From Verrucomicrobiota bacterium (GTDB taxonomy: Bacteria; Verrucomicrobiota; Verrucomicrobiia; Limisphaerales; UBA9464): a stretch of DNA of 40,827 nucleotides. How positions within the stretch are numbered: position 1 is the first letter of the stretch; every line of letters begins with the position of its first letter. Made by a program: the position numbers and the translations under genes. Shown here one piece after another: positions 1 through 40,827 of this stretch. The notes beneath the pieces were generated by a model that saw only the letters and a list, made by a program, of their open reading frames with translations, made no database searches and was not told the origin of the DNA. Where the stretch lies: the NCBI GenBank assembly GCA_947471985.1, contig CANIZL010000060.1:1-40827 (forward strand), read 5' to 3'.

Positions 1-1994
<1,994 letters not shown>

Positions 1995-2031
1995 TCCACC
2001 GACTGCCCCTTAAAACGCACCAAAACCCGCG

Positions 2032-4779
2032 TCAGCGCGTCTTTGGCAGCATCTTCTTCAAATACCGTCCGGTGTGGCTGGCGGCCACCCGGGCGACCTG
2101 CTCCGGCGTGCCTTCCGCCACGATAGCGCCCCCGCCGTCGCCGCCTTCAGGTCCCAGATCGATGACCCAGTCGGCTTCCGCGATGAGGTCCATCTGATGC
2201 TCGATCACCATCACCGTGTGGCCGGCATCCACCAAACGTTGCAGCACCTCGACCAGACGATGCACATCCTGGAAGTGCAGACCAATCGTGGGTTCCTCCA
2301 GCAGGAACAAATCCTGGCGGGCCGGTCGCCGCGAAGTTCGTCCCTCGGCTTTGGCCCGGGTGGCCGCCAGCGCGGTCAGATCGGCATTCTCCGCCGCCAC
2401 CGCCGCCGCCTTGAGCCCGCCCAGCAGATGGGTCACCAACTTGATGCGCTGGGCTTCCCCGCCACTCAAGGTGGGTGACGTCTGCCCCAGCGTCAGATAG
2501 TCCAGACCGGTGTCGCGCAGGGCTTCCAGTGGCCGGCGGAGTCGGTTGTGGGTGGCAAAGAATTCCAGTGCCTCCGCCACACTCATGCGCAGGACTTCTG
2601 CGATGGACCGTCCGTTCCACAACACATCCAGTGTCGCCGGATTGAACCGTCCACCGTTGCACAGATCGCACTTCACGTGCGCCGTCGGCAGAAAATTCAT
2701 CTCCAACTTTACGGCTCCGGCGCCCTCGCATTTCGGACAGCGGCCCTGCGTGGAATTGAAGCTGAAACGGCTCGCGGAATAACCGCGCAATTTCGCCTCG
2801 GTCGTGCTGGCGAAGAGTTGACGGATATCGTCAAAAAAACCGACATAGGTCGCTGGCGTGGAGCGCGGCGTACGGCCGATGGGCGTCTGGTCCACCTCGT
2901 GCACCGCCGTCAGGCCCTGCCAGCCGGCCAATTTCCCCCCGAGAATGTCCCGGGATTTCTGACCGGCGAGGGCGGTCGTCACCGTGGGAAAAAGGCAATC
3001 CTTGATGAGGGTGCTCTTCCCTGAGCCGCTCACGCCGGTGACCACCACGAAGCGTCCCAGCGGCACCCGCAGAGTGACGTCGCGCAGATTGTTGCGGGCC
3101 ACGTCCGACAGCGTGAGCCATCCGCTGTCCCCGCCCCCGCGTTTCGCCGGTTCCTTGACCGGACGACGTTCCCCGCGGGTGGGCCACTTCTTCGTCGCCA
3201 ATTCCCGCAAGCCCCGTCCCGTGAGCGACGCCGGATGCGCCATCAATTCCGCGAGCGTGCCCGCCGCCACAATTTCCCCGCCGCGCACCCCGGCCTCGGG
3301 TCCCAAATCCACAATGTGATCGGCCCGGCGCATTGTTTCCTCGTCATGCTCCACGATCAGCAGCGAATTCCCCCGGTCTTTCAACCGCTTCAAGGCATCC
3401 AGCAACCGTTCGTTATCCCGATTGTGCAGGCCGATGGTGGGTTCATCGAGCACGTACAAAACCCCGCTCAAATTGGAACCCAACTGCGCCGCGAGTCGGA
3501 TCCGTTGGGCCTCGCCACCACTCAGGGTGGTGAGGCCGCGTCCCATCTGCAGATAACCCAGCCCCACTATACCCAGGAACCGCAGTCGCTCCTGGATCTC
3601 GGGAAGAATGTCGCGCGCAATTTCCGCGGAGCGGCCCGCGAGTCGGGCGCCGGCAAACACCTGTTCGACCGCCTCCACCGAAAGCCGGGCCAGTTCATCC
3701 AAGGTCGGCTCGCTCCCCCGCCCCAGCGGCAGACGCACGGCCCGGGCTTCCGGTCGCAAGCGGGCGCCATGACACGAAGGACATTCCTCCCGTTCGCTCG
3801 CCCAGCGCCACCAACTTTCCTCCACCGCATCCGCATTCGCACCGCGTTCCACTTCGGGCAGATGGAACAACTCGCCGAAGCCCCGGCATTGCGGACACCA
3901 GCCCTGACTGGAGTTGTAGGAAAAGTTCTTCGGATCCAGCGCCGCAAAGGAACGGGAACACTGGGGACAGGCGCGCTCCGTGGAATGCACCGTGGATTTT
4001 CCGTCCGCATCCACCGCGAACAGCACTCCCTTGCCGAGCTCGAGGGCGTTATCCACCAGCGCCGCCTGATCGGCCATCCGACCCCGCGCACCGCCGCCAA
4101 AGGCGCCCACGACGACTTCCACGTCGTGCTCCTGAAACCGGTCCAGACGAAACGGCGCGGTGGCGTCGTGAAACTTGCCATCGGCCCGCAATTCCGCGTA
4201 CCCACGTTCCGCGGCCCAGGTGGCAATCTCCGAATGAAAACCCTTTCGATTCCGGATCATCGGCGCCAGCAACCGCAACACCCCCCGCTGCTTGGCTTCC
4301 CGTTCCAGGGACCGGCGAACCTCGTCCCGCGACTGCGGCTGCACCGGCACATCGCAATCGGGGCAATATTGCACCCCGAGCCGCGCATACAGCAGGCGGA
4401 CGAAATGATAAATCTCCGTGACCGTGGCCACCGTGCTCTTGCCCCCGCCTCGCGACGTGGATTGCTCGATGCTGACCGTCGGCGGCAGGCCGCTGATCGA
4501 ATCGACATCGGGCCGCGGCAGCTGCTCCACGAACTGCCGCGCGTAGGCGCTCATCGCCTCCAGAAAACGGCGCTGTCCCTCGGCGAAGACCACGTCAAAG
4601 GCCAGCGTGCTTTTGCCACTGCCGCTCACGCCCGTCACCACCACCATTTTTCCGTGCGGCAGATCGAGCGAGAGGTTCTTGAGATTGTGCTCGCGCGCCC
4701 CGCGGATCGATATCGACCGCGGTTGGGCTTCCGGAACCACCGGTGCCGCCGGCTTCACCTCGACTGATCCCAATGTCAT
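2032..4779 (-). CDS. uvrA: Excinuclease ABC subunit A, variant with shortened insertion domain
   Basis: The damage-recognition ATPase of nucleotide excision repair, which loads UvrB onto lesions. Both ABC modules are complete: Walker [10 protein letters not shown] at residues 50-58 (K56) and again with K588, two LSGGEAQRI signatures, and Walker B regions DEPTIGLH and EEPTIGLH. The UvrB-binding region (after CPDC) and the second zinc module (CPQC...CPQC, about 268-296) are present, as is the C-terminal zinc finger CPKC...CDLC. Odd points: only about 36 residues separate C296 from the CPSCHGARL motif, where E. coli UvrA has an insertion domain of over 100. About 30 Ala/Arg-rich residues are inserted between the second signature and Walker B. 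The ATG at 4779 leads straight into the conserved [10 protein letters not shown] segment. It could be a paralogue beside a standard uvrA elsewhere. Confidence 0.93.
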
Positions 4780-4836
4780 TGCGATCGCCAGCGTGACGCA
4801 CGGAGCGGCGCCTGGATAGTTTGAACCGGGGTCAAA

Positions 4837-6420
4837 TCAGGCCGGGCGGCGACGCCACGCGGCGACGAACATGCCATTGCCACCGGTCGTCTGGGGCCAC
4901 AGGAACAACTGCGTGGTGGCCGGCGCCGCGGGGGCGAAGGGATTGACCAGCGGCAGCGGCTCGAATTCGGGATGAGCCGCCCCAAAAGCATCCGCGATGG
5001 CCGTGGTCTCACTGCGGGTCAGGGTGCAAACCGAATACACCAGCTTGCCACCCGGCTTCACGGCCGTGGCCGCCGTGCGGAGCAATTGGGTCTGGATCGT
5101 CGCCAGCTCGGCGATGTCCTGGGGAGTCGTGCTCCAACGCGCGTGCGGATTGCGGCCCCACGTCCCGATGCCCGCACAGGGCGCATCCACCAGCACGCCA
5201 TCAAACCGCGTCTTGGTCGGCGGCCGGGTCGGATCCCCCCACAAAACCGTCCGCTGATTGAAACACTGGGCCCGCGCGGCCCGCACGCGGAGCTTTTGCA
5301 GGCGCCATTCCGCGCGATCGCTCGCCCAGACGAGCCCTTTACCCTGCATCAAGGCCCCCAGATGGAGGGTCTTGCCCCCTTCCCCGGCGCAGGCATCCCA
5401 CCAAGTCTCGCCCGGCTGCGGCGCCGCCAAAACGCTGACCGCCTGGGAACTCAAGTCCTGAATTTCAAAAGCGCCCGCATGGAAAAAGTCCGTGGAAAAC
5501 AGATCCACACTCGCTCCGTAGCGCAGCGAATCCGGTAACGGCCCCGGCGCGCAGTCCCGCAGTCCGGTCGCTACCACTTCCGTCTGTCCCGGCCGGCAAC
5601 GCAGCCACAAGGTCGGTTCCCTCTGCCAGGCCCGGGCGAGTTCCGGCGTGAGCTCCAATTCGCGCGACAGCCATTCCGGTCCGACGCGTCCCACCAGATC
5701 CGCGTCCGGAAACGCCTCCGGCTTGTAGGCAAACCGCTCCGCCAATCGGACGGCGGTCAACACGTCTTCCACGATGGCCGGAATCGGGGCCGCCGTCCGC
5801 GGATTCAGCCAACCACGCCACCGATAATAGCTAAAAACGGCCCGTGACAGCCACGCGGCATTGTCGGGCGCGAGCGCCACGGCCCGGCGCAACTCATCCT
5901 TGAGGAGGCGATCGGCCGGATGCTGCCGGTCGGCGCGGGAAATGATGCGGGCGGCAATTTCGGAAGGTGCCACCGGCTTGGGCGGCGCCATCTGTTTATC
6001 CCGCAATTCCTTGCTGAACCAGCGTCCCGCCGAACGCTCCGGCTCTTCCGCCTCGACGTCCGGCGGCACCTCGCGCGAACGGGGATTGCGGGAGTCGTCA
6101 GGACGAGAGCCATACGGCGGCCGCTCGGGCCGATATCCCCCCGGACGGGCGGGTGCCGCCGCCGCTCCCGGGCGGCGCACCCCGGGCGGCAAGGGCCGAG
6201 GTGTGGGACCCACCGGCCGGGCCGGCCCACGATTAAAGGCATCCGGCCGGTCCTGCCAAACCCGCGGCGTCCGCGGGCGGGGCGGAGTCGAAGAACGTGG
6301 CGGTCCCGGCGGACGGGTGGAATCTGAACCGGTGGAATCTGAACCAATTGGGCGTTTCACAATATGCGGGGTGCCGGGGGAGCCAGCCACGACGCAGGCG
6401 GCCTGGCCGCCGAACGTCAT
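4837..6420 (-). CDS. RsmB/NOP2-family rRNA (cytosine-C5) methyltransferase with Pro/Arg-rich N-terminus
   Basis: A SAM-dependent m5C methyltransferase acting on RNA, probably 16S rRNA. The C-terminal Rossmann domain has the SAM motif DACAGEGGKT and both family cysteines: C415 in DAPCAGIGTW and C465 in VYSVCTLT (numbered from 6420). Before it lies an NusB-like or N1-type helical segment. The first 140 or so residues are low complexity, rich in Pro, Arg and Gly, as in RNA-binding tails. Part of that head (SDST-GSDST) comes from an exact 15-bp tandem duplication at 6316-6345. The start is uncertain: the ATG at 6420 is chosen, but GTG at 6360 and TTG at 6456 are in frame and none has a Shine-Dalgarno sequence. 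No other gene explains the head region. The specific rRNA position is unknown. Confidence 0.85.
   Translation of the reverse strand: MTFGGQAACVVAGSPGTPHIVKRPIGSDSTGSDSTRPPGPPRSSTPPRPRTPRVWQDRPDAFNRGPARPVGPTPRPLPPGVRRPGAAAAPARPGGYRPERPPYGSRPDDSRNPRSREVPPDVEAEEPERSAGRWFSKELRDKQMAPPKPVAPSEIAARIISRADRQHPADRLLKDELRRAVALAPDNAAWLSRAVFSYYRWRGWLNPRTAAPIPAIVEDVLTAVRLAERFAYKPEAFPDADLVGRVGPEWLSRELELTPELARAWQREPTLWLRCRPGQTEVVATGLRDCAPGPLPDSLRYGASVDLFSTDFFHAGAFEIQDLSSQAVSVLAAPQPGETWWDACAGEGGKTLHLGALMQGKGLVWASDRAEWRLQKLRVRAARAQCFNQRTVLWGDPTRPPTKTRFDGVLVDAPCAGIGTWGRNPHARWSTTPQDIAELATIQTQLLRTAATAVKPGGKLVYSVCTLTRSETTAIADAFGAAHPEFEPLPLVNPFAPAAPATTQLFLWPQTTGGNGMFVAAWRRRPA
6316..6345. repeat. Exact 15-bp tandem duplication inside the methyltransferase head
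   Basis: The unit GGTGGAATCTGAACC occurs twice back to back (6316-6330 and 6331-6345). The length is a multiple of three, so the duplication keeps the minus-strand reading frame and adds five residues to the low-complexity head. Confidence 0.9.
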
Positions 6421-6684
6421 GCGGGCACCGGTAGACCATGAACGACCCACCGCCAACCGGAGTCATCGACAGAAAGACCGACGCAACCCGCCTCCCAATC
6501 CCGACCCCTGCACATCCGACTTGGCGCGAATTCTTAGTGACCCCAACCGATACATCCCGGCCAGCCGACTTGACAGCATCAACCCGAAACCGAATAGATG
6601 CGGGTACGTTGAACCTGCTATCCGCCTCATGCCAGCCCGCAATAACGCGCTTCCGCCGCGTTGCCACCGGCTTTGTGGTCTGAC

Positions 6685-7836
6685 ATGAACTGGCACCCGC
6701 TCAGTTCCTGGGGCGACCCCACGTTGGCTGTGGGATGTTTTTGCCTGATCACCCTGTCGCTGCTCGCCCAACCCAAAGCCGCCGGCGGCCGGGCATGGTA
6801 CGCGCTGGCTTCAGCCCTTCTCGGACTGTTGGTCGGAGCCTGCTGGATTCATCTGGGATTCTTGAGGCTGGGCTACTGGCCCAAGACCGAAAACCGTGGC
6901 TATACAGCGCATACCATCGAGCAGGTCCGGGAGGAAAAGGGGCGTTTCGCCACCAACATTCTGATTCTTGAAGGCGGCAGCTATGCCGCCCGGGCCATCG
7001 ACGCCGAAGCACTTGAAACGCAGCTGGAGAAGCGCGGCTACTCCGTCCGGGTGCTGCCCTTCTGCCGCCCCGGGGCACCGCAGCTTGAACGGGTGGCGGA
7101 ACTTCAACACTTTGTCCGGCAGGCCGGCCCGGCGGTTCTCGCGGAATTGAACCAAAGAAACCTGCTGCTCCTCTCCGAGATCCATGCCGGATATAACCTG
7201 AACCCCGTCTCCCAACTCAGTTCCAACCTCTTCAGTTCACGAACCCTGGGATACCTGCAACCCGACCTCACCCGGCAGGCAATTCAGGGACTCTGGCTTT
7301 CCCATCTCTACGACGGAACCAAAGCGCCCACCGCGGGCGTCTGTTACGACGTCCTCTCACATGGTCTGCTGAATGCCTTTAATGTCGGGGCCCTGCTGCG
7401 CTATGAGCACTGGACCGAAACCAAAACCCTTTCGCCTCGATTCGGGCTGGACCAGAACAAAAAGAAACCCGTCATCAGCAAGTTTCCCATCACCAATATC
7501 CTGAACGAATTCACGAGAGCCGCCACCAATCAGCCCTTGGATTTGCGGTGGCTGCAGCTGGTCGATGCAGATCTCACGGCCACCGGTTTAAAGTACCGCC
7601 GGGTGTATTTTTCCACCCCCTCCCACTCCCGGGACAACCTTCAACACATTGCCCGGTTCGAAGCAACCTTCACTCAAACGACGTCAATTTCACTCGCCGG
7701 GGAAACGAATCTTCTAATGCGTCTTTCGCCCCCGGAAATGTGGTATGACGACAACCATCTCAACAAATTCGGGGCCGAGGTGTACACCGAGTGGTTGGGC
7801 AACCAAATCGTTGCCGAAGGCCTGCTGATCCACTGA
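6685..7836 (+). CDS. SGNH-hydrolase-like membrane protein paired with an MBOAT acyltransferase
   Basis: Likely partner of the next gene in O-acylation of a cell-surface glycan. An N-terminal hydrophobic stretch of two helices (about residues 10-55) anchors it; the rest is probably extracytoplasmic. A GGS at 97-99 could supply the nucleophile serine, and D355-D-N-H358 near the C-terminus matches the Asp-x-x-His dyad of SGNH/GDSL esterases and of DltD/AlgX-type acyltransferases (DDNHLNKFG context). The frame opens at TTG 6661, but the ATG at 6685 directly precedes the membrane segment and is preferred. It lies 43 bases before the MBOAT gene on the same strand. The call rests on motif and context, so the acyl group and glycan are unknown. 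Confidence 0.75.
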   Translation: MNWHPLSSWGDPTLAVGCFCLITLSLLAQPKAAGGRAWYALASALLGLLVGACWIHLGFLRLGYWPKTENRGYTAHTIEQVREEKGRFATNILILEGGSYAARAIDAEALETQLEKRGYSVRVLPFCRPGAPQLERVAELQHFVRQAGPAVLAELNQRNLLLLSEIHAGYNLNPVSQLSSNLFSSRTLGYLQPDLTRQAIQGLWLSHLYDGTKAPTAGVCYDVLSHGLLNAFNVGALLRYEHWTETKTLSPRFGLDQNKKKPVISKFPITNILNEFTRAATNQPLDLRWLQLVDADLTATGLKYRRVYFSTPSHSRDNLQHIARFEATFTQTTSISLAGETNLLMRLSPPEMWYDDNHLNKFGAEVYTEWLGNQIVAEGLLIH

Positions 7837-7879
7837 CCCGGAGGGATTTCACCTCAGCCCGTCCCTATCTCCCCGCCGC

Positions 7880-9307
7880 ATGCTGTTCACGACCATACCG
7901 TTTGTTCTCTTTTTCCTCGCGGTATACCCGGTCTACCTTGCGTTTCCCGGACGTCCCTTTCGTCACGCGCTGTTGCTGGTCTCCAGTTCGTTCTTCTACG
8001 CTTGGTGGAATCCCCGTTATCTCGCGTTGATGTGGGGTGTCATCCTGGTCGCGTACGGGGCCGGACTCGCCCTGGAACGTCGCCCCGGTCAGCGCAAGTT
8101 CACCGTGGCGGGGAGCGTGACCCTGCTGCTGAGTCTGATCGCGATCTTCAAGTATGCGGAATTCTTCCGCCACTCGCTCGTTGCGGTCGGCGCCCTTTTC
8201 GGTGGCGAAATCAAACTATCACCGATCCAGATCCTGCTGCCGGTGGGCATCAGCTTCTATGCCTTCCACGGCATCAGCTATGTCGTGGATGTCTACCGCG
8301 GGGTCATTCCGGCCCAACGCAATCCCACCATTGTCGCCCTCTACATTTCGTATTTCCCCCAACTGGTGGCCGGCCCCATTGTGCGTGCCGGCGACTTCAT
8401 TCCGCAGTTGAACAGTGAGATCACTGTCAATGCCGACGACGTCCGCGAGGGATTGCGCAATTTCATCATCGGCATGATCTACAAACTGACGTTTGCGGAT
8501 CAACTGGCCCTGTGGGTGGACCCCGTGCTGTCCAATATCAAGGTCTACGACAACGCCTCGGTGACCGCCGCGGTGCTGGGCTTCTACGGCCAGATCTATT
8601 TTGACTTCGCCGGATATTCGCTAATGGCGATCGGACTGGCCCGGGCCATGGGCTATCGATTTCCGGCTAATTTCGACTATCCCTACCTGGCGACGTCGAT
8701 CACGGATTTCTGGCGCCGCTGGCACATTTCCCTTTCCACTTGGTTGCGCAATTATCTCTATATCCCCCTGGGTGGAAATCGCTGTGCCCGGTGGAAACAA
8801 TACCGCAACTTGATCCTCACCATGCTGCTCGGAGGCTTGTGGCATGGGGCCAGCTGGAATTTTGTCCTCTGGGGCGGATTGCAAGGCGTGGCCCTGGCGG
8901 CGCACCGACTCTTCCGCGGCAAGAATGCCGACACCTCCAATCTTGCTCCAAATTTCTTCACCTCCCTGCCCTCCTGGGTGCTAACCCAGGCATTCGTCGC
9001 CCTGGCTTGGGTCCCCTTCCGCTTGCCGGAATTCCCGGAAACCCTGCAGGTCTACTCGGCCATTGCCCGGCTGCGTGATGACCAGAATCTCAAGCATGCC
9101 GGCATCAGCTACTGGACCCTCTGCCTGCCATTGATCATCGATGGCCTTTTAGGTATCGGTAGGAATCGCCCAGTCTGGAGCCCGTGGCTTCGCCTGCGCA
9201 ACCACCTCCCTTATTTCGTTGAACCGTTTCTTATTGGACTGCTCTTCGCACTCGCGATGACGACCCTCTCCATGAGCGTCAAATCGTTCATTTACTTCCA
9301 ATTCTGA
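7880..9307 (+). CDS. MBOAT-family O-acyltransferase (AlgI/DltB-like)
   Basis: A polytopic inner-membrane protein that moves acyl groups, usually acetyl, across the membrane to an extracytoplasmic partner for polysaccharide O-acylation. It opens with the AlgI-like run LFTTIPFVLFF, has the YFPQLVAGPIVR segment and the WRRWHISLSTW block, and carries the presumed catalytic histidine H322 in LWHGASWNF. About ten hydrophobic segments are visible. Its 475 residues match AlgI-type proteins. The SGNH-like gene upstream is the expected partner. No alginate biosynthesis genes are present here, so another glycan is likely. Confidence 0.93.
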   Translation: MLFTTIPFVLFFLAVYPVYLAFPGRPFRHALLLVSSSFFYAWWNPRYLALMWGVILVAYGAGLALERRPGQRKFTVAGSVTLLLSLIAIFKYAEFFRHSLVAVGALFGGEIKLSPIQILLPVGISFYAFHGISYVVDVYRGVIPAQRNPTIVALYISYFPQLVAGPIVRAGDFIPQLNSEITVNADDVREGLRNFIIGMIYKLTFADQLALWVDPVLSNIKVYDNASVTAAVLGFYGQIYFDFAGYSLMAIGLARAMGYRFPANFDYPYLATSITDFWRRWHISLSTWLRNYLYIPLGGNRCARWKQYRNLILTMLLGGLWHGASWNFVLWGGLQGVALAAHRLFRGKNADTSNLAPNFFTSLPSWVLTQAFVALAWVPFRLPEFPETLQVYSAIARLRDDQNLKHAGISYWTLCLPLIIDGLLGIGRNRPVWSPWLRLRNHLPYFVEPFLIGLLFALAMTTLSMSVKSFIYFQF

Positions 9308-9669
9308 GCACCGGCCGCGGCGTCCCGGCGTCCGTCAGGTCTCCACCCATTCCCGCAAAGATCGGCCCGTTCGGCCGGCTTTCGCGAGGGCGGGCGGGTT
9401 AATATCCGCTCTTTGGAACCGACGCTTCGCTACCCAAAACCTTGGAAAGTCCGCAGGTCATTCCACCTGCGAAGGGCCGGTCCGTACCGCTTTAGTGGGC
9501 GATGTGATTTTTGGATGGTTTGCTTCCCTGATAGCGGCCGCGCCACCCTGGCCCCGGGGAATTCAATATTCCCGCTCTGGCCTGCCGGAACGCCCGGTGC
9601 GTGGGCTTTTCCCACTTGCTGCACAACGCCCGGAATGACTAGCATCCTCGCATCCTTGGAGACGCGCCT
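9308..9669. other. Intergenic region between the acylation pair and the nfeD-flotillin operon
   Basis: No convincing gene in 362 bases. A 7-bp hairpin (CGCAGGT/ACCTGCG, 6-base loop) sits at 9452-9471. There is no T-tract after it, so it is not a clear terminator. The region should hold the promoter for the downstream nfeD-like gene, but no good -35/-10 pair stands out. Confidence 0.6.
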
Positions 9670-10254
9670 ATGGACTTATTCCTGATCTACTTGGTCTGTT
9701 TTGGGACCGGCCTTTGTTTCACCCTCATCAGCGCCTTCACCGCCCATGTTTTTGGGGGACACGAGGCTCACGTGGATCTTGGCCACGCCGATCCCGCCGG
9801 CGCGCACGGTCACGCCGAGGGCGGTTTGGGCACCAGCGACATGCCGGGCTTCGCCGCGCTGAGTCCCACCACCATCGCGGCTTTCATTACCGCGTTCGGC
9901 GGCTTCGGCATGATCTTTGCCAAAATCGAAATTCTGAGTCCCCCGTGGATCAGCCTTTCCCTCGCGACCTTGAGCGGTTTTGTCATCGCCGCAGCGATTC
10001 TGTTTCTTTTCCGGGCGATCTTCCGTCGAACGCAGTGCTCCAGTGAGGGCCGGGTGGCCGCGCTGGTGAACGGGCCGGCGACATTGATCACCCCCATTCC
10101 GGAAAATGGCGTGGGTGAAATCGCCTACGTCCAGGCGGGCACCCGCTATACCGCCCCCGCACGATCGGAAGGCGGGACCGCGATCAGCAATGGTCAGACC
10201 GTCCGGATTTCCCGCATCGTCGGAACCCAATTCTACGTCCGTTCCGTCGATTGA
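9670..10254 (+). CDS. NfeD-like membrane protein (flotillin partner)
   Basis: Small membrane protein with three predicted transmembrane segments (about residues 3-25, 62-85 and 92-116) and a C-terminal OB-fold-like domain (about 120-194, starting SSEGRVAALVNGPA). This matches the NfeD1b/YuaF/YqiJ type encoded next to flotillins. A His/Gly-rich loop (HEAHVDLGHADPAGAHGHAE) lies between the first two helices. It lies 33 bases upstream of the flotillin gene and is almost certainly co-transcribed. In Bacillus, YuaF works with FloT in membrane microdomain organisation; the same role here is inferred. Confidence 0.85.
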   Translation: MDLFLIYLVCFGTGLCFTLISAFTAHVFGGHEAHVDLGHADPAGAHGHAEGGLGTSDMPGFAALSPTTIAAFITAFGGFGMIFAKIEILSPPWISLSLATLSGFVIAAAILFLFRAIFRRTQCSSEGRVAALVNGPATLITPIPENGVGEIAYVQAGTRYTAPARSEGGTAISNGQTVRISRIVGTQFYVRSVD

Positions 10255-10287
10255 TTTTCCGCTGTTAGATTCCTCAACCCAAAAACC

Positions 10288-11817
10288 ATGACTCCTGCAT
10301 TCGTTATTGCCCAGTTTGCACTGCCCCCCGGGTATGGCCTCGCCGCCGTCGCCATCGTCGGCATCCTCATCGTCATCTTCGCCTTCGGGCTCGTCTGGGC
10401 CAGCCGGTACACCAAGGTCGGCCCCAATGAGGTCCTCATCGTTTCCGGCCGGCAGTATCGCCAGGCCGATCCGGACGGCACCGTCCGCAACCGCGGATTT
10501 CGCATCGTCAAAGGCGGTGGCACCTTCGTCTATCCGGTGATCGAAAAGGTCGACATCCTGTCACTGGAACTACTCACCATCGATGTCCAGACGCCCGAGG
10601 TTTACACCAGCAAGGGCGTTCCCGTGAAAGTCGACGGTGTCGCCCAAATCAAGGTGAAGGGTGATGATGTCTCCATCGCCACGGCGGCGGAACAATTCCT
10701 GAGCAAGGACACCGCCGCGATCATGAATATCGCCATGCAAACCATGGAAGGTCATCTGCGGGCGATCCTGGGTACGATGACCGTCGAGGAGATCTATCAG
10801 AACCGGGATGCCTTCGCTCAGAAGGTGCAGGAAGTGGCAGCGGGTGACATGGCCAACATGGGCCTGGGCATCGTCAGCTTCACCATCCGCGACATCCGGG
10901 ACACGCAAGGCTATCTGGACGCCCTCGGCAAACCCCGCATCGCCCAGGTCAAGCGCGACGCGCAGATCGCCCAGGCGGAGGCGGATCGGGATGCGATGAT
11001 CAAATCCTCCCAAGCCACGCAGGCGGGCCAGGAAGCCAAGTTTCTCGCGGATACCAAGATCGCCGAGGCGCAGCGCGACTACCAATCCAACGTCGCGCAA
11101 TACGAGGCGGCCGTGAATCAGAAGAAAGCCGAGGCCGACCTCGCCTATGACCTGCAGAAATTCAAGACCGGCCAGTTGGTCAAAGCTGAGGAAGTGCAGG
11201 TGCAGATCATCGAGAAGCAGAAGCTGATCGAACTGCAGCAGCAGGAAATCCTGCGCAAACAGCGCGAACTCGAGGCGATGGTCCAAAAGCCCGCCGACGC
11301 CGAACGGTACCGAGTTGAGACCTTGTCCAACGCCCGCAAGTTCCAACTGGAAGCGGAGGCATCCGGCGCCGCGGCCGCCACCAAGGCAACCGGCTACGCC
11401 CAGGCGGACGTCAACAAGGCCACCGGCCTCGCGGAAGCCGAGGCGAACAAGGCCAAGGGCCTCGCCCAAGCCGACATCATCGAGGCCCAGGGCCGGGCGA
11501 CTGCCGAGGCCACGCGCCTGAAGGCCGAGGCCTTCCAGCAATACAACGAGGCCGCCGTCATCGAACTGCTGGTCAAAGTGCTGCCCGAAATCGCCGGTCG
11601 GATCAGCGAGCCCCTGGCCAAGATGGACAAGATGGTGATCATCAACTCCGGCAATGGACCCGGTGGTGGGGCCAGCAAGTTGACCGGCGACGTCGCCCAG
11701 ATCATGGCCCAACTACCGCCCATCCTGGAGAGCCTGACGGGCGTGAAATTCGAAAAACTCCTCCAACAGATTCCCGCCTTGAAGCAAGCGATGTCGAAGG
11801 AGGAGCCCTCTGCGTAA
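10288..11817 (+). CDS. floT: Flotillin-family SPFH protein
   Basis: A membrane-scaffold protein of flotillin-type microdomains. It has one N-terminal membrane segment (about residues 12-37), an SPFH/PHB domain (about 40-200, with VGPNEVLIVSG and the repeated VDGVAQIKVKGDD region), then a long Ala/Glu/Lys/Gln-rich coiled coil (about 220-430) with the EAEA-type repeats typical of flotillins, and a hydrophobic-rich C-terminus. The length of 509 fits FloT/YqiK proteins. It follows the nfeD-like gene, and its stop codon overlaps the start of the next gene by 8 bases. Confidence 0.95.
   Translation: MTPAFVIAQFALPPGYGLAAVAIVGILIVIFAFGLVWASRYTKVGPNEVLIVSGRQYRQADPDGTVRNRGFRIVKGGGTFVYPVIEKVDILSLELLTIDVQTPEVYTSKGVPVKVDGVAQIKVKGDDVSIATAAEQFLSKDTAAIMNIAMQTMEGHLRAILGTMTVEEIYQNRDAFAQKVQEVAAGDMANMGLGIVSFTIRDIRDTQGYLDALGKPRIAQVKRDAQIAQAEADRDAMIKSSQATQAGQEAKFLADTKIAEAQRDYQSNVAQYEAAVNQKKAEADLAYDLQKFKTGQLVKAEEVQVQIIEKQKLIELQQQEILRKQRELEAMVQKPADAERYRVETLSNARKFQLEAEASGAAAATKATGYAQADVNKATGLAEAEANKAKGLAQADIIEAQGRATAEATRLKAEAFQQYNEAAVIELLVKVLPEIAGRISEPLAKMDKMVIINSGNGPGGGASKLTGDVAQIMAQLPPILESLTGVKFEKLLQQIPALKQAMSKEEPSA
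11797..11803 (+). promoter_or_regulatory. Strong Shine-Dalgarno sequence for the CTG-started gene
   Basis: AAGGAGG lies inside the 3' end of the flotillin gene, six bases before the CTG at 11810. Most starts in this window lack a recognisable Shine-Dalgarno sequence, so this one is notable and fixes the unusual start. Confidence 0.7.
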
Positions 11818-12415
11818 GGCCCAGGGCGACCCGGCTGGATCGGCGTCGCCACCCCCCCGCCGGACCCGCGCCCTGCCGCGGGTCCGGTTTCTGCTGCTCC
11901 CCCTTCTGGGGCTGGTTCTGGTCGCCGGCCTGGCGGGTCTGGACCGGTGCCGGGTTCAGCCCACGGCCCTCATTTTCAGCGGGTTTACCAACTCGCCCGC
12001 CGTCCTGGATCGTTTTGTCACCCTCCCGAGCAACACGCGGGTTGCCGTTTTTTGCCTGACCAATCCAGGCCCCGGACGCGTGCTCGTGCGGGGCGACGTG
12101 ATCCGCGAGACCAAAACCAATCGCGCAGCCGAGTTTCAATCCACCGTTGCCCACGACTATACGTCGGGAAACTGGTTGAATTCGGGCGGCTCGGATTGGA
12201 TCCTTTTCCCGGAGCCAGCCGGGGCCTCCGAGTGGCGATTAACTGTTCCCCTCACCCGGCCCGCGCCCGACTGGCTGCGGCGCCAGCAATCGCTTCTCAA
12301 CTCACTCGGCGTGTGGCGCTACATCCGCAACTGGCAGGAACCCCGCGTCAGCAGCGAGATCCTTGCGACCGCCCGAACCAACTTACCGGCCAACGCCCCC
12401 CGTCGCTCCCGGTAG
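11810..12415 (+). CDS. Uncharacterised membrane-anchored protein with CTG start, third gene of flotillin operon
   Basis: 201 residues, function not recognised. The frame is open from just after a TGA at 11780-11782. Between there and 12080 it contains no ATG, GTG or TTG, yet that stretch encodes a clear membrane anchor, so the CTG at 11810, six bases after AAGGAGG, is the best start. The GTG at 12080 would cut off the anchor. The protein has a basic, Pro-rich cytoplasmic head (1-26), one transmembrane helix (about 27-44), and an extracytoplasmic part with the pattern FSGFTNSPAVLDRF...FCLTNPGPGRVLV, suggesting a small beta-sandwich of the kind seen in many verrucomicrobial proteins of unknown function. 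It overlaps the flotillin stop by 8 bases, implying coupled translation. Confidence 0.7.
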   Translation: MRKAQGDPAGSASPPPRRTRALPRVRFLLLPLLGLVLVAGLAGLDRCRVQPTALIFSGFTNSPAVLDRFVTLPSNTRVAVFCLTNPGPGRVLVRGDVIRETKTNRAAEFQSTVAHDYTSGNWLNSGGSDWILFPEPAGASEWRLTVPLTRPAPDWLRRQQSLLNSLGVWRYIRNWQEPRVSSEILATARTNLPANAPRRSR

Positions 12416-12507
12416 TCCCGCGGCCCGCAATCCGCGACCGACATTCACCCATCACGACGTTGTCACTCGCCGGTTTTCCCCGAAGGTGGCGTCACACCGT
12501 CGACTGC

Positions 12508-13626
12508 ATGTACTTCCGCCTTATTGCTCTGCTCCTCATGCTGGGGATCGGTATCGCCCGCCAAGGCGTCCGGGCCGAACCCATTCCCGGCCTCTCCACA
12601 GTGTTCATCATCGTCATGGAAAACCATGATTGGAGTACCATCAAAGGCAGCGCCTTCTGTCCCTACATCAACAACACGCTTCTGCCGCAGGCCGCCTACG
12701 CCAACGCTTACTACAATCCCGCCGGCATCCACCCCAGCGAGCCCAATTATCTCTGGCTCGTCGGCGGCACCAATTTCGGCGTCAAGGATGACAAGCTTCC
12801 CTCGATCAATACCCAGCGCACCACCAATCACCTCGCCTGGCTCCTGGATCGTGCCGGCGTCCCGTGGAAGGCGTACGTCGAAGACATCACCGGACGGAAC
12901 ATTCCGCTTACCAACAATGGTCCGTACGTGGCCCGACACGTGCCGTTCCTGTTCTTTGAAAACATCAACACCAACCTGACCTACGTCACCAACCACATCC
13001 GGCCGTACGGCGAATTGGCGCGCGATTTGACCTCCAACACGGTCCCCAACTTCTGCTTCATCACGCCGAATCTCACGAACGACATGCACAACACCACCGC
13101 GGGCAGTCCCAGCTCGCGGCTGCAGGGCGACAATTGGTTGGCCAAGGAAATCCCGCTGATCCTCAAATCGGCCGCCTATCAGCGCGGCGGACTCGTCATT
13201 ATTACCTGGGACGAAGGTGCCGGTTCTTCGAGTGATGGTCCCATCGGCCTGATCCTGTTGTCGCCCCGCGTCCGAAGTGCCGGCTTTAACAGCTCTGTCC
13301 CCTATGACCACAGCGACACCTTGCGCACGCTGCAGGATATTCTGGGTGTACGCCCTTATCTCGGAGCGGCCGCCAACGCCACCGGCCTGGGAGAGTTCTT
13401 CAAATTCCTTCGCGTCGAAGCCGCTGGAGTGGATGAAGCGGGTCGCCATTTTACCCTGCGCGACGCGGTGGCGGGCCGCACGTATCGATTGGAATTCAGC
13501 CTTGATGCCCGGCCCAGCTCCTGGACCGGGGTGACGGAACAGATTGCCACCGCAGCAACCTTGGAATTCGTGGATTCCAGCCCGGAGAGTTCGCACCAGT
13601 TCTTCCGTGTCCGGGAGCTGCCCTGA
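12508..13626 (+). CDS. Secreted phosphoesterase-family protein (acid phosphatase / phospholipase C-like)
   Basis: An extracytoplasmic hydrolase of the PF04185 phosphoesterase family, which cleaves phosphomonoesters or phospholipids. A signal peptide (about 1-23, ending VRAEP) precedes the metal-site motif E38-N39-H40-D41 (VMENHDW); later family blocks include PNYLWLVGG, CFITPNLTNDMHN, ITWDEG and DHSDTLRTL. The last 75 or so residues form a separate beta-rich tail (FFKFLRVEAAG...SHQFFRVRELP), a type common at the ends of secreted verrucomicrobial proteins. The same frame is open back to 11947, but that part overlaps the preceding gene; the ATG at 12508 begins the signal peptide. Confidence 0.88.
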   Translation: MYFRLIALLLMLGIGIARQGVRAEPIPGLSTVFIIVMENHDWSTIKGSAFCPYINNTLLPQAAYANAYYNPAGIHPSEPNYLWLVGGTNFGVKDDKLPSINTQRTTNHLAWLLDRAGVPWKAYVEDITGRNIPLTNNGPYVARHVPFLFFENINTNLTYVTNHIRPYGELARDLTSNTVPNFCFITPNLTNDMHNTTAGSPSSRLQGDNWLAKEIPLILKSAAYQRGGLVIITWDEGAGSSSDGPIGLILLSPRVRSAGFNSSVPYDHSDTLRTLQDILGVRPYLGAAANATGLGEFFKFLRVEAAGVDEAGRHFTLRDAVAGRTYRLEFSLDARPSSWTGVTEQIATAATLEFVDSSPESSHQFFRVRELP

Positions 13627-13714
13627 TCCCATACTGCCGTCCGGCCAATTTTCACCGGACGGATCACCGAAATTCAATTCGCCGATGCGGCTGGTTCTGC
13701 TGCATCCTTCACTC

Positions 13715-16516
13715 ATGTCGAAACGCTCCGTTCGTTCGCCCCGCGCCTCGCGCAAAGCCGAGGAGATCACCGTGCCGTCCATGGCCGTCTGGAATACAAC
13801 CGACGCCCAGGAATTGGCGAGGCGCCAGCAACGGGCCCGGGAGGAGTCCTTCGTCATCCGCAATCTGGAGCCGCGACATCCCGTCTTCTCGAACTTCGAA
13901 ATACAGTCCGGCAGTGGCTTGAACTACCGGGTGGAAATTCGCGATCTCGCGACCCGACGATTCTCCTGCCAATGCGTGGACTTTCGCATCAACGGTCTGG
14001 GGAGCTGCAAACACGTGGAGGCGGTCCTCAACCACCTCGAAGGCCGGTTCAAACGCCTCTTCGCGGCAGCTGCCAAATCGGGCACTCCGCGTCTCGACCT
14101 CGTTCCCGATGAAGTCCAGGGCACGCTCCGGCTGGAAGGACCCGCCGCCGAAAGAAACCGCCTGCCCAAGGCCATTCGCTCGTGGTTTGATGCGAACGGC
14201 ACCCTGCTCGATGCCTCCCCGGAATCCGCCGTCGCGGCTATGCAACCACTGCATTCCGGAGATTATCCTGCGTTGCGAATTTCCCAGGATGTCGGGCCCT
14301 GGCTGGCGACCCGCGAGCAGGCCGAGCGCCGGGCGGCGTTGCGCCGCGAGTATGAGCAGAAGGTGCAGCGCGGTGAGTGGCCGGTGCAGGAAACCCTCGT
14401 TCCCCTGTTCCCGTACCAGCGCGAAGGTATGCTGCACCTCGCCTTCACCGGGCGCGCCTTGTTGGCCGACGAAATGGGGCTTGGCAAAACCATTCAGGCC
14501 ATCGCCGCCGCCGCCTTGTTGCACCGCCTCGGCCAGGTCCAACGCGTCCTCGTGGTCACACCCGCCTCGCTCAAAACGGAGTGGGAGGAACAAATCCGAC
14601 GATTCACGCCATTGGGGCTCCAACTGGTATTTGGTAATCGCTCGACGCGCATGGCCGCCTACGCCCACGCCACCGCGCCCTTCTTCACCCTCGTCAACTA
14701 CGAGCAGATGCTGGGTGATGCCCTCGAGGTGAACCAGCGTTTGAAACCGGACCTGGTCATCCTCGACGAAGCCCAGCGCATCAAGAACTGGAACGCCAAG
14801 ACCACCCAGGCCATTAAACGGCTGCGCAGCCCGTATGCCTTCGTGCTGACCGGCACACCGATCGAAAACCGCATCGACGAACTTCATTCGCTGATGGATT
14901 TCATCGAGCCCCGGGCGCTGGGGCCACTGTTCCGTTTCAATCGGGACTACTACGAACTCAATGATCGGGGTCGCCCGACCGGCTATAAGAATTTAGGCCA
15001 ACTCCACAACCGCATCGGTCCCTACCTGCTGCGACGTCGAAAATCCGATGTCGAAACCGAACTGCCGGAACGGACCGAGCGGACCCATTTCGTCCAACTG
15101 AGCAATGAGCAGCGCCTGGAGCACGATGATTTTGCCAACAAGGTGGCCCGCCTCTCCAGCGCGGCGCAACGCCGCCCGCTTTCGGAGGTGGAACAAAAGA
15201 TGCTGATGCTTTTGCTGGCCAAGATGCGCATGGTTTGTGACACCAACTACATTCTGAATCCGAAGGCGCGGGAGTGCCCCAAGTGCGATGAACTGGCGAA
15301 GATTCTGGAAGAGTTGCGCGATAATGGCGACGCCAAGGTGATTATTTTCTCCGAATGGGAACGCATGCTGGAATTGGTTGCCGCCGTCTGCCGCAAACTG
15401 AAACTGGGTTTCGCCTGGCACACCGGCAGCGTTCCCCAACAGCGGCGCCGGGTGGAAATCAACGTGTTCAAAAACGACCCCCAATGCCGGGTGTTTCTGA
15501 GCACGGATTCCGGAGCCACGGGTCTGAACCTTCAAAATGCCAGCGTCGTGATCCATTGCGATCTGCCCTGGAACCCGGCCAAGTACGAGCAACGCATCGC
15601 GCGCGCCTGGCGGAAAAATCAGACGCGCCCTGTGACGGTGATCAATCTGGTCAGCGAAGATACCATCGAGCACCGGATGCTCGGCACTCTGGCCTGCAAA
15701 CAAGCCCTGAGCGACGGCGTGCTGGACCTGCGCGGCAACCTCTCCGAACTCAAACTCACGAGCGGTCGGCAGGCGTTCCTGGCACGCCTCCGCCAACTCA
15801 CTGCGCCCACCGCGGACCCCATCCCCCCGGCCCGCCCGGCGGTACCACCACCCATCTCCGACCGGCCACTCGCCTTTGCGGAACGGGCCGCGGCGCGCCT
15901 CGGGGTCCAGTTGGTGCGTTGTGAAGAACGGTTCCCCACCGAAGGCTCCCGCTCCGTTCTTTGCGTCGTCGTCGAAAACCAAAGCCAGCTGGTGCAACCG
16001 GAACTCGCCGGACTCCACGCGGATCTCTTCGGGCCGGGCAAGGGCGACGCCCTGGCGCCGGTGGAATTGCTGGTGCTGGATCGGGCCACGGATGACGCGC
16101 TGCAACGCTTGATCGCCGCCGGCCTCGTAACGTCCACGACCCGCGCCACCCGGACGCTGGCCAGCGGTGCTACCGTCGAGGTCCCTCCGCCGCTCTCGGA
16201 CGACGAACGCTCCCGTATCGCCTCCCACCGTGCCCAAGCCGCGCGTCGTTTGGAAATGGTGGAGATTTTGCAACGTTCGGGTTTTCTGGAGGAAGCGGTG
16301 GCCCCGCTCTGTGAGGCCACCCTCGCCCTGGCCCGGGCGCTCGCCGCAGCCCAACGACTGCCCATTCCCACCGAACTGGCGCACGTCGCTCTCCCGCCGC
16401 TCTCCGCTCACTGGGGCGCGTCCTTGGACGAAATCCGCGCCTTCGTGGAAACCGGCGGGGAACCTACCCGAGCTGCCACCGCGCTCCGCCGACGAATCAA
16501 CGAAACCTCGGACTGA
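13715..16516 (+). CDS. SNF2-family helicase-like ATPase with N-terminal SWIM zinc finger
   Basis: DNA-translocating ATPase of the bacterial SWI2/SNF2 group, probably acting on protein-DNA or RNA polymerase-DNA complexes. Domains in order: SWIM finger C85-x-C87-x10-C98-x-H100; SNF2_N with Walker A DEMGLGKT (K258) and DEAQ box 351-354; helicase C domain with FSEWERM and STDSGATGLNLQ; and motif VI R630...R633...Q636 in the form RIARAWRKNQ. About 240 residues follow, ending in a helical segment (about 825-900) that looks HEPN-like but lacks a clear RxxxxH. The start is uncertain: ATG 13715 is chosen, 13685 is in frame, and the region upstream of that overlaps the phosphoesterase gene. Confidence 0.92.
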   Translation: MSKRSVRSPRASRKAEEITVPSMAVWNTTDAQELARRQQRAREESFVIRNLEPRHPVFSNFEIQSGSGLNYRVEIRDLATRRFSCQCVDFRINGLGSCKHVEAVLNHLEGRFKRLFAAAAKSGTPRLDLVPDEVQGTLRLEGPAAERNRLPKAIRSWFDANGTLLDASPESAVAAMQPLHSGDYPALRISQDVGPWLATREQAERRAALRREYEQKVQRGEWPVQETLVPLFPYQREGMLHLAFTGRALLADEMGLGKTIQAIAAAALLHRLGQVQRVLVVTPASLKTEWEEQIRRFTPLGLQLVFGNRSTRMAAYAHATAPFFTLVNYEQMLGDALEVNQRLKPDLVILDEAQRIKNWNAKTTQAIKRLRSPYAFVLTGTPIENRIDELHSLMDFIEPRALGPLFRFNRDYYELNDRGRPTGYKNLGQLHNRIGPYLLRRRKSDVETELPERTERTHFVQLSNEQRLEHDDFANKVARLSSAAQRRPLSEVEQKMLMLLLAKMRMVCDTNYILNPKARECPKCDELAKILEELRDNGDAKVIIFSEWERMLELVAAVCRKLKLGFAWHTGSVPQQRRRVEINVFKNDPQCRVFLSTDSGATGLNLQNASVVIHCDLPWNPAKYEQRIARAWRKNQTRPVTVINLVSEDTIEHRMLGTLACKQALSDGVLDLRGNLSELKLTSGRQAFLARLRQLTAPTADPIPPARPAVPPPISDRPLAFAERAAARLGVQLVRCEERFPTEGSRSVLCVVVENQSQLVQPELAGLHADLFGPGKGDALAPVELLVLDRATDDALQRLIAAGLVTSTTRATRTLASGATVEVPPPLSDDERSRIASHRAQAARRLEMVEILQRSGFLEEAVAPLCEATLALARALAAAQRLPIPTELAHVALPPLSAHWGASLDEIRAFVETGGEPTRAATALRRRINETSD

Positions 16517-16588
16517 TTCACACCGGCAGCCAACCGTCCGGGATCCTTTAGTGGCCCCTGCACCAGATGCAGGCCCGCCCGGGAAACC

Positions 16589-17908
16589 TCACCGGACTGC
16601 ACCGGCGGCGGGCGAGAGTGCGACGTCGGGCTCAGGCTCGGGCTCGGGCCCGATGGCTTCACCGCTCGCGCCCACCAGACGATCAAATATTGGTGATGCC
16701 ATAAGGGTGGTCACCACCGCCATGATCACCAGAACAGCGAACAATCCCTCGGAGATAATCCCGCGCTGCAGGCCAATGTTGATGATGATCAATTCCATCA
16801 GTCCCCGCGCATTCATCAGGGTGCCGATGCCCAGCGCTTCCCGATTGGGCAATCCGGTCGCCCGCGCCGCCAGCCAGCAGGCCACGCCCTTGCCCAACAC
16901 CGCCGCCACCAGCACCGCGCCGCACATCAACCAAAGGAATCCCGTGTTGAGCAGCCCGATCTTGGTGTTGAGTCCCGAGTAAGTGAAGAACAGCGGCAAC
17001 AGCAACGCCACCGTCAGGGGTTGAATCCGTGCCGTCAGATCGCGCACCATCACGCCCCGCGGCATCGCCGCCCCCATGACGAACGCCCCAAACACGGCGT
17101 GCAATCCAATCAAATCCGTGAACCAGGCACCCAGCGCCATCAACGCCAAGCCCACGACCAAACCCGCTTCCGTCAGCGCTCGATCCTCCATGAGCCACGC
17201 CTGTACCCGGGTCATCACCGGACGAATGATCAGCAAGGTGAACGCCACATAGGCCGCGCCCCCGGCGATATTGACCACCGCGTGGCTCCAGTTGTTGTCA
17301 AAGCTGGCCAACACCACCGCCAACAGGCACCAGGCCGTGGCATCGTCGATGGCCCCCGCCCCCAGCGCCACCGTCCCCATGGTGGTACCCGACAGCTTCT
17401 TGAAATGAATGATCCGCGCCAGCATGGGAAATGCGGTAATGCACATGGAAGCGCCGAGGAACAGCATCGCTTCCATCAAAGAGGTCTTCGACGGAAACAG
17501 CGTGGTGTAGTAAAAAAACACCCAGGCCAAGCCCGCGCCCAGAACAAACGGGGCAATCATGCCCGCCGCCGAAACCGCGATCGAACTCTTGAGTCGCCGT
17601 TGAACGATGTCCACCCGGAACTCCATCCCCACCACAAACATGTACAGAGCCAGCCCGAGTTGTGATGCCGGGAAGAGGTAGCTTTGCGTATCCCGGGTGG
17701 ACTGGGACCGATCCCACGGAAAAAGCCAGGCCTGCACCTCGGGCATTAAGAGCCCGAACAGCGAAGGCCCGAGGAGCACCCCCGCCAGCATCTCTGCCAC
17801 CACCTGCGGCTGCCCGAACCGCCGGGCAATCGACCCGACAAGACGGCAGAACAGCAAAATGACGGCGATCTGAAGCAGGAACTGGACCGCGAGATCGAGA
17901 TTCTTCAT
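16589..17908 (-). CDS. CPA2-family cation:proton antiporter
   Basis: Inner-membrane exchanger of Na+ or K+ for protons, used in pH and ion homeostasis. About twelve hydrophobic segments are visible. The family blocks FGQPQVVAEMLAGVLLGP near the N-terminus and GAIDDATAW (acidic pair D188-D189, the presumed ion site) are both present. At 439 residues it has the transporter domain only, with no RCK/TrkA-N regulatory domain of the KefB/KefC type, and it ends with a short acidic Glu-Pro repeat (about the last 25 residues). It is convergent with the SNF2 gene, 72 bases away, and has no partner genes nearby. Confidence 0.9.
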   Translation of the reverse strand: MKNLDLAVQFLLQIAVILLFCRLVGSIARRFGQPQVVAEMLAGVLLGPSLFGLLMPEVQAWLFPWDRSQSTRDTQSYLFPASQLGLALYMFVVGMEFRVDIVQRRLKSSIAVSAAGMIAPFVLGAGLAWVFFYYTTLFPSKTSLMEAMLFLGASMCITAFPMLARIIHFKKLSGTTMGTVALGAGAIDDATAWCLLAVVLASFDNNWSHAVVNIAGGAAYVAFTLLIIRPVMTRVQAWLMEDRALTEAGLVVGLALMALGAWFTDLIGLHAVFGAFVMGAAMPRGVMVRDLTARIQPLTVALLLPLFFTYSGLNTKIGLLNTGFLWLMCGAVLVAAVLGKGVACWLAARATGLPNREALGIGTLMNARGLMELIIINIGLQRGIISEGLFAVLVIMAVVTTLMASPIFDRLVGASGEAIGPEPEPEPDVALSPAAGAVR

Positions 17909-18064
17909 GACCGATTCTTGCTACACTAGCCGTCGCAGGGGCTGCACGAAAATAGCACTTTAGCATGAGACTGATAACCGTTCGCGATAAGTACGAAAGG
18001 CCTGCCAGGACGCTTTCGTTCGTCCCCGCTCCCACCGGGTCACCCGCGATCGCCCACTTCTCTT

Positions 18065-18093
18065 TTGTTTCGGGGCTCCGCGACGGATTAGGC
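18065..18093 (+). promoter_or_regulatory. Possible promoter for the glyoxalase operon
   Basis: TTGTTT (18065-18070) and TTAGGC (18088-18093) are 17 bases apart, ending 11 bases before the ATG at 18105. If used, the 5' leader would be only a few bases long. The match is weak and is offered only as a candidate. Confidence 0.22.
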
Positions 18094-18104
18094 TCCGCGG
18101 CACC

Positions 18105-18518
18105 ATGCGCGTTTCAAGACTGCTCCACACCCGCTACCGGTTGAACGACCTCGAACGGTCGGTGAAATTTTACAAGGAAATCCTCGGCCTCGACGAGGTC
18201 CGCCGCCACAAGTCGCCGCGTGGTTCCGAACTCGTTTTCCTCAAGGCGCCGGAGAGCGAGGAAACCATCGAACTCTGCCATTTCCCCAACAGCGGTCCGG
18301 TGCAGGTACAGGCCGACCTGACCCACCTCGCCTTCGAGGTCGCCAGCCTCGCTGAATTCGGTGAACACCTCACCCGCCACGGTCTTCAGTACAGCGACGG
18401 CCCGACGTACCGGCCCGATGGGTCAGGTGGCTTCGCCTTCATTGATGCGCCCGAAGGTTACGAGATCGAACTCATCCAGCGGTCCCCGGTCGCCCAATCA
18501 GGCGCCGCAACCTACTGA
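18105..18518 (+). CDS. gloA: Glyoxalase I-like VOC protein (lactoylglutathione lyase)
   Basis: Converts the methylglyoxal-thiol hemithioacetal to the lactoyl thioester, a detoxification step. It is a two-module VOC fold with the four metal ligands in the expected places: H8, E56, H74 and E122. The first module carries the TRYRLNDLERSVKFY signature and the length (137 aa) is typical. Its TGA is followed directly by the ATG of the GHL10 gene, so the two are probably translated from one mRNA, though they have no obvious functional link. Another VOC activity is possible, but the ligand set favours glyoxalase I. Confidence 0.88.
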   Translation: MRVSRLLHTRYRLNDLERSVKFYKEILGLDEVRRHKSPRGSELVFLKAPESEETIELCHFPNSGPVQVQADLTHLAFEVASLAEFGEHLTRHGLQYSDGPTYRPDGSGGFAFIDAPEGYEIELIQRSPVAQSGAATY

Positions 18519-20135
18519 ATGAATCCCGGGCCCAGCACATCCAGCCACCCCGGGGGCGGGCGGGAAGAGGTCGGTCCTTCCCTTCCCGGTTGGGAACCCT
18601 CCGCGAGCGTCCCGCCGGCGAGACCCGCTCGCCGTCCCCATTGGGTCGGATGGCTGGCCACCTGCCTCGCGTTCCTGCTCCTGGATCTCCTGCCCTCGCA
18701 CGCCGCCACGCGTCCCGCTCCGGCCGGCGGTTCCCAGCCCCCGCGGCTCCAGCGTGAGTTCCGTGGCATGTGGGTCGCCTCCAAGGGCAACATCGACTGG
18801 CCCTCCGATCCCGGCCTGTCCGTCGCACAACAGCAGGCCCAACTCCGCGACCTGCTCGAGACCGCCGTGCAGTTGCGGATGAATGCCATCATTCTCCAGG
18901 TCCGGCCGCAGTGCGATGCCTTGTATGAATCAACGTTGGAACCCTGGTCCGAAGTTCTAACCGGTCGACAGGGCCTGCCGCCAGCCCCCCACTGGGATCC
19001 TCTCGCCTTCGCCGTCCGCGAAGCCCATCTGCGGGGGCTCGAATTGCACGCCTGGGTGAATCCCTTTCGCGCCCGTTCCGAAGCCTCCCGCTCGCCGCTC
19101 AGTCGGAATCACATTGTCACCCAGCACCCCGAACTGACCGTCCGCTACGGCGAACAGATCTGGCTCGACCCCGGTCAACCCGCCGCCCGGGACCACTCGT
19201 TGAAGGTCATTCTGGATATCGTGCAACGCTACGACGTCGATGCGTTGCACATGGACGATTACTTTTATCCGTACCCGCTGCCCAATCAGCCGTTTCGCGA
19301 TGACGCCTCCTTTGAACGGTACCGTCGTTCGGGCGGCACCCTTGACCGTTCCTCGTGGCGGCGGGCCAATGTCGACGGCTTCGTCCGCCAGTTGGGCACG
19401 CAAATCCATCAGCGGAAACCCTGGGTTAAATTCGGCATCAGTCCATTCGGCATCTGGCGGCCCGGTCATCCCACCGGCATCCGCGGATTGGACGCCTATG
19501 AAGTGTTGGCGTCGGATGCCGTGAAGTGGATGCAGTCCGGCTGGGTGGATTATCTCGCCCCGCAGCTCTACTGGCCGATTGATCGTCCGGAACAGAGTTT
19601 TGCCGCCCTGCTGCCGTGGTGGTCGCAACAGAATTCTCTTGGCCGACATCTTTGGCCCGGTCTCGATGCCACCCGGATTGGACAGGACCGCAACGCCGGA
19701 GAGATCGAGCGGCAGATCCAACTCGCCCGGCGGGATCGTCGCGTGGGCGGCGTGCTGCTGTGGAACGCGACCGTTCTGCAGGCGAACCGGCAGGGCCTGC
19801 GCACCTTACTGTCCAAGCGGGTGTTCACCGCACCCGCACTCGTTCCGGAGTCGCCCTGGCTGACGGAATCCGCGGCACCCGCGCCCAGCGTCCAGGGATC
19901 CATCGATCCCGCGGGTCGCCGGCTCGTCTTGAAATGGCTCGCCAGCGGAGCCGTCGTCCGGCAATTCGCCCTCCAATATCGCGTCGGGCACCAGTGGTTC
20001 ACCGAGTACTTGCCGGGCCACTTCCAATCCCGGACGTTTAACCACCTCCTGCGCCAACCGTTGCCGGACGAATGCGTCCTCACCCCCATCGGACGCACGG
20101 GAGTGGCGGGCAGCCCCGCCCGCTGGCGCCGGTAG
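18519..20135 (+). CDS. Membrane-anchored GHL10-family glycoside hydrolase-like protein
   Basis: A TIM-barrel protein of the GHL10 (YngK/YddW, PF02638) type, thought to act on peptidoglycan or other surface glycans. The family blocks EFRGMWVAS, ILQVRPQCDALYES, LELHAWVNPFR, DALHMDDYFYPYP (probable acidic catalytic residues) and KFGISPFGIWRP are clear. A hydrophobic segment (about residues 45-62, GWLATCLAFLLLDLLP) follows an unusually long 44-residue Pro-rich head, so it is either an anchor or a signal peptide with a long n-region. No alternative ATG, GTG or TTG precedes the anchor. The C-terminal 110 or so residues look like a fibronectin-type beta domain. It starts immediately after the gloA stop and ends 47 bases before the GT9 gene. 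Confidence 0.88.
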   Translation: MNPGPSTSSHPGGGREEVGPSLPGWEPSASVPPARPARRPHWVGWLATCLAFLLLDLLPSHAATRPAPAGGSQPPRLQREFRGMWVASKGNIDWPSDPGLSVAQQQAQLRDLLETAVQLRMNAIILQVRPQCDALYESTLEPWSEVLTGRQGLPPAPHWDPLAFAVREAHLRGLELHAWVNPFRARSEASRSPLSRNHIVTQHPELTVRYGEQIWLDPGQPAARDHSLKVILDIVQRYDVDALHMDDYFYPYPLPNQPFRDDASFERYRRSGGTLDRSSWRRANVDGFVRQLGTQIHQRKPWVKFGISPFGIWRPGHPTGIRGLDAYEVLASDAVKWMQSGWVDYLAPQLYWPIDRPEQSFAALLPWWSQQNSLGRHLWPGLDATRIGQDRNAGEIERQIQLARRDRRVGGVLLWNATVLQANRQGLRTLLSKRVFTAPALVPESPWLTESAAPAPSVQGSIDPAGRRLVLKWLASGAVVRQFALQYRVGHQWFTEYLPGHFQSRTFNHLLRQPLPDECVLTPIGRTGVAGSPARWRR

Positions 20136-20182
20136 GTCGCCCGCGCGACACACCCCATGCGAGTGCCCCGCCCCGCTGACCC

Positions 20183-21274
20183 GTGAGCCTCCCGACGCCC
20201 CAGCGCATTTTAGTCCTGAGCCTGGCCGGCATTGGCGATACGCTGATGGCCACGCCGGTCCTCCACGAATTGCGCGCCCAATTTCCGGAGGCGCGCCTGG
20301 ATGTGCTGGTCCTCTGGGCCGGCGCCGCCCAGATCCTCGCCGGCAATCCCCACGTCTCGCAGATTCTGCGTCACGATTTCCTCCACAGCAGCAAGTGGGC
20401 GTCGTGGCGGTTTGTCACCTCCCTGCGGAAGAATCGCTACGATCTCTCCCTGACCCTGCATCCGCAGGGCCGGCGCGAGTACCGGCTGATCACCCGGCTC
20501 ATCGGCGCCCGCCGGCGATTGAGTCATCAGTACGAAAATCATTGCTGGCTCGACCGCTGCCTGGTGACCGCGAAGGTGCCGCAGGACTACACCGTTCATT
20601 GCGTCGAGAACAATCTGCGCCTGTTGGAGGCCGCCGGCTGGCCGCGCAAACTGCCGGACCATCCGTACGAACTTCCGCTGTCGGCCGAAGAAACGGCGTG
20701 GGGTTCCGCTACCGTTGCGTCCCTGGGGCTTCACGGAACGCCATGGCTGGGCGTGCATGTGGGATCGGGCGGCACCAAGAATCTGGCCCTCCGGCGCTGG
20801 CCTCTGGCCCATTACGAATCGCTGTTTGCCGCCCTGTTCCGCCGTGATCCCCTCAGTCGCGTCGTGCTTTTCGGTGGGCCGGAGGAAGCCGCGGCCCACG
20901 AGCGTCTGCGCACCATCTTCGCGCCGGAAGTGGCTGAACAACGGTTGCTGATTCCGACCACTCCCAGCCTGCGTCACGCGGCTGCGTTGCTGGCGAATGC
21001 TCCGCGCTTTCTCAGCGTGGACACGGTGTTCATGCACCTGGCCACCGCCGTCAAAGTGCCCCGACAGTTTGTCATCGAAACCCCCACCCTGAATCCGCCC
21101 GTCGCTCCGCGGCGCCCGGATTGGATCCGGGTTCCCAATCCGGCGGTCGGCGATCGACACCTCGATTTCTATCGGTACGACGGTCGGCCCATCGCCGGCA
21201 CGGCGGAGGAATTGACCCAAATCATGCGCTCGGTAACGCCGGAGAGCGTCTTGATGGCCCTGGAACGGGTTTAG
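20183..21274 (+). CDS. Glycosyltransferase family 9 (heptosyltransferase-like)
   Basis: Transfers a sugar, typically heptose in LPS core assembly, from a nucleotide-sugar donor at the cytoplasmic face of the membrane. The N-terminal Rossmann half begins ILVLSLAGIGDTLMATPVLHELR, a hallmark of GT9/WaaF-like enzymes. The C-terminal half has WLGVHVGSGGTKNLALRRWP, VVLFGGPEE and a late SVDTVFMHLATA block, matching the donor-site G(S/T)...HxA pattern. The length of 363 is normal. The start is GTG at 20183, since no ATG precedes the first beta strand. It sits between the GHL10 and asparagine-synthetase-like genes on the same strand. The actual sugar and acceptor cannot be told from the sequence. Confidence 0.9.
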   Translation: MSLPTPQRILVLSLAGIGDTLMATPVLHELRAQFPEARLDVLVLWAGAAQILAGNPHVSQILRHDFLHSSKWASWRFVTSLRKNRYDLSLTLHPQGRREYRLITRLIGARRRLSHQYENHCWLDRCLVTAKVPQDYTVHCVENNLRLLEAAGWPRKLPDHPYELPLSAEETAWGSATVASLGLHGTPWLGVHVGSGGTKNLALRRWPLAHYESLFAALFRRDPLSRVVLFGGPEEAAAHERLRTIFAPEVAEQRLLIPTTPSLRHAAALLANAPRFLSVDTVFMHLATAVKVPRQFVIETPTLNPPVAPRRPDWIRVPNPAVGDRHLDFYRYDGRPIAGTAEELTQIMRSVTPESVLMALERV

Positions 21275-21393
21275 TCCCGGCCATGGCGCAGCGGGTCGTG
21301 CCTTCGACCGCCGCAGCGCGCCCCGCCGCTTGCCCACGGGCGTCCGTCCGCTTCGCCATTGCGTCCGCCAATTCCACCCCGCAGCCTTCCGCC

Positions 21394-22722
21394 ATGAATC
21401 CCTCGGATGTCTATGTCGAGCGCGTAGTGGACCTGCTGGATCCGTCGCTCAACCGCCTGCACAACTGCACGGTTGAGGAGGCGCGCGCCCGGGTCTTGTC
21501 CGGCGATGCCGCGCAGGTGGCGGGCATCGATGGCTCCTTCGCGCTCCTTGCCCGCCAGGGCAAGACCATCCGCATGGCGCGAACCCTGGATCGCCCCATG
21601 CGGTACTTCCTCGCCAAACGCCACGCCGGTCCCGCGTTGATCGTGGCCGATCGCATGGACACTCTCCGCGAGCAACTGCAGCGCGAGGGCTTGGCGGACC
21701 AATTTCATCCGAGCTACACGCGCATGGTGCCGGCGCATTACGTCGTGGAGATCCAGTTGCTCGGCTGCCCGGATCCCGATCCCGTCTACACCCGTTTCTT
21801 CACCCCCGAACGGAACTCCCTGCCGCCGGACCTCGATGAAATCGGCCGGCGCTATATCAGCGCCCTCGCCGGTGAAATCGCGAAGCACTTGCAGTCCATC
21901 CCCGAACGCGAGCCCATCGGCGTGGCGTTCAGCGGCGGCATGGATTCCGGGGCCGTCTTCCTGACCACCTACCATGTGCTGCGGCAGTTGGGCATGAACC
22001 CGGCGCGGCTGAAGGCGTTCACCCTGAATCTCGGCGACGGCCCGGACCTGGCGCAGGCCCGGAACTTCCTGGAGCCACTGGGCCTCGGCCTTTTCCTGGA
22101 ACCCATTCAGGCGGATTTGGGAGATATCGATGTCGCGGAAACCCTGCGCACGATCGAGGATTACAAACCGTTGGACGTGGAATGTGCGACGATGGGGCTG
22201 GCCTTATGTCGGGGGATCCGCCGGGCCTACCCGGAATGGCAGCACCTCTTCGACGGCGACGGAGGCGACGAAAACCTCAAGGATTATCCGATCGAGGAGA
22301 ATCCGGAACTCACCATTCGCTCAGTCGTCAACAATCTGATGCTTTACCACGAAGGCTGGGGTGTCGGCCGGATCAAGCACAGCCTCACGTACAGCGGCGG
22401 CCTGAGCCGCGGTTATGTCCGCACGTACGCTCCAGGCCGCAAATACGGGTTCAGCGGATTCAGCCCCCTGACGCGTCCCTCAGTGATTGCGGTCAGCGAA
22501 GCCATCCCGTTCATCGATCTCACCCGCTACGACGTCCCGACGCTTTACTCCTTGAAGGGCGAGGTCATCCGCCGCGGCATCCGGGCGTTGACCGGACTGG
22601 AAATGCCCGTTTTTGAAAAACGCCGTTTCCAACACGGCGCCGTCAGCAAAGCCACCTTGCATGCGAAGTTGCCCCCGGAAGAAGCGGCCTACCGGCGGCA
22701 GTTCCTCGCGATGTACGCGTAA
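21394..22722 (+). CDS. Asparagine-synthetase-like amidotransferase lacking the glutaminase cysteine
   Basis: An ATP-pyrophosphatase of the AsnB family, expected to adenylate a carboxylate and couple it to an amine. The C-terminal domain is intact: PP-loop S180-GGMDS-185, then DGDGGDENLKDYP, the counterpart of the AsnB SGEGSDE loop. The N-terminal 165 residues still resemble the class II glutaminase fold (VAGIDGSFALLAR, then LIVADRMDTLREQL), but the protein begins MNPSDV with no Cys2, so it cannot hydrolyse glutamine. This arrangement is known in beta-lactam and carbapenam synthetases. The ATG at 21394 is chosen; the frame is open back to 21121 but overlaps the GT9 gene. It lies 119 bases after GT9. 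Its substrate is unknown. Confidence 0.85.
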   Translation: MNPSDVYVERVVDLLDPSLNRLHNCTVEEARARVLSGDAAQVAGIDGSFALLARQGKTIRMARTLDRPMRYFLAKRHAGPALIVADRMDTLREQLQREGLADQFHPSYTRMVPAHYVVEIQLLGCPDPDPVYTRFFTPERNSLPPDLDEIGRRYISALAGEIAKHLQSIPEREPIGVAFSGGMDSGAVFLTTYHVLRQLGMNPARLKAFTLNLGDGPDLAQARNFLEPLGLGLFLEPIQADLGDIDVAETLRTIEDYKPLDVECATMGLALCRGIRRAYPEWQHLFDGDGGDENLKDYPIEENPELTIRSVVNNLMLYHEGWGVGRIKHSLTYSGGLSRGYVRTYAPGRKYGFSGFSPLTRPSVIAVSEAIPFIDLTRYDVPTLYSLKGEVIRRGIRALTGLEMPVFEKRRFQHGAVSKATLHAKLPPEEAAYRRQFLAMYA

Positions 22723-22731
22723 TCGCCGTCG

Positions 22732-22765
22732 GCCCGGCCCGTAGCGCTGCAGCGCTACGCCGGGC
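22732..22765. terminator. Perfect palindrome between convergent genes, probable bidirectional terminator
   Basis: The 20-bp sequence CGTAGCGCTGCAGCGCTACG (22740-22759) is a perfect palindrome. GCCCGG (22732-22737) and CCGGGC (22760-22765) add six more pairs outside it after a two-base bulge. It sits exactly between the asparagine-synthetase-like and MBL genes and contains the MBL stop codon (22755-22757). There is no T-tract, so it may instead be a dispersed palindromic repeat. Confidence 0.55.
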
Positions 22766-23609
22766 AGGCGTCCCCAGCGGTCGCTGCGGCAACCGGAGCC
22801 GAAGCGGAAACCGCGACCGCGGCCGGGCCCAGGGTCAGCGTCTCGCAGCGATGCTCTTGGGACGTACTTTCCAATTGAATGTGGTTGGCGCCGATGCCCG
22901 CCAGTCGTGCGGCCACAATCTTCCGCGCCAATTCCGGTCGATTGCAATCCCGGCTCAGGTGCCCGAGGTAAATGCGCCCCAGCGATCCCCCGGCCAACTC
23001 GGCTGCCACCTCCGCCGCCGCGTCATTGGAGAGATGGCCGTGCCGGCTGAGAATGCGTTGTTTCGTGCTCCAGGGACGCTTGGTGTCGTTCTGCAGCAGT
23101 TGGAGATCGTGATTTGCCTCCAGAACCAGCACCTGCGCCGGACGCACCCGCTCCAGAATCAGCTTGGTGGCGTGCCCCAAATCCGTGAGAAATCCCAGAT
23201 TCCCGGCGTGGGTGCGGAGCAGGAAACCCACTGGATCCATGGCATCATGCGGCACGCTGAACGTCTGCACCTCGACGTCGCCCACGGTGAAGGCCGCGCC
23301 CGTTTCAAAGATGCGAAACTGCAACCGGTGCTGGAACTGCCGTTCGATGGCCTCGCGCGTGAAGCGATTGGTGTAGATCGGAATGCCCAGCTTGCCACAC
23401 AGGGTGCCCAATCCCTGGATGTGATCCCCGTGCTCATGAGTGACGAGGACGCCGGTGAGGCCCTCCGGGGCGCGCCCGATGCTGGCCAGGCGTTCGCGGA
23501 TCTGCCGGGCGCTGAAGCCCGCATCGATCAACAGTCGGGTCTCCCCGGCCTCGAGAAACGCACAGTTCCCGCCGCTGCCACTGCCCAGAATCGTGAATTG
23601 AACCGCCAC
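22755..23609 (-). CDS. MBL-fold metallo-hydrolase (YycJ/WalJ-like)
   Basis: A dinuclear metal hydrolase of the metallo-beta-lactamase superfamily, resembling the YycJ/WalJ group (a nuclease-like family). The core begins VQFTILGSGSGGNCAFLEAG, has the metal motif H58-E-H60-G-D62-H63, a later FSVPHDAMDP block, and a final histidine in IYLGHLSRDCN. The start is set at GTG 23609, right before the first beta strand; the frame is open to 23711 but that extra head is not family-like. The last 30 residues are Ala/Val-rich. The stop lies inside the palindrome at 22740-22759. It follows the sugar-acid operon on the same strand after 200 bases, so it is probably a separate unit. Confidence 0.85.
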   Translation of the reverse strand: MAVQFTILGSGSGGNCAFLEAGETRLLIDAGFSARQIRERLASIGRAPEGLTGVLVTHEHGDHIQGLGTLCGKLGIPIYTNRFTREAIERQFQHRLQFRIFETGAAFTVGDVEVQTFSVPHDAMDPVGFLLRTHAGNLGFLTDLGHATKLILERVRPAQVLVLEANHDLQLLQNDTKRPWSTKQRILSRHGHLSNDAAAEVAAELAGGSLGRIYLGHLSRDCNRPELARKIVAARLAGIGANHIQLESTSQEHRCETLTLGPAAVAVSASAPVAAATAGDACPA

Positions 23610-23808
23610 GCCGAGCAGCTTGGAAGATGGTCGGCGGTGCGCCAGTCCGGATCCGAAACCAGTGTTCGAATCCCGCGCCAGTTCCCCAATCGGAAAACCA
23701 AGCTCCTGCAACCCACGTCAATCACCCGTTCCAGCCTCGCGGGCGCACCGCTCCGGCGAGCAAACTCCCGCAAGTTTCGTCCATCAGCGGACCGCCGAAA
23801 ACACCGCC

Positions 23809-24723
23809 TCAGCCCTGATTCCAAGCCAGCGTTTCCTGCGCCACCGGACTGATGGCTTCGCGAATTTCCCCACTCAATTCCGCCAGCAGCGGCAGGAGCG
23901 GCCCCGTCGCGGCAATCCCGGCAGACGACACCGCGTGGTGCAGGACCGGAATCGGGCCATGGGCATTGCGCAGGGATTCCAGCGGACTGAAGCGGGCTCG
24001 AATCGCCTCCGCGAGCGCAAAATCTCCGGCCTGCAGCGCCCGCAACAGTTCCTGGGATCGCCGCGGAGCGACACAAACGCAGCCGCTGGTGAACGCCCGG
24101 ATCCCGAAATGCTGCCAGTGGGCAATCGCCGGTTGTTCGCCAATGCCGCTCACCACCAGCGCCGGGTCCACGTTATCGACAATCGAACGTAATAGCGGAT
24201 CGGTCGCCGGATCGGGCCGAACCACGGCATACTTGATCCAGGAAATAACCCCGGCCGCCACCAGGGCTTTGACGACCGCGAGATTCACGTAGTTGGCGTC
24301 CTTGATGTAGAGCACGGCGGGAATGCCGGCCTTTTGCACGAACTCCTGCACCGCCACGCGCACGCCCTCCGGCGAACTAACCGCCACGGTGGGCAGTAGC
24401 ATCGCCGTCGGAAACCGGCGCTTCGCCAGCAGGGCGGCCTGGTCCATCGCGGTTCCGAAGTACGGCCCCACGCTGGGAACGACCAAGGTTTCCGGCCCGG
24501 CGGCCGCCTCCAATTGATCCAGCACCGCGGCGTATTCACTGAGGGCGATGTTGTAAAAATTCGCATTACCGCCGTAGAGCAGCGTGGAGACGCCCCCGCT
24601 TTCGATATGGCGGATGAGCCGCGTATTTTCGGCCGCGCTGGATTGGCGCTGCGCATCACGGCACAGCGGTGGCACGGCAATGACCGAGGCGCTCAGGTCC
24701 CGGAGTTCAAACGTGTTTTTCAT
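23809..24723 (-). CDS. DHDPS/NAL-superfamily aldolase, probable 2-keto-3-deoxy-sugar-acid lyase
   Basis: A class I (Schiff-base) aldolase of the DapA superfamily. The GG-x6-GG element (GGVSTLLYGGNANF), Y139 and the lysine K164 in WIKYA fit the conserved Tyr-Lys pair. The usual YNxP around the tyrosine is instead YIKD, so this is a divergent subgroup and not true DapA. Its place as last gene after a GntP permease and an IlvD/EDD dehydratase suggests it cleaves a 2-keto-3-deoxy sugar acid to pyruvate (or pyruvate derivative) plus an aldehyde. The start is ATG 24723; a TTG two codons earlier is less likely. It lies 44 bases after the dehydratase stop. Confidence 0.8.
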   Translation of the reverse strand: MKNTFELRDLSASVIAVPPLCRDAQRQSSAAENTRLIRHIESGGVSTLLYGGNANFYNIALSEYAAVLDQLEAAAGPETLVVPSVGPYFGTAMDQAALLAKRRFPTAMLLPTVAVSSPEGVRVAVQEFVQKAGIPAVLYIKDANYVNLAVVKALVAAGVISWIKYAVVRPDPATDPLLRSIVDNVDPALVVSGIGEQPAIAHWQHFGIRAFTSGCVCVAPRRSQELLRALQAGDFALAEAIRARFSPLESLRNAHGPIPVLHHAVSSAGIAATGPLLPLLAELSGEIREAISPVAQETLAWNQG

Positions 24724-24767
24724 AAGCAAAGACGGACGATGAGGGGAATCGCAGCCCGGGAAATGCG

Positions 24768-26495
24768 CTAGTGGATGGCGGGCTCGGGCAGCGGTTCGCC
24801 GGCATGGAGAAATCGAAAATCACAGCCCTGATCCGCCTGGGTGACTTCCTGGAGAAAGAGGGATAGATAACCCCGTTTCGCCCGCGACGGCGTGGGCTTC
24901 CACGCCGCCCGACGGGCCGCCAGATCCGCTTCCGAAACCTGCAGCGTCAGACTGCGCGCCGGGACATCCAGACAGATGAGGTCGCCGGTTTGAACCAACG
25001 CCAGCGGCCCGCCCACCGCGGACTCCGGAGCGATGTGCAACACGCACGCTCCATAACTCGTGCCACTCATCCGGGCGTCGGAGATGCGCAGGAGATCCCG
25101 GACCCCCGCCTTCAGTAGTTTCTGCGGAATCGGCAGCATGCCCCATTCCGGCATTCCCGGGGCGCCGACCGGTCCGGCATTTTGCAACACCAACACGGTG
25201 TCAGCCGTCACCGGCAATTCCGGATCGTCGATGCGGGCCGCGAGATCATCGTAATCGGCAAATACCAGCGCCGGCCCGGTATGTTGCTGGAAACGCGGTT
25301 CCATGGCGGCGTGTTTAATCACGGCCCCGTCGGGCGCCAGGTTGCCGTACAGCACCGCAGTGCCGCCATCGGCGGACAGCGCTTCGCCGCGCGGGCGGAT
25401 CACTTCCGGCTTGTAGATCTGCGCCCCCTCCAGGTTTTCCCCCAACGTCCGTCCGTTCACCGTCCGCGCCGGGAGATGCAGCAGGTCGGGCACCTGGGCC
25501 AGCAAGGCCCGCAGCCCGCCGGCGAAATAAAAGTCCTCCATCAGGAAGCGCCCCGCCGGACGCAAATCCGCCAGGCGCGGCGTGCGCCGGGAAATCTCGT
25601 CAAACTTCGCCAAAGCCAGGGGCACTCCCGCCCGCCCCGCCATGGCGATCAAATGAATGATGGCATTGGTGGAACCCCCCACCGCCATGTCCGCGACAAT
25701 GGCATTCTCGAACGACCGCAGGTCGAGAAACCGCGAGGGCCGCAAATCCTGCCAGACATTCTGCACAATCTGCCGACCGCTCTCCGCCGCCATGCGCCAA
25801 TGCGCCGCATCGCTGGCGGGAATGGACGAAGCCCCGGGCATGGTTAATCCCAAAGTCTCCGTGATCGCCGTCATCGTGGACGCCGTGCCCATGGTCATGC
25901 AGTGGCCGTGCGAACGGGCAATCCCATCCTCAATCTCGCACCAGGCGGCCTCGCTCAGATTTCCCGCCCGCTTTTCCGCCCAGTATTTCCACGCATCCGA
26001 TCCCGAGCCCAGCGTTTCCCCGTGCCAATTGCCGCGCAACATCGGCCCGCCCGGCACAAAAATGAACGGCAATCCGGCCGACAAAGATCCCATGATCAAT
26101 GCCGGAGTGGTCTTGTCACACGCCCCCAGCAGGACCGCTCCATCCACCGGATGACACCGCAGCACCTCCTCCGTCTCCATCGCCAGCAGATTGCGATAGA
26201 GCATGGTGGTGGGTTTCATGAAGCTCTCGCTCAGCGACAGCACCGGAATTTCCACCGGCAACCCCCCGGCCTGCAGCACGCCCTTGCGGACGTTCTCCGC
26301 CAGCACCTTGAAGTGGAGATGACACGGGTTGATCTCCGACCAGGTGTTCAGGATCGCAATGATCGGTTTGCCCTGCCAGTCGTCGGGTCCGAGCCCCATC
26401 TGACGGGCCCGCGAGCGGTGGCCGAAGCTGCGCAGGTCGTTGGGGCCGAACCAGCGCCAGGAGCGGAGTTTTTCCGGGGTAAGACGGTCGTTCAT
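24768..26495 (-). CDS. IlvD/EDD-family sugar-acid dehydratase
   Basis: An Fe-S dehydratase converting an aldonic acid (arabinonate, xylonate or similar) to the 2-keto-3-deoxy acid. The three cluster ligands are visible: C58 in INPCH, C126 in GACDKTTP and C199 in GHCMTMGTAST. Their spacing is close to that of L-arabinonate dehydratases and unlike the longer Edd. Further blocks are PGGPMLRG, GGSTNAIIH and SDARMSGTSYG. At 575 residues it fits the aldonate-dehydratase branch better than IlvD for branched-chain amino acids. Its ATG overlaps the GntP stop (ATGA at 26492-26495), so translation is coupled. The frame extends to 26666, but that part lies inside the permease gene. Confidence 0.9.
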   Translation of the reverse strand: MNDRLTPEKLRSWRWFGPNDLRSFGHRSRARQMGLGPDDWQGKPIIAILNTWSEINPCHLHFKVLAENVRKGVLQAGGLPVEIPVLSLSESFMKPTTMLYRNLLAMETEEVLRCHPVDGAVLLGACDKTTPALIMGSLSAGLPFIFVPGGPMLRGNWHGETLGSGSDAWKYWAEKRAGNLSEAAWCEIEDGIARSHGHCMTMGTASTMTAITETLGLTMPGASSIPASDAAHWRMAAESGRQIVQNVWQDLRPSRFLDLRSFENAIVADMAVGGSTNAIIHLIAMAGRAGVPLALAKFDEISRRTPRLADLRPAGRFLMEDFYFAGGLRALLAQVPDLLHLPARTVNGRTLGENLEGAQIYKPEVIRPRGEALSADGGTAVLYGNLAPDGAVIKHAAMEPRFQQHTGPALVFADYDDLAARIDDPELPVTADTVLVLQNAGPVGAPGMPEWGMLPIPQKLLKAGVRDLLRISDARMSGTSYGACVLHIAPESAVGGPLALVQTGDLICLDVPARSLTLQVSEADLAARRAAWKPTPSRAKRGYLSLFLQEVTQADQGCDFRFLHAGEPLPEPAIH

Positions 26496-27898
26496 CGCAA
26501 TGGAAGCAGCCACGAACAAAGCACGGTCAATACCAGTCCCGCCAGTCCTTGCAGCGACATCATGGGCGAAACCGTCCGCAGGGTCTGTGCTTCCGACAGA
26601 CCGGCGACCCGCGAAATAATCCAGAAACCCGCATCGTTCATCCAGGGAAACGGCTTCGACCCGCATCCGATCGCCACGGCGAGATACACGGGATGCATCG
26701 CCGTCCCGCTGGCCAGGAGGGCTTTGGCGAGGGGCGCCACGGTGATCATCGCGACCGTGGCTGAACCCTGCACGGTGCGAACCAGCATCGTCGCCACGAA
26801 CACCAACGGCAGGGCCAGCAGGTGCCAGCCCACGAATTGCTCCGCCAAGGCCGCGGTAATTCCCGTGTGTTGCAAAACCCCGCCAAAGGCCCCGCCGGCA
26901 CCAATGATCAGCAGGATGACGCCGCCCGATACCACCGCCGTTTGTACGGCCTTGCCTCCCATCCCGGTGGGCGCACCAAACGCCAGCGGAGCCAGGGCCG
27001 CCAAGGCCCCCAGCGTCAGCGCCAGATCCTTATCGCCCAGAGTGGTCAAGACGTGCGTCCAGCCGGGATAACCGCTCCGGAAGCCGGCCGGGATCGACGC
27101 CTCCATCCCAATGAGTGCGATGGGCAGAAACACCGGCAGCAGCGCCAACCAGAGGGCGGGCTCCGGGCGGATCGGCATCGATCGATCGGGCCCGACCGGC
27201 TCCGCCGCCGGCGCCGGTGTCGGCCAGCGGCGATTGGCCCAGCGGGCGTAAACCACTCCCGTCAGGGCGGCCCCCAGGCCAATGGCGCTGCCCATACCGA
27301 TCATCAATCCCAGAGGCACACCCAGTTCGCCCGCCACAAACAGCGGCCCGGGCGTCGGTGGCACCAGGGAATGGGTGATCGTTCCGCCCGCTACCGTGCA
27401 CAGTACGAGGAGCAAATAGTCGCGGCCGGTCTTGCGCGCCACGGCCTGAAAAAGCGGCGCGAGCAGGTACATGACCGTATCCAGCATGACGGGAATGCAC
27501 AGCACGAAGGCCGTGGTGAAAAAGGCCCAATGCGCTCGCGCGGCTCCGACCCGTCGCAGCAGCCAGCTCGCAATGGCCGCCGCGGCACCGGACAACAGCA
27601 TCGCCTCCCCGATGATGGTCGCCATGGCGATCAGGAGTCCGAGATTGCCACAGGTCCGACCAAATTCCTCCGCCACCCGCGCCGCCGCGGGCTTGCGGAT
27701 CCATTTTTCCGCCGTGCCCGCGGTCCATTCGCCCTTGGCAACCCGGAGTTGGGCCGCCGTCCGCAAAGCTCCGGCCGGGGTCAGCAGGGCCACGCCCAAA
27801 GCGCCCAGCACCAGCGCAAGAATCGGATGACACCGCAGCCAAAGGATGCCGCCCACCACGATCAACATACCGCAGCCCAGGATCAGATAGGGACTCAT
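26492..27898 (-). CDS. GntP-family gluconate/aldonate:H+ symporter
   Basis: An inner-membrane permease importing gluconate-like sugar acids. About twelve hydrophobic segments are visible, with GntP family blocks such as IPVMLDTVMYLLAPL, GGTITHSLVPPTPGPL, VQGSATVAMIT and KPFPWMNDAGFW. The ATG at 27898 (MSPYLIL) is chosen; the frame also allows 27916. It is the first gene of the operon and overlaps the dehydratase by four bases. A perfect inverted repeat begins 39 bases before it. The exact substrate cannot be read from the sequence, but the dehydratase and aldolase downstream indicate an aldonic acid that is used without phosphorylation. Confidence 0.9.
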   Translation of the reverse strand: MSPYLILGCGMLIVVGGILWLRCHPILALVLGALGVALLTPAGALRTAAQLRVAKGEWTAGTAEKWIRKPAAARVAEEFGRTCGNLGLLIAMATIIGEAMLLSGAAAAIASWLLRRVGAARAHWAFFTTAFVLCIPVMLDTVMYLLAPLFQAVARKTGRDYLLLVLCTVAGGTITHSLVPPTPGPLFVAGELGVPLGLMIGMGSAIGLGAALTGVVYARWANRRWPTPAPAAEPVGPDRSMPIRPEPALWLALLPVFLPIALIGMEASIPAGFRSGYPGWTHVLTTLGDKDLALTLGALAALAPLAFGAPTGMGGKAVQTAVVSGGVILLIIGAGGAFGGVLQHTGITAALAEQFVGWHLLALPLVFVATMLVRTVQGSATVAMITVAPLAKALLASGTAMHPVYLAVAIGCGSKPFPWMNDAGFWIISRVAGLSEAQTLRTVSPMMSLQGLAGLVLTVLCSWLLPLR

Positions 27899-27936
27899 GG
27901 CGGAGGGCGACGGCACGGGGCCAAGGCGGACGCCAT

Positions 27937-27965
27937 GGGTTCGACAGAGCGCATCCGTCGAACCC
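27937..27965. promoter_or_regulatory. Perfect 9-bp inverted repeat upstream of the sugar-acid operon (operator candidate)
   Basis: GGGTTCGAC (27937-27945) and GTCGAACCC (27957-27965) form a perfect inverted repeat with an 11-base spacer, 39 bases upstream of the gntP-like start. The position and symmetry suit a dimeric repressor site, though an mRNA hairpin in the leader is also possible. No regulator gene is adjacent. Confidence 0.5.
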
Positions 27966-28139
27966 TGGCCGTGGCCCTATCGGCACGCATGTTCTTCCGC
28001 ATCAGGAGGTGGATGTCCCCAGCATGCGGCTTGCCAGCCCTGAGTAAAGCCGCGGTTCACATCGCTCCCCAGCACCCCACCCTTATCAGGAGTCCGTCCA
28101 ATCAACTCTCGCGCCGCGAGCAAGAATAATGCCATATCC

Positions 28140-28167
28140 TTGAAAACGGGGTCATCCGTGCTAACGT
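28140..28167 (+). promoter_or_regulatory. Possible promoter for rpoN
   Basis: TTGAAA (28140-28145) and TAACGT (28162-28167) are 16 bases apart, ten bases before the rpoN ATG. The -10 match is only partial. Candidate only. Confidence 0.25.
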
Positions 28168-28177
28168 CGCGGCTCCA

Positions 28178-29686
28178 ATGTCACAGGGTCTGCATCTTTC
28201 GCAGCGGTTGTCGCAACAGATGATTCTGTCGCCGCAACTGCAGCAATCGCTCGCCTTGCTGCAGGCACCGGTCCTGGAACTGAAGACCCTGGTGGAACAG
28301 GAAGTCGCCCAGAATCCCTTGCTGGAAGAGGTGCCGGAATCCGACCGGGTCCGCGAAGACACCGAATCGGGCGGGGCGGATTCCGGTGAAGCCGCCGTAA
28401 ATGCTGCCGATCCCGCGGAACCGCCCGCCGGCACCCAATACGACCCCGCCACGGAACGGGCCAGCACCGAACCGGTGGATAAGTTCGACGAGGAACTTCA
28501 GCGCCTGCTGCAATTGGATCAGGATTGGCGGGACCATTTCTCCGCCGCCGGCGCAGCCAGCCGGACCGGCGACGATGAACAGGAACGTCGGGATTTCCTG
28601 CTCAATTCCGCCACCACCACGACCTCCCTGCAGGAGCACCTGCTGGAACAGGTCCGGCTGGCCGAGTTGGAGCCCGCCGACGAACCGGTGGCCGAAATGA
28701 TCGTCGGCAACATCGACGACCACGGTTATCTGCAGAGCGGCGTCGCCGAGCTTTCCTTCGCCACCGGAGTGCCCGGCGAACAGATCGAGCGGATGCTGGC
28801 GTTGATCCAGACGTTCACCCCGTCCGGAGTCGGCGCGCGGGACTTACGCGAGTGTTTGATGCTCCAATTGGAACGGGGTCGCCGCACCGAGTCGTCGGAA
28901 TACCGCGTTCTGCGTGACCATTTCGAAGCTTTGGGCAAGCGCCGCTTTCCCGAGATCGCCCGGGCCCTGGGCATAACGCCCGCCGAAGCCCAGCAAATCG
29001 GCGCCCGCATCGCCCGCCTGAATCCCCGACCCGGCCGCGAATTCACCACCGGCAACGCCGGCTATGTCGAGGCCGAGGTCTCCGTGGCGAAGGTCGGTGA
29101 GGAATGGGTGGTGAATACTTATCGGGACAACCTGCCCCACCTCCGCATTTCCAATACCTACAAGGATTTGCTCTCCAACCCGGAAACCCCCGCGGAAACC
29201 CGCGAGTACATCCGCGAAAAAATCCGGGCCGGAAAATTCCTGATCAAGAGCCTCCATCAGCGGCAGGATACCATCACCCGCATCGCCCAAGAGATCGTCA
29301 AGCGGCAGCGGGAGTTCCTGGAGCACGGCGTCGCCCAACTCAAACCGCTCACCATGCTCCAGGTCGCCGAGGTCGTCGGCGTCCACGAAACCACCGTCAG
29401 CCGAGCCGTTTCCGGCAAGTACATGGATACGCCCCACGGCGTGATTGAACTGAAGTACTTTTTCACCTCCGGCCTCGCCACGGATTCCGGTGAAGCCATG
29501 TCCAACACGTCGGTCAAAAACGTCGTGGCCGAACTGCTGGCCGGTGAAAACAAATCCGCCCCGTTGTCCGACGAGGACCTGGTGGCGCTGCTCAAAGCCA
29601 AGGGCATTCAGATCGCCCGCCGCACCGTGGCGAAGTACCGCACGGAGTTGGGAGTTCTGCCCAGCCATCTTCGTCGCTCCTACTGA
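28178..29686 (+). CDS. rpoN: RNA polymerase sigma-54 factor
   Basis: Alternative sigma factor that recognises -24/-12 promoters and needs AAA+ activators. Region I is the Gln/Leu-rich start (LSQRLSQQMILSPQLQQSLALLQ), followed by an acidic region II, the core-binding domain, a helix-turn-helix (about residues 390-420, VAEVVGVHETTVSRAV), and the RpoN box ARRTVAKYR at about 481-489. The length of 502 is typical. No enhancer-binding activator is encoded in the window, and I found no convincing -24/-12 element. It is followed after 87 bases by the tonB operon on the same strand. Confidence 0.97.
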   Translation: MSQGLHLSQRLSQQMILSPQLQQSLALLQAPVLELKTLVEQEVAQNPLLEEVPESDRVREDTESGGADSGEAAVNAADPAEPPAGTQYDPATERASTEPVDKFDEELQRLLQLDQDWRDHFSAAGAASRTGDDEQERRDFLLNSATTTTSLQEHLLEQVRLAELEPADEPVAEMIVGNIDDHGYLQSGVAELSFATGVPGEQIERMLALIQTFTPSGVGARDLRECLMLQLERGRRTESSEYRVLRDHFEALGKRRFPEIARALGITPAEAQQIGARIARLNPRPGREFTTGNAGYVEAEVSVAKVGEEWVVNTYRDNLPHLRISNTYKDLLSNPETPAETREYIREKIRAGKFLIKSLHQRQDTITRIAQEIVKRQREFLEHGVAQLKPLTMLQVAEVVGVHETTVSRAVSGKYMDTPHGVIELKYFFTSGLATDSGEAMSNTSVKNVVAELLAGENKSAPLSDEDLVALLKAKGIQIARRTVAKYRTELGVLPSHLRRSY

Positions 29687-29725
29687 ACGGCTTTTCGACG
29701 GTCCCGGGCGCGGGGTTATTGGTCC

Positions 29726-29753
29726 TTGCCGAAGGGTGGGGTCGAGATAGTTT
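29726..29753 (+). promoter_or_regulatory. Possible promoter for the tonB-exbB-exbD operon
   Basis: TTGCCG (29726-29731) and TAGTTT (29748-29753) are 16 bases apart, 20 bases before the ATG at 29774. The layout is like the candidate ahead of rpoN, but the match is weak. Confidence 0.25.
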
Positions 29754-29773
29754 GCCTCGGCGTTTTTTGTGAC

Positions 29774-30583
29774 ATGAGTTTAACCTTGGAGACTCCATCC
29801 GCCCCCACAAACCGGGGAACGCCCACCTACCAACTCACCTCGGAATTTCTCCAAGCCTCCCTGCCCCGCTTTCAGTCCAACCCCGGTCTCTTCATGACCT
29901 GGTTGAACACATGGTGCGCGATCTACCTGGTGGTGGGCATTCTGGGCACCAGAAACCCCCACTTATTCGTGGTTCATTCCACCCCGGTTGAGGAGATGCC
30001 GCTGATTCAGGAAATCCGGACGGAACCCGAACCACCGGCCCCAGCGAAGGCCGCCACCCGCTCCGAGCCGGAGGAGTCCGCTTCTGACGCACCCGTGGAT
30101 TCCTTGCCCGTGGTCGTCCCCGTTCCCGTCATGGACATCCGGGACGTCACGTTTGCCCGCGGCGTGGTCGGTCTCGTGACCGCCGACATCCGGAAACTCG
30201 GCACCTTCGACCGGGCAACACCCAATATCGGCGTGCCGGGTATCGTTGCGAAACCAGGCAATCCCACCGCCCCGCCCACCGCCCAGAAAAGCACCGGCGG
30301 TGGCACAGCCACCGGCACGGGCGCCGGGCGCCGACGGCTCGGGCCGGACGATGTCGATTACGGTCCTCCCGTTCCCAAACCCCTGGCCAGCAAGTACGGC
30401 CGCGTCGAAATCGATCCCAACGTCAAAATCTGGGTGACCTTCGGCGAAGACGGTGCGGTGACGGATGTCCGTATTGATCCACCTTTTTCCCACGCCGGTT
30501 ACGAGCGGGAGGTCCGCGCGCATATCCGGAAACATTGGCGTTCCCGGGTGGGCGCCAACAGTGGCTGGTCCCCGGTCAATTAG
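29774..30583 (+). CDS. tonB: TonB-family energy transducer
   Basis: Carries proton-motive energy from the ExbB-ExbD motor to outer-membrane transporters. It has a cytoplasmic head of about 40 residues, one membrane anchor (about 38-57), a Pro/Glu-rich spacer (EIRTEPEPPAPAK), a Gly/Thr-rich stretch, and a C-terminal TonB-like domain (about 205-269, with VEIDPNVKIWVTFGEDGAVTDVRI). The conserved YP motif is missing, and AGYEREVRAHIRKHWR stands in for the usual helix. The ATG at 29774 lies just downstream of the candidate promoter. First gene of the cluster; exbB follows after 30 bases. Confidence 0.82.
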   Translation: MSLTLETPSAPTNRGTPTYQLTSEFLQASLPRFQSNPGLFMTWLNTWCAIYLVVGILGTRNPHLFVVHSTPVEEMPLIQEIRTEPEPPAPAKAATRSEPEESASDAPVDSLPVVVPVPVMDIRDVTFARGVVGLVTADIRKLGTFDRATPNIGVPGIVAKPGNPTAPPTAQKSTGGGTATGTGAGRRRLGPDDVDYGPPVPKPLASKYGRVEIDPNVKIWVTFGEDGAVTDVRIDPPFSHAGYEREVRAHIRKHWRSRVGANSGWSPVN

Positions 30584-30613
30584 CCACGCCCCCCCACGCC
30601 CCATTCCCCCTCC

Positions 30614-31285
30614 ATGAATCCAGTCCTAGCCAACGCCGCCTACGATTATTTCAAGCACGGCGGTCTCATCATGTGGCCGATCACCGCGGCCGCTCTGATC
30701 CTGGTAGCCGTCATTGTGGAGCGCTGCGTCTTCTGGCTGCTGCTCAGTCGCCGCCGGCAACCCGAGGTCCTGGAGAAGGTCCTGGCCGCCATGGAAAACC
30801 AGGATTTCCGGGCCGCGGTAAACCACGCCAAGGGTTGCGACGATCCGATCGTACGCATGATGTACCATGGGCTGACCCATGTGCACGGCTCGCTGCAGGG
30901 CGCTTTGCAGGTGGCCGCCGGCAGTGAAATCAAGCGGGCCGGCCGCTTCATGGTGCTCATCGATACCTGCATCACCCTGGCGCCCTTGCTGGGTTTGTTG
31001 GGCACCGTCACCGGGATTATGAAATCCTTCAAGGAGGTCACGGGCGACCTCGGCGTTCAGGCCGTCTCCGCCGGCATCGGTGAGGCCTTGATCGCCACCG
31101 CCGCAGGCTTGTCCATCGCCATCGCTGGTGTGTTTTTTCTGAACTGGTTCAACGAATTGATCGAGGGCCTCAAGTTCAATCTGGAAACGGCCGCCACCAA
31201 TGTCGATGTCATGGTCACCAAGGCCAAACAGGAGGGCTTCGATACCCTGACCTTCCGACGCGAAAACGCGGCCGTGCTGCGGTGA
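30614..31285 (+). CDS. exbB: MotA/TolQ/ExbB-type proton channel subunit
   Basis: Forms the pentameric inner-membrane motor with ExbD. Three membrane segments are visible: near the N-terminus (about 18-38), and two in the conserved C-terminal core (about 115-140 and 155-180). The core has LIDTCITLAPLLGLLGTVTGIM and the ALIATAAGLSIAIAGV segment typical of ExbB/TolQ. The length of 223 is normal. It lies between tonB and two exbD genes. A TolQ role cannot be ruled out by sequence alone, but the tonB neighbour favours ExbB. Confidence 0.92.
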   Translation: MNPVLANAAYDYFKHGGLIMWPITAAALILVAVIVERCVFWLLLSRRRQPEVLEKVLAAMENQDFRAAVNHAKGCDDPIVRMMYHGLTHVHGSLQGALQVAAGSEIKRAGRFMVLIDTCITLAPLLGLLGTVTGIMKSFKEVTGDLGVQAVSAGIGEALIATAAGLSIAIAGVFFLNWFNELIEGLKFNLETAATNVDVMVTKAKQEGFDTLTFRRENAAVLR

Positions 31286-31341
31286 ACCGCGCCGCCGCCA
31301 TGCATCTCTCCGCGACGTCCCATTCGGCCATCTCCTGACGC

Positions 31342-31809
31342 ATGCATCTGGGCAGCGGCCATACGCGGCGAAAGGCCCGCATCGAGATCGTGCCCCTAAT
31401 CGACGTCATGTTCTTTCTGCTGGCCTCATTCATGATGGTCTCGTTGTCGATGCAGAAATCCCAGACCGTGAAGGTCAATCTGCCCCACGCGGTGACCGCG
31501 CTGGCGGATTTCAAGGCCGACGTACTGAACATCGGCATCGCCCGCAATGGCGTGGCCTACCTCGGAACCAATGCGGTGGATCCCGGCCAGCTCGACGAAT
31601 TGCTGAAGCGGAATTGGAATCGGAACAGCACCAACGCCCCGGTCTTCATCACCGCCGACGCCCAAGCCCGGCACGGCGACGTCACCGCCGTTCTACGCCG
31701 CGTACGCCAGGCGGGCTTCCAGAAAGTCTCCTTCATTGCCACCGGCGATGGCCATCCCGTCGGACCCGATCTCCCGGCGGCGAATCCGAAGAAGTCGGTG
31801 GCCCCATGA
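31342..31809 (+). CDS. exbD: ExbD/TolR-family protein, first copy
   Basis: The ExbD subunit has a short cytoplasmic head, one transmembrane helix with the proton-carrying aspartate (IEIVPLIDVMFFLLASFMM), and a periplasmic domain. The periplasmic part here (about 45-155) ends FIATGDGHPVGPD. It starts 56 bases after exbB. Its stop overlaps the start of the second exbD (ATGA at 31806-31809). Confidence 0.92.
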   Translation: MHLGSGHTRRKARIEIVPLIDVMFFLLASFMMVSLSMQKSQTVKVNLPHAVTALADFKADVLNIGIARNGVAYLGTNAVDPGQLDELLKRNWNRNSTNAPVFITADAQARHGDVTAVLRRVRQAGFQKVSFIATGDGHPVGPDLPAANPKKSVAP

Positions 31810-32231
31810 AGATTGGTTCTCCCATCGCCCGTCGTAAGGCCCGCATCGAGATCGTGCCGCTGATCGATGTGATGTTCTTTCTGCTGGCCTCGTTCATGAT
31901 GGTCTCGCTGGCCATGCAGCGCCTGCGCACGGTGAAGATGAGTCTCCCCAGCGCGGTCGCGGCGCGGCAACTGCAAAACCAGGCCCGCCCCCTCGAAATC
32001 AGCGTGGACGCCCAGGGGAAGATTGAGATCGACAAGGTCCCGCGGGACTTGAGCCAACTTTACGATTTGGTGCGCGAGCGGACGACCCCCAATCCGGGGC
32101 TCCAGATTTTTATCACGGCCAACCCCAACAACACCCACGGCCGCGTGATCCGCATCCTCGACGTCGTAAAATCGGCGGGGGGCAGCCAGGTCTCCTTTGC
32201 CCTGGATAATGAAAACAAGGATTCTCGTTGA
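31806..32231 (+). CDS. exbD: ExbD/TolR-family protein, second copy
   Basis: A tandem partner of the previous gene with a nearly identical head and membrane segment (ARRKARIEIVPLIDVMFF), but a different periplasmic part. This fits a duplication in which the two copies could form a heterodimer in the motor. The ATG at 31806 overlaps the first copy's TGA. The frame is open further upstream, but that part lies inside the first copy. Its TGA overlaps the next gene's ATG (TGATG at 32229-32233). Confidence 0.92.
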   Translation: MKIGSPIARRKARIEIVPLIDVMFFLLASFMMVSLAMQRLRTVKMSLPSAVAARQLQNQARPLEISVDAQGKIEIDKVPRDLSQLYDLVRERTTPNPGLQIFITANPNNTHGRVIRILDVVKSAGGSQVSFALDNENKDSR

Positions 32232-33490
32232 TGATCGTCCGGATATGTCCGCTGTCGCCGCTCCAACTCTGGTCGCTGAGTGCCCTCGTCTGGCTCCACG
32301 CCACCGCGGGACTCCAGGCCGCCGATTGGCCACAGTTTCTGGGACCGGACCGTAACGGAGTCAGCGGCGAAACCATCCGCCCCACCCTTCCCGCGGACGG
32401 TCCGCCAATTCGGTGGTCCATGAAACTCGGCACCGGTTGGAGCGGCCCCGTCGTGGCCGGCGGTCGGCTGCTCATCCACCACCGGCTCGGGAACGAAGAG
32501 GTCCTCGAGTCCCTGGACGCCCGCACCGGGAAGCCGCAGTGGAAGAGCGTGCAAAAGACCGGTTACGTGGACGATTTCGGCTTCGACAACGGGCCCCGGG
32601 GAACCCCCTGCATCTCCGGCGACCGAGCGTTTACCTTCGGCGCGGAAGGCCGGCTGAGTGCCGTGGCGCTCGCAGATGGTTGGACCGTGTGGTCGCGTCC
32701 GCTGGGCGAAGAATTGCACGGCAACAAGGGGTTTTTCGGGTTCGCCTGTTCCCCGTTGGTGGTGTCGAATCGAGTCATCGTGCAATTGGGCGGGACCGAT
32801 GGAGCCGGCGTGGTCGCGCTGGACGCCGAGGATGGCCGCCTCGCTTGGAAGGCGACGGCGGACGAAGCGGGCTATGCCGCCCCCGTCACTCAAAACCTGA
32901 ACGGCCGCACCCGTATCATTGTTTTCAATCGCGAAGGGTTGGTCGTGCTGGAGCCTGCCACCGGGGCCGTTCTAATGCGCCACCCCTGGCGCTCCCGCAC
33001 CCAGGCATCCGTCAACGCCGCCACGCCCCTCGTCGCGGGTGACGCGGTGCTGTTATCTTCGAGCTACGACACCGGAGCGACGTTCTTAAATCTGGCCGGC
33101 ACCGAACCGAAGACGCTTTGGTCGGGCGACGAAGCCATCTCCTCCCATTACGCTTCACTGGTGCCGGGCGACGGCGTGGTGTTTGGCTATCACGGACGGG
33201 CGGAAAGCCGCCCGGTATTTCGGTGCGTGGATCTGGCGACGGGAAAGGTGCGGTGGACCGAAGCCGGCTCCGGCGGCGGCAGCGTCCTGCGCGCCGGCAA
33301 CACGCTAATTTTGCTGCGGGACACGGGTGAACTCCAACTGGCGACAGCCAGCGCCGACGCCTTCAAGCCCGGTGATCGATACCAAATCCTGGGCTCCCAA
33401 ACCCGCGCCGTCCCGGCCCTCTCCGGCGGCATCTTTTACGCCCGCGACCGTGCGAAATTGGTAGCCGTCTCCCTGGCCGACGGGCCTTAA
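32231..33490 (+). CDS. Secreted PQQ-like beta-propeller protein
   Basis: A periplasmic or exported eight-bladed propeller of the PQQ-repeat type, as in BamB and quinoprotein dehydrogenases. A signal peptide (about 1-30, ending GLQAAD) precedes the WPQFLGPDRNGVSGE motif that opens many Planctomycetes and Verrucomicrobia proteins of this kind. Repeats of the form VVALDAEDGRLAWKA and CVDLATGKVRWTE mark the blades. No active-site residues for a quinoprotein oxidase are evident, so it is more likely a scaffold or binding protein. Its start overlaps the second exbD stop, which places it in the TonB motor operon. Confidence 0.87.
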   Translation: MIVRICPLSPLQLWSLSALVWLHATAGLQAADWPQFLGPDRNGVSGETIRPTLPADGPPIRWSMKLGTGWSGPVVAGGRLLIHHRLGNEEVLESLDARTGKPQWKSVQKTGYVDDFGFDNGPRGTPCISGDRAFTFGAEGRLSAVALADGWTVWSRPLGEELHGNKGFFGFACSPLVVSNRVIVQLGGTDGAGVVALDAEDGRLAWKATADEAGYAAPVTQNLNGRTRIIVFNREGLVVLEPATGAVLMRHPWRSRTQASVNAATPLVAGDAVLLSSSYDTGATFLNLAGTEPKTLWSGDEAISSHYASLVPGDGVVFGYHGRAESRPVFRCVDLATGKVRWTEAGSGGGSVLRAGNTLILLRDTGELQLATASADAFKPGDRYQILGSQTRAVPALSGGIFYARDRAKLVAVSLADGP

Positions 33491-33512
33491 GACCGCCGCG
33501 CCGCACCCCGCA

Positions 33513-33600
33513 GGGATTGAATCTAACAGCCCGGGGTTGCGCCCATGCGCTACCCCGGGTCATCACGCAAAAATCCACACAACCCCATCGGGATTGCATC
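33513..33600. repeat. Palindromic repeat unit A, copy 1
   Basis: An 88-base unit with an 8-bp stem CCCGGGGT/ACCCCGGG (33530-33537 and 33552-33559). It ends with a CCCCATCGGGATTGCATC element. It matches copy 2 (33844-33931) at about five positions in six by eye, with no gaps. Confidence 0.85.
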
Positions 33601-33693
33601 TCGGCCGCCCCGAACTCCGAACCTGCCCCCACCCCCGTCACCAACGGCAACGGGATTCCATCAACCATCCGCCTCCTTCCCCAGCCCAACGGG

Positions 33694-33786
33694 GCGGCAT
33701 TACTTAGCCCAGGGCAATGCGCCTTGGGTTTCCACCCCCACAGGTCCAAGCCCTGCAGGGGCGAAGCAATGAACCAGGCACGCCTT
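33694..33786. repeat. Repeat unit B, copy 1
   Basis: Shares the order GC-GGCAT, TTAGCCC, a CCTGCA core, CAATGAACC and GGCACGCCT with the second copy (33991-34086). Identity is lower than for unit A and is scattered, so this is an older duplication. Confidence 0.6.
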
Positions 33787-33843
33787 CCACCGCCGTGCCG
33801 AACCGTGAACCTGCCCCCATTTCGCGGCCGACCCAATCCCAAC

Positions 33844-33931
33844 GGGATTGAATCTGCCAGCCCGGGGTTGCGGATGCGCGCTACCCCGGGTCATCATGCA
33901 AAAGTTCCCCCAACCCCAACGGGGTTGCATC
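33844..33931. repeat. Palindromic repeat unit A, copy 2
   Basis: Same architecture as copy 1: the CCCGGGGT/ACCCCGGG stem at 33861-33868 and 33883-33890, and the CCCCAACGGGGTTGCATC tail. Copies 1 and 2 start 331 bases apart, so with unit B the region reads as a partly decayed tandem of a composite element of about 300-330 bases. Confidence 0.85.
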
Positions 33932-33990
33932 AAATACCCGAAGCAACGCGAACCAGCGTCACCTTCAATCGGCCACTCCATCCGAGCCCC

Positions 33991-34086
33991 GCCGGCATCA
34001 TTTCTTAGCCCCGACCGATTCGTCCTGGGGCCCCATCGCCTCCACCCACCCCTGCATCCGCAAGCCAATGAACCTGGCACGCCTAC
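33991..34086. repeat. Repeat unit B, copy 2
   Basis: Second, more diverged copy of the 33694-33786 element, ending GCAAGCCAATGAACCTGGCA. It lies 297 bases after the first copy. Confidence 0.6.
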
Positions 34087-34454
34087 CGGACGTGTTCCTA
34101 TTCGGCCAGATCCGCTGGTGGTTCTTCGGCACCCTCACGTTCCAATCCGAACGTCGGTAACCGTCCGGCGGATCCGTCAGTGCAGGACGGACGGTTACGA
34201 TTCTCCAGCAATCGAAAGACCAGCCGCGTCCCGCGTGCTGATGACCATTACGGCACGCTACGTCGGCCCCACCTCGGTCATGCCTGACGGTGAAGAAGCC
34301 CTCCTTGCCAATTTACCCATCATCACTGACTTTGCCGTAGTAAGCACTTGGGGGTATTACTTAACGAAAATCATACACCTGTAAAACTGCCAACTCAGAG
34401 GATGAATCCGGAAGGTTCGCCGGTTGGAAAAGCAGCGGGTAAGGCAGCACAAAT

Positions 34455-34856
34455 ATGAAACACACAGACCCGCTTTGCGATGTATCGCTCTACCTGCGTG
34501 GTGATTCGTTAGATCCGCAGGTGATTTCTGCGGCCCTGGGAGTACCCGCAACACTGGGTCAGAAGTTGGGCGACTCGCTTTCTTCAAAAAGTAACGCACG
34601 CGCGCGCAACGGCGCTTGGGTGTTAAAAGCCCAGTCAAATTCGATTCACCTACGGGATCATCTCGATGAGATGTTTGGTTTATTGAAACAATTTAATCGT
34701 TCGTTGCGCACCCTTGAGGGGGTCGAATACGCCTTCCTCGATGTGTTTATGGCGACAGAAGACGAGTCTGGGCAAACAATGGCAATTTGCTTGAATGAGG
34801 AGAGAGTCCTTGAACTGGCAAGATTGGGCTTGGCACTCGAAGTGACTCTCTCCTAG
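34455..34856 (+). CDS. DUF4279-domain protein (possible immunity-type protein)
   Basis: 133 residues resembling DUF4279: a first strand CDVSLYLRGDSLDP, then a Leu-rich helix with LGVPAT, a G-x-W strand (NGAWVL), a middle helix of the LRDHLDEMFGLL type, and a final LNEERVLELARLGLALEVTL block. Proteins of this family are often found among predicted immunity proteins of polymorphic toxin systems, but that role is not demonstrated here and no toxin gene is next to it. Base composition is lower than in the rest of the window (29 of 60 bases are G or C in 34681-34740), suggesting acquisition. The spacing to the TPR gene is 60 bases, same strand. Confidence 0.7.
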   Translation: MKHTDPLCDVSLYLRGDSLDPQVISAALGVPATLGQKLGDSLSSKSNARARNGAWVLKAQSNSIHLRDHLDEMFGLLKQFNRSLRTLEGVEYAFLDVFMATEDESGQTMAICLNEERVLELARLGLALEVTLS

Positions 34857-34916
34857 CGTGTTCGCCGGAAGTATTCCAACGCCAACCTCGTCGCAAAGCC
34901 GCCCACTGCCGACCGC

Positions 34917-35390
34917 ATGACGTTGACGGAAATCTATAAGTTGCAAGAACGCGGTAAGCCTCGCGAGGCAATTATTGCCGCCCGGGGGCGCCTGTCGGAA
35001 ACGACTGTCGGCTCCAGATTTTGGGAAGCCCTCATGCATATAATCGGCGATTGTCTGATTGACCTTACTGATATCGAGGAAGCGATTCTGGTGTATACAG
35101 AGCTGATCGTGGCTCTTCCAGATGGTTCAGTGGCATGGTCAAATCGGGGTTATTGCCTGAGACAACTGGGGCAGCTCGAGAAGGCGCTTATGGATTACGA
35201 CACGGCAATTAAAAAGAAGGAATCCAACGCGGCCGATAGCTGTGATGGCATATTGTTGTGCAAGGCGGCTGAGTTGGCTCACGCACTGGGTGATGAAGAT
35301 AGAGCATTCTCGTACCTGAGCACGGCGATCCGGGATTTTCCTGATGGCAAACACGAAAAAAGGCTGTTGGCGAAATGGTTACCGGGGTAA
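34917..35390 (+). CDS. Small TPR-repeat protein
   Basis: 157 residues made mostly of tetratricopeptide helices: EEAILVYTELIVALPDGSVAWSNRGYCL and LGQLEKALMDYDTAI are the clearest repeats. It has no signal peptide and no catalytic domain, so it is probably a protein-protein adaptor. It shares the lower GC and the strand of the DUF4279 gene and probably forms a unit with it. What it binds is unknown. Confidence 0.7.
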   Translation: MTLTEIYKLQERGKPREAIIAARGRLSETTVGSRFWEALMHIIGDCLIDLTDIEEAILVYTELIVALPDGSVAWSNRGYCLRQLGQLEKALMDYDTAIKKKESNAADSCDGILLCKAAELAHALGDEDRAFSYLSTAIRDFPDGKHEKRLLAKWLPG

Positions 35391-35578
35391 ATTGGGAGCG
35401 CGAGCGAGCCCAATTGTTAAAAGCCTCGGTTCACTTTGGCCTTCAGTTGCAGCGGGAGGCTGAAGCAATCCCAAGCGGCAGTCTCAGGAAGCGGGTCTTC
35501 GCAATAAAGTGCCGATTTGTGCAAGCCCCCCCCAACGGCTCAATGGAACTCCGGCCTGCTTGGGATTCCAGCGCATCC

Positions 35579-36760
35579 CTACGGTCGGAATTGGGCGATC
35601 ATTGCTTCGACGACCGCGTCGGTGGCCGAGAATGCGGCGTCTCCACCGATGTTCGTCAGGACCAGGCAGGCCCAGTTTCGCTCCGGGGCCAGCCAGACAT
35701 TGCTGTACCATTGGTTGTTCGAGCCGGTATGGCTCAGCGTCCGCCCCTGCGCCCAATCGCGGCGCCCTTCGTTCCATCCCAGGGCATAGCCATCGCCGTC
35801 CGGATCGTGGTGCAGTCGGGAAAAACTCTCTGGGCGAAGGAGCAGGCCCGGTTCTCCGCGCGCGCCGGACAGTTGAAATCCGACGTACCGGGCCAAATCC
35901 GGGGCCGAACAATGCACCGTGCCAGCAGGGCCGATGGCCGGGGGATTGTCCGCGTCCGGGCCCGGCGCCACGGGCGACGGAACCCCATTGGTGAAAACAT
36001 GCCCCCACGGTTGATTGATGTACCGGGGCGTGGCCGGCACCCCAAACCCGGCGGAGGCCATCCCCAACGGACCGAACAATCGCTCGGTGATCAGTTCCTC
36101 CCACGGGTGTTTCATCACCTCTTCCAGCATCGCCCCGGCGAACGCATAGCCCGCATTGGAATAGATATATTGGCTACCGGGTTTGGCCGGCGGGGCCTGG
36201 GCGGTCACCTGGTCCAAGAGAAGCCTCCGGGCTTCCCAGGGCGTGCCGCCGAAGTTCCATGCCTGACCCCAGATGTGTTGCTGCTCCAACCACGCCATGT
36301 CCGGCGCTCCGCCGCGATGGCTGAGCAATTGCTCCAGAGTGACCGTCCGCCACTGCGGATGCATCGCCGCGGCCCGGCCGGCAAAGACTTCGCCCAACGG
36401 AGTGTCCCAGTGGAGGCGTCCGTCCTGCACCAGCAACGCCGCCAGGGTGGCCGTCATGGATTTGGTGATCGACCCCTGATGCCACTTATCCGCCAGCGTC
36501 ACGGGTTCCGAAACGCCCCATTTTCGCTGCCCGACCACGCCCGATCCCACGACTGCATTGGAGCGAATGACCATCACCGCCAACGCCGGCAACTTAAGGC
36601 GGGCCCGGATGGGCTCCAGCAATGAGGCAACGTCGCGCAATGTCGCGGTCGACAAGAGAAATTCCGGGCCGGCGGCGGCCGCTGTTGCGCAAGAAGACAC
36701 AGCCAATAAGAACGTGCTCGCGGCCAACGCAGCCCATCCCTTCCCGATCCGTCTTTTCAC
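35579..36760 (-). CDS. Exported serine hydrolase of the class C beta-lactamase/penicillin-binding fold
   Basis: An extracytoplasmic serine hydrolase of the beta-lactamase-related PF00144 group, which includes esterases and D-aminopeptidases as well as beta-lactamases. Catalytic motifs are present: S97-I-T-K100 (SxxK), Y200-S-N202 (YxN), and H344-T-G (the HxG counterpart of KTG). The start is set at GTG 36760 because a signal peptide follows at once (about 1-25); VSSC could be a lipobox, making it a lipoprotein. The frame is open to 37051, but that part crosses the inverted repeat at 36870-36958 and looks non-coding. It is convergent with the TPR gene. HTG in place of KTG argues for a non-beta-lactam substrate. 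Confidence 0.85.
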   Translation of the reverse strand: MKRRIGKGWAALAASTFLLAVSSCATAAAAGPEFLLSTATLRDVASLLEPIRARLKLPALAVMVIRSNAVVGSGVVGQRKWGVSEPVTLADKWHQGSITKSMTATLAALLVQDGRLHWDTPLGEVFAGRAAAMHPQWRTVTLEQLLSHRGGAPDMAWLEQQHIWGQAWNFGGTPWEARRLLLDQVTAQAPPAKPGSQYIYSNAGYAFAGAMLEEVMKHPWEELITERLFGPLGMASAGFGVPATPRYINQPWGHVFTNGVPSPVAPGPDADNPPAIGPAGTVHCSAPDLARYVGFQLSGARGEPGLLLRPESFSRLHHDPDGDGYALGWNEGRRDWAQGRTLSHTGSNNQWYSNVWLAPERNWACLVLTNIGGDAAFSATDAVVEAMIAQFRP

Positions 36761-36869
36761 GTCAAAAAGGTAACTGCAATCAGCGGTATTTGAGGGAGCG
36801 CTAACTTTCGAGTCGGCGAGCATTCCCCCACCCGCTTCCACGGAAAAGGCCACCGGGCCAAAAATTGAA

Positions 36870-36958
36870 CCGCGGATAGCGCGGATGACGCGGATAAGCA
36901 GCCCCATTTCACTCTGCCCCATTTTCCTCTTTATCCGCGCCATCCGCGTTATCCGCGG
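36870..36958. repeat. Large inverted repeat built of CGCGGATNN units
   Basis: Left arm 36870-36897 and right arm 36931-36958 are inverted copies, 26 of 28 bases matching, around a 33-base spacer. Each arm is three nine-base CGCGGATNN steps. It lies between the serine hydrolase and the DUF3299 gene. Its size and regularity suggest a dispersed repeat element and not a simple terminator. Confidence 0.9.
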
Positions 36959-37047
36959 TCCTTCCCTCTGTCCAGAGCCGCAACCGCGGCGTCCCGGCCT
37001 TGGAGGCAACGCGGGCGGCCCCGCCGGACCGGCCGCAATCGGACGGA

Positions 37048-37686
37048 TCAAAGCCCCGGACCGGCCGCTTTTTCGCCATCCAACTGATAGATGCCGAGCA
37101 GGTAACCATTCTCCATGAACTCACCCACGCGCAGTTTGCCGTACAAGGTGACCGCCTGATCCATCACGGCCTTGGTCCCGCCGCCGACCATCTTGACGGT
37201 CACAAACTCGTTGATCTTGGGCACGGATCCGAAGCAGCACATGGACTGATCCCGCATGAGCAACATCTCGGTGACCTTCCCCTGCTCCACCTTCAACGGC
37301 AGCATGAATCCCTTCAGGGCCACCGTCTGTCCGTTATAGGCTTTGACCGCAGCGGGAATCTGGTTGGTGTCCGGCAGCGCGGGTTTGTTGGTCCCGGCAT
37401 ACTCCGGAACCTGATAGGTAAAGCCCGCCAGTTTATCAAAGCCCACCGCCTGATATTCCCCCAAGCTGGCGGGTGCGGAAGCCGTCGCCGGGGTAAACGC
37501 CGCCCCTGCCCCCACCCCTGCCCCCGCGGCTTTGATGGGCTCACCACGAACGCCCCCACCGGGCTTGATCGGTTCGCCGCGGACGGGCTTTTCCGGCGTT
37601 TGCGCCCAAAGCAGGGAGCCCAGCACGGTGGCCGCCGCGAACGTGCCCGCGAGGCGGACACTGTGTTGCAAGGAAATTGGTTTCAT
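37048..37686 (-). CDS. DUF3299-domain exported protein
   Basis: 212 residues with a signal peptide (about 1-29, ending LLWAQTP). The DUF3299 domain has ALKGFMLPLKVEQGKVTEMLL and the Cys pair C150-C151 in SMCCFGSVP. A short internal repeat, VRGEPIKPGGG and VRGEPIKAAG, lies in the linker just after the signal peptide. In Pseudomonas, from memory, DUF3299 genes sit in zinc-responsive ABC-transporter operons, which suggests a metal-related role. It follows the His-rich lipoprotein gene after 32 bases, same strand. Confidence 0.75.
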   Translation of the reverse strand: MKPISLQHSVRLAGTFAAATVLGSLLWAQTPEKPVRGEPIKPGGGVRGEPIKAAGAGVGAGAAFTPATASAPASLGEYQAVGFDKLAGFTYQVPEYAGTNKPALPDTNQIPAAVKAYNGQTVALKGFMLPLKVEQGKVTEMLLMRDQSMCCFGSVPKINEFVTVKMVGGGTKAVMDQAVTLYGKLRVGEFMENGYLLGIYQLDGEKAAGPGL

Positions 37687-37718
37687 GTGCGTCTTAGAGT
37701 CGATTGCGGTGGCCCGGT

Positions 37719-38228
37719 TCAATGTGGATGCCCCGGGGTCGTCCCGTGCGGCCAATCAAACTTCAGGTCCGTAAAAGTCTTCCCACCCAAGGTAATCGAC
37801 TTCACGGCACCTTCCACGTCTTTCGCGCCTTTCAGCCAGTCCGCCGTGGCTTCGAACTGGGCCGAATTCCCCTCGACCTCGCCGGTCGCCGGATTGGCCA
37901 CCGCCCGGGCCTGCAGGAGCTGTTCCGGACCGCTGTTCATTCGGGCCGAAACCTCCAGGAACTTCGTCGGAATCCGGAGGTACGCCTCCGCATGTGCATC
38001 CAGCGTCCACACGGTCAAGCGACCCAGCCGGGGATCCACGAGCACCTCGAGGTTGAATTCATGATTTCCGACCTCCACCAGGACGCCCCCGTATTTGGAG
38101 GTGTGCACGTGGCCATGCCCGCCGGTGACGTCCGCGACCGGCGGCGGCTCCGAGCGACCGCACCCGATCACACCAAAGACCAACAAGGCCCCGACGGCCC
38201 ACCCCGCAGCGATTTTCCGATCAACCAT
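37719..38228 (-). CDS. His-rich predicted lipoprotein
   Basis: 169 residues, family not recognised. A signal peptide with a plausible lipobox (VIGC, C23) is followed by a histidine cluster (H38, H40, H42 in GGHGHVH) and then one folded beta-rich domain (GNHEFNLEVLVDP...DAHAEAYLRI). It ends HGTTPGHPH. The histidines point to metal binding. It lies directly upstream of the DUF3299 gene and 65 bases after the esterase stop, so the minus-strand genes here may be one unit. Confidence 0.65.
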   Translation of the reverse strand: MVDRKIAAGWAVGALLVFGVIGCGRSEPPPVADVTGGHGHVHTSKYGGVLVEVGNHEFNLEVLVDPRLGRLTVWTLDAHAEAYLRIPTKFLEVSARMNSGPEQLLQARAVANPATGEVEGNSAQFEATADWLKGAKDVEGAVKSITLGGKTFTDLKFDWPHGTTPGHPH

Positions 38229-38293
38229 TCCGACACCCTACCTTCATCCCCCTCGCGATCAACCGCCGAACGCGAAGGAATTCCCGCCGAAAA

Positions 38294-38983
38294 TCATCCC
38301 TCGGCCGGCCCATTGCCCCGACGCGTCTGCGCGGGTTGATGATAAACCCCTTCCAAAAACCGCCGAATGAAGCCCACCTCGGCCCGCCCGGCCACGGTGT
38401 GTCCCTTTTCGAATTCCTGCCAGGCCACATCCAGGCCAGCCGCCTGCAATTGGCGGACTCCGGGTTCCGCCAGGGTCATCGGGACGACCTCGTCCATCGC
38501 ACCATGCGTGACGAGCACCGGCACGGCCGCCGCGTGCGGTCCCCGCTCGGCCAGCAGGCGGGCGGGCTCATGCACCCATCCGCTGATCCCCACCAGCGCC
38601 GCCAACCGCTCCGGATAGCGCAATCCCGCGTCGAGTGTCATCAGGCAGCCTTGGGAAAATCCGAGAATCGACGTCTGATCACTGGCCCAGCCCGCGGCGC
38701 GTTGCGAGTCCAGGAGCGCATGCAATTGCTGACGGCTGGCGGCGACGTCCGCCGACTCCACCGTCAATCGTCCGCCGTTGACCTGCGGAATGCCCAATCC
38801 AAACCAGCTGTAACCTCCGAAGTATTCCTGCGGCGCATTGACCAGCAGATAGTTCATCCAGGGAAGCCCCAGCTCCCCCGGCAACCAGCGCCAGCCGTCC
38901 ATGGAGTCCCCCAAACCGTGCAGGACCACCAGCAACCGCTTGGAGGACGCATCGGCCACGGGAACAAATTCAGTCGTCAACAT
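38294..38983 (-). CDS. Alpha/beta hydrolase, phospholipase/carboxylesterase family
   Basis: A small serine esterase of the carboxylesterase (YpfH/acyl-protein-thioesterase-like) family. The catalytic triad is visible: S110 in GFSQG, D164 in GAMDEVV, H195 in EKGHTV. The oxyanion-loop element is LHGLGD near residue 20. No signal peptide, so it is probably cytoplasmic. The ATG at 38983 is chosen (MLTTEF); the frame opens at 39034 but overlaps pyrD. It lies 47 bases after the pyrD stop and is likely co-transcribed with it. The substrate is unknown. Confidence 0.88.
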   Translation of the reverse strand: MLTTEFVPVADASSKRLLVVLHGLGDSMDGWRWLPGELGLPWMNYLLVNAPQEYFGGYSWFGLGIPQVNGGRLTVESADVAASRQQLHALLDSQRAAGWASDQTSILGFSQGCLMTLDAGLRYPERLAALVGISGWVHEPARLLAERGPHAAAVPVLVTHGAMDEVVPMTLAEPGVRQLQAAGLDVAWQEFEKGHTVAGRAEVGFIRRFLEGVYHQPAQTRRGNGPAEG

Positions 38984-39030
38984 TCCGCCCAATGAACCGC
39001 TCCGCCGCCGTCCGGTCGAATCTTTCCCGG

Positions 39031-40131
39031 TCAACCGCGCCCCACCACATCGTCCCAGCGCGCGCCGGCCAAACGATCCCGCAATCCCGAGACCACCTCA
39101 CTCACCACCCCCGGGCCGGCATACACCATGGCCGAATAAATCTGCACCAGGCTCGCACCCGCGAGGACCTTTTCCCAAGCGTCTGCGGCCGAACCGATGC
39201 CGCCCACCCCGATGATCGGCACTCGCCCCTGGGTGGCGCGATAAAGGTGCCGCACCACCTCCGTGGAGCGCGCCCGCAAGGGGCGTCCGCTCAAGCCACC
39301 GGTTTCGCGGTAGATGTGTTGGGCCACCGCGTCGTGGGTGACCGGGCGAGCAATGGTGGTGTTGGTGGCCACCAACCCCGCCACCTGTCGGGGAGCCACC
39401 AGGGAAACGATTTCGTCCAAGGCCTCGAACGTGAGATCCGGCGCCATCTTCACCAGGATCGGCTTGGGCCCTTTGCCGCCGGTTGCCCGCCGGGCGTTGA
39501 TCTCCTGAAGTCGGGCCAGGATTTCGTCCAGCGCGGACTTATCCTGCAAGCGGCGCAGGTTCGGGGTGTTGGGCGAACTGACATTGACCACGAAGAAATC
39601 CGCCCACGACCACAGCAACTCAAACGACGTGGCGTAGTCCTCCGCCGCCTCTTCCAGCGGGGTGATCTTGGACTTCCCGAGATTGATGCCCACCGGATGC
39701 GCCGGCCACGCACCGCGTTGCTGCCAATCCTGCAAGCGCGTTGCCAGGGCGGTCGCGCCCGGATTGTTGAAGCCCATCCGATTGATCAGCGCCTCTTCGG
39801 CCACCGCGCGAAACATGCGCGGCTGCGGATTGCCGGGCTGGGCATGTCGGGTGACGCCCCCCAACTCGGAAAAGCCGAAGCCGAACGCACGCCACACGGG
39901 CACGGCGAGCGCCTGTTTGTCCATCCCGGCTGCCAGGCCCACGGGATTCGGAAACCGCAGCCCGAAGCGGGTGACCGGCAATTCCGGCACATCCAACCAG
40001 CCGCGGATGGCCGCGCACAGCCAGGGACTGCGGCTCGCGAGCGCCAGTCCCTGGATCGTGCGATCATGGATGGCCTCGGAATCCTGACTGAAAAGCAGTG
40101 GACGGGCCAAATGACGGTAAAACCAGCTCAT
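39031..40131 (-). CDS. pyrD: Dihydroorotate dehydrogenase (quinone), class 2
   Basis: Oxidises dihydroorotate to orotate in pyrimidine synthesis, passing electrons to membrane quinone. The N-terminal hydrophobic helix (MSWFYRHLARPLLF) and class 2 length (366) identify the membrane-associated type. Motifs include NPVGLAAGMDK, the catalytic serine region NVSSPNTPN (S185/S186), ATNTTI and IIGVGGIGSA for FMN binding. The ATG at 40131 is clear; the frame runs further to 40506 but that portion has no family signal and overlaps the opposite-strand gene. Confidence 0.95.
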   Translation of the reverse strand: MSWFYRHLARPLLFSQDSEAIHDRTIQGLALASRSPWLCAAIRGWLDVPELPVTRFGLRFPNPVGLAAGMDKQALAVPVWRAFGFGFSELGGVTRHAQPGNPQPRMFRAVAEEALINRMGFNNPGATALATRLQDWQQRGAWPAHPVGINLGKSKITPLEEAAEDYATSFELLWSWADFFVVNVSSPNTPNLRRLQDKSALDEILARLQEINARRATGGKGPKPILVKMAPDLTFEALDEIVSLVAPRQVAGLVATNTTIARPVTHDAVAQHIYRETGGLSGRPLRARSTEVVRHLYRATQGRVPIIGVGGIGSAADAWEKVLAGASLVQIYSAMVYAGPGVVSEVVSGLRDRLAGARWDDVVGRG

Positions 40132-40211
40132 TAAATCGGCCGTCACGTTGGCACAGACTGGGGACGTGCAAAGAGGACACCGGCGCGAATCACCACGGCG
40201 GTTTTCCGGGT

Positions 40212-40466
40212 GTGAGACAAATTTCTTCCGTGGAGAAAGGCAGACTGTATCCCCGCTCGCATCGACCGAGCAGCAACGACGCCGGGTACTGCCGTCTCCA
40301 GTACCGGAAGAACGGGCGCAAGGTTTCCCGTCACGTAGCAGCGGCGGAGGTCCCCGCTCTCCTGGAAGCCATCGTGGGGTATCCGCGAGCCCCCAAACGC
40401 ACCGAGCAGTACCTCGACCGCATCGTCGCCGATACCCTGCCGCTCTCTCCCTTGGGCGACAGTTAG
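40212..40466 (+). CDS. Small protein resembling transposase-associated DUF6788 proteins (uncertain)
   Basis: About 84 residues from GTG 40212; GTG 40230 is also possible. The pattern GYCRLQYRKNGRKVSRHV, then an AEVPALLEAIVGY helix and a Lys/Arg-rich region, resembles the small DUF6788-type proteins often encoded beside transposases in the PVC group. No transposase is visible, so the gene could be a leftover, or the transposase could lie beyond the window. The call rests on resemblance only. It is divergent from pyrD. Confidence 0.35.
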   Translation: MRQISSVEKGRLYPRSHRPSSNDAGYCRLQYRKNGRKVSRHVAAAEVPALLEAIVGYPRAPKRTEQYLDRIVADTLPLSPLGDS

Positions 40467-40827
40467 AAGGTTTCCGGCCCACACCCTCTCCAAAAAACGG
40501 TGCCAACCTCCCTATTAGCCCGGCGTAAAGATCGTGTCAGGTTCACTATCTTCGCCGGATAAAGAGCCAGCCTCAGTAGCTTGCGCAGCGGCCTCCGATG
40601 CCGATGCCGGGGTCGGCTGCGTGAACTCTGGGCGTTGGATTTGGACCGGGGTGGCAGTTTTGGCCGGTGCTCAGCTCACTTTTGTTCCCCGCGATGCACT
40701 AGGCGGCCCGAGGTGACCGGTGATCGGCAGAGTTCTTCCCTTCCGGCGCAGAGATTTCGCCGGTTCAGCTTGTGGAAGTATGGGTTCTTTGAGGCGTCAG
40801 CCGATGGCGTCGACGCGCAGGTCGCGG
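40467..40827. other. Unassigned window end
   Basis: 361 bases with no confident gene. One plus-strand frame is open from a GTG at 40713 to the window edge (ending RRFSLWKYGFFEASADG...), which could be the start of a gene cut by the window. A 60-codon plus-strand frame at 40534-40716 has no recognisable features. Confidence 0.5.

Follow-up and report, generated by a model that had tools for sequence, protein, structure and literature searches.

An undescribed family of membrane-anchored proteins and its divergent member without a canonical start codon behind an NfeD–flotillin operon

The window, a whole contig of 40,827 nucleotides, belongs to a draft genome of 6.38 Mb in 180 contigs that is probably metagenomic. 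Its forward strand carries a gene for an NfeD-like protein, a flotillin gene and, directly downstream, an open reading frame for a small membrane protein (Table 1). A gene of the phosphoesterase family (PF04185, E 2.1e-22; 12508–13626, same strand) follows after a gap of 92 nt. The frame of the membrane protein is free of stops from 11783 to 12412 and is shut upstream by TGA at 11780–11782. As the initial annotation had stated, it offers no ATG, GTG or TTG before 12080, and the part ahead of that position encodes a membrane anchor. Translation from GTG 12080 was rejected, because it would remove the anchor together with the first part of the domain behind it. Gene finders restricted to ATG, GTG and TTG would consequently truncate the protein, as had been proposed, since no canonical start can yield the anchor. 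With a codon model derived from 192 long ORFs, the coding score was +25.4 for 11810–12412 and at most +6.1 for the other five frames, and the coding signal of the frame runs through the anchor.

Table 1. Features of the NfeD–flotillin locus and of the membrane-protein reading frame (positions in the window)
Feature	Position	Strand	Evidence or remark
NfeD-like protein gene	9670..10254	+	Pfam NfeD PF01957, E 0.0052, 17.4 bits (cut-off 29.1)
Flotillin gene (Band_7 + Flot)	10288..11817	+	PF01145, 3.1e-32; PF15975, 8e-9; NCBIfam FloT, 520 bits (cut-off 700)
AAGGAGG, Shine-Dalgarno-like, within flotillin K-E-E codons	11797..11803	+	sequence; before 1/1105 predicted starts
Candidate start CTG no. 1 (initial annotation)	11810..11812	+	6-nt spacer from AAGGAGG; anchor 27 codons on
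Perfect 11-bp GC hairpin, 6-nt loop CCCTGC, then TTTCTGCT	11860..11887	+	-26.3 kcal/mol
Candidate start CTG no. 2, in hairpin loop	11873..11875	+	6 codons ahead of anchor
N-terminal membrane anchor, LLLPLLGLVLVAGLAGL	11888..11941	+	mean hydropathy 2.55; comparable segment in 50/50 family ORFs
Beta-rich family domain (GFTN ... AVFCLTN ... SEWR)	11954..12412	+	profiles without the window protein: E 7.3e-7, 8.8e-16
GTG, earliest canonical in-frame start	12080..12082	+	sequence; use would cost the anchor and the start of the domain
Stop codon TAG of membrane-protein ORF	12413..12415	+	sequence

Relatives of this protein were reached by an indirect route. Direct ORF searches returned only the ORF itself from its own genome (E up to 1) and no relative from 58 related genomes (E up to 0.001). 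Motif scans of 440,827 bases of its own genome likewise found the window ORF alone, and none of the 172 pattern matches in genome contigs or the 24 in viral contigs was a relative of it. The domain alone gave weak matches at E up to 10 in 35 of the 58 genomes; 15 regions from this list were read and set aside as chance. A search of 320 genomes of the order produced 16 weak matches besides the ORF itself, and among six loci inspected one (L185) proved to be a true relative: a protein of 204 aa (E 0.0066) that carries an anchor, shares the motifs and has ATG starts available. Searching with L185 gave 14 matches, of which ten loci were read, and seven sequences including L185 were combined into a profile (A2). 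This profile matched the window ORF at E 7.3e-7; its sequences had been reached via the window protein, so that the chain is not independent, yet none of the letters of that protein are in the profile. At E up to 0.001 the same window-free profile hit 37 of the 320 genomes, and a larger profile of 48 sequences, again without the window protein, found the window ORF among 9001 sequences at E 8.8e-16.

The family set assembled in this way comprises 50 distinct ORFs (E up to 0.018), all of them with a hydrophobic segment, which bears out the assignment of the anchor to the protein. In the scans whose scores were reported, the family proteins stayed below the cut-off of every Pfam and NCBIfam model; the NCBIfam scans covered the window ORF and six relatives. 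Judged from its sequence, the window ORF is a real, divergent member of a family that lacks a Pfam or NCBIfam model: profiles that leave it out match it, and its anchor stands directly ahead of the domain. It shares with the other members the N-terminal anchor, GF/YTN near the first strand, A-x-F-x-x-T/S-N, a P followed by W-R, and the layout of a single small protein. It differs from them in its position behind flotillin, in its low identity (14–26% to the other 47 aligned members) and in its start: at or before the anchor an ATG is present in 47 of the 50 ORFs and GTG or TTG in two, and the window ORF alone has none of these codons, a difference that bears on its expression and not on its homology. 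With this set an undescribed protein family gains a profile, and a blind spot of gene finders, a gene without ATG, GTG or TTG, becomes recognisable through family homology.

The family appears to be spread through the order, apparently Limisphaerales. Among 387 genomes drawn from the phylum, with at most nine candidates scored per genome and the share of the order in the draw not stated, matches occurred in one other genome, as three weak matches within a single ORF of 2709 aa, and because this draw was nearly empty the family seems to be restricted to the order. The source genome itself holds five members. Three of them were new in a search with a profile that included the window protein and the member on contig C115, these two query rows being the remaining members of the five; a window-free profile found the same two. 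The four members other than the window ORF have an ATG ahead of the anchor. Neighbouring pairs of family members at four loci (L203 in genome G159, L208 in G108, L227 and L237) suggest local duplication, the second member at L237 being weak (E 0.018).

The domain behind the anchor probably has an Ig-like beta fold and lies outside the membrane, both the fold and the side of the membrane being predictions. One of 48 members (L235) matches the NEW3 family (NPCBM_assoc, PF10633) at 4e-5 with 24.1 bits, just below the cut-off of 24.4, and one of 48 matches Ig_mannosidase at 0.0017; the window protein itself matches none of these models. Seven weak PDB matches (E 0.03–2.2, best 0.033) give at most a hint of the fold, and some of the domains matched are ones that we take to be beta-sandwiches. 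A single-sequence structure model of the window protein reached pLDDT 40 and was unusable.

The initial annotation had also regarded the membrane protein as a third partner of the NfeD–flotillin pair and had proposed checking whether its homologues always follow flotillin. The partnership is not supported by the comparison of loci, and the suggestion is corrected here. Of the 74 loci with enough upstream sequence, 73 have an NfeD relative at most 600 nt ahead of flotillin. A family member was found at none of the best 80 of the 158 flotillin loci recovered, 77 of these 80 having at least 900 nt of downstream sequence (best E 0.44 with the protein and 0.086 with the profile), and the 11 loci read around family members have varying neighbours. 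The membrane gene thus seems to owe its place behind the NfeD–flotillin operon to local history and to be no regular component of it: it lies directly downstream on the same strand, with an overlap of 8 nt if CTG 11810 is used, but with a probable terminator in between. In five of the related loci (L004, L005, L013, L014 and L015) the neighbourhood downstream of flotillin is more recurrent than in the window; a small protein with F-W-x-W-M-L-V-D follows flotillin in four of the five (by reading), and a protein taken for carbonic anhydrase, also by reading, is found downstream in four of the five.

The putative terminator is a perfect GC hairpin that starts 42 nt past the flotillin stop, between CTG 11810 and the anchor (z -4.64; none of 200 shuffles as good). 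Hairpins of this kind cluster behind stop codons in the source genome: a count over 1.60 Mb gave 38 perfect hairpins (stem at least 11 bp, loop 3–8 nt), 30 of them within 100 nt after a stop codon, and 31 are intergenic though 87% of the bases are coding. The hairpin of the window is among the seven inside predicted coding sequence, because the membrane ORF counts as coding. Given this clustering of GC hairpins after stops, the structure at 11860–11887, which is of the same kind, is most likely a terminator, probably an intrinsic one that ends the flotillin operon. The stem is followed by a short T tract, the tail TTTCTGCT failing the rule of at least five T in eight bases, and a terminator scan of 9300–12700 listed eight other sites (3.0 expected) and not this one. 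Many of the GC hairpins after stops in this genome have a short T tract and perhaps represent a kind of terminator overlooked by strict T-run rules. In related flotillin loci a hairpin of at least 8 bp within 120 nt after the stop was rare (2/80, vs 1/80 coding controls), so that the hairpin of the window is local. Measured by the distance to the anchor, it covers the usual start position of the family.

Whether the genome makes use of Shine-Dalgarno (SD) sites bears on the choice of start. In 1.60 Mb of the source genome an SD four-mer precedes 90 of 1105 predicted starts and AAGGAGG precedes one, which upholds the earlier remark that such sites are rare here; AAGGAGG followed by CTG after 4–9 nt was counted 16 times over the two strands, where CTG triplets number 54,985. 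At 158 unambiguous ATG starts SD four-mers are not enriched (13, vs 13–19 in control windows), but the strong motifs are slightly so, with GGAGG or AGGAG at 9 starts vs 2–3 in the controls and AAGGAG or AGGAGG at 3 vs 0. The anti-SD ACCTCCTT of the 16S tail is intact in all eight full-length 16S genes of relatives; the 16S gene of the source genome itself was not found in its assembly. The AAGGAGG at the end of the flotillin gene is therefore unusual in its genome and could well function as an SD site.

Our preferred explanation, held tentatively and with somewhat less than even confidence, is that the ORF is a real, divergent family gene translated from a near-cognate CTG, at 11873 or at 11810, the start proposed in the initial annotation being included. 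Its product would be a small protein with one N-terminal anchor and, outside the membrane, one domain that is probably of the Ig-like beta kind, and as the assembly holds no canonical start, it would, if made, begin at one of these two codons. With the start region lying under the probable terminator, little expression is to be expected, and it would depend on read-through or a local promoter. The codon itself points the same way: CUG accounts for 0.024% of the initiation codons of bacteria, and a CUG start gives 0.86% of the protein output of AUG (PMC11497404), and with initiation at CUG so rare and weak, any expression of the membrane protein should be low.

Between the two codons we rate CTG 11873 slightly ahead, as it fits the start position of the family better. 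In 48 of the 49 family members measured the closest ATG lies 0–16 codons ahead of the anchor; the ATG of the relatives thus falls near the equivalent of 11873, judged by the distance to the anchor, as these regions are not alignable codon by codon. CTG 11873 is followed by a short basic n-region and has C at -1, as do 65% of the 158 unambiguous ATG starts. Over 11810–11872, the stretch of 21 codons that separates the two CTGs, the mean coding score is -0.01; a score that low is found in 11% of the 158 true first-21-codon stretches and one that high in 10% of 67 open upstream stretches, so that with such similar tails the score does not decide between the starts. The direct sequence searches found no close homologue in which the conservation of either CTG could be followed.

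A possible but more doubtful explanation is that the ORF is a 5'-truncated remnant, which lost its start on being joined to the flotillin terminator and whose open frame is not translated, or hardly so. The window ORF is the sole one of the 50 without a canonical start, a terminator-like hairpin stands where the relatives have their ATG (by distance to the anchor), and CTG would be a very weak replacement by the figures taken from PMC11497404. A scan of 9300–12700 for one promoter type, with 0.6 sites expected by chance, found no promoter-like site. Against decay, the frame holds no stop or frameshift and retains its coding score and the family motifs. Family genes elsewhere also score low (13–18 for proteins of 130–166 aa at five loci, compared with 26.6 for the window ORF), so that a low score is no sign of decay.

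The more specific model of the initial annotation, in which initiation at CTG 11810 is coupled to translation of flotillin, is weakened, and we consider it unlikely as one part of that reading. The sequence confirms that AAGGAGG lies 6 nt ahead of this CTG within the flotillin gene. The site is rare and at the usual spacing, is fully complementary to the CCTCCTT of the 16S tails in 8/8 relatives, and belongs to the strong motifs that are enriched at unambiguous starts. A start here would overlap flotillin (TAA 11815–11817) by 8 nt, and CTG-CGT-AAG resembles the M-K/R-K/R of the family, which has K/R at position 2 in 33/49 and at position 3 in 24/49. RNA folding around CTG 11810 alone is ordinary (z 0.70). 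Several observations stand against it, however. The lack of enrichment of SD four-mers before starts makes the case for this codon weaker. At 27 codons to the anchor the N-terminus would be longer than that of 48 of 49 relatives, the coding signal in 11810–11872 is ambiguous, and the probable terminator stands between this start and the anchor. AAGGAGG also occurs in the flotillin tails of 2/80 relatives (L119 and L143), where K-E-E or K-E-D codons account for it and the membrane gene was not found.

That a wrong base in the draft assembly accounts for the missing start seems to us quite improbable, though less so than the switch considered below. A single substitution would be enough, and the start region is GC-rich, forms a hairpin and lies beside a run of seven C. 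A single indel in this run would be of no help, as the other two frames have no ATG, GTG or TTG from their last stop to the run. Errors might also give the rate at which such genes were met in the genome. A coding signal ahead of the first canonical start flagged 11 of 1148 predicted genes; by eye, most of these were antisense, truncated or provided with a plausible ATG, and two were convincing, the window ORF and an MBOAT gene. Very improbable, finally, is a switch in which ribosomes restarting at CUG 11810 with its strong SD site cross the hairpin and block the terminator, so that transcription extends into the membrane gene; if true, antitermination would here depend on translation and be set by a near-cognate start, in a genome otherwise little reliant on SD sites that holds at least one further near-cognate start candidate, the ATA of the MBOAT gene.

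If translated from a CTG, as we prefer, the ORF would offer a clear case in nature for testing initiation at CTG. Near-cognate starts in bacteria include the AUU of the infC type. The window ORF resembles genes with such starts (CUG, or AUU as in infC) in having no ATG, GTG or TTG before its conserved N-terminal part; it differs in having two candidate CTGs and in that its start is a prediction from the sequence. Together with the MBOAT gene (PF03062, 1.3e-23; C1:40080-41600, minus strand; L080, L322) it raises the question of whether near-cognate starts are commoner in Verrucomicrobiota poor in Shine-Dalgarno sites. The MBOAT gene has ATA at a conserved first codon, which in the 24 alignable loci among 29 of its relatives is ATG in 19, GTG in three and another codon in two, one of these with an ATG one codon later. 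The 18 nt preceding this ATA contain no Shine-Dalgarno-like site.
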